In this document: in pieces, positions 1 through 54,532 of the stretch
Position numbering within the stretch: the stretch's first letter is position 1
How the letters are laid out: each line of letters opens with the position of its first letter
Source of the DNA: Winogradskyella sp.
GTDB lineage: Bacteria; Bacteroidota; Bacteroidia; Flavobacteriales; Flavobacteriaceae
Assembly (NCBI GenBank): GCA_028383925.1
Contig: JAOEWO010000015.1
Span: forward strand, 1-54,532
DNA: 54,532 bases
Reading direction: 5' to 3'
Made by a program: the position numbers and the translations under genes
Notes under the pieces: generated by a model
What the model was told of the DNA's origin: nothing
Databases searched by the model: none
What the model saw: only the letters and a program-made list of their open reading frames with translations

Positions 1-471
1 GATTTAAAGTTAGAAGTAAAGTACAATAGACCTTCTAAACGCGATCGCGATATATTTGGTGCATTAGTGCCCTATAATAAAGTATGGCGAACTGGAGCAA
101 ACGAAGCTACTACTTTTGAGACTAATACCGATTTATTAATTGAGGGTATGAAACTAGAAAAAGGAAAATACACATTATGGACAGTGCCAATGGCTAACTC
201 ATGGAAAGTAATGTTTAATTCTGAACAATACGAATGGGGTGTCAATGAAAAGATGGAACCAATGTGGAATCCTAATTTTGACGTTGTAGAGGTTGAAGTT
301 CCGATACATAATATAGATACTATTGTAGAGCGTTTTACCATTTCTTTTGATAATAAAACAGGCCACTTAAAATTAAGCATGGCTTGGGATAGTACTGTTA
401 TAGATGTACCAATAGAAATGTATGATGCTAAAAAACTATCTGACTTAAGAAAACGTGGCAAAAAAAAATAA
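1..471 (+). CDS. DUF2911 domain protein, 5' end outside window
   Basis: The reading frame is open from base 1, so the gene begins upstream and only about 156 C-terminal residues are present. The first visible residues read DLKLEVKYNRPSKRDRDIFG followed by LVPYNKVWRTGANEATTF, which I recognise as the signature of the DUF2911 family: secreted or periplasmic Bacteroidota proteins of unknown function. A GTG at 67 could be mistaken for a start, but the conserved family sequence lies before it. The C-terminus is lysine-rich (RKRGKKK). The gene overlaps the next start (455) by 17 bases, suggesting co-transcription. Family recognition is by memory of motifs; no molecular role can be given. Confidence 0.85.
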   Translation, partial: DLKLEVKYNRPSKRDRDIFGALVPYNKVWRTGANEATTFETNTDLLIEGMKLEKGKYTLWTVPMANSWKVMFNSEQYEWGVNEKMEPMWNPNFDVVEVEVPIHNIDTIVERFTISFDNKTGHLKLSMAWDSTVIDVPIEMYDAKKLSDLRKRGKKK

Positions 472-1534
472 ACCATACACCTCTGCTTTGCACGAAAACA
501 AAGGCATTAAACCACCCGAAATGCTCAGTGCAAATTCAGCTAAAACTATAAGAAAAAACCGCCAAAAACAACCGTCTGTAACGGACTTAGTTTCTGGTAT
601 TATTGCTGGTAATATTACGGCGCTTAGCCGTGCAATTACCTTAGTAGAAAGTACAAATACAACGCATACACAAAAAGCAAATGCCATTATAACAGCATGC
701 TTACCTTATGCTAATAAGTCTATTAGAATTGGTATAACTGGTGTGCCTGGTGTTGGTAAAAGTACATTTATTGAAGCTTTTGGTAGTTATTTAACCCAAT
801 TAGACAAAAAGGTAGCTGTTTTAGCTGTTGACCCAAGTAGTAGCCTTAGTAGAGGGAGTATACTTGGCGATAAAACACGTATGGAAGATTTAGTAAAAGA
901 CACTAATGCTTTTATTCGTCCTTCTCCTTCAGGAAGCTCTTTAGGTGGTGTAGCCAGAAAAACACGCGAAACTATAATTTTATGTGAAGCTGCTGGTTTT
1001 AATACTATTATTATTGAAACCGTTGGTGTAGGACAAAGTGAAACTGCCGTGCATAGTATGGTAGATTTCTTTTTACTTTTAAAATTGGCTGGTGCTGGTG
1101 ATGAGCTACAAGGTATTAAACGTGGTATTATAGAAATGGCAGATGCCATTGTTATTAATAAGGCCGATGGCGATAATATAAAAGCTGCAAAAACAGCTAA
1201 ATTAGAATTTAATAGAGCCTTACATTTATACCCTTCTAAAAATTCGGGTTGGTCACCAAAAGTTACGCTTTGTAGTGCTTTAAAACAAGAAGGTATTACA
1301 GACGTATGGCAAATGATTACAGCTTATGTAGACACTACAAATGCATCTCATTACTTTGAAGCCAACCGTAACAGTCAAAATAAGTTTTGGTTGCTACAAA
1401 CTATAGAAGACCGTTTAAAATCTAATTTTTATAATGCTGATAAAGTTAAGGCAGAACTACAAACTCAAATTAAATTGGTTGAAACTGGTAAAACCACACC
1501 TTTTGCTGCTGCAGAGTATTTATTAGCATTATGA
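455..1534 (+). CDS. meaB: MeaB/ArgK-family G3E GTPase, methylmalonyl-CoA mutase chaperone
   Basis: The 359-residue protein carries a P-loop GVPGVGKST at residues 96-104, a VDPSSS segment near 125, an ETVGVGQSE switch region and NKAD as the guanine-specificity motif. This combination is typical of MeaB (human MMAA), which uses GTP to gate B12 loading and protect methylmalonyl-CoA mutase. The first 40 residues are basic and outside the conserved fold. It overlaps the DUF2911 gene by 17 bases and the next small gene by 4 (ATGA), so the three look translationally coupled. No stand-alone mutAB genes are beside it; the only mutase in the window is the fused IcmF at 32.4-35.8 kb, which has its own G domain, so the client of this MeaB probably lies elsewhere. 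Confidence 0.92.
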   Translation: MAKKNKPYTSALHENKGIKPPEMLSANSAKTIRKNRQKQPSVTDLVSGIIAGNITALSRAITLVESTNTTHTQKANAIITACLPYANKSIRIGITGVPGVGKSTFIEAFGSYLTQLDKKVAVLAVDPSSSLSRGSILGDKTRMEDLVKDTNAFIRPSPSGSSLGGVARKTRETIILCEAAGFNTIIIETVGVGQSETAVHSMVDFFLLLKLAGAGDELQGIKRGIIEMADAIVINKADGDNIKAAKTAKLEFNRALHLYPSKNSGWSPKVTLCSALKQEGITDVWQMITAYVDTTNASHYFEANRNSQNKFWLLQTIEDRLKSNFYNADKVKAELQTQIKLVETGKTTPFAAAEYLLAL

Positions 1535-1776
1535 CAAACCAAAAACTCAGCTATGCCGTTATTATGCTGAGTGGCATGTGTCTTATTGCACTGATTATTA
1601 TAGATTATTCAATTTTCTTAGACTACACAAATTCAAACGGAAAAAACAGAGCCCTTTTTGGACTCACACTTATATTAGACTATCAGCATAGGCATTATAT
1701 TGGGTTATTAACTTTAATAGTTTTTGTAATCTCTAGTATTAGTTTAATAAAAAAAACGATTCAACATTACATGTAA
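1531..1776 (+). CDS. small two-span membrane protein, unknown
   Basis: An 81-residue protein whose start overlaps the meaB stop by 4 bases (ATGA), which supports it being real and translated with meaB. It has two hydrophobic segments, roughly residues 8-28 and 56-73, separated by a polar loop with a YQHRHY stretch. I do not recognise a family. A helper role for MeaB is only suggested by the overlap and cannot be claimed from sequence. Confidence 0.6.
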   Translation: MTNQKLSYAVIMLSGMCLIALIIIDYSIFLDYTNSNGKNRALFGLTLILDYQHRHYIGLLTLIVFVISSISLIKKTIQHYM

Positions 1777-1920
1777 CAGCTGTAATATTAGCTTTAATTT
1801 CAGTCCTATTTTCATTTTTTGAAGTATAGCTTTTATTTGTTTAAGTTACAATCAAAGCGTTTTAATGGTCTTATTATATAGTGTTTAATTCTATAACCTT
1901 TCGGTGTCATAAAAAAACAA

Positions 1921-1928
1921 TATTTTTG
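1921..1928 (+). promoter_or_regulatory. -7 promoter box TATTTTTG for the GT2 gene
   Basis: Exact match to the Bacteroidota TAnnTTTG element, 22 bases before the GT2 start codon. It implies that the glycosyltransferase cassette has its own promoter rather than reading through from meaB. No convincing -33 TTG is visible. Confidence 0.55.
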
Positions 1929-1950
1929 TACCGACTAAGCAATCAATCGC

Positions 1951-2670
1951 ATGACATATAAGTTCACTATTATAGTTCCTGTTTATAATGAAGAGGATAA
2001 TTTAGTACGTGTAGAAACCGAACTTTCTAACTATATAAAGACAGCATCTGTTACAACATCTATTTTATTTGTTAATGATGGCTCTACAGATAATAGCCAA
2101 ACACTTATAGAAGAAATTTGTAATCGCAATACAGCTTTTAACTATATTCTATTTAAAGAAAACAGAGGGTTAAGCGCAGCTATAAAAGCAGGCTTTGATA
2201 CTGTAGATTCAGAATTAGTTGGTTATATAGATTCCGATTTGCAAACAGCACCAGCAGATTTTAATATACTTTTAGAACATATAGACACATACGATTTGGT
2301 AACAGGTGTGCGCTCTAACAGAAAAGATTCTTTTGTTAAAAATATGTCTTCTAAAATTGCAAATGGTATAAGACGCGCCTTTACACACGATGGTATGGAT
2401 GATACTGGCTGTCCGCTTAAAGTTATAAAAACGGACTATGCAAAACGCATACCTATGTTTAGAGGTTTGCATCGGTTTTTACCTGCCATGGTAATGTTAC
2501 AAAACGGTAAGGTTATACAAGTAACTGTTCAACATTTTCCGAGAATTGCTGGCACGGCAAAATTTGGACTTTGGAATAGGTTATTAGGTCCACTTATGGA
2601 TTGTTTTGCTTATTTATGGATGAAGAAAAAGTACATTAATTACGAGATTGAGAAGTCGAGTAAAAATTAA
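1951..2670 (+). CDS. GT2 glycosyltransferase (polyprenyl-phosphate sugar transferase type)
   Basis: The 239-residue protein opens with PVYNEEDNL (residues 10-18), followed by VNDGSTDNS (41-49) and the metal-binding DSDLQ (94-98), the standard GT-A features of family 2 enzymes of the dolichol-phosphate mannose synthase/ArnC type. There is no long C-terminal membrane anchor: the end is basic (MKKKYINYEIEKSSKN), so it is probably peripheral. Such enzymes move a sugar from a nucleotide donor to undecaprenyl phosphate at the inner membrane. The LAB_N and ArnT-like genes follow on the same strand, and together the order fits making a lipid-linked sugar and transferring it to an envelope acceptor. 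The sugar is unknown. Confidence 0.85.
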   Translation: MTYKFTIIVPVYNEEDNLVRVETELSNYIKTASVTTSILFVNDGSTDNSQTLIEEICNRNTAFNYILFKENRGLSAAIKAGFDTVDSELVGYIDSDLQTAPADFNILLEHIDTYDLVTGVRSNRKDSFVKNMSSKIANGIRRAFTHDGMDDTGCPLKVIKTDYAKRIPMFRGLHRFLPAMVMLQNGKVIQVTVQHFPRIAGTAKFGLWNRLLGPLMDCFAYLWMKKKYINYEIEKSSKN

Positions 2671-2782
2671 GATCATAACCAAAACTGCCATTTAGAGTAC
2701 CGTCTAGAAACTCTTGAATATTTAAACATCTCGACCACACTAAAAGTAGCAGTATAAAATTTTAAAAACTAAACTCTAATTT

Positions 2783-3406
2783 TTGAAAGACTGGATTATT
2801 TACAGCATCGGATTTTTAGCTCAGATTTTATTTTCGTCGCGGCTTATTATTCAGTGGATCACCTCAGAGAAGCAACGCAAAGTTATTACACCTAGTACCT
2901 TTTGGACACTGAGTTTAATTGCGTCTTTCTTATTATTTATATATGGCTATTTACGTCTCGACTTTGCTATTATGTTAGGCCAAGGCTTAACTTACTTTAT
3001 ATACATACGTAATTTACAATTGCAAGGTCAGTGGCAAAAGTATCCTAAAATAGTACAATACTTGCTCTTCATTGTACCCATCCTAATCGTTATATTTTAC
3101 TACAATAACAATAAAATAGATTTAGAGCTACTGTTTAAAAATGAAGCCATTCCGTTTTGGTTATTAATTCTTGGTATTGTAGCACAAGTTATTTTTACAC
3201 TGCGTTTTGTGTACCAATGGATTCATTCTGAACGTCAAAAAACATCTACTCTACCTATGGGTTTTTGGATATTAAGTCTCATTGGTGCGGTTTTAATTTT
3301 GAGCTATGCCATTATTAGAGAAGACCCAGTGCTCTTTGTTGGGCATTTATTCGGACTCATAATTTACGCCAGAAACGCTTATTTAATTAGAAAAACCAAT
3401 GATTAA
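2783..3406 (+). CDS. tandem LAB_N-domain membrane protein (lipid-A-disaccharide synthase N-terminal-like)
   Basis: The 207 residues consist of two copies of the LAB_N domain. The first is about residues 5-78 (FSSRLIIQWITSEKQ) and the second about residues 125-203 (FTLRFVYQWIHSERQ), each with three membrane segments and the recurrent pattern R..QW..SE.Q....P..FW.LS. LAB_N domains occur fused to LpxB or alone next to ArnT-type transferases, where a lipid-carrier flippase or handling role has been proposed but is not proven. The start is TTG; no ATG precedes the first domain in frame. It overlaps the next gene by 8 bases. Membership is confident, function is inferred from context. Confidence 0.8.
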   Translation: MKDWIIYSIGFLAQILFSSRLIIQWITSEKQRKVITPSTFWTLSLIASFLLFIYGYLRLDFAIMLGQGLTYFIYIRNLQLQGQWQKYPKIVQYLLFIVPILIVIFYYNNNKIDLELLFKNEAIPFWLLILGIVAQVIFTLRFVYQWIHSERQKTSTLPMGFWILSLIGAVLILSYAIIREDPVLFVGHLFGLIIYARNAYLIRKTND

Positions 3407-5096
3407 GCTTATAGAAAAATATCCTATTTTAAGTCTTTTACTCTTTGTAACCCTAATGTTAGGCTTTACTGTAGACGCTATACCTGTGAGTATAATGGAA
3501 GCGCGTAATTTTATTTCGGCTAGAGAAATGCTTACAGATAATAATTGGATTTTAACCACCATGAATGGTGAAGCCCGTTATCAAAAACCACCATTACCAA
3601 CTTGGATAACGGCACTTTTTGGCTCTGTTTTTGGCATTAAATCTGTACTCGCTTTACGTTGGCCTGCCCTACTCTTTTTAGCAAGTATTGGTGTATCTAC
3701 ATATCTATTGTCGTTAAAATTACAGCTTACTAAATCTCACAGTATAATAAACGGTTTTATCGTTATCACTTCATTTTATGTTATCGGTATTACTATTGAA
3801 GCGCCTTGGGATATTTACACACACGGCTTTATGCTTATGGCATTATACCAATTGTTTCTGCTCTTTGATAAAGCAAAAACACCGATTTTACACAGCTTAC
3901 TTTTTGTGCTTTTTTTAGCAGGTTCTGTCTTATCAAAAGGCCCAGTATCGCTTTATGTTTTGTTTTTACCTTTTATAATTTCTTATGGCATAGCTTTTAA
4001 ACTTAAAGGCGGAACACTTCATTTTCTTAAATTAATAAGTCTTTTAGTTTTTGGACTTGTTTTAGGTGGTTGGTGGTATTTACATGTACGTATTGCAGAT
4101 CCTGAAACTTTTACTGCTATTGCAGAACGTGAAACTTCTAATTGGAGCAGTTATAACGTAAGGCCTTTTTATTACTACTGGAGTTTCTTTATACAAAGTG
4201 GTTTATGGACTATCCCGGCTCTAATAAGCTTACTTTATCCGTATTTAAAAACGAGAGTTTCAAATTTAAAAGCGTATCGTTTTAGTCTTTTATGGACTAT
4301 GTGTGCTGTGATTCTTCTTTCTATTATTCCTGAAAAAAAATCGCGTTACTTAATGCCTGTTTTAATTCCATTGGCTATAAATATTGGTTTTTATATTGAC
4401 TATTTAATTCGCGAATTCAAAAATACAACCTCTAAAAAAGAAACGTTTCCTGTTTATTTTCAATTTGGCTTAATAGCAACAATAGCGTCTTTATTTTGGG
4501 CTATCTCGTTTTTTTCTGAAGCTATTTTAACAGGTTATATATTAGTTAGGTTTATTATAACGGCACTTGTATTATTAAGCATTGGTGTTTTTATATTTAA
4601 GAATCTAAAACAAAAGCAAATTAAAAACGTGTTTTATTTAGTGGTTGGTTTTATGATGAGTTTGGGCTTAGTTGCCTTACCAATATCTAAAGTACATACC
4701 CAACCAGACTACAAACCTGCATCACAAATAAAGCTGCAAAATCTTCAGGTTATTGGGTTAGGTTATGATAACTATTTACCACTTTATAGCTTAGATTACA
4801 TTGCTCCCGAAGTGATTTATAATTACGGAGATAAAATACCTTCAATAACTACAAGCGCTGGTTACGTGCTTCCCAAAGAAAAGACATTTTGTTTATTAGC
4901 CACTAAGGTAAACCCTGAGACTATAGAAGCATTGTCTAATTTATATACTATTGAGTTTTTAGAAACTTATGATTTAAATACCGCTTTTAAAGACGCTAGA
5001 GCCTACAAAAGCAGACTGGTTAATCAGCTTTATATGCTTAAAATAAAAAAAGCTAAACCTTTACATACGCTGGGTAAAAATGGTGGTGAGTTGTAA
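3399..5096 (+). CDS. ArnT/PMT-like lipid-linked glycosyltransferase
   Basis: A 565-residue polytopic membrane protein with around a dozen hydrophobic helices over its first 440 residues and a soluble periplasmic C-terminal part. Near the N-terminus it has EARNFISAREML, then NGEARYQKPPLPTWI, the first periplasmic loop signature of GT83/ArnT and PMT_2 transferases, which move a sugar from undecaprenyl phosphate to lipid A or another envelope acceptor. The start overlaps the LAB_N gene by 8 bases, indicating one operon with it and the GT2 gene. Whether the acceptor is lipid A, a protein or a glycan cannot be read from the sequence, so I do not use the symbol arnT. Confidence 0.85.
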   Translation: MIKLIEKYPILSLLLFVTLMLGFTVDAIPVSIMEARNFISAREMLTDNNWILTTMNGEARYQKPPLPTWITALFGSVFGIKSVLALRWPALLFLASIGVSTYLLSLKLQLTKSHSIINGFIVITSFYVIGITIEAPWDIYTHGFMLMALYQLFLLFDKAKTPILHSLLFVLFLAGSVLSKGPVSLYVLFLPFIISYGIAFKLKGGTLHFLKLISLLVFGLVLGGWWYLHVRIADPETFTAIAERETSNWSSYNVRPFYYYWSFFIQSGLWTIPALISLLYPYLKTRVSNLKAYRFSLLWTMCAVILLSIIPEKKSRYLMPVLIPLAINIGFYIDYLIREFKNTTSKKETFPVYFQFGLIATIASLFWAISFFSEAILTGYILVRFIITALVLLSIGVFIFKNLKQKQIKNVFYLVVGFMMSLGLVALPISKVHTQPDYKPASQIKLQNLQVIGLGYDNYLPLYSLDYIAPEVIYNYGDKIPSITTSAGYVLPKEKTFCLLATKVNPETIEALSNLYTIEFLETYDLNTAFKDARAYKSRLVNQLYMLKIKKAKPLHTLGKNGGEL

Positions 5097-5104
5097 ATAG
5101 AACT

Positions 5105-5686
5105 TTAAATTTTAGCGTCAGCCACAAAACGATTTAAAAGATACGCATTGAGCTTGTAGAAACCAAAACCTGCGAGTGCACCAAAAGTCATTCCGCAAAT
5201 AATATCTATAGGATAATGCACACCTACATAAATACGACTATAGGCAACAATAAAACTCCATAATAAGAGTAAATATATTAGGTTTTTAAAGTAAGGTCTT
5301 AAAACCAGACCGCCAAAAACAGCTGCTGCCATTGAGTTAGACGAATGGCCCGAAAAGAAACCATAACGTCCGCAACGTTCTGCTATGTAGCGCATACCTT
5401 CCTCTTTTAAACTATCTAAACGGCAAGGACGTGGCCTCATAAAACCATGCTTAAAAGCGTTAGTAATTTGGTCTGTAAACGTAATCATTGCAGCTATCAC
5501 TAAAACCATTATTAAAAGTGATTTTAAGCCATATTTTTTATAAATTAGAAATAAAAGTATAGCGTATAGTGGCACAAACGTAAACTCGTGTGTAATGATA
5601 AGCCATAGATTATCCCAAGTAGGAGTCCCTAGCTTATTAAGGTATAAAAAGAGTTCTGTATCTAATTCTAAAAGTTGTTCTAACAT
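5105..5686 (-). CDS. PAP2-family membrane phosphatase
   Basis: All three parts of the phosphatidic acid phosphatase signature are present in the 193 residues: K79 with RPRP at 84-87, SGH at 112-114, and SR (150-151) with H157 and D161. There are five to six membrane segments. Members dephosphorylate undecaprenyl pyrophosphate, phosphatidyl lipids or lipid A phosphates at the periplasmic face. The gene is convergent with the ArnT-like gene (8 bases apart) and shares a TAATG stop/start overlap with the small acidic protein upstream. The neighbourhood suggests an envelope lipid substrate, but the exact one is unknown. Confidence 0.88.
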   Translation of the reverse strand: MLEQLLELDTELFLYLNKLGTPTWDNLWLIITHEFTFVPLYAILLFLIYKKYGLKSLLIMVLVIAAMITFTDQITNAFKHGFMRPRPCRLDSLKEEGMRYIAERCGRYGFFSGHSSNSMAAAVFGGLVLRPYFKNLIYLLLLWSFIVAYSRIYVGVHYPIDIICGMTFGALAGFGFYKLNAYLLNRFVADAKI

Positions 5687-5913
5687 TAGTCGTCGTAACG
5701 TTCTACTTCTCTATCGTAAAAGTCTGTAGCTTGTTGAATGTAGTTTTCTGTTTCAGTCTCTAATTCTTTTTCATCGTGCTGATCAAATTCTTCAAACCAT
5801 TCTACTTCATCATTTTCTAAATTAATAATAAATCTAGGAAACTCTGTATGAATAATATAAATAGCATCAGGATGATCAGTATTATCTCCTAAAATGAACT
5901 TTGGTAATTCCAT
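5686..5913 (-). CDS. small acidic conserved-type hypothetical protein
   Basis: A 75-residue, strongly acidic soluble protein (repeated E and D, including ENDEVEWFEEFDQHDEKE), with no membrane segment or signal peptide. Its stop overlaps the start of the PAP2 gene by one base (TAATG), so the two are almost certainly co-transcribed and coupled. Proteins like it occur in flavobacteria as uncharacterised small genes; I cannot assign a function. Confidence 0.7.
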   Translation of the reverse strand: MELPKFILGDNTDHPDAIYIIHTEFPRFIINLENDEVEWFEEFDQHDEKELETETENYIQQATDFYDREVERYDD

Positions 5914-6044
5914 TCTTTAAGTTATAAATTTGTAAGTTCTTTAAGGCCCTAAAATTATAAGTCCTTAAAGTTTTCTTAATGTTGCAACAAAAATACTAAA
6001 TCCTATTGAGTAAAAAAGTTATAAGTACGTATATAATCTATTGG

Positions 6045-6145
6045 TCTGTTCCGCTGATTTGCGAGCTTCGAGCAAATTGTATCGAGACTCATTTTACTTT
6101 CAAGAATTTTTCTATACACTACCCTTTTGGCGTGGTACTCTACGT
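6045..6145. repeat. possible decayed intergenic repeat
   Basis: The 245-base gap between the small acidic gene and the MATE gene has no ORF. Part of it (cgagcaaattgtatcgaga, then a tctatacac stretch) resembles dispersed intergenic repeat sequence I recall from flavobacterial genomes, and 6058-6076 has 5-base inverted arms (TTTGC/GCAAA). The rest of the gap is AT-rich with nothing recognised. A genome-wide copy count would decide. Confidence 0.3.
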
Positions 6146-6158
6146 GTCTTTTTAAAAA

Positions 6159-7538
6159 TTATTTAATTGCTTTAGAAATCAGTTTCTTAGTTAAATAATT
6201 AAACCTCATATACAATAAAACAGCTGCTACTGTTAGCCCGGCAAGTAATCCCAACCAAATACCAAGACTACCATAGGCCTCTTCTTTACCTAAAAAATAA
6301 CTAATAGGAAACCCAATTATCCAATACGAAATAAAGGTAATAACGGTAGGGATCTTTACATCTTGTAAACCTCGTAATGCCCCAAGTGTAATTACTTGTA
6401 GGCTATCACTTATCTGAAAAACAGCAGCAGCCAGCAATAACGTTGCTGCAATTTTAACCACTTCAGCAGTATCTACAGCATTATTTGGGTCGTCTAAATC
6501 TACATACAAATCTGGTAGCATGGTATTAAAAATAACAAAGACTAACGCAAATACAACAGCAAAGACAAAGCCAACTAAAAAGATAGATTCCGCAATACGT
6601 TTTAGAGCTTTAAAGTCTTTTAGTCCTTTTTGGTTACCCACTCTAATCATAGCAGCAACACTTAGCCCCATAGCCACCATAAATGTCATAGATGATAAGT
6701 TTAATGCAATTTGATTTGCTGCCTGTGCATTTGCACCCAAAGTACCACTTAACCATATTGCAGATGTAAAAATACCGACTTCAAAAAACATTTGAAGCGC
6801 ACTTGGCAAACCTAAATTAGTTAGTTTTTGAAGCGCTTGTTTTTTTAACTTAAAGAATTTTATTTGGGTAACGTAAGCTTTAGATTTTTCGCGCTTTGCG
6901 AGTAGCCACCATAAGTAAAACAACATTACAAAACGCGATACTAACGTACCTACAGCTGCACCAACAATGCCCATTTCTGGGAACCCAAATTTTCCAAAAA
7001 TTAATATATAATTGATGATAACATTTAAAACATTAGCAACAATAGTCGCGTACATTGGGTATTTGGTTAAAGATAAACCATCGCTAAATTGCTTAAATGC
7101 CTGAAAGATAATTAATGGCACCAACGAAAAAGCGACCAAGTCTAAATACGGAACCGCTAACTGCACCACCTCCTCGGGCTGATCCATAACATACATTAAT
7201 GGTTTTGCAAAAAGTAGCATTAAGAACAACACCAAACCTAGTACAGTACAAAGAAAAAAGCCGTGCTTAAAAACAGATTTTCCTTTTGCAAAATCTTGTT
7301 CTGAGTCTGCCTCTGCAACCAAAGGTGTAATGGCTGTAGAAAAACCAATACCAATAGACATGGCAATAAAAATAAAACTATTACCCAAAGAGACAGCTGC
7401 TAATTCTGCAGCACCCAGTTGCCCAACCATTACATTATCTACAAAGCTGACAAACGTGTGCCCTAACATGCCTAAAATTACTGGAGATGCTAGTTTTAGA
7501 TTGTATCTAAATTCTTTTGTGTAATCATTTAAAACCAT
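6159..7538 (-). CDS. MATE-family multidrug/Na+ efflux transporter
   Basis: A 459-residue protein with 12 predicted membrane helices in two related halves. The first half begins LASPVILGMLGHTFVSFVDN, with a VDNVMVGQLG motif, the hallmark of NorM-type MATE transporters that expel cationic drugs in exchange for Na+ or H+. Length matches the family (440-480). It stands alone: 245 bases from the next gene downstream. The only ATG consistent with the conserved N-terminus is at 7538, just 5 bases after a perfect -7 box, so the mRNA may be leaderless. Confidence 0.92.
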   Translation of the reverse strand: MVLNDYTKEFRYNLKLASPVILGMLGHTFVSFVDNVMVGQLGAAELAAVSLGNSFIFIAMSIGIGFSTAITPLVAEADSEQDFAKGKSVFKHGFFLCTVLGLVLFLMLLFAKPLMYVMDQPEEVVQLAVPYLDLVAFSLVPLIIFQAFKQFSDGLSLTKYPMYATIVANVLNVIINYILIFGKFGFPEMGIVGAAVGTLVSRFVMLFYLWWLLAKREKSKAYVTQIKFFKLKKQALQKLTNLGLPSALQMFFEVGIFTSAIWLSGTLGANAQAANQIALNLSSMTFMVAMGLSVAAMIRVGNQKGLKDFKALKRIAESIFLVGFVFAVVFALVFVIFNTMLPDLYVDLDDPNNAVDTAEVVKIAATLLLAAAVFQISDSLQVITLGALRGLQDVKIPTVITFISYWIIGFPISYFLGKEEAYGSLGIWLGLLAGLTVAAVLLYMRFNYLTKKLISKAIK

Positions 7539-7542
7539 AGCA

Positions 7543-7550
7543 CAAAAGTA
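7543..7550 (-). promoter_or_regulatory. -7 promoter box TACTTTTG for the MATE gene
   Basis: Exact TAnnTTTG match on the minus strand ending 4 bases before the MATE start codon. If used, transcription would begin at or within a base or two of the ATG. Confidence 0.45.
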
Positions 7551-7676
7551 GCAGTTTTGCTTTTAGTAATTTTAATAAAAAGTGATTTTAATAAGCCGTT
7601 ATTTTTAACCAAATACAAAATAACTTACACTATAAAAACGCTTTAATAATCTTTAAAATTATATGGTTTAATGTAT

Positions 7677-8519
7677 TTAAAACTTGTGGTACATACCAAC
7701 ATTTAGAGCGACTTGTTGCGCTACATTATTACCAAAAAAAGCACCACCAAAACTGGCTGTTGCACCAATTTTATTAGTAATTTCACCAATAGCCTTTAGT
7801 CCAAAAACGCCATAGTCTTGGTCGTTTACGTAGAGTGCAGTCAAGGTATTTTCTATTGGTAATATGATATCTCCATTTTCGAGAGATTTAACAATATCGA
7901 CAAAACCAGCAAACCATATACGATTGGTCACTTTATAGCCTACTTCGCCTCCAATTTTAAAATTAGAGCTGTAACCATTAGTTCTAATATTAGCACCAAT
8001 AAATGCTTGTAGGTAAGTTTTATTAAAACTCCTACCTGCTAAAAAAAGAGGTGTAAACGTATAGGCGTCGTAACCTGTTCTAATTCCAGAAATAGAATTA
8101 TAAGTACTTGTATTGGCTTCAACAGAAAACTGACCCGTAAATAACCAATCATTATTATAAAAATTATGTTTAATACCAATCTCTAAATTACCCAATGCCG
8201 TTTCCGTAAAGTCTTGAGAGCAATCACCTCCACAATCTATACGTGGATCTTCAAAATTATTAATTGAAATTACCTTTACAGGCAGATTTACAATTAAACT
8301 CGTTTGGTTTGTTAAGCCGTATTCACCGTACAATTGAATAGTATTATCTGTAATATCGCCAAACGTACTATAATTAGGGTCACCAAATATGTCTGTATAG
8401 CTTGCTATTGTTGTAAATGAAAGTTGTGTATAAAAGCTTCCTTTTTCTTGTGTCCATGGACTTTGTGCAGATGCAAAAAAACCACTACATAGCGCTAAAA
8501 TTGTAAAACTATTTTTCAT
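7677..8519 (-). CDS. secreted outer-membrane beta-barrel-type protein, unknown
   Basis: The 280 residues start with a signal peptide (MKNSFTILALCSGFFASAQS, cleavage likely after ASA). The rest is rich in alternating polar/hydrophobic strands with aromatic residues and ends in F (GMYHKF), as expected for an outer-membrane barrel. One acidic cysteine-containing loop (RIDCGGDCSQD) could hold a disulfide. I do not recognise a transporter family. It is a single gene, with 312 bases free of genes before it. Confidence 0.65.
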   Translation of the reverse strand: MKNSFTILALCSGFFASAQSPWTQEKGSFYTQLSFTTIASYTDIFGDPNYSTFGDITDNTIQLYGEYGLTNQTSLIVNLPVKVISINNFEDPRIDCGGDCSQDFTETALGNLEIGIKHNFYNNDWLFTGQFSVEANTSTYNSISGIRTGYDAYTFTPLFLAGRSFNKTYLQAFIGANIRTNGYSSNFKIGGEVGYKVTNRIWFAGFVDIVKSLENGDIILPIENTLTALYVNDQDYGVFGLKAIGEITNKIGATASFGGAFFGNNVAQQVALNVGMYHKF

Positions 8520-8831
8520 GAGTTGACGTGTTATGAGTCTCTTAGTCGTGAAAAATTTTGAAACTTATATTTAATTTTGGTGTTGTAGTAAGTTTTATGC
8601 AGTCAACTAATGCCATTAGGAAGTTTTAAACTAAAACCTTAATAATATAAAAAAACACTCCTTAAAACTCAAAAAGTCAAGTCCTTTATAATCCTTATTA
8701 AACTTAATCATTCTTCAGTTTCTTTCTTTGAATTTATTAATTCAATTAACTACGATTGGTATATTTAAATTTTTCACAATAAATAGTGTCATGAAATAAC
8801 TATACTTCAATTTAAAAAAATACAGCAAAAA
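8520..8831. other. 312-base intergenic gap, nothing recognised
   Basis: AT-rich spacer upstream of both neighbouring minus-strand products, with no plausible ORF, tRNA-like fold or strong hairpin that I can see. It probably contains the promoter of the barrel-protein gene, but no exact TAnnTTTG box is near its start. Confidence 0.5.
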
Positions 8832-9773
8832 CTAAAGCCTACTCAAGTTCTCCTTGGCTTCCTCAAACTCTGTAACCATTTCATTAACAATTTCAGCTAC
8901 TGGTTTTACAGTATGTATTAAGCCGGCTATTTGGCCTATTTCTAGTTCACCGTCTTCTAAATCTCCTTCAAACATACCACGCTTTGCTCTGGCACGTCCT
9001 AATAATTCTTTTAGCTGTTCTGGCGTTGGTGCTGTTTTATAAAGGTCTTGTAAATCGTTATAAAATTTGTTTTTTATTAAACGTACTGGTGCTAATTCTT
9101 TTAATGTTAATTGCGTATCGCCTTCTTTAGCATCAACCACCACTTGTTTAAAAGCTTGGTGTGCAGAAGATTCTTCGCTTGCTACAAATCGGCTACCAAC
9201 TTGCACACCATCTGCACCTAAAACCATACAAGCTAACATAGCTTTACCTGTGGCAATACCACCTGCAGCAATTAACGGAATTTGAAGTTGTTCTTTTACC
9301 ATAGGGATCAAAGTTAACGTCGTCGTTTCGTCACGTCCATTATGTCCACCAGCCTCAAAACCTTCGGCAACTACGGCATCTACACCAGCATCTTGCGCTT
9401 TTAAGGCAAACTTTACGCTACTTACCACATGCACTACTATAATGCCTTTATCTTGTAACCATTTGGTCCATGTTTTTGGGTTTCCGGCAGAGGTGAATAC
9501 AATTTTTACTCCTTCGTCAACTATAATATCCATAAGCTCTGTAATGTTAGGATATAACATAGGCACATTAACACCAAAAGGCTGATCTGTTGCAGCTTTG
9601 CATTTTTGAATATGCTCACGTAAAACTTCAGGATACATAGAGCCTGCTCCTATTAAACCTAAAATACCAGAGTTACTTGCTGCTGAGGCTAATTTCCAGC
9701 CACTATTCCAAATCATACCTGCTTGTATAATTGGGTATTTTATATTGAAGAGTTGTGTTATTCTATTTGTCAT
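8832..9773 (-). CDS. nitronate monooxygenase / FabK-like FMN oxidoreductase
   Basis: The TIM-barrel flavoprotein shows the family pattern: ITQLFNIKYPIIQAGM at the N-terminus, GFEAGGHNGRD in the middle, and AAGGIATGKAM with LGADGVQVGSRF, the FMN phosphate-binding part. Members oxidise alkyl nitronates (2-nitropropane dioxygenase type) or act as enoyl-ACP reductase II (FabK); these are hard to separate by eye. I start it at ATG 9773, directly before the conserved core (about 313 residues); an ATG at 9782 is also possible. A longer frame to 9836 adds about 20 residues of non-conserved sequence and is less likely. Confidence 0.82.
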   Translation of the reverse strand: MTNRITQLFNIKYPIIQAGMIWNSGWKLASAASNSGILGLIGAGSMYPEVLREHIQKCKAATDQPFGVNVPMLYPNITELMDIIVDEGVKIVFTSAGNPKTWTKWLQDKGIIVVHVVSSVKFALKAQDAGVDAVVAEGFEAGGHNGRDETTTLTLIPMVKEQLQIPLIAAGGIATGKAMLACMVLGADGVQVGSRFVASEESSAHQAFKQVVVDAKEGDTQLTLKELAPVRLIKNKFYNDLQDLYKTAPTPEQLKELLGRARAKRGMFEGDLEDGELEIGQIAGLIHTVKPVAEIVNEMVTEFEEAKENLSRL

Positions 9774-10006
9774 GTGTTGCATGGTATTATAAAAGAGGAA
9801 AGTTAATGAATTTAATTTCTTAAGTGATAAATTCATACATATTTAAGTCATTAATCGCTTTTACTAAAATATAAAAAAACACTTAAACTGCGCTCAGAAC
9901 TGACTTAACAAAAAAAATATGATTGCATCTAATTCTACTAAAAAAATTATACCGTAATACAAATCTAATGGTTAAGCTAAAAAAATATAAGATGTTACCT
10001 TAAAAC

Positions 10007-11623
10007 TTACCGCTTTATAAATTTAAATATTTTAGACGCTGTTGGTGATGTTAATTTAAGTACATAAATACCTGATGGTAAATTTGTAAGATCCATGGTA
10101 TTACTAACGCTTTTAAGCTTCTTACTAAAAACAGATTGCCCAAGTTGGCTATATATTAAAACAGTGAGGTCATCGCTAAACGTGGTGAGTCTTATATTTA
10201 AGTGCTCTTGTACAGGGTTTGGAAAAAACATTACGTTAGTTAAAACGGCGTCGTCTGTACTAAGTGCTATGCTTTTTGCTAAGGCTAAATTTGGAATACC
10301 ATAACCCAATAAATCATCTGGTGTGGTAAACTGCGATGCAGACTGCCTAACAAAATCCTTTACTTCTGTAGCAGAAAAATTTGGAAGTGCCTGCCATAAA
10401 GCTGCTATACCGCCACAAAGTATGGGACCACTAAAAGAGGTGCCGTTATTTTGCGTTATTGTATTGGTTTGGTCTATAACAAAAGCACTGCCACCTCTTG
10501 CCACAACATCTGGTTTTTGGTAGCCTACTTGTGCCACATTACCTTGCGAACTAAATACAACATAATCTCCATTAGCATCTACAGCACCAACAGATAATAC
10601 TGCAGGCGAATCGCCAGGCGCACTTACCGTTTGCCAAGTTGTAGCACCAGCATTACCTGCGCTTACTACGACTAAAATTCCTTTTTCTACAGCTATAGAA
10701 GCACCTTTAGAAATGTATGCCACTTGCCCATTCATATCTGCAGGTGTATAATCGTAGTTAGAATTATCAAAAACACGATAGCCTAAGGACGTATTTATCA
10801 TATCTACACCCAAACTATCTGCTCGCTCTGCAGCTTCTACCCAGTAACTTTCTTCTACAGGATTTTCGCTTGCTACATCTTCAGTTATAAATAAATAATA
10901 GGATGCATCTGGTGCTGTACCCACAAATTCGTCTTGCACAAAACCTGCCATTGTACTTAATACTCTAGTGCCATGAGAACTTGCTGTATTGGCATAAACA
11001 TCTGCATTTCGGTTTACAAAATCATAACCATTTAATAAATCGTTATTGTCTCTTAATCGCTGAAATGCAGCCATTGTATTTACGTTAGGAAAGCCGGAGT
11101 CCATAACCGCAATTGTAAGACCTTCACCTGTAAAATTCTCTAAATGCAAATTATCTGCATTTATCATTTCTACTTGGTTTTGCGTATCACCATAAGTAAA
11201 CAAAATAGCTTCGTCTTCTATGGTATGTTTGTTTTCTGTGCCGTTTGGTCTCGAAAAATCATTGAGAGTATGATTGGCATAAGTAATACTATCAACATAA
11301 GTTAAGGATGCTAATGCCGTAATATCTGCTTCTGTACCTCTAACATGCACGGCATTAAACCATTTAGATTTGGCTAAAACAGTTATACCCGTTTGTGTTT
11401 TTAAATCTGAAATATAAGGCTCGTGAACAGGCACATCTCTTCCGTCAATGGTAATACCATGATTTTGTTTTCTTGTAATTGCTTTTTGAGTAAGTATTGA
11501 AATAGGATTTGCTAAAGCCATTGCTTCATTTGGCTTATCTACAAGGTAAACCCAAGCATCTTCTTGAGCGTAGCTATTTATTGAAATGAAAAGCAATAAA
11601 AGCATGGTTAATTGTCTAAACAT
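10007..11623 (-). CDS. secreted S8 (subtilisin-family) serine protease with T9SS sorting domain
   Basis: The 538-residue preproprotein has a signal peptide ending near NSYAQ (residue 20), a propeptide-like region (about 22-130), then a subtilase domain with catalytic Asp175 (AVMDSGFPN), His217 (SSHGTRV) and Ser396 (NGTSFSGP). Residues from about 462 to 538 form a type IX secretion C-terminal domain (FFPNPVQEHLNI ... LPSGIYVLKLTS ... KIFKFIKR). It is therefore exported by Sec and then by the Por system to the surface or medium. It lies 17 bases downstream of mnmA on the same strand and may be read from the mnmA promoter. Confidence 0.92.
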   Translation of the reverse strand: MFRQLTMLLLLFISINSYAQEDAWVYLVDKPNEAMALANPISILTQKAITRKQNHGITIDGRDVPVHEPYISDLKTQTGITVLAKSKWFNAVHVRGTEADITALASLTYVDSITYANHTLNDFSRPNGTENKHTIEDEAILFTYGDTQNQVEMINADNLHLENFTGEGLTIAVMDSGFPNVNTMAAFQRLRDNNDLLNGYDFVNRNADVYANTASSHGTRVLSTMAGFVQDEFVGTAPDASYYLFITEDVASENPVEESYWVEAAERADSLGVDMINTSLGYRVFDNSNYDYTPADMNGQVAYISKGASIAVEKGILVVVSAGNAGATTWQTVSAPGDSPAVLSVGAVDANGDYVVFSSQGNVAQVGYQKPDVVARGGSAFVIDQTNTITQNNGTSFSGPILCGGIAALWQALPNFSATEVKDFVRQSASQFTTPDDLLGYGIPNLALAKSIALSTDDAVLTNVMFFPNPVQEHLNIRLTTFSDDLTVLIYSQLGQSVFSKKLKSVSNTMDLTNLPSGIYVLKLTSPTASKIFKFIKR

Positions 11624-11640
11624 GACTTTTTAATTGCAAG

Positions 11641-12828
11641 TTAAGAAATAACTCCCGAACCTATTAATTCGTTTTTTGTGTACCAAGCTACAAACTGACC
11701 TTCGGTAATTGCAGACTGTTTGTTTTGAAACTCTACATACAAACCAGATGCTACTTTATGTAACATTGCTTTTTCTAAAGGTTGTCTGTAACGAATCCTT
11801 GCCATAACTGTCATAGTTTCACCTTCTGCTAACGTCAAATCTTCTCTTACCCAATGCAACTCAGCGTTTGTAACAAATAATACATTTCTAAATAAACCTG
11901 GATGATTTTTACCTTGACCTGTATAAATAACATTTTCTACAACGTCTGTATCAATAACAAAAAGTGGCTCTTTAGTACCACCAACCGCCAAACCTTTGCG
12001 CTGACCTTTGGTAAAATAGTGTGCCCCTTGATGTTTGCCTACTACGTTACCATCTGTTAAAGTATAGATTGTTTTTTTTGACAAAAATTCTAATTCGTTT
12101 TCTTTTGAATTAAAATTTGGCAGTGGCTTACTATATGTTTTAAAAGTGCTCTCTATTTCTACAATAGCACCTGCTTTAGGCTTAAGCTGCTGTTGTAAAA
12201 ACTCTGGAAGCCTAACTTTACCTATAAAACATAAACCTTGCGAATCTTTTTTATCTGCTGTTATTAAATCTTGGACTTTTGCAATTTCTCTAACTTCTGG
12301 CTTTGTTAATTCACCAATGGGGAAAAGTGCTTTTGCTAATTGCGTTTGCGACAATTGGCATAAAAAATAAGACTGGTCTTTATTACCGTCTTCACCAGCT
12401 AAAAGCTGATGTATGTCCTTACCATTTATTTGGGTTGTCCCTTTACGGCAATAGTGCCCTGTAGCGACATAATCTGCACCAAGCTCTAGGGCAATATCCA
12501 TAAAAACATCGAACTTTATTTCGCGATTACATAATACATCTGGGTTTGGTGTGCGTCCTTTTTCATACTCATTAAACATATAATCTACAATACGCTCTTT
12601 GTATTGCACACTTAAATCTACAGTTTGAAAAGGAATACCCAGTTTATCTGCCACAAGCATAGCGTCATTACTATCTTCTAACCAAGGACATTCATCTGAA
12701 ATGGTTACAGAATCATCGTGCCAATTTTTCATAAAAAGCCCTATAACTTCATACCCTTGCTCTTTTAAAAGATAGGCCGCAACGCTAGAATCTACACCAC
12801 CTGAAAGTCCTACAATAACACGCTTCAC
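11641..12828 (-). CDS. mnmA: tRNA-specific 2-thiouridylase MnmA
   Basis: The 395-residue enzyme begins with the PP-loop [15 protein letters not shown] that adenylates U34 of tRNA Glu/Gln/Lys, and carries both catalytic cysteines in context: [12 protein letters not shown] (about residue 101) and GLCFIGK (about 200). It inserts sulfur at the 2-position of wobble uridine. mnmD, acting on the 5-position of the same base, is 7.4 kb away at 20.2 kb. A perfect -7 box lies about 45 bases upstream. The S8 protease gene follows after 17 bases. Confidence 0.97.
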
Positions 12829-12870
12829 TTAATCTCTGTTTTCATTAGTATCTGTTCGAAAAAACCTGTG

Positions 12871-12878
12871 CAAAATTA
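12871..12878 (-). promoter_or_regulatory. -7 promoter box TAATTTTG for mnmA
   Basis: Exact TAnnTTTG match on the minus strand, 42 bases upstream of the mnmA start codon and just downstream of the terminator of the preceding gene, as expected for the start of a new transcript. Confidence 0.55.
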
Positions 12879-12884
12879 CAAAAT

Positions 12885-12911
12885 AAAAAAGGCAATCTTA
12901 TAAAGATTGCC
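12885..12911 (-). terminator. intrinsic terminator of the MORN-repeat gene
   Basis: GGCAATCTT and AAGATTGCC form a 9-bp stem around a 3-base loop at 12891-12911, followed on the minus strand by a T run (12885-12890). It sits 33 bases past the stop of the gene at 12945. Confidence 0.85.
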
Positions 12912-12944
12912 ATACCAAAATACTATTAAACACATAGTTTTAAA

Positions 12945-13655
12945 CTATTGCTTTTTATAAACCACTTCTTTATTGGTGTGGTCTATTTTCTTAATAAGTT
13001 CTCCATCTTTATAATAGCTCCAAATCTCTTTTTTAAGATCGTTACCATACATGCCTTCAGACAATACACGTCCGTTAGAATCGTAGTTTGTAGTTTTACC
13101 ATGCAGCTCACCCTTTTTATAATGTGCGATTTTAAGAGGTTTTTCATTTTCTGAAAACCAATTGGCCTCTCCCTCTAGCTTGCCATTTTTATAATATGCA
13201 CTTTCTGCAATTACACCGTTTTTATATAAGACTTGACGCGCACCATGTAATACACCATTAGCATTAAAATTTTCAATAATCATTTTTACTGTTGAATTCT
13301 TATGGAAGTATATCCATTGACCGATATAACGTTTTCCGTTCATTTGACCTTTACTTATCACTTTTTTGTTTGACGCAAAAAAAGTAACATCAGCTAAACT
13401 GTCTTTTGCATTAAATACCTTAACGGCACTTAAAACGCTTTTACCTTCTGATAAAGTATAATACTTAAAAGAGTCGATTTCTTTCCCATTTTGAAAAACA
13501 CCTTCGTAACGCTTTTGGTCTGTTTTATGGTAGTTTTTGGTCCATAAACCATCGCGTTTGCCACTGATATTGAATTTATTAACTGATTTTTGAGCAAAGG
13601 CAGTTGTTAAAATTATTGTAAAAATTACAAAGAGATGGACTTTCTGTTTAATCAT
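12945..13655 (-). CDS. MORN-repeat protein, YwqK-antitoxin-like, secreted
   Basis: The 236 residues start with a hydrophobic signal peptide (about 1-21, ending FAQ) and continue with a series of MORN_2-type repeats such as YEGVFQNGKEIDSFKYY, YKNGVIAESAYYKNGKLEG and YKKGELHGKTTNYDSNGR. Databases often label this fold toxin-antitoxin system YwqK family antitoxin, but no toxin gene is adjacent and the signal peptide argues for an envelope protein. Its role is unknown. It is a single-gene unit with its own -7 box upstream and terminator downstream, divergent from the fasciclin gene. Confidence 0.8.
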   Translation of the reverse strand: MIKQKVHLFVIFTIILTTAFAQKSVNKFNISGKRDGLWTKNYHKTDQKRYEGVFQNGKEIDSFKYYTLSEGKSVLSAVKVFNAKDSLADVTFFASNKKVISKGQMNGKRYIGQWIYFHKNSTVKMIIENFNANGVLHGARQVLYKNGVIAESAYYKNGKLEGEANWFSENEKPLKIAHYKKGELHGKTTNYDSNGRVLSEGMYGNDLKKEIWSYYKDGELIKKIDHTNKEVVYKKQ

Positions 13656-13672
13656 TTTGTATTATTGTTAAA

Positions 13673-13680
13673 CAAACATA
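13673..13680 (-). promoter_or_regulatory. -7 promoter box TATGTTTG for the MORN-repeat gene
   Basis: Exact TAnnTTTG match on the minus strand, 17 bases from the start codon at 13655, in the 69-base divergent region shared with the fasciclin gene. Confidence 0.5.
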
Positions 13681-13724
13681 GCGTTTGTATTTGATGAACA
13701 ATTTAATTTTAAAAACTCAAAAAA

Positions 13725-14726
13725 ATGAAAATTATTTCAAAAACATTCAAATTACTTTCAGTATTCGTATTGGTTTTAGGACTTACTGCTTGTGATGACG
13801 ACGATGACAACAATGGCCCAACGGCACAAGCTACTACAGTAGTAGATGTAGCATTAGCAAACAACTTAACATCTTTAGCAGCCGCATTAACAGTTACTGG
13901 TTTAGTAGATGATTTAGAAGGCACAGGCCCTTTTACAGTATTTGCGCCAACTAATGACGCTTTTACTGCATTGTTAACTGCAACAGGTTTAGATTTAGAT
14001 AATTTAACAACAGACCAAGAAGCTTTAGTAAGAAATATTTTATTAAACCATGTTATTGTTGGTAGCACAATCTCTTCAACTGATTTAGTTGGTTTAGGTT
14101 CTGGTTATACAAATACTATGGCTACAGGTCCTAATGGAGCTAATTTAAGTTTATATTTTAATACAGGTAGTGGTGTTGTATTAAACGGACAATCTACAGT
14201 AACTAATGCAGACAATACAGCTACAAACGGAACAGTACATATTGTAGATACCGTAATTGGTTTACCAACAATAGCTACTTTTGCAACAACTAATGATGCT
14301 CTAAATACACTTGAATCAGCATTAAATTTTGCTGATACAGGTTCACCTACAGTACCATGGATAGACACTGTTTCTGACGCTGCCGCTGGTCCTTTTACTG
14401 TATTTGCACCTACAAATGACGCTTTTGGTAATGTTTTAACAGAATTAGGTCTTTCAGGGTTAGGTGAAGGAGCAGGTGAATTAAATGCTGCTACAACGGA
14501 CGCTGTTTTATTAATGCATGTTGTAAGCGGAAATATTCAGTCTAGCGGTTTACCAAATGGTGCTGTAACAACACTTGGTGGTGTTATCACTGCAGACAAT
14601 ACAGCTTTTACTTTAACAGACGGTTTAGACCGTGAGATTGGTATTGTAACTGCTTTAGTTGATATCCAAGCTATTAATGGTGTTGTACACGTTGTGGACA
14701 CTGTTATTCGCCCAGGATCAAACTAA
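13725..14726 (+). CDS. two-domain fasciclin (FAS1) lipoprotein
   Basis: The 333-residue protein has a lipoprotein signal with lipobox LTAC (Cys23), followed at once by five aspartates, like the acidic surface-export signals of Bacteroidota lipoproteins. Two FAS1 domains follow, about 38-165 and 185-331; each contains GPFTVFAPTNDAF and ends with the V.VVDTVI motif. FAS1 proteins mediate adhesion or matrix contact. GC and glycine content are somewhat higher than in neighbouring genes, as usual for this fold. The gene stands alone and is followed by a strong terminator at 14783. Confidence 0.93.
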   Translation: MKIISKTFKLLSVFVLVLGLTACDDDDDNNGPTAQATTVVDVALANNLTSLAAALTVTGLVDDLEGTGPFTVFAPTNDAFTALLTATGLDLDNLTTDQEALVRNILLNHVIVGSTISSTDLVGLGSGYTNTMATGPNGANLSLYFNTGSGVVLNGQSTVTNADNTATNGTVHIVDTVIGLPTIATFATTNDALNTLESALNFADTGSPTVPWIDTVSDAAAGPFTVFAPTNDAFGNVLTELGLSGLGEGAGELNAATTDAVLLMHVVSGNIQSSGLPNGAVTTLGGVITADNTAFTLTDGLDREIGIVTALVDIQAINGVVHVVDTVIRPGSN

Positions 14727-14782
14727 TAAAAATGAAGAATCGAGGCTGATTACCTCATCCTTATATTGATTGATTAGTTAGT

Positions 14783-14816
14783 AAAAAGCCCTTCGGAACG
14801 TCCGAGGGGCTTTTTT
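14783..14816 (+). terminator. intrinsic terminator of the fasciclin gene
   Basis: AAAAAGCCCTTCGGA and TCCGAGGGGCTTTTTT form a long stem with one G-T wobble around a 3-base loop, ending in a T run, 57 bases after the stop codon. Confidence 0.92.
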
Positions 14817-15170
14817 GTTTGTAATGTATTTTACCCCTTAAATATGGCGTACCGTAATTCTGTGTGCTCTAGTTTAACCGAAATAGTTATAGAAATAATA
14901 ATAACATTAAAAACACCACTCTGTCTAAATTGCAACAACCTCTTAAAAACATACTAGCGAAAATATCAGCATTAAAACTTAGGGTTTTAACCTTTAACTA
15001 GATAAAAAAACTGAGCTACTGACGTATTAACTAGTTTTCTGAAAGCTCGTAAAATCGAACCGACAAAACCGATACTTTATGTACTTATACTTCTTAATAA
15101 CTGCACTTAATAGTTATTAATAAAGACAATGTATTACAGCATATAATTATAAAGGGTCGCAAATTGAAAT
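14817..15170. other. 354-base gap between two converging terminators, nothing recognised
   Basis: The stretch lies between the fasciclin terminator and the yidC terminator. I see no ORF with a plausible start, no tRNA-like fold and no strong repeat; base composition is that of ordinary AT-rich spacer. Confidence 0.5.
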
Positions 15171-15203
15171 AAAAAAGCCTTTCGATATACTACGAAAGGC
15201 TTT
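15170..15203 (-). terminator. intrinsic terminator of yidC
   Basis: AAAGCCTTTCG and CGAAAGGCTTT form an 11-bp perfect stem around an 8-base loop (15174-15203). On the minus strand it is followed by a run of T. It lies 38 bases after the yidC stop. Confidence 0.9.
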
Positions 15204-15240
15204 AAAATATTTAGTTGTAAAATGCTGTTACAAGGCTATA

Positions 15241-17154
15241 TTATTTTTTATTACGCTGTTGCGTTTTCTTTTGCTCTTCTGCTTGCGCCATCATATCAGC
15301 CATTTTTTTCTGAAACTTGTTCTGCTTCTTTGGCTTCGTTTTACTGACTTCAATTTTTGCTAATACCTTTTCTTCATCAATAATGTAGTTTTTAATAACT
15401 AACATAATACCAATACTAATTAAGTTAGATATAAAGTAATACAAACTTAAACCAGAGGCGTAATTATTAAAGAATACTAACATAAGTAATGGTGAGAAAT
15501 AAATCATGTATTTCATCATCTTACCCATATCTGGCATACCCTCTTGCGTTGGTTGAGTTGCCATTTGTTGGCCTGTTGTCATTTTCATGTAAAAGAAAAT
15601 AGCGACAGCTGCTAATATTGGAAATAAACTTACGTGATCGCCATAAAAGGGAATACTAAAACCTGCTGGAAATTCGTAAATTGAATCAAAAGAACTTAAA
15701 TCGTCTGCCCAAAGGAAACTTTTTTGTCTTAGCTCAAAAGCTGTGGGAAAAAACATAAATAAGGCATAAAACACCGGAATTTGCAATAAACCTGGTAAAC
15801 ACCCACTTAATGGACTTGCACCAGCTTTACTCTGTACAGCCATAGTTTCTTGCTGTGCTTTTAACTTATTGTCTTTGTGCTTTAATCTAATAGCATCTAA
15901 TTCTGGCTTTAAAATTTTCATCTTCGCCTGAGATAAGAATTGCTTATATTGTACAAATGAAAGTACAATTTTTACCAAAACGGTCATTACTATAATAGCA
16001 ATACCGTAAGGTAAAAAGCCGCTTAAAAATCCAAATAACGGTATAAATATGGCTTTATTTATCCAACCAAAAATACCCCAACCAAACGGAATACTTTCTT
16101 CGAGGCCCTTTTCATATTGTTTTAGTGTATCGTTATCTGTAGGTCCGTAATACAAATCTAAATTCTTAGTTAATTCACCACCACTATAAGCTAATGGCAT
16201 TTTAGATGTGTATAGTTTTGTAAAAAGAGTGTCTATTTCTTCGTCTTCAACCAAATTTTGAGACGTCAACGCCACATTGTTAAATGGACTGTCGTCTGAA
16301 ACTAATATTGTGCTAAAAAAGTGTTGTCTGTACGATAACCACTTTACATCATTAACCAGTTCATCATCATCTCCCATTTGAGATAATTTATCAACCTTTT
16401 CATCACCATGCATGTATGTTAGTCTTGTATAACGATTTTCGTAACTTATACTTTTTGCATGACGAATATTTTTTTGTTTCCAATCTAAAGTGATAGGCTG
16501 TGATGTATTAAACACATTACTTAACCCTTGAGATTTGATTGAAAAATCAATTAAATAGTCGTTTGGTTTTAACTCATATCTATATTCTAAATAGGCACTT
16601 TCAGAAACTTTAAGCTTCATTGAAACCACTGTATTTTCACCATTTTTTGACACACTTGGCTGAAACGGTAAATCTTGTGTGTTTAGCGTACGATTATCTG
16701 ATGTGCCAAACGTAATATTAAAGGCGCTATTCTTATCTTTTACAAGGTAAATTGGTACAGAATCGTAATCTACAAACTGTCTTAGTTTTACTTGTGCTAA
16801 GTGACCACCGTAGGTGTTAAATTTTAATTCAAAAACATCTGTCTCTACCGTAGTTTGGCTATCGGTTGCCGATGGTAATGATAATGCGTAAGCAAATGCG
16901 CCTAATTTATTTTGAGCTGCAACACGCCCTACAGAATCTAATACAGCAGTATTTGCATAATCTTGTGCCGTTGTAACCACAGCTTCGTTTTGCTTATTTG
17001 CTTTTTGTTCTGCTTCAACTTGTGCTTGCTCTGCTAATTTTTGAGCTTCAATTTCCTCTGGTGTAGGACTATTTTGGTACATTATGTACAATAAAATCCC
17101 AAAAATAAGAGCAAAGCCTATTATAGAGTTAATATCGAATTTCTTTTCTTCCAT
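15241..17154 (-). CDS. yidC: membrane protein insertase YidC
   Basis: The 637-residue protein has the Gram-negative YidC layout: an N-terminal membrane anchor (IIGFALIFGILLYIMYQ), a large periplasmic domain (about 60-355), then the conserved insertase core with its hydrophilic-groove helices, including SPLSGCLPGLLQIPVFYALF and a YFSPLLMLVFFNNYASGL segment. The tail is very basic (KKTQQRNKK), suited to ribosome contact. It inserts and folds inner-membrane proteins alone or with SecYEG. It follows pyrG by 110 bases on the same strand, an order I recall from other Bacteroidota. Confidence 0.97.
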   Translation of the reverse strand: MEEKKFDINSIIGFALIFGILLYIMYQNSPTPEEIEAQKLAEQAQVEAEQKANKQNEAVVTTAQDYANTAVLDSVGRVAAQNKLGAFAYALSLPSATDSQTTVETDVFELKFNTYGGHLAQVKLRQFVDYDSVPIYLVKDKNSAFNITFGTSDNRTLNTQDLPFQPSVSKNGENTVVSMKLKVSESAYLEYRYELKPNDYLIDFSIKSQGLSNVFNTSQPITLDWKQKNIRHAKSISYENRYTRLTYMHGDEKVDKLSQMGDDDELVNDVKWLSYRQHFFSTILVSDDSPFNNVALTSQNLVEDEEIDTLFTKLYTSKMPLAYSGGELTKNLDLYYGPTDNDTLKQYEKGLEESIPFGWGIFGWINKAIFIPLFGFLSGFLPYGIAIIVMTVLVKIVLSFVQYKQFLSQAKMKILKPELDAIRLKHKDNKLKAQQETMAVQSKAGASPLSGCLPGLLQIPVFYALFMFFPTAFELRQKSFLWADDLSSFDSIYEFPAGFSIPFYGDHVSLFPILAAVAIFFYMKMTTGQQMATQPTQEGMPDMGKMMKYMIYFSPLLMLVFFNNYASGLSLYYFISNLISIGIMLVIKNYIIDEEKVLAKIEVSKTKPKKQNKFQKKMADMMAQAEEQKKTQQRNKK

Positions 17155-17168
17155 TGATTTTCAGTTTT

Positions 17169-17200
17169 AGACCTGTCAGTTTTAAAAATCTAACAGGTCT
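17169..17200. repeat. inverted repeat in the pyrG-yidC spacer
   Basis: AGACCTGT and ACAGGTCT form 8-base inverted arms around a 16-base loop. There is no T run on the minus strand after it, so it is more likely a weak mRNA hairpin or processing site than a terminator. Confidence 0.4.
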
Positions 17201-17264
17201 TATGTGTTGTTTTATGAATAACCCAAAAAGTTATCCAAAATTAGTTTTGCGCCAAAGTGGCGTA

Positions 17265-19191
<1,927 letters not shown>

Positions 19192-20097
19192 TTAAAGCAA
19201 CAAATCTTCTAAAGCAGGTCTTAAATTAGCGTACTTAAAACTAAAACCTTCAGCTTCTATTTTTTGTGAACTTACACGTTGACTTTCAAATAAAAGCATG
19301 TGCATTTCACCCAAAATTAATTGCATAGGAAATTTAGGAATATTAGGGAAAATTAATGGGTACTCTAAAATATTAGCAGAGACTTTAGTGAGTTCTTTAT
19401 TACTTACAGGGTTTGGCGCTACACCATTGTAAATGCCTACCAACTGGTGCTGTAATGCATACACAAAGAGTGCTGCTAAATCTTCTACATGTATCCAACT
19501 TTGCCATTGCTTACCACTACCAAATGCGGCACCTGCACCAAATTTCATAGGCTTAATAATTTCTGGCAAAGCACCACCTTTGGTTGCTAAAACCAGACCG
19601 ATTCTAATTTTAGCTAATTTACAGCCTAGTGTTTTAAAACCATCTACCGCAGTTTCCCATTGGGCAACTACTTCGCCTAAAAAACTATCTGAAATCTCTG
19701 TAGTTGTTTCTTGGTAATAATTGGTTAAACTCGTAGGATATATACCTATTGCACTTGCAGAAACTACATAATCTATCTTGTAATTATTAGTTTTTATAGT
19801 GTCTTGTAAAAGGTGTGCCGTTTTTGTTCTGCTCTCAAGAATTTCTTTTTTGTAAGCTGTTGTCCAACGATTAGATATTGAAGCGCCTACCAAATTTATA
19901 ATAGCCGTAACGCCTTTAAAACAAGTATGATCTATTTCGTTTGTATTAGGATTCCAATAAAAACCTTTGGTGTTTGCAACGGCACTTAACTTCGATTTTG
20001 ATGTGGTTAAATAATGTACTTTTATACCAACGGTGTGGCACTGTTTTACAATCTCCTTACCAATTAAGCCTGTTGCACCTGTTATTAAAACCGTCAT
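19192..20097 (-). CDS. TIGR01777-family NAD(P)-dependent epimerase-like protein
   Basis: The 301-residue short-chain dehydrogenase-like protein begins with the Rossmann motif TGATGLIGKEIV and carries NLVGASISNRWT, SASAIGIYP and SWIHVEDLAALF, together typical of the TIGR01777 family (YfcH, annotated SulA-like or sugar epimerase). The C-terminal part (QRVSSQKIEAEGFSFKY) corresponds to the DUF1731 extension. The substrate is unknown. It is a single gene with gaps of about 100 and 310 bases on either side. Confidence 0.9.
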   Translation of the reverse strand: MTVLITGATGLIGKEIVKQCHTVGIKVHYLTTSKSKLSAVANTKGFYWNPNTNEIDHTCFKGVTAIINLVGASISNRWTTAYKKEILESRTKTAHLLQDTIKTNNYKIDYVVSASAIGIYPTSLTNYYQETTTEISDSFLGEVVAQWETAVDGFKTLGCKLAKIRIGLVLATKGGALPEIIKPMKFGAGAAFGSGKQWQSWIHVEDLAALFVYALQHQLVGIYNGVAPNPVSNKELTKVSANILEYPLIFPNIPKFPMQLILGEMHMLLFESQRVSSQKIEAEGFSFKYANLRPALEDLLL

Positions 20098-20198
20098 TTA
20101 TTTATTTTTTGTAAAGATACGGAAGGTAAAAATCGTGGTTGTAGAATTTAGATTGGATTTAACGTTTGACGTATAGTGATTCTGGTCTAATGAACGTG

Positions 20199-20282
20199 TT
20201 TAACTCGATTCTTTCGTTGAATGTTTCGTTGCTCTTAGCATTTAACTCGCTTCTTTCGTTGAATGTTTCGTTGCTCTTAGCA
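20199..20282. repeat. 42-bp tandem duplication spanning the mnmD stop codon
   Basis: Copies at 20199-20240 and 20241-20282 differ at one base only (20208 A versus 20250 C). The right copy encodes the last 14 residues of MnmD and its stop; the left copy would encode the same peptide and stop again, downstream of the real stop. The period is a multiple of three, so loss of the first stop would extend the protein cleanly. Confidence 0.95.
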
Positions 20283-20979
20283 TTTCACGTTTTCCTGGTG
20301 GTCCTGGTAAGCGTTCTACTTTAAAACCTACTGCTTGCATAGCGCGTCTTACACTTCCTTTTGCAGAGTAGGTGACTAAAACTCCGTTATCTTTTAAAGC
20401 TTTATACATGGTAGTAAAAATTGCTTCTGTCCAAAGTTCGGGTTGTACACGTGCACCAAAAGCATCAAAATAAATGATATTAAACAGGTGATCTGCACTA
20501 ATATCTTTAAAGAATTTTTCTTGCTTTTCTAGTTGAAAATGTGGTGCTATTTTATGTTGTTTTTCCCAAGTGATACGATGCATGTTTTCAAAAACAGATG
20601 CATCTTGTTCTGAAATTAACTGCACGTAATTAAGTTGCTCAATTTCTTCTTGCTTTACTGGGTAAGCCTCTACACCCACATAATTTATGGCTTGTTTTAG
20701 TTTTTTTGATGCTATTAAAGTAAGAAATGCATTAAGGCCAGTACCAAAACCTATTTCTAAAATATTTATGGTAGTATTAGCACTTTTACTTTGCGCTGCC
20801 AAGCTGGTGTTTGTATTTTGAAGCTGTAAAATTTCTTCTGAATAAAAAAGCAAACCGTGTTTTAAAAATACATGGTTTGCTTCTTGTATAGCACCATGTA
20901 TGGAATGATATTGCTCATTCCATTCTTCTATTTGTATAGTTTTAGAACCATCTGATGTGGTTATAATGTTACGTTTCAT
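20242..20979 (-). CDS. mnmD: tRNA (mnm5s2U34)-methyltransferase MnmD
   Basis: The 245-residue SAM-dependent methyltransferase has motif I EIGFGTGLNAFLTL, the IIYFDAFGARVQPELW segment and LPGPPGKREMLRA near the end, the pattern of the methyltransferase half of MnmC (DUF752/MnmD). It methylates nm5U34 in tRNA. No oxidoreductase MnmC domain is fused, as is usual for Bacteroidota. The last 14 codons plus stop lie in a 42-bp tandem duplication; the C-terminal tail KHSTKEAS is probably not essential. Confidence 0.9.
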   Translation of the reverse strand: MKRNIITTSDGSKTIQIEEWNEQYHSIHGAIQEANHVFLKHGLLFYSEEILQLQNTNTSLAAQSKSANTTINILEIGFGTGLNAFLTLIASKKLKQAINYVGVEAYPVKQEEIEQLNYVQLISEQDASVFENMHRITWEKQHKIAPHFQLEKQEKFFKDISADHLFNIIYFDAFGARVQPELWTEAIFTTMYKALKDNGVLVTYSAKGSVRRAMQAVGFKVERLPGPPGKREMLRATKHSTKEAS

Positions 20980-21073
20980 GTGGTAAAAATTTATTCTGAT
21001 TAAATCTCACCACGTTTTAAAACTTAGTTTACGTTAAATAAACATGATTTACGACTGGCAAAATAACTCAATA

Positions 21074-21532
21074 TTATTGAATTAATAATTTTTTAATCTT
21101 AGGAATAGGACCAGTACATTCTGTTTTGTGACAACTTAGGCAATTAGTAATGGCGTTATTGAAGCGCGTTTTTAATTGCACATTAGAAAGTGTATCTGTT
21201 ATAGTCTGTTGAGATTCTATAAAAACATTAACAAAACTATTCCAAGCTTCCGTTCTGCCTTTTCCTTTTGTCATTTCTGCTGAGTGTAATGTCATTAAAT
21301 CTAACGGCATTTTAATAGGTGTTTCGCCAGCAATAATTTGTTGCTTTAGTTGCAAATTATAAGCATACATTGCCTTCATAAATCCGGCCATTTCTGAAGG
21401 CTCATACATTTGATATTCTACTTTTTTAACGACAGAATGGTCTACTTGCGTTTTTTTATTTTCACAGTTTAAAAAAAACAACAAACCTATTATGCAGATC
21501 GCAAAATGTTTATTCTTTAAGTAATACACCAT
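21074..21532 (-). CDS. lipoprotein with one heme-c motif
   Basis: Starting at the ATG at 21532 gives 152 residues with a hydrophobic export signal ending in a lipobox-like FLNC. Near the C-terminus is a single CxxCH heme attachment site (NCLSCHKTEC), preceded by helical sequence with the pattern of cytochrome c'-like or small periplasmic c-type cytochromes. The longer frame to 21610 places a lysine/glutamine-rich stretch before the signal and is less likely. It overlaps the 3' end of the DUF4920 gene by 23 bases in another frame, so the two are co-expressed. Redox partner unknown. Confidence 0.7.
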   Translation of the reverse strand: MVYYLKNKHFAICIIGLLFFLNCENKKTQVDHSVVKKVEYQMYEPSEMAGFMKAMYAYNLQLKQQIIAGETPIKMPLDLMTLHSAEMTKGKGRTEAWNSFVNVFIESQQTITDTLSNVQLKTRFNNAITNCLSCHKTECTGPIPKIKKLLIQ

Positions 21533-22025
21533 CTGCTTCAAAACGGTACTCAAATTTTGGTTCTGTAATTGCTTCAACTTCTTCTTTAGATTTACCAGCA
21601 TCTTCTGCATAATGTCTTAGTTCATCAACAGACGTCTCTGTAACAAAAGCTTTTCCGTTTATAACAACTTCACCTTCTGCATTTAATGGCATAAAAAAAC
21701 CATAATCTTTAAACTTTACCATAACTTGGTTTTCTCCATCCATGTCTAAAGTCATCCAACAGCCTTTTTTAGAACATACCTCTTTAATTTTTCCAGACAT
21801 TTTTGAGTTAATAGTATCACCAACTTTCATTGTTTTGTAGTGCACCATCATACGGTTTGGTGCTAAAGCATCTGCATCTGTAATATCCATGCCAAATGAG
21901 GCATAAGCGATATCTGTATTTAGTTTACCTTCTACCACAACTTCGTTATTTTCTGTTGTTGAAGTTTCATTTTTACAAGAAAAAAAAGCTAAACTAATGG
22001 CTAATAATAAAACTAAGTTCTTCAT
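21510..22025 (-). CDS. DUF4920 lipoprotein
   Basis: The 171 residues start with a lipoprotein signal (LAFFSCKNET, Cys17). The mature part contains VGDTINSKMSGKIKEVCSKK followed by GCWMTLDM and FKDYGFFMPLNAEGEVVING, which I recognise as DUF4920, a small OB-like domain of unknown function common in Bacteroidota. The two cysteines in VCSKKGCW could bind metal or form a disulfide. A perfect -7 box lies 34 bases upstream, divergent from ilvE. The heme-c lipoprotein gene overlaps its 3' end. Confidence 0.85.
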   Translation of the reverse strand: MKNLVLLLAISLAFFSCKNETSTTENNEVVVEGKLNTDIAYASFGMDITDADALAPNRMMVHYKTMKVGDTINSKMSGKIKEVCSKKGCWMTLDMDGENQVMVKFKDYGFFMPLNAEGEVVINGKAFVTETSVDELRHYAEDAGKSKEEVEAITEPKFEYRFEADGVLLKE

Positions 22026-22058
22026 TTTTATTTACTTTAAATTAATTTTTTCGTCTTA

Positions 22059-22066
22059 CAAATTTA
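22059..22066 (-). promoter_or_regulatory. -7 promoter box TAAATTTG for the DUF4920 gene
   Basis: Exact TAnnTTTG match on the minus strand in the 116-base divergent region shared with ilvE. Confidence 0.55.
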
Positions 22067-22111
22067 CATATTTTAAGATAATATTACCTTTTTTTAACGG
22101 TTATCATTGTG

Positions 22112-22119
22112 TATTTTTG
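22112..22119 (+). promoter_or_regulatory. -7 promoter box TATTTTTG for ilvE
   Basis: Exact TAnnTTTG match on the plus strand, 22 bases upstream of the ilvE start codon. Confidence 0.55.
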
Positions 22120-22141
22120 CAAAACATAATGAAACCATTTA

Positions 22142-23212
22142 ATGACTGAAATGAACTCTAACGAAATCGATATAGTAAAAGCGCAAACTTCTAAGATTAA
22201 CGACGTTGATTTTAGCAATCTTACCTTTGGTCGTGTGTTTAGCGATCACATGTTTTTTTGTGATTACGAAGATGGTAAATGGCAGACACCAAAAATAACG
22301 CCATACCAGGCTATGACTATAGATCCTTCGGCCAGGGTATTTCATTATGGACAGGCTGTTTTTGAAGGCATGAAAGCCTACAAAGATGAGGATGGCAAAA
22401 TATTTCTTTTTAGGCCAGAGCAAAATGCAGCAAGAATAAATGTTTCTTCTGCGCGATTGGCAATTCCTGAATTTCCTAAGGATTATTTTTTAAAAGGCTT
22501 AGAAGAATTATTAAAACTAGACAGTGAATGGATAAAACCAGGCTTAGGTAATTCGTTATATATACGTCCTTTTGTTATTGCAACAGAACCAGCAATTTCT
22601 GCATCGCCTGCAGATACGTACCGTTTTATGATTATCTGTTCGCCTGCTAAAGCGTATTACAACGAGCCTGTACGTGTCTTATTTGCAGAAAAATATAGCC
22701 GTTCTGCTGATGGTGGCGTTGGTTTTGCCAAAGCCGCTGGTAATTATGCAGCACAATTTTACCCAACAAGTTTAGCACAGAAAAAAGGGTTTCAGCAAAT
22801 TATTTGGACCGATGCTTCTACGCATCAGTACTTAGAAGAAGCTGGTACAATGAATATTTTCTTCAGAATTAATGATACCTTAATTACTGCTCCTAACAAC
22901 GATAGAATTTTAGACGGTATAACCCGTAAGAGCGTTATACAACTTGCAGATGATATGGGTATAAACTATGAGGTACGTCGCGTAAGTGTACAAGAAATTA
23001 AAGATGCTGTAAATGACGGAAGCTTAAAAGAAATTTTTGGCACAGGTACTGCGGCAGTTATAAGTCCGGTTTCTGCGTTTGAACATGGTGGTGACGTTTT
23101 TGAAATTCCATCTTTAGAAAATTCTTATGCCACACTTTTTAAAGAAAAGTTAATGCATATACAGCATAATTTAGCTGAAGATTTGCATGGCTGGAGACAC
23201 GAGGTAAAATAA
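22142..23212 (+). CDS. ilvE: branched-chain amino acid aminotransferase
   Basis: The 356-residue fold-type IV PLP enzyme shows FEGMKAYKDEDGKIFLFRPEQNAAR, the PLP lysine region GGVGFAKAAGNYAAQF and LEEAGTMNIFF with GTGTAAVISPV, matching the long bacterial/eukaryotic-like BCAT II subgroup (about 350 residues). It interconverts leucine, isoleucine and valine with their 2-oxo acids, using glutamate and 2-oxoglutarate. It is a single gene with a promoter box upstream and a bidirectional terminator right after it. Confidence 0.95.
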   Translation: MTEMNSNEIDIVKAQTSKINDVDFSNLTFGRVFSDHMFFCDYEDGKWQTPKITPYQAMTIDPSARVFHYGQAVFEGMKAYKDEDGKIFLFRPEQNAARINVSSARLAIPEFPKDYFLKGLEELLKLDSEWIKPGLGNSLYIRPFVIATEPAISASPADTYRFMIICSPAKAYYNEPVRVLFAEKYSRSADGGVGFAKAAGNYAAQFYPTSLAQKKGFQQIIWTDASTHQYLEEAGTMNIFFRINDTLITAPNNDRILDGITRKSVIQLADDMGINYEVRRVSVQEIKDAVNDGSLKEIFGTGTAAVISPVSAFEHGGDVFEIPSLENSYATLFKEKLMHIQHNLAEDLHGWRHEVK

Positions 23213-23231
23213 TTAGAGATTTAAAATATAT

Positions 23232-23258
23232 AAAAGCAGCCAAATAGGCTGCTTTTTT
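23232..23258. terminator. bidirectional terminator between ilvE and the MazG-like gene
   Basis: AAAAGCAGCC and GGCTGCTTTT form a perfect 10-bp stem around AAATA, with a T run on the plus strand and an A run on the left giving T on the minus strand. It lies 19 bases past ilvE and 2 bases from the stop of the converging gene. Confidence 0.92.
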
Positions 23259-23259
23259 G

Positions 23260-23646
23260 TTATGATTCTAATATCTCTTTTATATTAGGTTTAAAATAAT
23301 TAGGCCCTTTTAATACCTTACCATCTTCTCTATAAATTGGTTCTCCGTCGTCACCCAATTTACTCATATTACTTCGCTGAATTTCTTTAAAAACCTCTTC
23401 TATTTTATGTTGCATACCATGCTCTATAATAGTACCACAAAGTATATATAGCATATCACCTAAAGCATCTGCAACTTCAACCAAATCGTTAGCGTTTGCT
23501 GCTTCTAAGTATTCTTCATTCTCTTCGCGCATTAACTTATAACGCAACATATTTTTATCTAGACCTAAGTCTGCCTTTGGTGATTCTCTGTGTCCTATTT
23601 TAAAAGCTGTGTGAAATGCTTTTACTGCATTGATTTTATCTTGCAT
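23260..23646 (-). CDS. MazG-like NTP pyrophosphohydrolase
   Basis: A 128-residue all-alpha protein with the metal-binding layout of the MazG/PRA-PH superfamily: REENEEYLEA (EExxE) followed by EVADALGDMLYI (ExxD). Such enzymes hydrolyse nucleoside triphosphates to monophosphates, often as house-cleaning. The C-terminal part GDDGEPIYREDGKVLKGPNY is typical of the phosphoribosyl-ATP diphosphatase-like subgroup. Converges on ilvE. Confidence 0.85.
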   Translation of the reverse strand: MQDKINAVKAFHTAFKIGHRESPKADLGLDKNMLRYKLMREENEEYLEAANANDLVEVADALGDMLYILCGTIIEHGMQHKIEEVFKEIQRSNMSKLGDDGEPIYREDGKVLKGPNYFKPNIKEILES

Positions 23647-23676
23647 ATCTATTTAGTTTATTAGTGCACTAATTGT

Positions 23677-23684
23677 TATTTTTG
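23677..23684 (+). promoter_or_regulatory. -7 promoter box TATTTTTG
   Basis: Exact TAnnTTTG match, 15 bases before the ATG at 23700. It lies inside a longer alternative frame that would start at a TTG at 23673, and so argues for the ATG start. Confidence 0.55.
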
Positions 23685-23699
23685 CATAAAAATAAGGAG

Positions 23700-23885
23700 A
23701 TGTTTAGTAACGGTCAATTAATTTTTGGAATTTTATTTTTTATAGTTTTTGCTGTTATCATCGGTTTTCAGTACCGAAAAGATCTTCCGCTTCACAAAAA
23801 ACACTACAAAGGTACGCTTTGGGTACTACTAGCCTTTATTGGTTTTATAGGTATGATTGCTGCTGTTAAGTTTATTTTTATGTAA
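23700..23885 (+). CDS. small two-span membrane protein, unknown
   Basis: A 61-residue protein with two membrane helices (about 5-23 and 41-58) joined by a basic loop YRKDLPLHKKHYKGT. The ATG follows an AAGGAG stretch with almost no spacing and lies 15 bases after a perfect -7 box. Similar short proteins are widespread in flavobacteria as uncharacterised genes; I cannot give a function. Confidence 0.7.
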   Translation: MFSNGQLIFGILFFIVFAVIIGFQYRKDLPLHKKHYKGTLWVLLAFIGFIGMIAAVKFIFM

Positions 23886-23969
23886 ACGCTACAATTATTA
23901 TTACTTATTTATTTAACAGTTATGCTTTAGGAATTTGTTAAGCTGGAGTGTTATATATTAAAATACGCC

Positions 23970-24053
23970 ATGATAATTTTCTTTATAGTTGCGGTTTTAA
24001 TAATTATAAATGGGCTTTTACTAAAATTTAGCACAAACAAAAAGCAGCCCTAA
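23970..24053 (+). CDS. possible 27-residue single-span membrane peptide
   Basis: ATG at 23970 opens a short frame beginning MIIFFIVAVLIIINGLLLKF and ending STNKKQP: one hydrophobic helix with a positively charged end, like many real small membrane proteins. There is no strong ribosome binding site and the region is AT-rich, so chance is possible. Confidence 0.25.
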   Translation: MIIFFIVAVLIIINGLLLKFSTNKKQP

Positions 24054-24073
24054 ATTAATAGAACTGCCTTTTT
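24035..24073 (-). terminator. probable terminator of the M49 peptidase gene
   Basis: On the minus strand AAAAAGGCAG pairs with CTGCTTTTT (one bulged base) across a 16-base loop and ends in a T run. It lies 24 bases after the peptidase stop. Confidence 0.6.
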
Positions 24074-24096
24074 AAAATTTTAAAGTAATAGTACTC

Positions 24097-26112
24097 TTAA
24101 TTTACATTTGGTAAATGATTATACATTTTACTGTAATATAACATTTGCTCAGAATACCCTTTTGGTTGTGTTACTTTAATAGCAGTAATTTCACCAGCAT
24201 CATTAGTTTGTGGTACTAAAACCGGATTTACAAAACCACTATAAGGAGCAGCGGTAAATTGTTTGTTACGCTCTAATACCTCTGCATGAATAGCGTGGTC
24301 TACTTTTACACCATAACCTTCTACTAAGGCTTCAACAGCAGCATAATCACCTTCTGACTTTATACGTTGTGTTTCGCGTAATAATTGACCAAATAAAGCG
24401 TGTAACTTATCATAATCATTAATATTAAAGTAAGTTTTTCCGTCTCTAGTTACTTTTTCAATAACATTATCTTCTAAACCTTTTTCGTAAGCCCAAGCAG
24501 ATACCCACTGCCTGTTTCGCATGTGTGCTTCTTCAACATCATCACCTAAATTTAAACGAATTAATTGTGTCATTAATCCATTTCTAATGTAACCATCGTA
24601 AGCAGCCATTCCTATTTTCTTCCAGTCGCCAACCAATCCTAATTCTTGTAATTTAGAATCGTATAAGTAATATAGACCTACTAAATCTGCACGACCTTCT
24701 TCTAATGTAGATGCATAATTTTTTAACGTTTCTTTGGTCTCACCTACTCCAGGGTTTAACTGTCCAGAGGCATGCCCAACCACTTCATGTAACGCTGTGT
24801 GCAATTTATCTGCTAAGCCACCAAACTCTTCTTCTAACTTTAGCTCTTCCTCATCGTGTACAAACTCTTTTAATCTGCCCGAACTACCTGCATTACTATA
24901 AGCGTAAGTAATGTTACCTAAAGACACAGACTTACTTCCTATTTCTTTTCTAATCCAATTTGCATTAGGTAAGTTAACACCAATTGGCGTACTTGGCGAG
25001 GCATCACCAGCTTCACCTGCAACAGTTACCACTTTATAACTTACACCCACAACACTGTCTTTTTTATGAACTTCCATTAATGGAGAATTATCTTCAAACC
25101 ACTGTGCATTTTCAGATAATACAGCCATTTTTTGCGACATATCAAAATCATTGATTTGTACAATAGTTTCATAAGACCCTCTGTAACCTAATGGATCGTT
25201 ATAAACTTCTATAAAACTATTTATATAATCTACATTACCAGCAGTTGCAGCTGTCCAAGCCACATTATAATCATCCCACGTTTGCAGATCACCCGTTTTG
25301 TAATACTGAATTAATAAGGCAATAGCATCACCCTGCTCTTTGTTTTCTGCTACACCTTGGGCTTTTTCTAACCATTTTACAATCTCATCTATTGCTGCAC
25401 CGTAAAGGCCACCAGATTTATACACACGCTCTTTTAAAACTCCATCTTCTTTTACTAATTGAGAGTTTAAACCATAAGATAATGGACGTTCTGGATCTGG
25501 TGATTTTTTTGTTTTGTAAAAATTAATAACATCATCACTCGTTACGTTTGGACCGTAAAAGTTAACTGCAGATAAAGCCACATTATCAACTCCTTTTGCC
25601 TGATTTACTTTTTTAGCGTCTTCTTCATTAAACATAACATTGAAAGCAACACCATCTAATTTGGTATTGGTAGCTATCATTAACTCATTTAAATAATCTT
25701 TAGTAAACTCTGGTTTTAACTTATCGTTAGAATAATGGTGATGAATACCATTACTAAACCATATGCGTTTTAAATAGGTTTCAAAAGCCATCCAATTATC
25801 TGTAGTTTTATCACCACTATAATTTGAATATACATTTTCTAACGCTGTTCTTATCTTAAGGTTGTGTCTGTAATTTTGATCCCACATAATATCGCGACCA
25901 GCTAAACCTGCTTCAACTAAATAATAAACTAATTTTTGCTCTTTTAAGGTTAAATCGTCCCATCCTGGAATTTGGTAACGTAGAATTTTAATATCTGCAA
26001 ATTGCTCTACATTAAAACTAAATTCGGTTACCACATTATCTTTTACATCTTCTTTACAAGCCACAACAAGAAGGGCTACAAGAAAAATTTTTACTATTGA
26101 TTTTAATTTCAT
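24097..26112 (-). CDS. M49-family (dipeptidyl peptidase III-like) zinc peptidase lipoprotein
   Basis: The 671-residue protein has a lipoprotein signal with Cys19 (LLVVACKED). Near residue 441 is the six-residue zinc motif HEVVGH, the HExxxH form special to family M49, and about 30 residues later EEGRADLVGLYYL, the second zinc and catalytic glutamate motif. M49 enzymes remove dipeptides from peptide N-termini; the cytosolic eukaryotic form is DPP III, whereas this one is predicted to be membrane-anchored outside the cytoplasm. A -7 box lies 26 bases upstream. It is divergent from the SRPBCC gene. Confidence 0.88.
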   Translation of the reverse strand: MKLKSIVKIFLVALLVVACKEDVKDNVVTEFSFNVEQFADIKILRYQIPGWDDLTLKEQKLVYYLVEAGLAGRDIMWDQNYRHNLKIRTALENVYSNYSGDKTTDNWMAFETYLKRIWFSNGIHHHYSNDKLKPEFTKDYLNELMIATNTKLDGVAFNVMFNEEDAKKVNQAKGVDNVALSAVNFYGPNVTSDDVINFYKTKKSPDPERPLSYGLNSQLVKEDGVLKERVYKSGGLYGAAIDEIVKWLEKAQGVAENKEQGDAIALLIQYYKTGDLQTWDDYNVAWTAATAGNVDYINSFIEVYNDPLGYRGSYETIVQINDFDMSQKMAVLSENAQWFEDNSPLMEVHKKDSVVGVSYKVVTVAGEAGDASPSTPIGVNLPNANWIRKEIGSKSVSLGNITYAYSNAGSSGRLKEFVHDEEELKLEEEFGGLADKLHTALHEVVGHASGQLNPGVGETKETLKNYASTLEEGRADLVGLYYLYDSKLQELGLVGDWKKIGMAAYDGYIRNGLMTQLIRLNLGDDVEEAHMRNRQWVSAWAYEKGLEDNVIEKVTRDGKTYFNINDYDKLHALFGQLLRETQRIKSEGDYAAVEALVEGYGVKVDHAIHAEVLERNKQFTAAPYSGFVNPVLVPQTNDAGEITAIKVTQPKGYSEQMLYYSKMYNHLPNVN

Positions 26113-26137
26113 CGTGTTGATTTTAATTAGTTATATA

Positions 26138-26145
26138 CAAATGTA
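26138..26145 (-). promoter_or_regulatory. -7 promoter box TACATTTG for the M49 peptidase
   Basis: Exact TAnnTTTG match on the minus strand, 25 bases upstream of the start codon, in the 92-base divergent region. Confidence 0.5.
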
Positions 26146-26173
26146 ATATATATATCACATACCATAAAATTGC

Positions 26174-26181
26174 TATCTTTG
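26174..26181 (+). promoter_or_regulatory. -7 promoter box TATCTTTG for the SRPBCC-crcB unit
   Basis: Exact TAnnTTTG match on the plus strand, 23 bases upstream of the start codon at 26205. Confidence 0.55.
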
Positions 26182-26204
26182 AGTAAGAATTAAATTAAAT
26201 AGTA

Positions 26205-27224
26205 ATGAAATTTTTAAAATACATCTTATTATTGCTCCTTATAGCAATAATAGGATTTTCGATATATATAGCTGTACAACCTAATTCTTTTGAGGTAACT
26301 CGCACCAAAAACATAGATGCACCGCAAGCTGTAGTTTACAATAATGTTATAGATTTTAAAAATTGGGAATCTTGGTCTTACCTAATAGAAGACCAACCCG
26401 AAACCGTGATTATTTTAGCAAAAAAAACAAAAGGAATTAATGGATCTTATGCTTGGCAAAATAATAAAGGTAATGGGTCGATGACAACAGTTAAAACTAA
26501 CCTAAATACATCTATAACCCAAAAAATGCAATTTGGAGATCTACCAGAATCTGAGGTTAACTGGAATTTTAAAACTAATGAGGATGGATCTACCGAAGTT
26601 ACTTGGACTATTACTGGAAAAAATTTACCTTTTAAATTTAAAATGTTATCGGCTTTAATGGGTGGTATGGAAAAACAGATTGGACCACATTTTAAAAGCG
26701 GACTAACAAAACTAGATAGCGTCTTACAAGCAGAAATGAAAGTTTACACTATAAATGTAAAAGGCATTACTGCGCATAGTGGTGGCTATTATTTATACAA
26801 CTCAACATCTGGTAAATTTGACACCTATAAAGAAAACATGAAAGCCATGTTGCCAAAACTTGGTGCTTATGCACTTACGCATAATATTGTTAGGGCTGGC
26901 GCACCTTTTATTTTGTATCATAAATGGGATGAAGAAAATGATGCTGTGATTTTTTCTAGCTGTATACCTACAAATTCAAAAATTGTTTTAGACGAGCCCG
27001 ATATTTTAACTGGTAAATTAGAATCTTTTAAAGCAGTGAAAACGGTTTTAAAAGGTGATTACGCTAACCTTAAAGAAGCTTGGGAGACCACCATGACATA
27101 CATTACAGAAAATAATCTTGAAATGATTGAAGGAGGACAAATGTTAGAAACATACATTAATAACCCAACAGATAATCCTAATCCTGCAGATTGGATCACT
27201 GAAATTTTTGTGGCAATAAAATAA
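26205..27224 (+). CDS. membrane-anchored SRPBCC plus GyrI-like effector-binding protein
   Basis: The 339 residues have an N-terminal membrane helix (about 4-25), then a START/SRPBCC-type domain (about 28-168, with VTRTKNIDAPQAVVYNNVID and W.I.G...P.KF), then a GyrI-like/AraC effector-binding domain (about 175-339, with GDYANLKEAWETTMTYI and WITEIFVAIK). Both folds bind small hydrophobic ligands; there is no DNA-binding domain. The pairing in one chain is common in Bacteroidota but the ligand is unknown. Its stop codon directly abuts the crcB start (no gap). Confidence 0.82.
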   Translation: MKFLKYILLLLLIAIIGFSIYIAVQPNSFEVTRTKNIDAPQAVVYNNVIDFKNWESWSYLIEDQPETVIILAKKTKGINGSYAWQNNKGNGSMTTVKTNLNTSITQKMQFGDLPESEVNWNFKTNEDGSTEVTWTITGKNLPFKFKMLSALMGGMEKQIGPHFKSGLTKLDSVLQAEMKVYTINVKGITAHSGGYYLYNSTSGKFDTYKENMKAMLPKLGAYALTHNIVRAGAPFILYHKWDEENDAVIFSSCIPTNSKIVLDEPDILTGKLESFKAVKTVLKGDYANLKEAWETTMTYITENNLEMIEGGQMLETYINNPTDNPNPADWITEIFVAIK

Positions 27225-27593
27225 ATGAAACAATTACTACTCGTATTTATTGGTGGAGGCTTTGGTAGTGTTCTGCGCTTTGTTATCGGAAAATGGTTAA
27301 ATAATACTGAAAACGGTATACCCTATGGCACATTTGCGTCTAATATTTTAGGCAGCTTACTTATTGGTATTATATTAGGTTTGGCTGCTAAGAATGAAAC
27401 ACTTTCTCAAGGTCAAACATTATTATTAGCAACTGGCTTTTGTGGAGGATTTACCACGTTTTCTACCTTTGCTTATGAAAACCATGTTTTCTTAAAAACG
27501 GGCGATTTCACAAGCTTTGCACTTTATACTATTGCAAGTTTTGTAGTTGGCTTTTTAGCCGTGTTTTTGGGACTTTATTTGGTTAGAAGTTAG
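27225..27593 (+). CDS. crcB: fluoride channel CrcB/Fluc
   Basis: The 122-residue protein has four membrane helices and the Fluc signatures GGGFGSVLRFVIG and GFCGGFTTFSTFAYE, the latter holding the phenylalanine/threonine track for fluoride. Dual-topology dimers export F-. It starts immediately after the stop of the SRPBCC gene and has no promoter of its own in the junction. I see no fluoride riboswitch upstream. Confidence 0.95.
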   Translation: MKQLLLVFIGGGFGSVLRFVIGKWLNNTENGIPYGTFASNILGSLLIGIILGLAAKNETLSQGQTLLLATGFCGGFTTFSTFAYENHVFLKTGDFTSFALYTIASFVVGFLAVFLGLYLVRS

Positions 27594-27697
27594 TGTTTCT
27601 TATGCTTGAAACTTAAAAAAGCGACCAAAGCTAAAACGGATTACTCTTTTCTGTAAACTGTGAATGAAAAATTTAACTTAGGGATTGAATACTAAAA

Positions 27698-28309
27698 CTA
27701 TTTCTCATAATTTTTTATTCCGGCTTTAACTTCAATATCTAAATAATTAACTCTTGGTACAATTGGGCAAGAATACCGCTCGTTATATGCGCAATACGGA
27801 TTGTAAGCTTTATTAAAATCTACCTCTATAATATCTTCTTTAGGTATTCTTAAATCTATATAACGGCCACCTCCATAAGTTAAAGTGCCATTTGTGTTGT
27901 CTATAAAAGGTAAAAACAAGTAGTCTTCAAAACCTTCTGTCACCATTAATTCTTCACCTTGGTATACATTTAACTGAAATTGCTTTCCTTTTAATTCAAA
28001 ATATAAAATACCATAAATACGCTCTTTAGATAATTCATCTGTTGTGGTTTTCATTTTAAACCACTCACTATTTGGTGTTCTTTTTAATGTCGCTTTTACA
28101 ACAAAAGACGCATCAAAAGAAAAGAAATCTAAACCTTTAAAAGCTTTTAAGTCCTTTCGTTTTAATGGTGATTTTGAAGCATCTTTAAAATCTGAATTTT
28201 GCTTTTTTTGCCATTGAGTCTCTTCATTAAGCATCTGCTTACCTTGGCCACAACTGCATACAAAAGCAACTACAAAAGCAACTACAAAAAGTAAGAATAG
28301 ATTTTTCAT
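27698..28309 (-). CDS. DUF1684 lipoprotein
   Basis: From the ATG at 28309 the protein is 203 residues, with a lipoprotein signal ending VCSC. The C-terminal half carries the DUF1684 signature: GGGRYIDLRIP, then FNKAYNPYCAYNERYSCP with PRVNYLDIEVKAG. The function of DUF1684 is unknown. A frame extending to 28345 is rejected because a perfect -7 promoter box (28327) lies inside it. The signal peptide contains a 12-base direct repeat (VVAF twice). Confidence 0.88.
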   Translation of the reverse strand: MKNLFLLFVVAFVVAFVCSCGQGKQMLNEETQWQKKQNSDFKDASKSPLKRKDLKAFKGLDFFSFDASFVVKATLKRTPNSEWFKMKTTTDELSKERIYGILYFELKGKQFQLNVYQGEELMVTEGFEDYLFLPFIDNTNGTLTYGGGRYIDLRIPKEDIIEVDFNKAYNPYCAYNERYSCPIVPRVNYLDIEVKAGIKNYEK

Positions 28310-28326
28310 AACATTAAATTTGAAAA

Positions 28327-28334
28327 CAAAAATA
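28327..28334 (-). promoter_or_regulatory. -7 promoter box TATTTTTG for the DUF1684 gene
   Basis: Exact TAnnTTTG match on the minus strand, 17 bases upstream of the ATG at 28309; it decides the start codon. Confidence 0.55.
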
Positions 28335-28491
28335 CAACTTATCATATTTTATTGTAGTTTTATCCAAACAATAAGATATAATTAATGTTACAAGTCTTTA
28401 GATATAAAAAAACAACCTGTGTGATTTCTAAGAAACACATTCAGACCTATTATCTATTGTAACTATTCTCATATACTAGTAAGCACTATTT

Positions 28492-28521
28492 AAAAAGTCT
28501 GACGTTAACGTCGGACTTTTT
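28492..28521. terminator. terminator-like 30-bp palindrome without an upstream gene
   Basis: AAAAAGTCTGACGTT and AACGTCGGACTTTTT form a nearly perfect palindrome (one G-T wobble) ending in T, 21 bases before the MFS start. The gene to the left runs the other way, so on the plus strand it terminates nothing known. It could end a small RNA from 28346-28491, act as an attenuator, or be an operator. Confidence 0.6.
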
Positions 28522-28542
28522 ACGTTTATAACAACAACCAAA

Positions 28543-29754
28543 ATGAAAAAATTATACCTTAATTATATAGAATCTTTTAAAGGGTTATCTAAAGAAATTT
28601 GGTGTCTGGCTTTAATAAGTCTAATTAACAGGGCTGGTACTATGGTTATTCCTTTTTTATCATTGTATCTAAAAAAAGATGTAGATTTTAGTAATAATGA
28701 TGTAGGTTGGATTTTGGCATTCTTCGGAATTGGCTCAGTTATAGGCTCGTGGCTTGGCGGTAAACTAACAGATAAAATAGGCTTTTACAAAGTGATAAGT
28801 TTTAGTCTTTTCTTTACCGGGTTAAGTTTTGTAGCCTTACAATATATAACGACGTTTTGGGGCTTGTGTTTTGGCATATTACTTTTAATGAGTATTGCAG
28901 ATACGTTTAGACCAGCGCTTTTTGTATCCTTAAAAGCCTATAGTAAACCAGAAAATAGAACACGATCTTTAGCTTTAATTAGACTCGCCATAAATGCCGG
29001 AATGGGTATAGGACCAACTGTTGCAGGTTTAATTATTGTAGTTAACGGTTATAATATTTTATTTTGGATTGATGGTTTAACATGTATAGCAGCTATTCTT
29101 TTATTTCGTTATTTGGTAAAAGCACCTAAAAAACTAATTTATAAAACAGAAATCGAAGCGCCTACAGTTGTTAAAAACACGGTTTATAAAGACAAAACAT
29201 ATTATATATTTTTATCTATTTGTTTCTTATTTGGCATGGCGTTTTTTCAGTTAATATTTACGTTGCCATTATACTACGAAGAAGTATTTGGATTAAACGA
29301 ATTTAAAATAGGCCTCTTAATGTTTGTAAATGTGGCCATTATAGTAATTTTTGAAATGCCTATGGTGCATTATTTAGAAAAGAAAATAATACCTGTAATA
29401 AAGCACATTACAATGGCACTTGCATTATTAGCACTTAGTTATTATGTGTTATATGATAATTATTGGATTGGTATTATAGTGGTTAGTATCGTGATAATCA
29501 CATTTAGCGAGATGCTAGGATTTCCGTACACAAATAAATTTGCAATTAACAGAGCTAAACAAGGCTTTGAAGGCAGTTATATGGCACTGTATTCTGTTTC
29601 ATTTTCACTTGCTCATATTTTTAGTTCAAAAATAAGCTTAAGTATTATTGATAATTTCGGGTATCACATCAATTGGTTGGTTACAGGGTCTTATGGCACA
29701 CTGGGTGTACTATTATCGCTTTGGCTTCAAAATCGTATAAAAAAGAAATTATAA
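28543..29754 (+). CDS. MFS transporter
   Basis: A 403-residue protein with about 12 membrane helices. The loop between helices 2 and 3 has GSWLGGKLTDKIGFYKVI, the MFS motif A (G..[LF]aDr.G), and helix 4 has the FRPALFVSLKAYSKPENRTR region typical of drug:H+ antiporter-type members. It has no fused domain. Substrate unknown. The 30-bp palindrome immediately upstream may control it; it converges on the Lrp gene. Confidence 0.9.
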   Translation: MKKLYLNYIESFKGLSKEIWCLALISLINRAGTMVIPFLSLYLKKDVDFSNNDVGWILAFFGIGSVIGSWLGGKLTDKIGFYKVISFSLFFTGLSFVALQYITTFWGLCFGILLLMSIADTFRPALFVSLKAYSKPENRTRSLALIRLAINAGMGIGPTVAGLIIVVNGYNILFWIDGLTCIAAILLFRYLVKAPKKLIYKTEIEAPTVVKNTVYKDKTYYIFLSICFLFGMAFFQLIFTLPLYYEEVFGLNEFKIGLLMFVNVAIIVIFEMPMVHYLEKKIIPVIKHITMALALLALSYYVLYDNYWIGIIVVSIVIITFSEMLGFPYTNKFAINRAKQGFEGSYMALYSVSFSLAHIFSSKISLSIIDNFGYHINWLVTGSYGTLGVLLSLWLQNRIKKKL

Positions 29755-29822
29755 GATCTATTAATCCTAGTGATTTATGACTATAATATGTAAATTTCTA
29801 GGATAAGATAGTTTGTGGCAGA

Positions 29823-30266
29823 CTACTTAAGCGCTTTTATTTCGCTATGCTTTACAACATGAGACAACACTATTTGAGTTTTAGTTTCACCATAACTAAT
29901 TAACTGGTCTATAAAAGTCTCTAAATGTTTTTGATTTTTTAAAACCACTTCCATAACAATATTTTCATTGCCTGTAATACGGTAACAATTAACGACCTCA
30001 TCATAAGTTTTTACTTTTTCTAAAAACGGTTTAAGCATGCCCATAAAAGCACGCAATGTTATTAACGCTTTTAACTGATAGCCAGCTTCAAAGGGTGAAA
30101 CAAACGTAGTATAGCCTTGTATAATTTCTGCATCTTCCATTTTTTTTATACGCTCGCCAACTGCCGGAGAACTTACACCAACCCGACGTCCTATTTCTGC
30201 ATTAGACATGCGTGCATTAAGCTGTAAACACTTTAAAATCTTCCAATTTAGGTTATCGATACTCAT
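29823..30266 (-). CDS. Lrp/AsnC-family transcriptional regulator
   Basis: The 147 residues begin with a winged helix-turn-helix (NWKILKCLQLNARMSNAEIGRRVGVSSPAVGERIKKMEDAEII) followed by the RAM/AsnC ligand-binding domain (about 65-140, with VVNCYRITGNENIVMEVVLK). These proteins sense amino acids as octamers. It is a single gene converging with the MFS transporter; regulation of that neighbour is possible but not shown. Confidence 0.93.
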   Translation of the reverse strand: MSIDNLNWKILKCLQLNARMSNAEIGRRVGVSSPAVGERIKKMEDAEIIQGYTTFVSPFEAGYQLKALITLRAFMGMLKPFLEKVKTYDEVVNCYRITGNENIVMEVVLKNQKHLETFIDQLISYGETKTQIVLSHVVKHSEIKALK

Positions 30267-30304
30267 TTGATGTTTTTTAAGCGAAATTAACAGTAATATT
30301 AAAG

Positions 30305-30312
30305 CAAATATA
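30305..30312 (-). promoter_or_regulatory. -7 promoter box TATATTTG for the Lrp gene
   Basis: Exact TAnnTTTG match on the minus strand, 38 bases upstream of the start codon. Confidence 0.5.
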
Positions 30313-30381
30313 CAATTTTGCCTTAATAATTAAAGTGAAATATTACAACTAGTTCTTAATTTCGTGATAATTGCTAATAAA

Positions 30382-30777
30382 ATGAACTATAATCTGCCAT
30401 CGCATTTATCTGATATGCCTATTTACAAAAAGGCCATGGAGATTATTATATTATCTCGAAGTATATCGACATATCTTAATCAAGACTTGTCATATTTAGA
30501 TGCCAACGGAAAAGAAGATAATAATATTTATTTTTCGGGAGATATTGTGCAGCAATCTAGCAATTTAGCACCAGAAATTATTAATGCTGAGCGCGAAAAG
30601 TATTCAGACAAAAAACACAAACATTTAGAAAGTTTAGACAAGCTAACTTATAGACTGTATACTAATTGTAAACGGTTAGAACGCTCTAACAGTAATGGCA
30701 AAGATTACCTCCCTATGCTTCGCTACGAGCTGCGTAAATTTAGAAAATTACAACATAATTGGATGTTGACTTTATAA
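30382..30777 (+). CDS. four-helix-bundle-like hypothetical protein
   Basis: A 131-residue, all-helical soluble protein: MPIYKKAMEIIILSRSISTYL, a DIVQQSSNLAPEIINAE helix and two further basic helices. The layout resembles S23/bAvd-type four-helix bundle proteins, though I cannot be sure of the family. I prefer the ATG at 30382 to a GTG six codons earlier. Function unknown; it is divergent from the Lrp gene and convergent with the DEAD-box gene. Confidence 0.65.
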   Translation: MNYNLPSHLSDMPIYKKAMEIIILSRSISTYLNQDLSYLDANGKEDNNIYFSGDIVQQSSNLAPEIINAEREKYSDKKHKHLESLDKLTYRLYTNCKRLERSNSNGKDYLPMLRYELRKFRKLQHNWMLTL

Positions 30778-30792
30778 TACAAAAACTACTTT

Positions 30793-31407
30793 TTATTTTT
30801 GTTGAAACATATGCGCATTATGCATAAATGAATTCTTATAATTCTCTATTTTTTTATTCATTTCATCAGCAATAATTACAAACTGGCATTTTGTAAGACT
30901 TTCTGATAGTCTTAAAATGTGATTGTAAGAATTATTTCTGCCCATATAATCTGCATCTTCAATAGCAAACAATTGAACTTCACCTAAGTGAATACCATTT
31001 AAAAAATATAATTTACTTAATCTCGCAGGACTAGCAATAACGATATCCTGACCAAAATAAATTTCCTTTTTTTGTTTTTCACTATCATACTCGTCATAAG
31101 CGGCATAGACTCTTAAATCTGTATTTTTTGTGAAACGTTCAAATTCATCCTTTAAAGCTAAGGCATGATTTTTATTCTCTACAACAATAATCGCTCGAGG
31201 TGAGTCTTCAAAAGCCTCTGCCTTTAATTTATGAATTGTCGCAATTATAAGTGCTGTTGTTTTCCCCGTACTCTTTGGTGCAATTATATAAGCATCTGAG
31301 CCACCTTTTAATGTTGGCAACACTTTTTTCTGAAGCGCATTTGAGGTTTCAAAACCAGCATTTTCTAATGATTCTTTTAATAATGGGTGTAATTTTTTGA
31401 AAGACAT
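30793..31407 (-). CDS. single-domain DEAD-box-type ATPase (RecA1 domain only)
   Basis: The 204-residue protein matches only the first RecA domain of DEAD-box helicases: F..L...L...G phenylalanine/Q-motif region at the N-terminus (5-35), Walker A APKSTGKTT (43-51), motif Ib-like ASPARL (125-130), and EDAD (150-153) in place of DEAD. The second RecA domain (motifs IV-VI) is absent and the frame ends with an ordinary stop after NAHMFQQK. A lone RecA1 cannot unwind RNA by the usual two-domain closure. The gene starts 4 bases after the OsmC stop. Confidence 0.8.
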   Translation of the reverse strand: MSFKKLHPLLKESLENAGFETSNALQKKVLPTLKGGSDAYIIAPKSTGKTTALIIATIHKLKAEAFEDSPRAIIVVENKNHALALKDEFERFTKNTDLRVYAAYDEYDSEKQKKEIYFGQDIVIASPARLSKLYFLNGIHLGEVQLFAIEDADYMGRNNSYNHILRLSESLTKCQFVIIADEMNKKIENYKNSFMHNAHMFQQK

Positions 31408-31411
31408 AATG

Positions 31412-31882
31412 TTATTCTGCTATTTTTATTTGAGGCTTATGCGTTATTGGCACGCTACTAGAGTTTGCTATAAAACAAAGACGGTTTGCTTCTGTATGAA
31501 GACTAAGTGCCAAATCTATTTTATTTTTTTCTAAAATGGTAACTATAGGCGATAATACTACAGAAATAAATGCACCACTTCCATCTGTGTTTAGTTGTAA
31601 TGTGCCCGATGTTTCATCTAAATAGTCTATTAAAGTAATGTTATTTTTGTTGCACAAATACATATAAGACATCATATGACAAGATGAAAGTGCTGCTAAA
31701 AATAAATCTTCAGGATTGTGTTTTGTTTTATCTCCTTTAAATTCTTTTGCTGCTGAAACGGTTAACACTGCTTTATCTTTAATATAAACCTGATGTGTTT
31801 TAGAATTTGAAAAAACACCAGAGTTCTGTTTTTTATTTACAAAAGACCAATTTGTTTTTACTTTAAATTCTTTTTCTATCAT
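31412..31882 (-). CDS. OsmC-family protein
   Basis: The 156 residues have the OsmC/Ohr pattern: GDKTKHNPEDLFLAALSSCHMMSYMYLCNKN, with the cysteine typical of peroxide-reducing OsmC relatives, and a second conserved stretch ending SLHTEANRLCFIANSS with the second cysteine. These homodimers reduce organic hydroperoxides. Its start overlaps the stop of the transposase gene by 4 bases (ATGA); the DEAD-box gene follows after 4 bases. Confidence 0.9.
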   Translation of the reverse strand: MIEKEFKVKTNWSFVNKKQNSGVFSNSKTHQVYIKDKAVLTVSAAKEFKGDKTKHNPEDLFLAALSSCHMMSYMYLCNKNNITLIDYLDETSGTLQLNTDGSGAFISVVLSPIVTILEKNKIDLALSLHTEANRLCFIANSSSVPITHKPQIKIAE

Positions 31883-32319
31883 GTTTTATTGAGTGTATCA
31901 TTATCCCATTTTGAAGGATTATTTTGAATGTAATCTGAAATATTTTGATAAGCCTTATCATTTCTAATTATATGAACGTGAAATGAACGCTTCCATCTAA
32001 ATTCTAAAAAACCTGTTTTACGAATCAATTTTGATGATGTGGTTTTTAAGGCGCCAACTAATTCTGATAATGATTTTATTTTTAATTCCTTATCTGAAAC
32101 TAAACTGCGATCTATTTCTAATATCGCATGCACATGATTTGGCATAACAACTTTTGCATGCGTCACCAAATATGCATACCTATCTTGCAACCAATCTAAC
32201 TGCAAATCAACGATTTTTCCATATTCATTTAATTGCATTATTTTTTGGGCTGAATTTTTATTCTTGAAATCTGGCTGTACGGACAAGTCGCGACTTGTCC
32301 CTACGGATTGCGGAATCAT
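31879..32319 (-). CDS. REP-associated tyrosine transposase (RAYT), N-terminus atypical
   Basis: The core from about QLNEYGKIVDLQLDWLQ contains the HUH motif VVMPNHVHAI, then RWKRSFHVHIIRNDKAY and DYIQNNPSKW with the candidate catalytic tyrosine, as in RAYT/TnpA_REP Y1 transposases. The usual first strand (YFVTIC-like) is missing: upstream residues are translated from a REP palindrome and from the end of icmF. A TTG-started frame reaches 32409 and overlaps icmF by 35 bases; I give the ATG at 32319 as the likeliest start, with ATG 32238 as an alternative. Two REP palindromes lie at its 5' side. It may be a decayed copy. Confidence 0.72.
   Translation of the reverse strand: MIPQSVGTSRDLSVQPDFKNKNSAQKIMQLNEYGKIVDLQLDWLQDRYAYLVTHAKVVMPNHVHAILEIDRSLVSDKELKIKSLSELVGALKTTSSKLIRKTGFLEFRWKRSFHVHIIRNDKAYQNISDYIQNNPSKWDNDTLNKT
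32281..32300. repeat. REP palindrome, copy 1 (inside 5' end of RAYT frame)
   Basis: Perfect 20-bp palindrome with arms GGACAAGTCG/CGACTTGTCC, flanked by GTAC on the left and CTACGG on the right. It lies inside the extended transposase frame and is 47 bases from copy 2. Association with a RAYT gene is the defining feature of REP elements. Confidence 0.9.
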
Positions 32320-32347
32320 TGCAAATTCTTTCACAAAACATCGATAC

Positions 32348-32367
32348 GGACAAGTCGCGACTTGTCC
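32348..32367. repeat. REP palindrome, copy 2 (between icmF and RAYT)
   Basis: Identical perfect 20-bp palindrome, flanked by TAC on the left and TACGGG on the right, ending 7 bases before the icmF stop codon on the minus strand. As an RNA it would form a stable hairpin right after icmF. Confidence 0.9.
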
Positions 32368-32374
32368 TACGGGA

Positions 32375-35300
32375 TTACATATTACGACGATACTGCCCTC
32401 CAACCTCAAACAACGCAGAGGTGATTTGGCCTAAAGAACACACCTTACAAACTTCCATTAACGCTTCAAAAATATTCTGATTGCTAATGGCTCTTTCTTG
32501 CAAGTCTCTTAATAATTCATCAGTATTATGTGCTTCATGAAGATGCTTTAATATTTCAATTTGATATTGTTTTTCTTCTTCCGTCGCTCTAATCACTTCC
32601 TTCGGTACAACCGTTGGCGACCCTTTACTACTTAAAAAGGTATTGACACCAATAATTGGGAATTCACCATTATGCTTTAAGGTTTCATAATACAAACTCT
32701 CTTCTTGTATTTTAGAACGTTGGTACATGGTTTCCATAGCGCCTAAAACGCCTCCACGTTCTGTAATGCGATCAAATTCTAATAAAACGGCTTCTTCAAC
32801 TAAATCGGTTAATTCTTCAATAATGAATGAGCCTTGAATTGGATTTTCATTCTTAGCTAAACCTAATTCTTTATTGATGATTAATTGAATGGCCATGGCA
32901 CGTCTTACAGACTCCTCTGTTGGTGTAGTAATAGCTTCATCATACGCATTGGTATGTAACGAATTACAATTATCATAAATAGCATACAAAGCTTGAAGCG
33001 TTGTACGGATGTCATTAAAGTCAATTTCTTGAGCGTGCAAACTACGACCCGAAGTCTGAATATGATACTTCAACATCTGAGCTCTAGAATTGGCTCCGTA
33101 TTTATTCTTCATGGCTTTAGCCCAAATCTTACGAGCCACACGACCAATAACCGCATATTCTGGGTCGATTCCGTTTGAAAAGAAGAATGATAAATTTGGT
33201 CCAAACTTATTAATATCCATGCCTCTACTTAAGTAATATTCTACATAAGTAAATCCGTTAGATAAGGTCAATGCTAATTGCGTAATTGGGTTTGCACCTG
33301 CTTCTGCAATATGATAACCCGAAATAGATACCGAATAAAAGTTACGAACGTTATTTTCTATAAAATACTCTTGCACATCTCCCATTAAACGAATGGCAAA
33401 TTCAGTAGAGAAAATACACGTATTTTGAGCCTGATCTTCTTTTAAAATATCGGCTTGTACAGTTCCTCTAACCTGGGCAATTGTTTTTGTCTTAATATCT
33501 AAATACACATCTGCTGGTAACACTTGGTCTCCTGTAAGCCCCAAAAGCATTAAGCCTAAACCATTGTTTCCTTCTGGTAATTCACCATTGTACCTTGGAC
33601 GTTCTTTGCCTTTGTAAAGCTTGGCGATTTTTGCCTCTACTTCTTTTTCTAAGCCGTTTTCTTTAATGTAGATTTCACATTGCTGATCGATGGCTGCATT
33701 CATAAAGAAACCAAGCAACATAGGTGCTGGTCCGTTAATAGTCATACTCACCGACGTCATTACATTTGCTAAATCGAACCCAGAATATAATTTCTTAGCA
33801 TCGTCTAAACAACAGATGGACACACCTGCATTTCCGATTTTACCATAAATATCTGGGCGTAAATCCGGATCATTTCCGTAAAGTGTTACACTATCAAAAG
33901 CCGTCGACAAACGTTTTGCTGGTAAGCCCATACTTACATAATGAAAACGTTTGTTGGTACGTTCTGGACCACCTTCACCTGCGAACATACGTGCTGGATC
34001 TTCGCCTGTTCTTTTAAAAGGATATAAGCCTGACGTATATGGAAATTCACCAGGCACATTTTCTTGCAAACACCATCTTAAAATATCTCCCCAAGCTTGG
34101 TACTTTGGTAAAGCGACTTTTGGGATTTGTGTATGTGACAATGACTCTGTATGTGTTTCAATTTTTATTTCTTTATCTCTTACTTTAAAAGAATAGATTG
34201 GGTTTTTGTATTTGTTTAGTTTTTCGTCCCATCCTGTAATAACTTCCCAGTTGTATGGATCTAGATTTAGTTTTACACGGTCAAATTCGGCGATTAATAA
34301 TTTTATAAAATCTCGTGTTGTATCATCCTGAACTTGATTTAGTATCTCATCTTCATTTAAGCCTAATTTTCCAATAAAAGACCTTTCGACTGCGCTCAAG
34401 GTGACATTACCGACAGAACAGATTGTTTTATAAATACCGTATAATTTCTGAGCAACTTCAACTTGGTCATTCGCTGTTTTATCATAAGATCTGTTGCTTT
34501 CTGCAATTTCAGATAAGTAACGTGTTCTCGACGGTGGAATCACAAAAATCTTTTCACTCATTTCATCCGAAATGTGAAATGTAGATTTTAAATCGGCATC
34601 AGCTTTTTCAACCAATTTATCCATGATTGCTTTGTAAAGCGTATTCATTCCTGGATCGTTAAACTGAGAGGCTATGGTTCCGTAAACTGGTAAATCGTCT
34701 TGATGAACATCCCAAAGATTATTGTTACGCATGTATTGTTTCTTCACATCGCGTAAAGCATCAAGAGAACCACGTTTATCAAATTTGTTGATGGCTACTA
34801 AATCTGCAAAATCTAGCATATCAATTTTTTCGAGCTGTGTTGCAGCACCAAATTCTGGTGTCATAACATATAAAGCCACATCACTATGCTCCATAATTTC
34901 GGTATCAGATTGCCCAATACCAGACGTTTCAAGTATAATTAAATCGTATTCTGCAGCCTTTAAAACTTGAATGGCTTCATTGACATATTTAGACAATGCT
35001 AAGTTAGATTGACGTGTTGCCAAACTACGCATATAAACACGTGGTGAGTTAATCGCATTCATACGAATACGGTCACCTAATAATGCACCACCTGTTTTTC
35101 GTTTAGAAGGATCTACCGAAATTAAACCAATTGTCTTCTCAGGAAAATCAATAAGAAAACGTCTTACCAACTCATCTACTAAAGAGGATTTCCCTGCACC
35201 ACCTGTTCCTGTAATACCTAGAACTGGTGTTGAAGAATTTTTATTTTTATCATGAATGATATCTAAAGCGTCTTTTGCTACGTCAGGAAAATTTTCGGCA

Positions 35301-35815
35301 GCAGAAATAACTCTTGCAATGGCTTTCGGGTTTTTTTCATGTAACACATTTGCTTCACCATTAAGTTTATCACCAATAGCATAATCTGACTGTTGTACCA
35401 AATCGTTAATCATGCCTTGAAGCCCTAACTCTCTTCCGTCATCTGGAGAATAGATTCTGGTAATGCCATAATCCATCAATTCTTTAATTTCTTCAGGAAG
35501 AATAACGCCACCTCCACCACCGAAGATTTTAATATGTTCTGCACCTTTTTCTTTAAGCAAATCGTACATGTACTTAAAGTACTCATTATGTCCTCCTTGG
35601 TAAGAGGTCATTGCAATAGCGTTTGCATCTTCTTGAATTGCCGTATTTACGACTTCTTCTACACTTCTATCATGACCTAAATGAATAACTTCGACTCCTG
35701 TAGATTGTATAATACGACGCATTATATTGATGGCAGCATCGTGCCCATCAAATAAAGAGGCAGCAGTTACAATTCTTACTTTATATTTTGGCTTGTATGG
35801 TGGTACTTGTATCAT
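32375..35815 (-). CDS. icmF: IcmF: fused isobutyryl-CoA mutase with MeaB-like G domain
   Basis: The 1146-residue protein has the IcmF order: B12-binding domain with DGHD (23-26), GTPase domain with P-loop GTGGAGKSS (203-211), ETSGIGQSD (about 296) and NKFD (343-346), a linker, then the substrate-binding TIM barrel (from about 585, [20 protein letters not shown] and [12 protein letters not shown]). It interconverts isobutyryl- and n-butyryl-CoA and related acyl-CoAs with adenosylcobalamin; the G domain acts as built-in chaperone. In the linker, residues 469-498 ([11 protein letters not shown] ... EILNQVQDD) derive from two halves of a dispersed DNA repeat inserted in frame. The transposase and OsmC genes follow on the same strand. 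Confidence 0.96.
34322..34409. repeat. repeat-derived segment inside icmF
   Basis: Two pieces, 34322-34350 (contains TCATCCTGAACTTGATTTAG) and 34381-34409 (contains CCTTTCGACTGCGCTCAAGG), match by memory the two ends of a dispersed intergenic element common in flavobacterial genomes. They are read in frame as [10 protein letters not shown] and EILNQVQDD within the linker between the G and mutase domains. Confidence 0.65.
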
Positions 35816-35949
35816 TCTTAATAAATGTTGAATTTAGAGCCACAAATTTAAGGAATATTCAAAAAAGTAAAGCAATAATCATTAATTATATAACAAAGAA
35901 TACGTCTGATTATAACGAGGTACTTTTTGTTATTACACTGTAATTTTAA
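35816..35949. other. upstream region of icmF, nothing recognised
   Basis: First part of an 860-base gap without intact long genes (35816-36675). It should hold the icmF promoter, but I see no exact TAnnTTTG box close to the start. Confidence 0.4.
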
Positions 35950-36093
35950 GAAGTCATTAAGACCCCTACAACAATGAAGGAAATTGTAGTACCTGCTGAG
36001 TACAAAATTATTAAAAGAAGAGTTGTTGATACACCAGCTTCTAAAAACAGTTATTACACAATACCAAACCTAAAGAAGAAACTAATACCTTGA
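35950..36093 (+). pseudogene. fragment of a VPAEYK-repeat protein gene
   Basis: The frame reads VIKTPTTMKEIVVPAEYKII then KRRVVDTPAS, two successive copies of the ~22-residue VPAEYK.(I/V)..RVV.TPA motif known from larger flavobacterial envelope proteins, and then runs into unrelated sequence and a stop at 36091. There is an ATG at 35974 within the motif but stops precede it (35947), so this is a leftover piece rather than a gene. The remainder of the parent gene is not in the window. Confidence 0.6.
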
Positions 36094-36275
36094 ATTCTTT
36101 AACTCTACAATACAAATTATAACGTTAAAATATATAAAAATAGCGTTTAGATAAGCACGAGTTAATGATTAAAAACTTGTAATATAAACAAGCAAATACC
36201 AACGGATTAAGCACTTAGTAGCGATTATATATAGTGTTATTTGTAGTACGTGGGTTTAGCACAAATTTAATTAAA

Positions 36276-36407
36276 ATGAAAGAAACTTTAAGAAAAAGAT
36301 TAGAAGATGTAATAAGTAGAATTGATGCAAGGTGTGAACAACTACGTAAGAAGGTTTTAGAATACAAAGAAGATAATGAGTATGAAAGTGCTGTTAAATA
36401 CAGATAA
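36276..36407 (+). CDS. possible 43-residue basic helical protein
   Basis: ATG at 36276 opens a frame starting MKETLRKRLEDVISRIDARC and ending ESAVKYR: a highly charged amphipathic helix. It lies in the debris region after the VPAEYK fragment. The rest of the gap, 36408-36675, shows nothing. It may be a remnant of a longer helical protein; in-frame sequence continues only briefly after the stop. Confidence 0.35.
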   Translation: MKETLRKRLEDVISRIDARCEQLRKKVLEYKEDNEYESAVKYR

Positions 36408-36675
36408 TTGAAAATGGTGTCACAATCTCTTAAAAAGTTATTATAGTAGTATTACACAACACGCTTTATCACAATCAATTTGAGAACAACAAGCATCTTG
36501 AGTTATACCGAGGATGGTAATGTATTTCTTATGCGTTTTTACACCAACAGGTTTGTTACTTTGTGTTAGCAGTTAAGTATCACAATTAATACACCATAAA
36601 AAGCATAATAGAAATAAGATTTAATAGCCTTTCATTTATAAAAATTTATCTTAGCTAAATATAAAACCTTACATC

Positions 36676-37383
36676 ATGACTAAGAAAATTTTTACGTTAC
36701 TTATTATTTTTAACCTAATCTCATGTGCAGAGCTACAGCAAGTTGTTAACTCATTACCACAAGCCGAAGCTGTGTTAAGCAATACCGATATTGCCTCAGG
36801 ACTAAAACAGGCTTTAGATTTAGGAATAGACAAACAAGTTTCTAAACTCACACAAAAAGATGGCTTTTTTAAGAATGAATTGGTTAAAATAGTATTACCA
36901 GAAGAGTTACAAAAAGTAGATAATACTTTAAGAAAAATAGGCTTAGGCAGTTTAGCAGATGATGGTCTAAAAGTATTAAACAGAGCTGCTGAAGAAGCTG
37001 TAAAAGAAGCGACACCAATTTTTATAAATGCAATAAAAGGGATGAGTTTTGATGATGCTAAAAAAATTCTTTTGGGTGACGATAGTGCCGCTACAAATTA
37101 TTTAACATTAAAAACTCAAACTGATCTTTACAATAAATTTAAGCCAGTTATTACCAACTCTTTTAGTAAAGTTGGTGCAGATAAAATTTGGACTAATCTT
37201 ATAACAAAATACAACAGCATACCACTAACTAATAATGTAAACCCAGACTTAACAGACTATGTAACCAAACAAGCTTTAAAAGGTGTTTACACAATGATAG
37301 CTGTTGAAGAAAAAGAGATTAGAAATAAAGTTTCATCTAGAAACACCAATTTACTTAAGAAGGTATTTGCTTTACAAGATTAG
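36676..37383 (+). CDS. DUF4197 lipoprotein
   Basis: The 235-residue protein has a lipoprotein signal (LIIFNLISCAELQ, Cys17). The mature sequence is helical, with SDIASGLKQAL-type start (TDIASGLKQALDLGIDKQVSKL), DDGLKVLNRAAEEAVKEATPIF and GMSFDDAKKILLGDDSAATNYL; these mark DUF4197, a periplasmic/outer-membrane family of unknown function. A near-consensus box TATCTTAG lies about 25 bases upstream. The short basic gene at 37468 follows. Confidence 0.9.
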   Translation: MTKKIFTLLIIFNLISCAELQQVVNSLPQAEAVLSNTDIASGLKQALDLGIDKQVSKLTQKDGFFKNELVKIVLPEELQKVDNTLRKIGLGSLADDGLKVLNRAAEEAVKEATPIFINAIKGMSFDDAKKILLGDDSAATNYLTLKTQTDLYNKFKPVITNSFSKVGADKIWTNLITKYNSIPLTNNVNPDLTDYVTKQALKGVYTMIAVEEKEIRNKVSSRNTNLLKKVFALQD

Positions 37384-37467
37384 ATATTGTTAATAAATAT
37401 GTTAAAATCTCACAATATTCTCTATTTGAAGTCATAATTTTTCACTAGCTTTTAACACCTACAAAAC

Positions 37468-37665
37468 ATGCCCCATTCAAAAAAATTAATCCAAAAAAAA
37501 AGAAAGCTAAAAAAGAAGTACATTCAACTTATTGAAGAAGCCTATAACTTAAGGCAAACAGAACCTGCTTTAAGCGATATCGCTGAATTTGAAGCCACTT
37601 TAGTACTCAACAAAATTAACAAGTTAAAATTTATAATTGTTGATACTGAGCTACAACTAATTTAA
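37468..37665 (+). CDS. Lacal_2735-like small helical protein
   Basis: A 65-residue protein with a lysine-rich first helix (KKLIQKKRKLKKKYIQLIEEAYNLRQTE), a SDIAEFEATLVLNKINKL second helix and a hydrophobic end. The pattern KKYE.LL.EA..L..T...SD....EA..VL..I resembles the Lacal_2735 family of small flavobacterial proteins of unknown function. Assignment is from memory of the pattern. Confidence 0.6.
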   Translation: MPHSKKLIQKKRKLKKKYIQLIEEAYNLRQTEPALSDIAEFEATLVLNKINKLKFIIVDTELQLI

Positions 37666-37787
37666 AACTTAAGTATATTTAACAGTATACTAATGTTAGC
37701 TTAACGTTTAAATTGCAGCAAACTAAGATCTTTGCACTGCAATAGAGAAGTTATACAATTTTGTGAAAGAGATTAAAAAGTTAGTTT

Positions 37788-37816
37788 AAAAAGTCGATAG
37801 TAAGTATCGGCTTTTT
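37788..37816. terminator. bidirectional terminator
   Basis: AAAAAGTCGATA and TATCGGCTTTTT pair with one wobble around a 5-base loop, with T on both exits. It lies between the Lacal_2735-like gene (123 bases upstream) and the converging metal-receptor gene (5 bases past its stop). Confidence 0.85.
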
Positions 37817-37820
37817 TATT

Positions 37821-38603
37821 TTACTTATGCAGGGTTGCAAAATAATCGAAAGATTTTAGTAATCTACTACCATACCACGAAAACAACTCACCATCAACTA
37901 TTTTAATATCCTTTTTAGGAAAACGTGTTTTTAAATCTAAAATATGCTTTTCTTTAAACGGAAAAGGCTCACTAGACAGAAAAATAAGATCTGCATCTTC
38001 TAATTTATTGTGCTCTAAGTCAGTTTCTGGGTAACGCTCTTCGTTACTAAACACATTTATAAAGCCTGCCTCACCAAGCATTGCGTCTATAAAAGTCTTA
38101 GAAGCAGCGACCATCCAAGGTTTTTTCCAAATAAAATAAGCCACTTTTAGTTTTGGTTTATTTTTTATTACATCTTGCAGTTGCGTATTCTCGTTTTTAA
38201 TATTTGTGATAAGTCGAAGTGCCTTCTCTTCAACTTCAAAAATATTACCATACATGGTTATAAGTTCGTACGTATTGTTGAGCGTATATATATCGCTAAT
38301 ATGAATTGGCGCAACTCCCTCTAGAGCATCTATAATATCTTTACTATTTTCTTCTTTGTTACAAAGAATAACATCTGGCTTAAGCGCTATTATTTTTTCA
38401 ATATTAATTTGCTTTGTACCACCAACAACTACTTTAGACATTCTAAGGTGCTTTGGGTGCACACAAAACTTAGTAACACCAACTAGTAAAGTTTCTAAGC
38501 CTAAATCTACCAATAATTCGGTTTGCGATGGCACTAATGAAACGATACGTTGTGGTATTTTAACAAGTTGAATTTCTCTATTGAGTTGGTCTTTAAATTT
38601 CAT
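37821..38603 (-). CDS. BtuF/FhuD-type helical-backbone metal receptor
   Basis: The 260-residue protein begins in the first domain of class III substrate-binding proteins (QRIVSLVPSQTELLVDLGLE, then GVTKFCVHP) and ends in the second (ADLIFLSSEPFPFKEKH). This fold binds cobalamin or iron chelates for ABC import. No signal peptide or lipobox is evident at this start, and no permease or ATPase of the BtuCD type is adjacent, so it may work with distant partners or stay in the cytoplasm. pyrF lies 27 bases upstream on the same strand. Confidence 0.85.
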   Translation of the reverse strand: MKFKDQLNREIQLVKIPQRIVSLVPSQTELLVDLGLETLLVGVTKFCVHPKHLRMSKVVVGGTKQINIEKIIALKPDVILCNKEENSKDIIDALEGVAPIHISDIYTLNNTYELITMYGNIFEVEEKALRLITNIKNENTQLQDVIKNKPKLKVAYFIWKKPWMVAASKTFIDAMLGEAGFINVFSNEERYPETDLEHNKLEDADLIFLSSEPFPFKEKHILDLKTRFPKKDIKIVDGELFSWYGSRLLKSFDYFATLHK

Positions 38604-38630
38604 AATTGAGATGTTAAAACATAGCTTACA

Positions 38631-39452
38631 TTACGATGCTTTAATAAGTATCTCTTTCATTTGTAATTGTAAATCTTCTGCTTTTTGAGCTGCAGCTTGT
38701 GCAAAATTTTCATCTTGTGAGGCATAAATAATACCTCTTGAAGAGTTAATTAACAAGCCTACAGAAGTATTCATACCATATTTACAAACCTCTTGAAGAT
38801 TTCCGCCTTGCGCACCAACACCTGGTACTAACATAAAACTATTGGGAATAATTTTACGAATATCTGCAAAAAACTCAGCTTTAGTAGCACCAACTACATA
38901 CATTAAGTTCTCAGCATTCTCCCAAGTTTTAGATGTTTCTAAGACTTGTTTATAAAGTTCTACACCGTCTAGTGTTTTGGTCTGAAAATCGAAAGCTCCT
39001 TGGTTAGATGTTAGCGCCAAAAGAATAGTGTGCTTTTCTTTAAAAGCCAAAAACGGCTCTACTGAATCTTTGCCCATATATGGTGCCACTGTAACACTAT
39101 CAAAACCTAAATCTTCGAGAAATGCTTTTGCATACATGCTACTTGTATTACCTATATCACCGCGCTTTGCATCTGCGATGGTATAAATATCTGGATGATT
39201 TTCATTTAAATAATTAATAGTTTTCTCTAAAGCTTGCCATCCTTTAATGCCATAAGCTTCATAAAATGCTGTGTTTGGTTTGTAAGCCACACAAAGATGA
39301 TGTGTTGCATCTATAATTGCTTTATTAAAAGCAAAAATAGGATCTTCCTCTTTTAATAAGTGTTTCGGTACTTTATTTAAATCTACATCTAAGCCTATGC
39401 AAAGGAAAGATTGCTTTTTTTTGATTTCTTTTATAAGTTGGGTTGTTCTCAT
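38631..39452 (-). CDS. pyrF: orotidine 5'-phosphate decarboxylase (type 2)
   Basis: The 273-residue enzyme is of the longer subfamily 2. It shows [18 protein letters not shown] at the start, the catalytic [11 protein letters not shown] (Lys-Asp pair) and [11 protein letters not shown] for phosphate binding. It makes UMP from OMP, the last step of pyrimidine synthesis. A terminator-like hairpin (39458-39481) lies only a few bases upstream, between prfA and pyrF, so its expression from the prfA promoter may depend on readthrough. Confidence 0.96.
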
Positions 39453-39457
39453 AGCAT

Positions 39458-39481
39458 AAAAAAAGCCTCAAATTAAGGCTT
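39458..39481 (-). terminator. terminator-like hairpin between prfA and pyrF
   Basis: AAGCCT (39463-39468) and AGGCTT (39476-39481) form a 6-bp stem with a 7-base loop and a seven-T run on the minus strand. It sits 5 bases before the pyrF start codon, in the 33-base prfA-pyrF gap. Confidence 0.75.
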
Positions 39482-39485
39482 AAGT

Positions 39486-40565
39486 TTAAATTACATCATC
39501 ATTAGCCTTTAACAACTCAGTGTTTTCAGCTAACATTAGTTCATCTATTATTTTTTGAATATCACCATTAATGATATTTGATAAATCATAAAGTGTTAAT
39601 CCTGGTACTCTATGATCTGTTACACGGCCTTGTGGATAGTTGTATGTTCTAATTTTTGCACTTCTATCACCAGAACTCACCATACTTTTACGCTTTTCGG
39701 AATCTGCAGCTTGTTGTTTTGCTAGTTCTAAATCGTACAATCGAGAACGTAATACCTTTAGAGCTTTCTCTAAATTTTTATGTGATGATTTCTGATCTTG
39801 ACAACTTACAATCATACCAGTTGGCTCATGGTGTAATTTAATTGCAGAATAAGTTGTATTTACCGACTGACCACCAGGACCTGTAGAAGTTGTACGTTCT
39901 ATACGCACTTCCGTCATATCTAACTGGTAATCAAATTCTTCTGCTTCGGGCAATACCATAACCGTTGCAGCACTTGTATGCACACGGCCTTGCGTTTCTG
40001 TTTGTGGTACACGTTGCACGCGGTGCACACCAGCTTCAAATTTTAAAGTACCATAAACATCTTCACCAGAGACTTCAAAAATAACTTCTTTAAAACCACC
40101 AGAAGTTCCGTCACTTTGGCTTACCACATCTACTCGCCAACCTTTATCGCTACAATATTTAGAATACATTCTAAACAAATCTCCAGCAAAAATACTTGCT
40201 TCATCTCCACCTGTACCTGCTCTTACCTCTACAACTACATTTTTAGCATCATCCGGATCTTTTGGGATAAGCATAAAACGAATTTCTTCTTCTAGTTTTG
40301 TAATGGCTTCTTTGGCTTCATCGAGCTGCATTTTAGCCATTTCTACCATTTCTGCATCAGAGCCATCTGCAATAATTTCTTCGGACTCTGTAACATTTTC
40401 TAAAAATTCTTTATAAATAACGCCTTTATCTACAATGACTTTTAAATCCTTGTACTCCTTCATTAGCTTGGCATAGCGTTGCTGGTCTGATATAATATCT
40501 GGCTGAATAATAAGGTCATTAACCTCATCAAAACGTTGCTTTATAATCTGTATTTTCTCTAACAT
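39486..40565 (-). CDS. prfA: peptide chain release factor 1
   Basis: The 359-residue factor has the codon-reading tripeptide PQT ([15 protein letters not shown]), the form P-x-T specific to RF1, and the catalytic [10 protein letters not shown] that enters the peptidyl-transferase centre. It ends translation at UAA and UAG. Length and the C-terminal [11 protein letters not shown] region are typical. A perfect -7 box lies 23 bases upstream; pyrF follows after a hairpin. Confidence 0.97.
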
Positions 40566-40587
40566 TGTAATTCAAAAAATTGAAATT

Positions 40588-40595
40588 CAAAAATA
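40588..40595 (-). promoter_or_regulatory. -7 promoter box TATTTTTG for prfA
   Basis: Exact TAnnTTTG match on the minus strand, 22 bases upstream of the prfA start codon. Confidence 0.55.
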
Positions 40596-40683
40596 CGATA
40601 ATTTATGAATTCTGAAGCTTCAGTTGTAAGTACATATCAACATTCAAAAATAAATGACACAAAACAGACGTTACTAAAGTAAT

Positions 40684-40971
40684 ATGTATCGTCTCCTAGC
40701 TATACTTGCATTTTACAAACAGTTAATTGCTTGGTCTTTTGTTGCTAATGTTATAATTGCATTTATAAATCCGCAGTTAGCACCAGCACTAATTACCAAA
40801 TTATTTCTTACGGTTTTTGCATGGTATTATTTTAACGAATCTTCTAAGAAACGAAAACTAACTTTTTATAATAATCTAGGAATTTCGTCCTTCGTATTAT
40901 TTTTTTTAGTCTTTGTTGTAGATTGTATTTTAACCCTTATCTTTCTTACTATATTTAAGGAATTTACGTAA
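40684..40971 (+). CDS. 95-residue three-span membrane protein paired with an ABC ATPase
   Basis: The protein has about three hydrophobic helices (about 10-30, 34-50, 68-92) with a short basic loop ESSKKRKLTFYNN. It ends 5 bases before the ABC ATPase gene on the same strand, so the two are very likely one operon. It is too small for a standard ABC permease. I do not recognise the family. Confidence 0.7.
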   Translation: MYRLLAILAFYKQLIAWSFVANVIIAFINPQLAPALITKLFLTVFAWYYFNESSKKRKLTFYNNLGISSFVLFFLVFVVDCILTLIFLTIFKEFT

Positions 40972-40976
40972 CAAAC

Positions 40977-41633
40977 ATGATTTTTGAATTAGACAATGTA
41001 GAACTTTACTTTAAGAATAAACGCATTTTAAATGGTATTTACCTGAAAGCAGAAACCGGAAAAGTAACTGCTATTTTAGGACGAAATGGCTGTGGCAAAA
41101 GTAGTTTGCTCAATATTGCTTTTGGCAACCTAAAGCCAAAGTATAAATTGGTAAGACTCAATAATACTCCGCTTTTAAAACCACTTTACAAAACAAGATT
41201 AGTAAAATACCTACCACAATACAACTTTATTCCCGGTGGCTCAAAACTAAAACACATGTTTAGATTATTTAATGTGAATTGGAAATTGTTTATTGAAGAA
41301 TTTGAAAGCTTTTCTAAACATGAAGATTTAAAATTTAAACAACTTTCTGGTGGTGAAGGACGACTAATTGAAACCTATTTAATTTTAAAAACAAAAAGTG
41401 AAATCACAATTTTAGATGAGCCTTTTTCGCATTTAGCACCTTTATATATTGAAAAAATACTTCAACTTATAGCAGAAGAAAAAGAACACAAAGCAATTAT
41501 AATAACAGATCATTTATACAAACCTATTATAGACGCATCAGACTCTATTTATTTACTTAAAAATGGAACTACCAAAGAGATTCACAAACTTAGTGAGTTA
41601 GAAGATTATAAGTACCTCATTACCAATAACTAA
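40977..41633 (+). CDS. ABC transporter-type ATPase without a normal permease
   Basis: The 218-residue nucleotide-binding domain has Walker A GRNGCGKSS (35-43), an ABC signature LSGGE (123-127) followed by GR rather than Q, Walker B ITILDEP (143-149) and the H-loop ITDH. The fold is complete but shorter than usual (about 230-250). The only membrane partner nearby is the 95-residue protein directly upstream. Role unknown. Confidence 0.88.
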   Translation: MIFELDNVELYFKNKRILNGIYLKAETGKVTAILGRNGCGKSSLLNIAFGNLKPKYKLVRLNNTPLLKPLYKTRLVKYLPQYNFIPGGSKLKHMFRLFNVNWKLFIEEFESFSKHEDLKFKQLSGGEGRLIETYLILKTKSEITILDEPFSHLAPLYIEKILQLIAEEKEHKAIIITDHLYKPIIDASDSIYLLKNGTTKEIHKLSELEDYKYLITNN

Positions 41634-41637
41634 TTAA

Positions 41638-42642
41638 TTAAGGATTAGTACTTGCTTTTATAATATTATCTAAATCTATAACGACACCAACACCCAAAAT
41701 TTGTTTCCATTGTAATTTAGCCCCCTTTATTACTATTTCTTCGTTAGTAATTTCATTGGTTTGCAACTCTACTTTTATATCATTATCGTATCTTAAATGC
41801 GATCCTAATGTGGCCTTCACATAACGGTTAACTTTCATGTCTACATTAAGTTCCCAATCTAAATCTACATTACCAAAACTGTTAATATAATCCGTGTAAA
41901 GTCGCAACAAACTATTTACTTTTATGTTTTCAAATACGTCCTCTTCAAATTGATTAGTAAGCAATATACCAAGCTCTTGCCTAACCTTTCTACCCGCTTT
42001 TATAATATTTCCTTCTAAATCGTAAATTGCCGGATCTACACCAAAAAATCCTTTATTTGCTAATTCACTATCTAACACAAAGGTTGTTTTTAGTGTAAAA
42101 GGAGACGCATAAAAGGAAAGCCTTTCTATATGCCTACCATACTCCATACCTAGACCCATAAAAACATAACCTGGTGCTAAAAATTTTGAAATAGGATCAC
42201 CTCCATCTGGGTTACTAAAGCCATTTGCAAATTGTGTGTTTAAGTTAAACCTTGCTGAATAAAACCAATTACTAGTTGGATTTTTTTCAATACCAAAATT
42301 AGAAATAACCTCTATAACATCTTCGGTTTTAAATAGTGGTAGATTATCTTGTTTATTGAGTCCATATCTTAAATTTAAGGTCGAATTCCAAAATAATTTT
42401 TCTTGTTTATATCGCGCTGTAGCTTTGCCACTTAATATAGCGGAGATTGAGTTGGTACCGCCCGCATTCCAATTAGTGAAAGACACTTGGTTAAGATATA
42501 AACCAACTTCCTTTTTTGTGACCCAACCTAACTTAATGTCTTTAGTCTTTTTCTTTACAAAAAATAAAGAATCTGGTTGCGCTATTACAGCACTAGAAAA
42601 CGCTAATAATACCGCAAAAAAGTGTAACCGACAACTCTGCAT
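41638..42642 (-). CDS. DUF3078 outer-membrane-type protein
   Basis: The 334 residues begin with a signal peptide (ending AVIAQ) and contain GLYLNQVSFTNWNAGGTNSISA with LNLRYGLNKQ, the DUF3078 signature, followed by strand-rich sequence of an outer-membrane barrel. The function is not known. The gene follows purM by 11 bases on the same strand and converges with the ABC ATPase gene (4 bases apart). Confidence 0.87.
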   Translation of the reverse strand: MQSCRLHFFAVLLAFSSAVIAQPDSLFFVKKKTKDIKLGWVTKKEVGLYLNQVSFTNWNAGGTNSISAILSGKATARYKQEKLFWNSTLNLRYGLNKQDNLPLFKTEDVIEVISNFGIEKNPTSNWFYSARFNLNTQFANGFSNPDGGDPISKFLAPGYVFMGLGMEYGRHIERLSFYASPFTLKTTFVLDSELANKGFFGVDPAIYDLEGNIIKAGRKVRQELGILLTNQFEEDVFENIKVNSLLRLYTDYINSFGNVDLDWELNVDMKVNRYVKATLGSHLRYDNDIKVELQTNEITNEEIVIKGAKLQWKQILGVGVVIDLDNIIKASTNP

Positions 42643-42653
42643 GTTAAACTATT

Positions 42654-43832
42654 TTAATAAGAAAATGTACCGTAAGTGCTCTTAATTGTTAATTGCTTTT
42701 TCTCTGAAGCCTCTACTCTACCTATAATTTTAGCATCTACATTAAATGATTTTGAAATAGCAATAATATCTTGCGCTACATCTGGTTTAACGTACAATTC
42801 CATACGATGCCCACAGTTAAAAACTTGATACATTTCTTTCCAATCAGTTTTTGATTGCTCTTGTATTAGTTTGAATAATGGAGGAACAGCAAACATATTA
42901 TCTTTTACAATATGAAGATGATCTATAAAATGAAGAATTTTTGTTTGAGCACCACCACTGCAATGCACCATACCATGTATAGCATCACTCTTGTACTTAT
43001 TAAGAATAGCTTTTATAATTGGAGCATACGTTCTTGTAGGGGATAAAACTAATTTACCAGCATCTAAAGGTGAATTTTCTACAGTATCTGTAAGTTTTGT
43101 TTGCCCAGAATAGACTAAATCTTCAGGAACCGCAGCATCAAAACTTTCAGGATATTTTTCTGCTAAATATTTAGAAAACACATCGTGCCTTGCAGAAGTT
43201 AAACCATTGCTTCCCATACCACCGTTATACTCAGTTTCGTAAGATGCTTGGCCAAAAGACTCTAAACCAACAATAACATCACCGGCTTCAATATTTGCAT
43301 TATCAATAACATCGCTTCTCTTAATACGCGCAGTTACTGTAGAATCTACAATGATAGTTCTTACAATATCACCTACATCTGCAGTTTCACCACCTGTAGA
43401 GTGAATAGTAACACCAAATTCTTTTAAATCTTCTATTAAAGCTTCGGTACCATTAATTATTGCTGATATAACATCTCCCGGAATTAGGTTTTTATTTCTA
43501 CCAATAGTTGAAGACAACATAATATTGTCGGTTGCACCAACGCAAAGCAAATCGTCAATATTCATTATTAAGGCATCTTGAGCAATACCTTTCCACACAG
43601 ATAAATCGCCAGTTTCTTTCCAATACATATAAGCTAGAGATGATTTTGTACCTGCTCCGTCTGCATGCATTATAAGACAATAATCACTGTCGTTTGTTAA
43701 ATAATCTGGAACTATTTTACAAAAGGCCTTAGGAAACAAGCCTTTATCAATATTTTTTATAGCATTATGTACATCTTCTTTTGATGCTGAAACACCACGC
43801 TGTGCGTATCTTTTGCTTACCGAATTACTCAT
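42654..43832 (-). CDS. purM: phosphoribosylaminoimidazole (AIR) synthetase
   Basis: The 392-residue protein is the Bacteroidota form of AIR synthetase: RYAQRGVSASKEDVHNAI at the start, HADGAGTKSSLAYMYW and GGETADVGDIVRT with the ATP-binding residues, and CSGGAQTKILHF with NCGHRMELY near the end. It converts FGAM to AIR in purine synthesis. It is longer than E. coli PurM (345) as usual for this group and sometimes labelled only AIR synthase-related. A perfect -7 box lies 25 bases upstream; DUF3078 follows. Confidence 0.93.
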   Translation of the reverse strand: MSNSVSKRYAQRGVSASKEDVHNAIKNIDKGLFPKAFCKIVPDYLTNDSDYCLIMHADGAGTKSSLAYMYWKETGDLSVWKGIAQDALIMNIDDLLCVGATDNIMLSSTIGRNKNLIPGDVISAIINGTEALIEDLKEFGVTIHSTGGETADVGDIVRTIIVDSTVTARIKRSDVIDNANIEAGDVIVGLESFGQASYETEYNGGMGSNGLTSARHDVFSKYLAEKYPESFDAAVPEDLVYSGQTKLTDTVENSPLDAGKLVLSPTRTYAPIIKAILNKYKSDAIHGMVHCSGGAQTKILHFIDHLHIVKDNMFAVPPLFKLIQEQSKTDWKEMYQVFNCGHRMELYVKPDVAQDIIAISKSFNVDAKIIGRVEASEKKQLTIKSTYGTFSY

Positions 43833-43857
43833 TGAAACTTATTAAAAATTGGTTTTA

Positions 43858-43865
43858 CAAAAGTA
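43858..43865 (-). promoter_or_regulatory. -7 promoter box TACTTTTG for purM
   Basis: Exact TAnnTTTG match on the minus strand, 25 bases upstream of the purM start codon. I see no purine riboswitch. Confidence 0.55.
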
Positions 43866-43875
43866 AGAATTGTGT

Positions 43876-44589
43876 TTAATTATCTTGCAGAATAGAATTA
43901 GTTTTAATTTGCGTAGGAATTTTACTTAACCGCTTCTCTTTCTGCTTATTACCACCAAAGTATAAATTTACACCTGCACCAATCCTTAAAAAAGAATCAT
44001 TTTCTTTGTCATTTATTAAGAAATCTACATCGTCATCTAAGCTATAATTATACTCTGCAAATAACTTTAGACCAATACCTTCTGATACAATATATTCAAA
44101 TCCAAAACCTGCTTGCACTTTAACGGCATTCAACTCAAAATCAGATAAGGCATTATAGCCAAAACCTGAGTATAGAAATGGAGATAAATCTTTATAAGGG
44201 AATACCAAATATTCAATATTAAAATCGAATGAGACTAAATCTTGAGAAGTATCATTATAAGCTAGTCTGTATTTATTAAAAGCCAAACCAAAAAATAAAT
44301 GATCTGTTACACTACGCTTATAACCTACTTTAAAGTAAAAACCATAACTAGAGTCTTCAACATCACCAATTAAGGTAGAAGAACCAATAGCAGTTTCAAA
44401 AACATTAGTACCACGAAAATCGAAAAAAACTAAACGCTCAAATTTATTTTTTAGATCACTTACAGAATCAGTATCAACAGAAGGTACCTCTAATAGCCTA
44501 GAGACATCCTTCTCTTGCGAAAAAGTGACATTATAAGCAAAAATGATAAATACGGGGACTATAAAAAGCCACTTTAATTTCAGAATCAT
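43876..44589 (-). CDS. secreted beta-barrel-type outer membrane protein, unknown
   Basis: The 237 residues have a signal peptide (about 1-24, ending TFSQ) and a run of alternating strands with YGFYFKVGYKRSVTDHLFFG, GFGFEYIVSEGIGLKLFAEYN and a FLRIGAGVNLYFGG strand near the end, the look of a small OmpW/OprF-like barrel. After the last strand there is an odd basic tail (NKQKEKRLSKIPTQIK). No family could be named. Confidence 0.65.
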   Translation of the reverse strand: MILKLKWLFIVPVFIIFAYNVTFSQEKDVSRLLEVPSVDTDSVSDLKNKFERLVFFDFRGTNVFETAIGSSTLIGDVEDSSYGFYFKVGYKRSVTDHLFFGLAFNKYRLAYNDTSQDLVSFDFNIEYLVFPYKDLSPFLYSGFGYNALSDFELNAVKVQAGFGFEYIVSEGIGLKLFAEYNYSLDDDVDFLINDKENDSFLRIGAGVNLYFGGNKQKEKRLSKIPTQIKTNSILQDN

Positions 44590-44661
44590 ATAAACTGTTT
44601 TAATTTTGTTAAGGTTGATTCTTAGTTTATAGGGTTATGCTATATAATAATTTTTAAAAAA

Positions 44662-44692
44662 AAAGATAAAATCTAATTTAGACTTTATCTTT
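44662..44692 (-). terminator. intrinsic terminator of the 45-residue peptide gene
   Basis: AAAGATAAA.TCTAA pairs with TTAGA.TTTATCTTT (one mismatch) and on the minus strand runs into a long T stretch. It lies 34 bases after the stop at 44726 and well before the next gene. Confidence 0.8.
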
Positions 44693-44725
44693 CATTTGGT
44701 TTAATAACCTAATTAAAATTAATTT

Positions 44726-44863
44726 TTAAGAATCTGCCTGTAGCTTAGATTGGATGTTTGTAACATCCTCTTTGTTCACACTATTTAATTCTTCTGAATT
44801 GTCTTGAGAAAGAATTAAAGTCGCACCAACAAGTATAGCTACACTTAATAGTAACTTCTTCAT
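44726..44863 (-). CDS. 45-residue secreted peptide, unknown
   Basis: ATG at 44863 opens a frame starting MKKLLLSVAILVGATLILSQ, a good signal sequence, followed by a 25-residue acidic mature part (DNSEELNSVNKEDVTNIQ ... KLQADS). A perfect -7 box (44891) lies 27 bases upstream and a terminator follows, so it has a complete transcription unit of its own. I know no family. Confidence 0.7.
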   Translation of the reverse strand: MKKLLLSVAILVGATLILSQDNSEELNSVNKEDVTNIQSKLQADS

Positions 44864-44890
44864 TTTAAACATTATTGATTAATAGCACTT

Positions 44891-44898
44891 CAAAAATA
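44891..44898 (-). promoter_or_regulatory. -7 promoter box TATTTTTG for the 45-residue peptide gene
   Basis: Exact TAnnTTTG match on the minus strand, 27 bases upstream of its ATG. The remaining gap up to 45105 shows only weak hairpins (GGGTTTAAGAACCC near 45065). Confidence 0.55.
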
Positions 44899-45105
44899 CT
44901 AATTAATTGAACTGAAGAACCACATAGCCTAAGTTTTTTGACTCGAGCAAAGCTACTTTTCGATAACTAGACAATTGTTATCGACAAACGACCTATAAAT
45001 CGAATATGAACTATCTTAAACTACGTAACTTTACGCAAGTTTCAGGAAGAAAAAACCTCTCAACGGGTTTAAGAACCCCTTTATTACTTAGCAAAAAAAC
45101 AACTA

Positions 45106-47292
45106 TTATCTGGTAAATAAAAGCTCTCTATATTTGGTTAATGGCCACAACTCATCATCAATCATTAGTTCTAACTTATCACAATGATATCTGATTTTTT
45201 CAAAATAAGGTTTAACAGTATCACAATAACCACTGGCTTTTTTCTCTATTGTAACTTCTTTATTAACCGCTTTACGTGTATTTATCATATTAGTGACCAT
45301 AGAATTTAAACCTTCTATATGACTAGATATTTCTTCAATAAGCGATAGTTGCTCTTTTGCAAGCGCCTTAAATGAATCCCCGTAAATTGTTTTTAGCCCT
45401 GTTACGTTTTCTATTAAAATATTTTGATATCTTACTGCTGTGGGTATAATATGATTTCTAGCAATATCACCAATAACACGACTTTCTATCTGTATATGAA
45501 GAATATACTCTTCCATCTCTATTTCGTAACGCGCCTCAGACTCTACTCTATTCATTACTCCTAAACTTTCAAAAAGAAATAAAGCCGTTTCTGAAACTTT
45601 AACTTTAAGCGCCTCTGGCGTTGTCTTATTATTACTTAACCCACGTTTTTTTGCTTCAGCCTCCCAGTTATCACTATACCCATTACCTTCAAAAAGAATT
45701 GATTTTGAATTTTTTATATACTCTCTTAGTACATTAAAGATGGCATCATCTTTTTTCATTGACTTTTCATCAATTAAACCATCTACTTCTTTCTTAAAAT
45801 CTATAAGCTGTTTTGCAACTATAGTATTTAAAACGGTCATTGGATTGGCACAATTTGCAGTAGAACCGACGGCTCTAAACTCAAATTTATTACCCGTAAA
45901 GGCAAAGGGAGATGTTCTATTTCTATCTGTATTGTCTAGTAAAATTTCGGGTATTTTACCAACGACATTAAGTTTTAAATCTGTTTTTTCTTTAGGTGAT
46001 AATTTCCCTTTTGTTACGGTCTCTAATTCTTCTAAAACTTTGGTAAGTTGCGCACCAATAAATACCGAAATAATAGCGGGTGGCGCCTCATTAGCTCCCA
46101 ACCTATGATCATTACTTGCAGAGGCAATTGCTGCTCTTAAAAGCTCCTCGTACTCATTTACAGCCTTAATTGTATTAATAAAGAAGGTTAAAAACTGAAG
46201 ATTACTCATTGGTGTTTTGCCAGGCGACAATAAGTTTATACCTGTATCAGTACTTAAGCTCCAATTATTGTGTTTACCAGATCCATTAACACCAGCAAAT
46301 GGTTTTTCGTGTAATAAAACTTTAAAACTATGTCGCTCTGCAACTTTTTTCATTACATCCATTAATAAGGAATTATGATCTACTGCCAAGTTGGCTTCTT
46401 CAAAAATTGGCGCTAACTCAAATTGATTGGGTGCTACTTCATTATGTCTGGTTTTAACGGGTATGCCCAACAACATACATTCATTCTCTAAGTCGCGCAT
46501 GTACGCCATAGCTCGGTTAGGAATTGTACCAAAATAATGATCATCTAACTGTTGCCCTTTTGCAGGCGAATGCCCTAAAAGTGTTCTTCCTGTTAAAACA
46601 ATATCTGGTCGCGATGTGGCCAAACCATTATCTATTAAAAAATACTCTTGCTCCCAACCTAATGAGGCATTTACCTTTTTAACATTTTTATCAAAATACT
46701 TACAAACAGCCACAGCTGCTGTATCTACAGCTTGTAAAGCCCTTAACAATGGTGTCTTATAATCTAAAGCCTCACCTGTATAGGACACAAAAACGGTTGG
46801 AATACACAAAGTGGTGCCATAAATAAAAGCAGGCGATGTAGGATCCCAAGCTGTATAACCCCTTGCTTCAAACGTATTTCTTATACCTCCATTAGGAAAA
46901 CTCGATGCATCTGGTTCTTGCTGTACCAGTTGACTGCCTTCAAATTTTTCAATAGCTAAACCACCGTCTATAGTTTCAAAAAAAGCATCATGCTTTTCAG
47001 CAGTGGCACCTGTTAAAGGCTGAAACCAATGCGTATAATGCGTTGCGCCTTTAGAGATTGCCCATTCTTTCATCCCTGTAGAGATATGATCTGCTACCAA
47101 TCTATTAATTTTACTGCCTTTTTCTATAGCCTCTAAAATACTATTTAAAGCCTCTTTTGTTAAATATTGTCGCATTGCAGACGCATTAAAAACATTAGCA
47201 CCAAATACCTCAGAGCGTCGCTTTGGCTCCTTAATAGTAATTGGTTTTTGTTTTAAGGCCTTTTTTACTGCATGAAATCTTAATGTAGACAT
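45106..47292 (-). CDS. glnN: type III glutamine synthetase
   Basis: The 728-residue enzyme matches the long GSIII form of Bacteroidota and cyanobacteria in length and sequence: FGANVFNASAMRQYL at the start, TRHNEVAPNQFELAPIFEE and GSGKHNNWSLSTDTG in the active-site region, and NDHRLGANEAPPAIISVF with a long helical C-terminal part. It makes glutamine from glutamate, ammonia and ATP. A perfect -7 box lies 20 bases upstream. It is divergent from a type II enzyme across 168 bases. Confidence 0.95.
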   Translation of the reverse strand: MSTLRFHAVKKALKQKPITIKEPKRRSEVFGANVFNASAMRQYLTKEALNSILEAIEKGSKINRLVADHISTGMKEWAISKGATHYTHWFQPLTGATAEKHDAFFETIDGGLAIEKFEGSQLVQQEPDASSFPNGGIRNTFEARGYTAWDPTSPAFIYGTTLCIPTVFVSYTGEALDYKTPLLRALQAVDTAAVAVCKYFDKNVKKVNASLGWEQEYFLIDNGLATSRPDIVLTGRTLLGHSPAKGQQLDDHYFGTIPNRAMAYMRDLENECMLLGIPVKTRHNEVAPNQFELAPIFEEANLAVDHNSLLMDVMKKVAERHSFKVLLHEKPFAGVNGSGKHNNWSLSTDTGINLLSPGKTPMSNLQFLTFFINTIKAVNEYEELLRAAIASASNDHRLGANEAPPAIISVFIGAQLTKVLEELETVTKGKLSPKEKTDLKLNVVGKIPEILLDNTDRNRTSPFAFTGNKFEFRAVGSTANCANPMTVLNTIVAKQLIDFKKEVDGLIDEKSMKKDDAIFNVLREYIKNSKSILFEGNGYSDNWEAEAKKRGLSNNKTTPEALKVKVSETALFLFESLGVMNRVESEARYEIEMEEYILHIQIESRVIGDIARNHIIPTAVRYQNILIENVTGLKTIYGDSFKALAKEQLSLIEEISSHIEGLNSMVTNMINTRKAVNKEVTIEKKASGYCDTVKPYFEKIRYHCDKLELMIDDELWPLTKYRELLFTR

Positions 47293-47311
47293 AGTATAGT
47301 ATTTTATACTG

Positions 47312-47319
47312 CAAAATTA
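47312..47319 (-). promoter_or_regulatory. -7 promoter box TAATTTTG for GSIII
   Basis: Exact TAnnTTTG match on the minus strand, 20 bases upstream of the GSIII start; a short AGTAT/ATACT inverted repeat (47299-47310) lies between it and the start codon. Confidence 0.5.
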
Positions 47320-47460
47320 ATAATATAATAATACAACCACACATATTTTTGGGTATTAACAACTGTTAATAAGATTTTTTTACATTTAACCCTATTTTTT
47401 TTTGGGGTATAAATAATTTTTAATGATTTTTGCGTATCAAATTTTATAAACCTATTCACT

Positions 47461-48480
47461 ATGAGTAAATCAAAACTTGAATACATTTGGTTAGATGGCT
47501 ATTATCCAACCCAAAACATGAGAAGCAAAACTAAAGTTGAAAATGACTTTAGTGGAAAATTAGAAGACTGTCCAATTTGGTCTTTTGATGGTTCTTCAAC
47601 AAAACAGGCATCAGGAGGTTCTTCAGATTGTCTTTTAAAGCCAGTAGCTATTTATCCAGATCCTGCAAGAAGAGATGGCTATTTAGTAATGACTGAAGTC
47701 TTAAATGCAGATGGTACACCACACGTATCTAACGGTAGAGCTACTATTGAAGATGAAGACAATGATTTCTGGTTTGGTTTTGAGCAAGAGTATTTTATTA
47801 TGGATACCAAAACTCAACTCCCTTTAGGTTTTCCTATTGGCGGTTACCCAGCACCACAAGGTATGTATTACTGTTCTGTTGGTGGAAGACACACACATGG
47901 TAGAGATTTAGTTGAAAAGCATGCTGATTTATGTATTGATGCAGGTTTAAATTTTGAAGGGATAAACCAAGAAGTTGCATCAGGACAATGGGAATTTCAA
48001 CTGTTTGCTCAAGGTGCTAAAATAGCAGGTGATGAAATTTGGATAGCACGTTATTTATTAGACAGATTAACAGAGCAATATGGCTACTACATAGAATACC
48101 ACCCAAAACCACTAGGTAAAGACATGGATTGGAATGGCTCTGGTATGCATGCCAACTTCTCTAATACAGTTTTAAGAACTTGCGGCTCTAAAGAGACATA
48201 TGAAAAAATATGTGAAGCTTTTAGACCTGTTGTTAAAGAACACATGGCAGTTTACGGTGAGTTTAACGACCAGCGTTTAACAGGAGATCATGAAACAGCA
48301 TCTATTGATGATTTTAGCTATGGCGTATCAGATAGAGGAGCTTCAATTCGTATACCTATTATTACTGTAGAAAAAGGCTGGAAAGGCTGGCTAGAAGACC
48401 GAAGACCAGCATCTAATGGTGACCCATACAAAATTGCAGGTCGTATTATTAAAACGGTAAAAAGTGCAGATATAAGCTAG
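47461..48480 (+). CDS. glnA: type II (eukaryotic-like) glutamine synthetase
   Basis: The 339-residue protein is of the short GSII type: EYIWLDGYYPTQNMRSKTK and WSFDGSSTKQASGGSSDC in the beta-grasp domain, WFGFEQEYFIMD for metal binding, GQWEFQLFAQG and HPKPLGKDMDWNGSGMHAN for substrate. The last part, RGASIRIPIIT with ED RRPASN, is also typical. It performs the same reaction as the divergent GSIII. A one-mismatch -7 box (GATTTTTG) lies about 30 bases upstream. A strong terminator follows at 48501. Confidence 0.94.
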   Translation: MSKSKLEYIWLDGYYPTQNMRSKTKVENDFSGKLEDCPIWSFDGSSTKQASGGSSDCLLKPVAIYPDPARRDGYLVMTEVLNADGTPHVSNGRATIEDEDNDFWFGFEQEYFIMDTKTQLPLGFPIGGYPAPQGMYYCSVGGRHTHGRDLVEKHADLCIDAGLNFEGINQEVASGQWEFQLFAQGAKIAGDEIWIARYLLDRLTEQYGYYIEYHPKPLGKDMDWNGSGMHANFSNTVLRTCGSKETYEKICEAFRPVVKEHMAVYGEFNDQRLTGDHETASIDDFSYGVSDRGASIRIPIITVEKGWKGWLEDRRPASNGDPYKIAGRIIKTVKSADIS

Positions 48481-48500
48481 TAAAATAGTTTAACTCTATA

Positions 48501-48549
48501 AAAAAAGGCTATCTAAAAGAACTACACTTTACAGATAGCCTTTTTTTTT
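48501..48549. terminator. bidirectional terminator after glnA
   Basis: AAAAAAGGCTATCT and AGATAGCCTTTTTT form a 14-bp perfect stem with an 18-base loop and T runs on both strands, 20 bases after glnA and touching the stop of the converging antiporter gene. Confidence 0.92.
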
Positions 48550-49498
48550 ATTTAAGACTTATATATATAAAGACCATATAAGCACCAAACAAAAATAAAC
48601 CTTTATACCTACCCAACTCTAAACGCTTTGGTATTAGCATCAGCGGAATTAATATTGCAGCAAAAGCAATCATCCAAAATATATTAGTAGATAATATTTG
48701 AGGAGTCTCTGGGTTTACAACTATTGGTTTTATAATTGCTGTTAAACCTAAAACAGAAGCAATATTAAAGATATTAGACCCTATTAAATTCCCCAAAGAA
48801 ATAGCTTTTTCCTTCTTTAGTGCCGCAATAACAGAAGCAGCAAGCTCTGGCACACTAGTACCAATAGCAATGACAGTTACAGAAATAGCATAATCGCTTA
48901 TACCAACAGATTCTGCTAATTGTTTTGCGCCATCAACCAACCAATCTGATCCAAAATAAAGACCGGCTGCACCAATTAACAACCAAACACCTATTTTAAA
49001 ATTAGAAACCTCAGCGAGAGCATCATCAACTTCTTCGAGATTGGCTTTTGTAGATTTTCTAGAACTTCGTATGAGTATAACTAAAAATACAATTAAACCC
49101 ATAAATAACAACGCGCCTTCAATTGCGGTTAATACGCCATCATTCTTCAAAAAATAATAAAGCAAAAAAGAGGCTAACATCATCATTGGCCAATTTAATT
49201 TATAAAAATCTTTATCTACAACCAGGGGTGATATAATAGCGGTTATACCCAATACTAGTCCAATATTAGCAATATTAGAACCAATTACATTACCTAAAGC
49301 GATATCTGAAACACCATCTAAAGCAGCCTGCAAACTCACTAATAACTCTGGCGCTGATGTTGCAAAAGAGACAACCGTCATACCAATAACCAACTTAGAT
49401 ATTTTAAGCTTAAAGGACAACCCTACCGATGCTCTAACTAAAAAATCACCACCAACAACCAACAAAGCCAAACCTGCAATAACAATAAGTACACTCAT
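48548..49498 (-). CDS. Ca2+/Na+ antiporter (CaCA family, YrbG type)
   Basis: The 316-residue protein has ten membrane helices in two inverted repeats. Each carries the alpha-repeat signature: GMTVVSFATSAPELLVS with ALGNVIGSNIANIG in the first half, and AIGTSVPELAASVIAALKKE with SLGNLIGSNIFNI in the second. These hold the ion-binding residues. The acidic loop between halves (ANLEEVDDALAEV) is short. It is a single gene with a perfect -7 box 41 bases upstream. Confidence 0.95.
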   Translation of the reverse strand: MSVLIVIAGLALLVVGGDFLVRASVGLSFKLKISKLVIGMTVVSFATSAPELLVSLQAALDGVSDIALGNVIGSNIANIGLVLGITAIISPLVVDKDFYKLNWPMMMLASFLLYYFLKNDGVLTAIEGALLFMGLIVFLVILIRSSRKSTKANLEEVDDALAEVSNFKIGVWLLIGAAGLYFGSDWLVDGAKQLAESVGISDYAISVTVIAIGTSVPELAASVIAALKKEKAISLGNLIGSNIFNIASVLGLTAIIKPIVVNPETPQILSTNIFWMIAFAAILIPLMLIPKRLELGRYKGLFLFGAYMVFIYISLK

Positions 49499-49538
49499 TT
49501 ACTTTTTCGTATTAAATATCTCTTTTTAGTTAATGCTA

Positions 49539-49546
49539 CAAAGATA
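49539..49546 (-). promoter_or_regulatory. -7 promoter box TATCTTTG for the antiporter
   Basis: Exact TAnnTTTG match on the minus strand, 40 bases upstream of the start codon at 49498. Confidence 0.5.
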
Positions 49547-49591
49547 GCATTTCATTTTAAGACATATTAAAAACTAAAAATTTCGTTAAAT

Positions 49592-49629
49592 AACTATTAT
49601 TATAGTTGTATAACTACAAAAATAGTTAT
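49592..49629. promoter_or_regulatory. candidate BlaI-type operator (two palindromes)
   Basis: Two adjacent dyads share the half-site AACTA/TAGTT: AACTAT-TATT-ATAGTT at 49592-49607 and ATAACTA-CAAAAA-TAGTTAT at 49610-49629. They lie 113-150 bases upstream of the BlaI start, in the 243-base region divergent from the antiporter, where an autoregulating BlaI would be expected to bind. Palindromy is seen; the binding is inferred. Confidence 0.45.
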
Positions 49630-49741
49630 ATATTTAATTTTAATATGCTTAACCAGAGTCACCTGCTACAAAAACAGAACTAAACAAACAACACTTAAAG
49701 AGATTAAAATAGAAAACCAACAAAACAAAAACCTATAAGAA

Positions 49742-50101
49742 ATGCAAAAACTAACAAACAAAGAAGAGGAAATTATGCACATTTTATGGACGCTAGAAAA
49801 AGCATTTGTAAAAGATGTATTAGCAGAAATTAAGACAGAAAAGCCTCATTACAACACGCTTTCTACAATTATTAGAAACCTTGAAGAAAAAGGCTATGTT
49901 GGTTACAATGCTTATGGTAAAACACATCAATATTTTCCACTGGTTTCTAAAGAAGATTACAAAACACGCTTTATGAATACTGCTATCGAAAATTATTTTA
50001 ATAGCTCATATAAAAACGTGGTTTCCTTTTTTGCAAAAGAAGAAAAAATAAGTGTTGACGAGCTTAAAGAAATTATTGCATTAATAGAAAACAAAAACTA
50101 A
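49742..50101 (+). CDS. BlaI/MecI/CopY-family transcriptional repressor
   Basis: The 119-residue protein has the BlaI winged helix: LTNKEEEIMHILWTLEKAFV, then HYNTLSTIIRNLEEKGYVGY and an AYGKTHQYFPLV wing, followed by a dimerisation tail (SSYKNVVSFFAKEEKISVDELKE). It is separated from the M56 gene by a single base (TAATATG), as in blaI-blaR1 pairs, where proteolysis by the M56 partner removes the repressor. Its regulon here need not include a beta-lactamase; none is in the window. Confidence 0.93.
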   Translation: MQKLTNKEEEIMHILWTLEKAFVKDVLAEIKTEKPHYNTLSTIIRNLEEKGYVGYNAYGKTHQYFPLVSKEDYKTRFMNTAIENYFNSSYKNVVSFFAKEEKISVDELKEIIALIENKN

Positions 50102-50102
50102 T

Positions 50103-52601
50103 ATGGAATATTTAATAAAAGCTAGCGCAGTAATTACGCTATTCTATTTGTGTTTCTATTTTTTCTTAAAAAAAGAAACCTTTTTTGAACATAACCGTAA
50201 GTTTCTTCTCATTGGTTTACTTATCGCCATAGTTTTCCCGCTTATTGTAATACCAATATATATTCCGGTAGAACCAATGCTACAACAAGAAAGCTTTTTT
50301 GTTATACAAGAAAGCGCAAATCATAACGCACCAGTTGTTACTGAAAACAGATTTAATTGGATGCACCTCTTACCTATTATTTATGGTATAGGATTAATTT
50401 TATTTTTTATTCAATTCTTGTTTCAGTTTGGGTCTTTAATAATTCTCTTATTAAAAAACCCAAAAAACAAAAATGGTATGTATACCTACGTTATTGTAAA
50501 TAATAGGATATCACCGTTTTCATTTTTTAAATGGATTGTTTTTAACCCGAATGCATACAATGAAACTGAATTAAATTTAATGCTTACACATGAAAAAGTT
50601 CATGCAAGTCAGTTACACTCTCTAGATATTATTTTAATTCAATTGGGCTGTGTAATTTTCTGGTTCAACCCTTTTATGTGGTTGTATAGAAATGATGTTA
50701 AACAAAATTTAGAATATATCGCAGACCAAATAACACAAGAAAAATCTAAAAATAATAAAGAATACCAGCACCTACTTCTAAAAACAAGTGTTGGCGAACA
50801 CAATATTTCATTATCAAATAATTTTTATAATTCATTAATCAAAGAACGAATCGTTATGTTAAAAAAATCAAGATCAAATACAAAAAAACAATGGAGATAT
50901 TTACTCATGCTTCCTTTATTAGCAGGATTACTAATGAGTATGAACACTAAAAAAGTGTATATTGAATCAGATACTATAATCGAGAACTCATCTCAACCAA
51001 CAGTAGAGTTTGTGGTCACAAAAAATACCACAGACAAAGAACTTAATGCCATGTCTGCCGCTATTGAAAATAAAGGTGGAACTTTAGTCTTTAGCCAAGT
51101 TAAAAGAAATAAAAAAAACGAACTTGTAAATATATTTCTAAAACTAAATAATCATAGTTACGGTTACTCAAACAACACTGCACCAATAGATTCATTTATT
51201 ATATACAAAGAATTCTTTGGTCGAGGTGGTGGTTATGTTGGCCGTATTAATGGAGCGACACTACATTTTGATAACAATACTAACGACAAAGAGATTATAG
51301 ATGCACTCAAAAAAAGAGCTCACCAATCTATAATTAACAAAGGCATACAAACTACAAAAACACCTAATAAAGCAGATGCAAACAATATAGCTATTAAAGT
51401 GACTTTTAATAAAGAAATGAGCGATAATGATCTAGAAGAAATTAAAAAAGAACTGAAGCTTAACGGTATTTCTATGAACATAAAACGCTTAAAGCGAAAT
51501 AGAAACAATGATATTACGGCTATTAATATTTCTTTTAAAACCAAAAACGGCACAACTAACTATAATACAAAAGACAATAAAGGTATAAAACCATTTTATT
51601 TTAGTAGAGATGATGATGGAAGTTTTGGTGTGAGTAGTGTTAAAGACTATGCACCTGTTATTGTTGAAACTATCCGAACGGAGCCACTTAAAAAACGTGA
51701 AGGTAACATCTACTTCCATAAAGATAATGGCGAAGTTGTTGAAATCGTAGAAGACACTTTTTCTTATAAAGGTGTTCAAATTATAAAAGGAAACAAAAGC
51801 CCATCTAGATTATATGATTTAGATTCTTTACCAGTAGTTACAGGCAGGTATACAAGTAGTTTTACAAATGACACAATACGTGTTGTTAGAGGCACTAAAA
51901 CAGATTCTATTAAAGTAAAATATACCTACAAAGTAATTGGTGCATATGAAGAGCATAAAGAACCTATTAAAGCGACAATAACAGGAGAATCATACACCAT
52001 ATACCAACAAGGTAAAGTGCAACAGAACGCTATTAACTATTTTAACTCAGACGATGAAAAACCTTTAATTATTCTTGAAGGAAAGGTTCTAGATTATGAC
52101 GAATTAAATACCATAAACCCTAAACACATTAAAAGTACTACTGTTTTAAAAGATAAAACGGCAACTTCTGTTTACGGTGAAAAAGCTAAAAATGGAGTTA
52201 TAATTATTGCGCTAAAAGAAGATAAAAAAGGCGCTTGGGAAAAAAAATTAGCTTCAAAAGAAAAAGGGCCATGGAAAATAATACGATCTGAAGTTAGCAG
52301 TGTACAGTATATAGATGACGAAGATTCTAGTAAAAATGGAACACTAGCTTACATTTCTAGATACTCAACAGATAAGGTTTTAGACAGTCAAAAAACATTA
52401 CTCGAAAAGCAAGGCATTACTGTAAAATACTCTAAAGTAAAACGCAATAAAGCAGGCGAAATTACGAGTATAAAGATTAGTCTTAATAACGGTAAAGGCC
52501 AGGAAACTTCTGCTAGATTTAAAAGTGATGATGGCATAACAGGTATTCAGTTTGGTCTTTCTGAGGGCTCACTAATTATAGGTACAAGCGGTAGAGATTA
52601 A
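50103..52601 (+). CDS. BlaR1-like M56 metallopeptidase sensor with repeated extracytoplasmic modules
   Basis: The 832-residue protein has three membrane helices (about 5-22, 36-53, 88-118), the zinc motif HEKVH (163-167) and a fourth helix (about 268-280). The rest is outside the cytoplasm. It has three copies of a ~50-residue module (about 302-349, 430-481 and 747-797), each with D..L......L...G......+.KRN...(E/D)I..I.(I/L).(L/F), and a TonB-plug-like segment (654-705, KPLIILEGKVLDYDELNTIN ... TSVYGEKAKNGVIIIALK). There is no penicillin-binding sensor domain, so the signal is unknown. It is coupled to BlaI (one-base gap). Confidence 0.9.
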   Translation: MEYLIKASAVITLFYLCFYFFLKKETFFEHNRKFLLIGLLIAIVFPLIVIPIYIPVEPMLQQESFFVIQESANHNAPVVTENRFNWMHLLPIIYGIGLILFFIQFLFQFGSLIILLLKNPKNKNGMYTYVIVNNRISPFSFFKWIVFNPNAYNETELNLMLTHEKVHASQLHSLDIILIQLGCVIFWFNPFMWLYRNDVKQNLEYIADQITQEKSKNNKEYQHLLLKTSVGEHNISLSNNFYNSLIKERIVMLKKSRSNTKKQWRYLLMLPLLAGLLMSMNTKKVYIESDTIIENSSQPTVEFVVTKNTTDKELNAMSAAIENKGGTLVFSQVKRNKKNELVNIFLKLNNHSYGYSNNTAPIDSFIIYKEFFGRGGGYVGRINGATLHFDNNTNDKEIIDALKKRAHQSIINKGIQTTKTPNKADANNIAIKVTFNKEMSDNDLEEIKKELKLNGISMNIKRLKRNRNNDITAINISFKTKNGTTNYNTKDNKGIKPFYFSRDDDGSFGVSSVKDYAPVIVETIRTEPLKKREGNIYFHKDNGEVVEIVEDTFSYKGVQIIKGNKSPSRLYDLDSLPVVTGRYTSSFTNDTIRVVRGTKTDSIKVKYTYKVIGAYEEHKEPIKATITGESYTIYQQGKVQQNAINYFNSDDEKPLIILEGKVLDYDELNTINPKHIKSTTVLKDKTATSVYGEKAKNGVIIIALKEDKKGAWEKKLASKEKGPWKIIRSEVSSVQYIDDEDSSKNGTLAYISRYSTDKVLDSQKTLLEKQGITVKYSKVKRNKAGEITSIKISLNNGKGQETSARFKSDDGITGIQFGLSEGSLIIGTSGRD

Positions 52602-52625
52602 TTTCACCCTTATCTATTTTAAAAT

Positions 52626-52660
52626 TAAAAAGCCAAACTAATAAATCAGTTTGGCTTTTA
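52626..52660. terminator. bidirectional terminator
   Basis: TAAAAAGCCAAACT and AGTTTGGCTTTTA form a 13-bp stem with an 8-base loop, between the M56 gene (25 bases past its stop) and the converging nuclease gene. Confidence 0.9.
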
Positions 52661-52680
52661 CTTTATATATAAATTACTCT

Positions 52681-54532
52681 TTAATCAACCATTACTTTTT
52701 TAACTATAGCACCATTGGCACTTGTTAGTTTTAAAAGGTATAAACCTGAAGCTACGTTCAAATCAATATAATCTTCAACACTCTCAAAATGTTTTAAACG
52801 TTTACCATCTATAGAAAACACCTCAACTTCAATAGCTGAATTAAAACCAGTAATATAAACTCGACCTTTTGTAGGATTTGGATAAATAGTGGCTTGTAAC
52901 AACGTATTTTCCTCAGTACTTAATCCTTGATCCCAAGCTAAGCCAATATTGTTACCCCAAATAAATTCTACTAAATCTGGTTGATCTATAAAAGGGTTTC
53001 TATTAAATTGCCAATTATAGATAACATTGTTTCTATTCATTTCAAAATCGTCTGGTGGATCATTTCTGTGCCAATCTAATAAGGTTGCTAAATCACCCAA
53101 TTGACCTGTAACAGTAGGGAAACCATTAACTACCTCTAAACCATTATACCTAATCTCCATATATAATACACTACGTGCCACATCACCTCTAAAGCTCTGT
53201 AAATTACCGGTAGGCCCGACATAATCACCATAGTGTTTGTTACCACGCGAGCTATTTTCTGAAGCATCAGCAGCCCTAAGTGCATGTGCATCTGAGTTAC
53301 CATGCCTTAAAGAATCTGCCTTAGTTTCCCAAAAAACATCTATACCATCTGCAATTTCATCGTCTTCAATATCGCCAAAACCACCTCGAGACCTTGGGAA
53401 AGTGTGTTCTCTATTCCACTTATTGGTATTATTACTACCAGTTTGCAAATCTAGCTTAGCTCTCCCCTCTTCTGAATATACTAACCACACTTGGTTACTG
53501 TTTTCTGGGTTTTGATCTGCTTCTATTAAAATATCTATAACATCTGCATAAGTCTGTGCTCTCACTATAGACGGATCTGCAATAATATCTTGCAATGCCT
53601 GCCTAAGCGCTAAGTCTGCTAACCCATCTAAACTATTGTAATAACCAGTAGGCTGTGTACTTTGCACACTACCAAATGTAGAATTTAAAGGGGTGCCCCA
53701 TGCAGCAACTGTAAAATCATTATCAACGACCCTCACCTCTACACTATTATTAAAAGGAATTTCGGGCTCTATTAAATCTGAAAATCTAATTTTTAAAACC
53801 TCATCACCTTCATTATCCGTATCATCTATTAAAGTTATAGTTGTACTTGTGGTTGTTTGGCCTGCAGCAATAGTTAAGCTTGTTGCACCTGTAAAATCGG
53901 TAGTATTAAATCCTAGATTATTTAAACTTATAGAAAAATTTAAATCTGAAGTCATTGCATTCTCTGCAGTAAATGAAATATCAAAAGTTAAACCCTCTGC
54001 ATACTGCATCTCAGCGACTGCTATTGCAATAGGATTTACAGCAATACCTGAGCCGTCATTTTCGCGTCGTGGCGTTGGTGTAACTGTAGCATAAGTTTCA
54101 ACACCATTAACATCTACAAAACGTTGTATAGATTTAGGATTGGCATTTGTACCATTATCGTTATACTGGTTAGTCTCACCCATTAAGGCTAATAAAGTAG
54201 CATCATCAGAATCGTTAGTGTCATAAACCATAGCATCTATAAGATTAGACTGTGTCGCTATAGTACCTTCTGGAAAATCGTTTACAGACGCCTGATATAT
54301 ACCAACGGCATCTGCACCATTTTGAATAAGGTTTTGTGCTATAAAATACTGCGGAGTAGGAAAAACACCATCACTACCAATAACTAACAATCCGTTATTA
54401 TCTGTAGTGTAACCTTCTAAATCTATAACCAAATAACTAGAATCAGCACCACTAGTAGAACCATTAAAGAAGACTAAAATATAACCATTTGTAGAAAAAT
54501 TTGGACTCGTAGACTTTAACTCTATAAACTCT
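52681..54532 (-). CDS. T9SS-secreted endonuclease I with lamin-tail and Calx-beta domains, 5' end outside window
   Basis: The frame stays open to the right edge: bases 54433-54532 add residues EFIELKSTSPNFSTNGYILV and more before the TTG at 54432, so the start lies beyond. Order: lamin-tail domain (LELKS..., NNGLLVIGSDGVFP), Calx-beta domain (FDISFTAENAMTSDLNFSIS ... DNEGDEVLKIRF ... VVDND), endonuclease I/EndA domain with catalytic WNREHTFPRSRGGF and GNKHYGDYVG, and a T9SS sorting domain from about 53 residues before the end (YPNPTKGRVYITGF ... LASGLYLLKLTS-like ... KKVMVD). It is an extracellular DNA/RNA-degrading enzyme, probably for DNA scavenging or biofilm turnover. Confidence 0.92.
   Translation of the reverse strand, partial: EFIELKSTSPNFSTNGYILVFFNGSTSGADSSYLVIDLEGYTTDNNGLLVIGSDGVFPTPQYFIAQNLIQNGADAVGIYQASVNDFPEGTIATQSNLIDAMVYDTNDSDDATLLALMGETNQYNDNGTNANPKSIQRFVDVNGVETYATVTPTPRRENDGSGIAVNPIAIAVAEMQYAEGLTFDISFTAENAMTSDLNFSISLNNLGFNTTDFTGATSLTIAAGQTTTSTTITLIDDTDNEGDEVLKIRFSDLIEPEIPFNNSVEVRVVDNDFTVAAWGTPLNSTFGSVQSTQPTGYYNSLDGLADLALRQALQDIIADPSIVRAQTYADVIDILIEADQNPENSNQVWLVYSEEGRAKLDLQTGSNNTNKWNREHTFPRSRGGFGDIEDDEIADGIDVFWETKADSLRHGNSDAHALRAADASENSSRGNKHYGDYVGPTGNLQSFRGDVARSVLYMEIRYNGLEVVNGFPTVTGQLGDLATLLDWHRNDPPDDFEMNRNNVIYNWQFNRNPFIDQPDLVEFIWGNNIGLAWDQGLSTEENTLLQATIYPNPTKGRVYITGFNSAIEVEVFSIDGKRLKHFESVEDYIDLNVASGLYLLKLTSANGAIVKKVMVD

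Follow-up and report, generated by a model that had tools for sequence, protein, structure and literature searches.

The window analysed here is a stretch of 54,532 nucleotides from a Winogradskyella sp. Its minus strand carries icmF (32375..35815), an intact ORF of 1146 aa that encodes a fused isobutyryl-CoA mutase with B12-binding, MeaB and MM_CoA_mutase domains (Pfam), and the top PDB match of the protein is 4xc6, a fused isobutyryl-CoA mutase. A linker connecting the G-protein and mutase domains is described in a published study (PMC10481361). In the window's IcmF, the variable linker from GTPase to mutase occupies residues 466-505 (34301..34420, minus strand), which amounts to 40 residues as measured here, and the stretch 34322-34408 within it contains two palindromic REPs, both read in frame. 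The first, REP-A (TGTCACCTTGAGCGCAGTCGAAAGGTCT; slot 1, 34379..34406, minus strand), consists of a TGTC tag, a 5-bp stem (ACCTT/AAGGT) and a CT tail, and together with the preceding AA (DNA to 34408) it encodes a 10-residue peptide, residues 470-479. It is followed by the native linker core (34349..34378, minus strand; residues 480-489) and then by REP-C (GAGATACTAAATCAAGTTCAGGATGAT; slot 2, 34322..34348, minus strand), which lies in the orientation opposite to REP-A, so placed that the tags of the two REPs are outermost, and codes for EILNQVQDD (residues 490-498). REP-C of the window is a decayed copy of GAGATCCTGAAACAAGTTCAGGATGAC: its tag reads TATC, and TGTC in relatives such as G012, where the slot-2 REP-C of an IcmF 95% identical to that of the window (L035) is still both tagged and paired. 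The REP-C consensus, as found in G003, has an 8-bp stem (ATCCTGAA/TTCAGGAT) and a 5-nt loop.

In the core between the two REPs, G485 is invariant and K483 nearly so among 37 IcmF proteins. Because linkers that are short and lack these REPs retain the same core (e.g. LDKAGID), REP-A and REP-C are separate elements around native sequence. A preliminary description of this DNA had reported a dispersed repeat read in frame at residues 469-498; both stretches are indeed present where it placed them, while the first residue is 470, and what it took for the two ends of one repeat are two opposed REPs around a native core that includes K483 and G485. An Rfam scan of the window returned nothing at gathering thresholds. 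When aligned with 4xc6, the Cupriavidus protein has 35 residues where that of the window has 64. The view that the linker forms an exposed loop leans on this alignment, because an AlphaFold model of IcmF built with 37 sequences was poor (mean pLDDT 53.9, pTM 0.41) and was excluded from the evidence.

The genome to which the window belongs (G000; 2.9 Mb in 101 contigs, 83% complete) contains many related copies. A search of this genome with 128 nt around the icmF REPs gave 26 matches, and the top three non-self matches are copies of REP-A, with 33 nt at 97% identity, 30/30 and 29/29 (E = 4.2e-9, 7.8e-9 and 2.7e-8, respectively). Counting icmF itself, there are 7 sites for the 20-mer core of REP-A (up to 2 mismatches), 26 for the pattern of the first, REP-A-like superfamily (up to 3 mismatches) and 18 for REP-C (up to 3 mismatches), with no site for any of the reversed controls. 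The REPs are therefore multi-copy, as had been surmised. In the rest of the window, neither REP core was found again at 0-2 mismatches; at 20199-20282 of the window lie two 42-nt tandem copies that are 98% identical. Nineteen of the 26 superfamily sites are outside any long ORF, and six are read in frame within conserved genes, namely icmF, leuS, hemW, the RNase R gene, mnmE and the gene for an E2; a seventh site in a long ORF (L373) was left out because its arms do not pair. Thus, icmF is not the single accepted case for which it had been taken, as five further conserved genes of the same genome carry such REPs in frame. For REP-C in this genome, IcmF aside, none of the sites was found deep within a long ORF, one (L153) being at a contig edge and poorly placed. 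An intergenic REP pair on contig C5 (70366-70464), between genes named by eye as accB and accC, has the same A...C layout as the pair in icmF. Across the genus, the REP-A-like pattern is present in 54 of 60 genomes, with controls at 0. Two opposed superfamily REPs also stand 3 nt apart, with no long ORF, at 46697-46753 of contig C58 of the window's genome (L355 and L356).

It could be supposed that the stretch is ordinary IcmF linker whose likeness to a repeat arose by chance, since the linker is variable and under low constraint, and odd sequence is to be expected there. We regard the probability of this as negligible. The matches of 29-33 nt elsewhere in the genome, the empty reversed controls, the same repeats in frame in the five further genes and a palindrome retained beyond amino-acid needs (see below) all speak against it, and the copy number together with relatives whose linkers are empty or differently filled rules it out.

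Those relatives were compared in 145 genes, comprising IcmF linkers from 66 of 68 genus genomes (fragments in G067 and G068 were left out) and 79 of 80 further named loci (L139 had no pattern match). Linker length in the 66 genus genomes is 29-33 residues in 29 genomes, 38-40 in 28, 46-49 in four and 55 in five, so that lengths step by roughly 8 codons; the 79 other loci have linkers of 30-55 residues with a more even spread, most being at 30-32, 36 and 39. At the positions of the window's REPs, the relatives have either no REP or other content, which bears out the earlier proposal that the linker between GTPase and mutase has accepted repeats in frame. The slot-1 peptide occurs in several variants in different species, slot 2 elsewhere in the genus reads EILKQVQDD or EILQQAQND, and in some species slot 2 is followed by VIPTEGGTTDEESQ or VSSSAVENK. 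Moreover, REPs can be nested: G066, G023 and G029 have an extra REP within the REP-C loop, and when 24 nt are taken out of the linker of L253 (G066), what is left matches the REP-C consensus at 27/27 positions, the same removal giving a 25/27 match in L059 and L255. Tagged hairpins occur at 2.20 per kb in the linker versus 0.165 per kb in the remainder of the 145 genes, with at least one in 32 of the 145 linkers; outside the linker the detector gave 79 hits in 67 of the 145 genes, many of which are, by eye, variants of one conserved TGTC[AG]ATTTT stretch. Further IcmF REPs, of types E, F, D and G, are assigned by motif alone. With up to 2 mismatches allowed, a search of G010 yielded a single copy of its slot-1 REP (REP-B), so some fillers are not multi-copy in their own genome.

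The pattern is not confined to IcmF. Our census drew on four genomes and comprised 85 REP sites, with 25 of the 26 sites of the window's genome (L373 being left out) and 20 each from G036, G012 and G018, where the known icmF sites of G036 and G012 were omitted and the 20 sites of G018 were drawn from 25 listed. Eighteen of the 60 further sites in the three relatives are in long ORFs, and altogether 24 of the 85 sites are in frame in long ORFs, two of these 24 in the opposite orientation. A single frame, VTxSAVExS, is shared by 18 of the 24 intragenic sites, although each copy has about 3.8 open frames out of six (binomial p = 7.7e-7, which is a guide only because the sites are partly related by descent). 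In two cases, two census sites fall in one and the same gene (L288/L299 and L308/L319). Pfam was applied to 19 of the 24 ORFs, and to IcmF, and every one has a domain above the cut-off; L314 and L338 were assigned by eye to LeuRS and MvaD, and names such as HemW, RNase R, ValRS and CusA are putative assignments from Pfam domains. In MvaD, a REP is found at the same place in two species with a different stem, and RNase R of a relative has a REP where that of the window's genome has one, in a different frame. Other REP-bearing ORFs in the relatives include LeuRS, a ValRS-like synthetase, adenine deaminase, two kinds of E2 and a hydroxyacyl-CoA dehydrogenase.

Two of these proteins, HemW and LeuRS, were followed in the best-scoring 30 of 68 genomes, a sample that is biased to relatives of the window's genome because of this choice. 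Between two conserved blocks of HemW there are 11 residues in 24 of the 30 loci and 21-29 in the other six, five of which hold a recognisable REP (G006 has none recognisable). These REPs are read in two frames, as LSPRAQSRGL or a near form in G036, G001, G028 and G066 and as DSLSAVQRS in G000. In LeuRS, a position that we call site A is empty in 16 and filled in 14 of the 30 loci, and the fillers represent several REP types, including VSSSAVETS, IPTEQSxEES, IASEAQQS, TASEAKQS and others; the site A segment is a gap in the alignment with Thermus LeuRS. Most filled sites differ from their empty counterparts by more than a clean insertion of 24 nt would explain, with 4 to 21 additional residues in LeuRS and 10 to 18 in HemW. 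Elsewhere in LeuRS, the region from LLYSRFWVKFM to EKMSKSK (L374-L403) varies from 97 to 191 residues across the genus and its middle is largely unrelated by eye, and before YPLELNTMPGW there are more REP-like in-frame inserts, in L395 (G066, two in tandem) and L399 (G008).

The phylogenetic distribution of these states raises the question of how many insertions have occurred. A tree of IcmF built without the linker (65 rows, the partial G062 being left out, with many weak forks) requires at least 15 changes between short and long forms, and a tree of LeuRS made without site A requires at least 11 changes between empty and filled, with filled and empty sister pairs among them. In the LeuRS table, G066 was scored as D-type and actually has a reverse REP plus an A-type; as its sister is B-type, the count is expected to be unchanged. 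Short IcmF linkers mostly accompany the flanking residues TIESV or TLESV and long ones mostly TICSV, and this joint switching of form and flank points to the exchange of whole alleles. The 15 changes of form therefore need not equal 15 insertions, and part of them likely reflects allele exchange. It would be tempting to go further and to propose that insertions were few and ancient, and that the mosaic arose mainly because species exchanged linker alleles horizontally, a view for which the reappearance of one and the same LeuRS filler in separated species also argues. However, single slots with REPs of several types, in several frames and nested in one another call for several separate arrivals, and we consider it rather unlikely that exchange is the main source. 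As a second process, it is compatible with the arrival of mobile REPs that we favor below.

A further question is whether the palindromes persist for reasons beyond the peptides that they encode. Of the 73 linkers with at least 36 residues, 56 supplied slot-1 segments, giving 44 distinct 30-mers, some of them REP-free. In eighteen of the 44, all five stem pairs are intact (G-U being allowed, and needed in one type only), when among 2000 synonymous recodings of slot 1 the mean was 1.24 and the maximum 6 fully paired. As pairing is far above that of synonymous recoding, amino-acid constraint is not enough to account for the palindrome. The 18 fully paired sequences comprise seven stem types in different species, so the type of stem shifts and the pairing stays, as would be expected if REPs in genes were selected as nucleic-acid elements, such as an mRNA hairpin, a pause or a site for gyrase or another protein, with the peptide as a by-product. 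We find this improbable. In single-stranded DNA folding, the REP-A hairpin of the window's icmF is weak (-1.7 kcal/mol), being equalled by 111 of 200 shuffles and thus having no excess stability, the full stem is missing from 26 of the 44 distinct 30-mers of slot 1, and 29 of the 66 genus linkers are short. The REPs also occupy different genes in several frames, and not always in one orientation. Moreover, the arrival of different REPs can explain the pairing in slot 1, and REPs that arrived recently and are still intact account for it equally well.

As for what might move these REPs, a candidate lies close by. Downstream of icmF, an ORF at 31879-32409 contains a RAYT/Y1_Tnp fragment (31918..32151, minus strand) that matches profile positions 47-121 of 121 and lacks the N-terminal part. 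Near it are two GTAG-tagged palindromes of a different REP superfamily, one perfect (32281..32304, minus strand) and one beginning 4 nt past the icmF stop codon (32348..32370, minus strand). The perfect palindrome has a strong fold as single-stranded DNA (-9.4 kcal/mol, with none of 200 shuffles as good). The RAYT/REP pair noted 2 kb downstream in the preliminary description is thus present, but its RAYT is a fragment, its palindromes are GTAG-tagged, and its suggested link to the icmF REPs is not supported: the GTAG palindromes are unlike the icmF REPs in sequence, and neither icmF REP has a GTAG tag. That a RAYT mobilised the icmF REPs is, in our judgment, highly improbable, even with this fragment and its two palindromes so near. 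At 31 of the 50 Y1-transposase matches in the genus, which were those examined, one TGTC-type REP was found in 99.5 kb, compared with 7 in 124 kb around hemW and 13 in 159 kb around leuS, where some of the copies are inside those genes. Across 60 genomes, the number of Y1 matches and that of REPs are positively and not significantly correlated (rho 0.21, p 0.10; for strong Y1 hits alone, rho 0.14, p 0.29), and no Y1 match occurs in G021 or G009, both rich in REPs. Mobilization by RAYT is thus unsupported by either the content of Y1 flanks or the correlation of numbers, and the downstream pair looks unrelated to the icmF REPs.

Twenty of the 50 Y1_Tnp matches in the genus belong to ORFs that are 492-532 aa long (e.g. 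L415, L418, L421, L422, L424-L427), among them L430 (contig C8 of G012), a HemF (coproporphyrinogen III oxidase) ORF whose N-terminal extension matches the Y1 (IS200-like) profile. The match in L430 is below the cut-off and absent in hmmscan, and most of the other 19 are above it. L430, the one ORF in which the HemF domain was checked, may represent the fusion of a domesticated transposase domain with HemF.

Several known systems resemble the one described here. The palindromic elements of Rickettsia are about 150 bp long and lie in frame in unrelated protein-coding genes (PMC10969869). The REPs of Winogradskyella are likewise dispersed palindromes accepted in frame in conserved, unrelated genes, which upholds one half of an analogy drawn earlier, whereas their size does not fit: they measure 24-30 nt rather than about 150 bp, belong to a genus of Flavobacteriaceae and occupy slots that swap REP type between species. 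Taken as a whole, the interpretation first offered for this locus is partly supported. According to Di Nocera et al. 2013 (PMC3733652), REPs of the CGTC class have no dedicated transposase and are present in Bacteroidetes, one of five phyla; CGTC/TGTC and GTAG REPs inside ORFs encode peptides, and recB of X. campestris and X. oryzae has different REPs at about one site. In the CGTC/TGTC superfamily of that work, an unpaired CGTC, in many cases TGTC or CCTC, stands at one end; the icmF REPs share this kind of tag (TGTC, abutting the stem, in slot 1), a short palindrome and copies within ORFs. For the stem (8-9 bp from AT, with a loop of 4-5 nt, in the superfamily) the picture is mixed, with 8 bp and a loop of 5 nt in the REP-C consensus and 5 bp beginning with AC, which does not fit, in REP-A; the tail here is mostly CT, in contrast to the mostly CCA tail of the superfamily. 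As in that superfamily, no association with a transposase was seen, the Y1 family being the one examined, in line with what Di Nocera et al. state (PMC3733652). The icmF REPs are dispersed, have other genomic copies and lie wholly within an ORF of more than 120 aa, which is how an intragenic REP is defined. Beyond that study, whose main text does not contain the word Flavobacteri- (PMC3733652), are the proportion in frame in our census, gene slots common to species, one dominant frame and the IcmF steps of about 8 codons. RepRanger (PMC12306157) found many REP sequences in two Flavobacterium species, by a definition in which REPs seldom overlap protein-coding regions, and the words intragenic and in-frame are absent from its main text. 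Unlike RAYT/REPtron systems, the icmF REPs differ from the RAYT-associated palindromes in tag and sequence, and TGTC-type copies do not flank RAYT genes. Perfect inverted repeats of up to 284 bp are found in coding genes of Nematomorpha mitochondria (PMC6649704); there too inverted repeats are kept in coding genes, but these are animal mitochondria and not dispersed bacterial REPs. Among the matches listed in our search of the literature on repeats in genes, which covered titles and the starts of abstracts and left most subscription papers outside, there were no REPs in flavobacterial genes. In-frame intragenic REPs are known, and genus-wide recurrent slots with turnover of REPs look new within the literature searched.

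In summary, the stretch 34322-34408 of icmF consists of elements with copies elsewhere that keep the frame, belong to multi-copy families, sit in slots that are empty or differently filled in relatives and recur in the same manner in other enzymes. From this we infer that they moved, that the loop tolerated them and how they entered: on sequence comparison, the two REPs are likely mobile arrivals that were likely kept as a mere lengthening of a tolerant linker loop, an explanation in which we have considerable confidence. Points that count against it are the filled sites that depart from a clean 24-nt step, the single-copy REP-B of G010, the sign of allele exchange in IcmF, the weak REP-A hairpin and decayed REP-C of the window, and the Y1 comparisons, which linked no transposase to these REPs. 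A REP unit of about 24 nt, or 8 codons, with an open sense frame would enter a gene with no frameshift; insertions in exposed loops would survive selection, and those elsewhere would be lost; later REPs might then nest in an existing slot, and recombination would spread alleles between species, so that the content of the slot keeps turning over. We further speculate, much more tentatively, that the TGTC REPs of Winogradskyella could be a mobile loop cassette, combining a length of 8 codons that keeps the frame with repeated docking in the same exposed slots of the same enzymes, nesting in older copies and interspecies swapping, and that, as part of the same proposal, the preferred frame VTxSAVExS may give a harmless polar loop.

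REPs of this class are described as extragenic. In one genus, we find them in frame in core enzymes, including LeuRS, a ValRS-like synthetase, RNase R, MnmE, E2, HemW, MvaD and IcmF, and, among its species, a single slot can be found empty, filled, filled differently or nested. Comparison of these states can address two long-standing questions, namely by what route REPs travel when no transposase is known for them and to what extent new protein segments stem from selfish DNA, and it offers a natural insertion series for enzyme loops. If the loop-cassette proposal is true, a selfish repeat family would be steadily remodeling the loop lengths of core enzymes throughout the genus.
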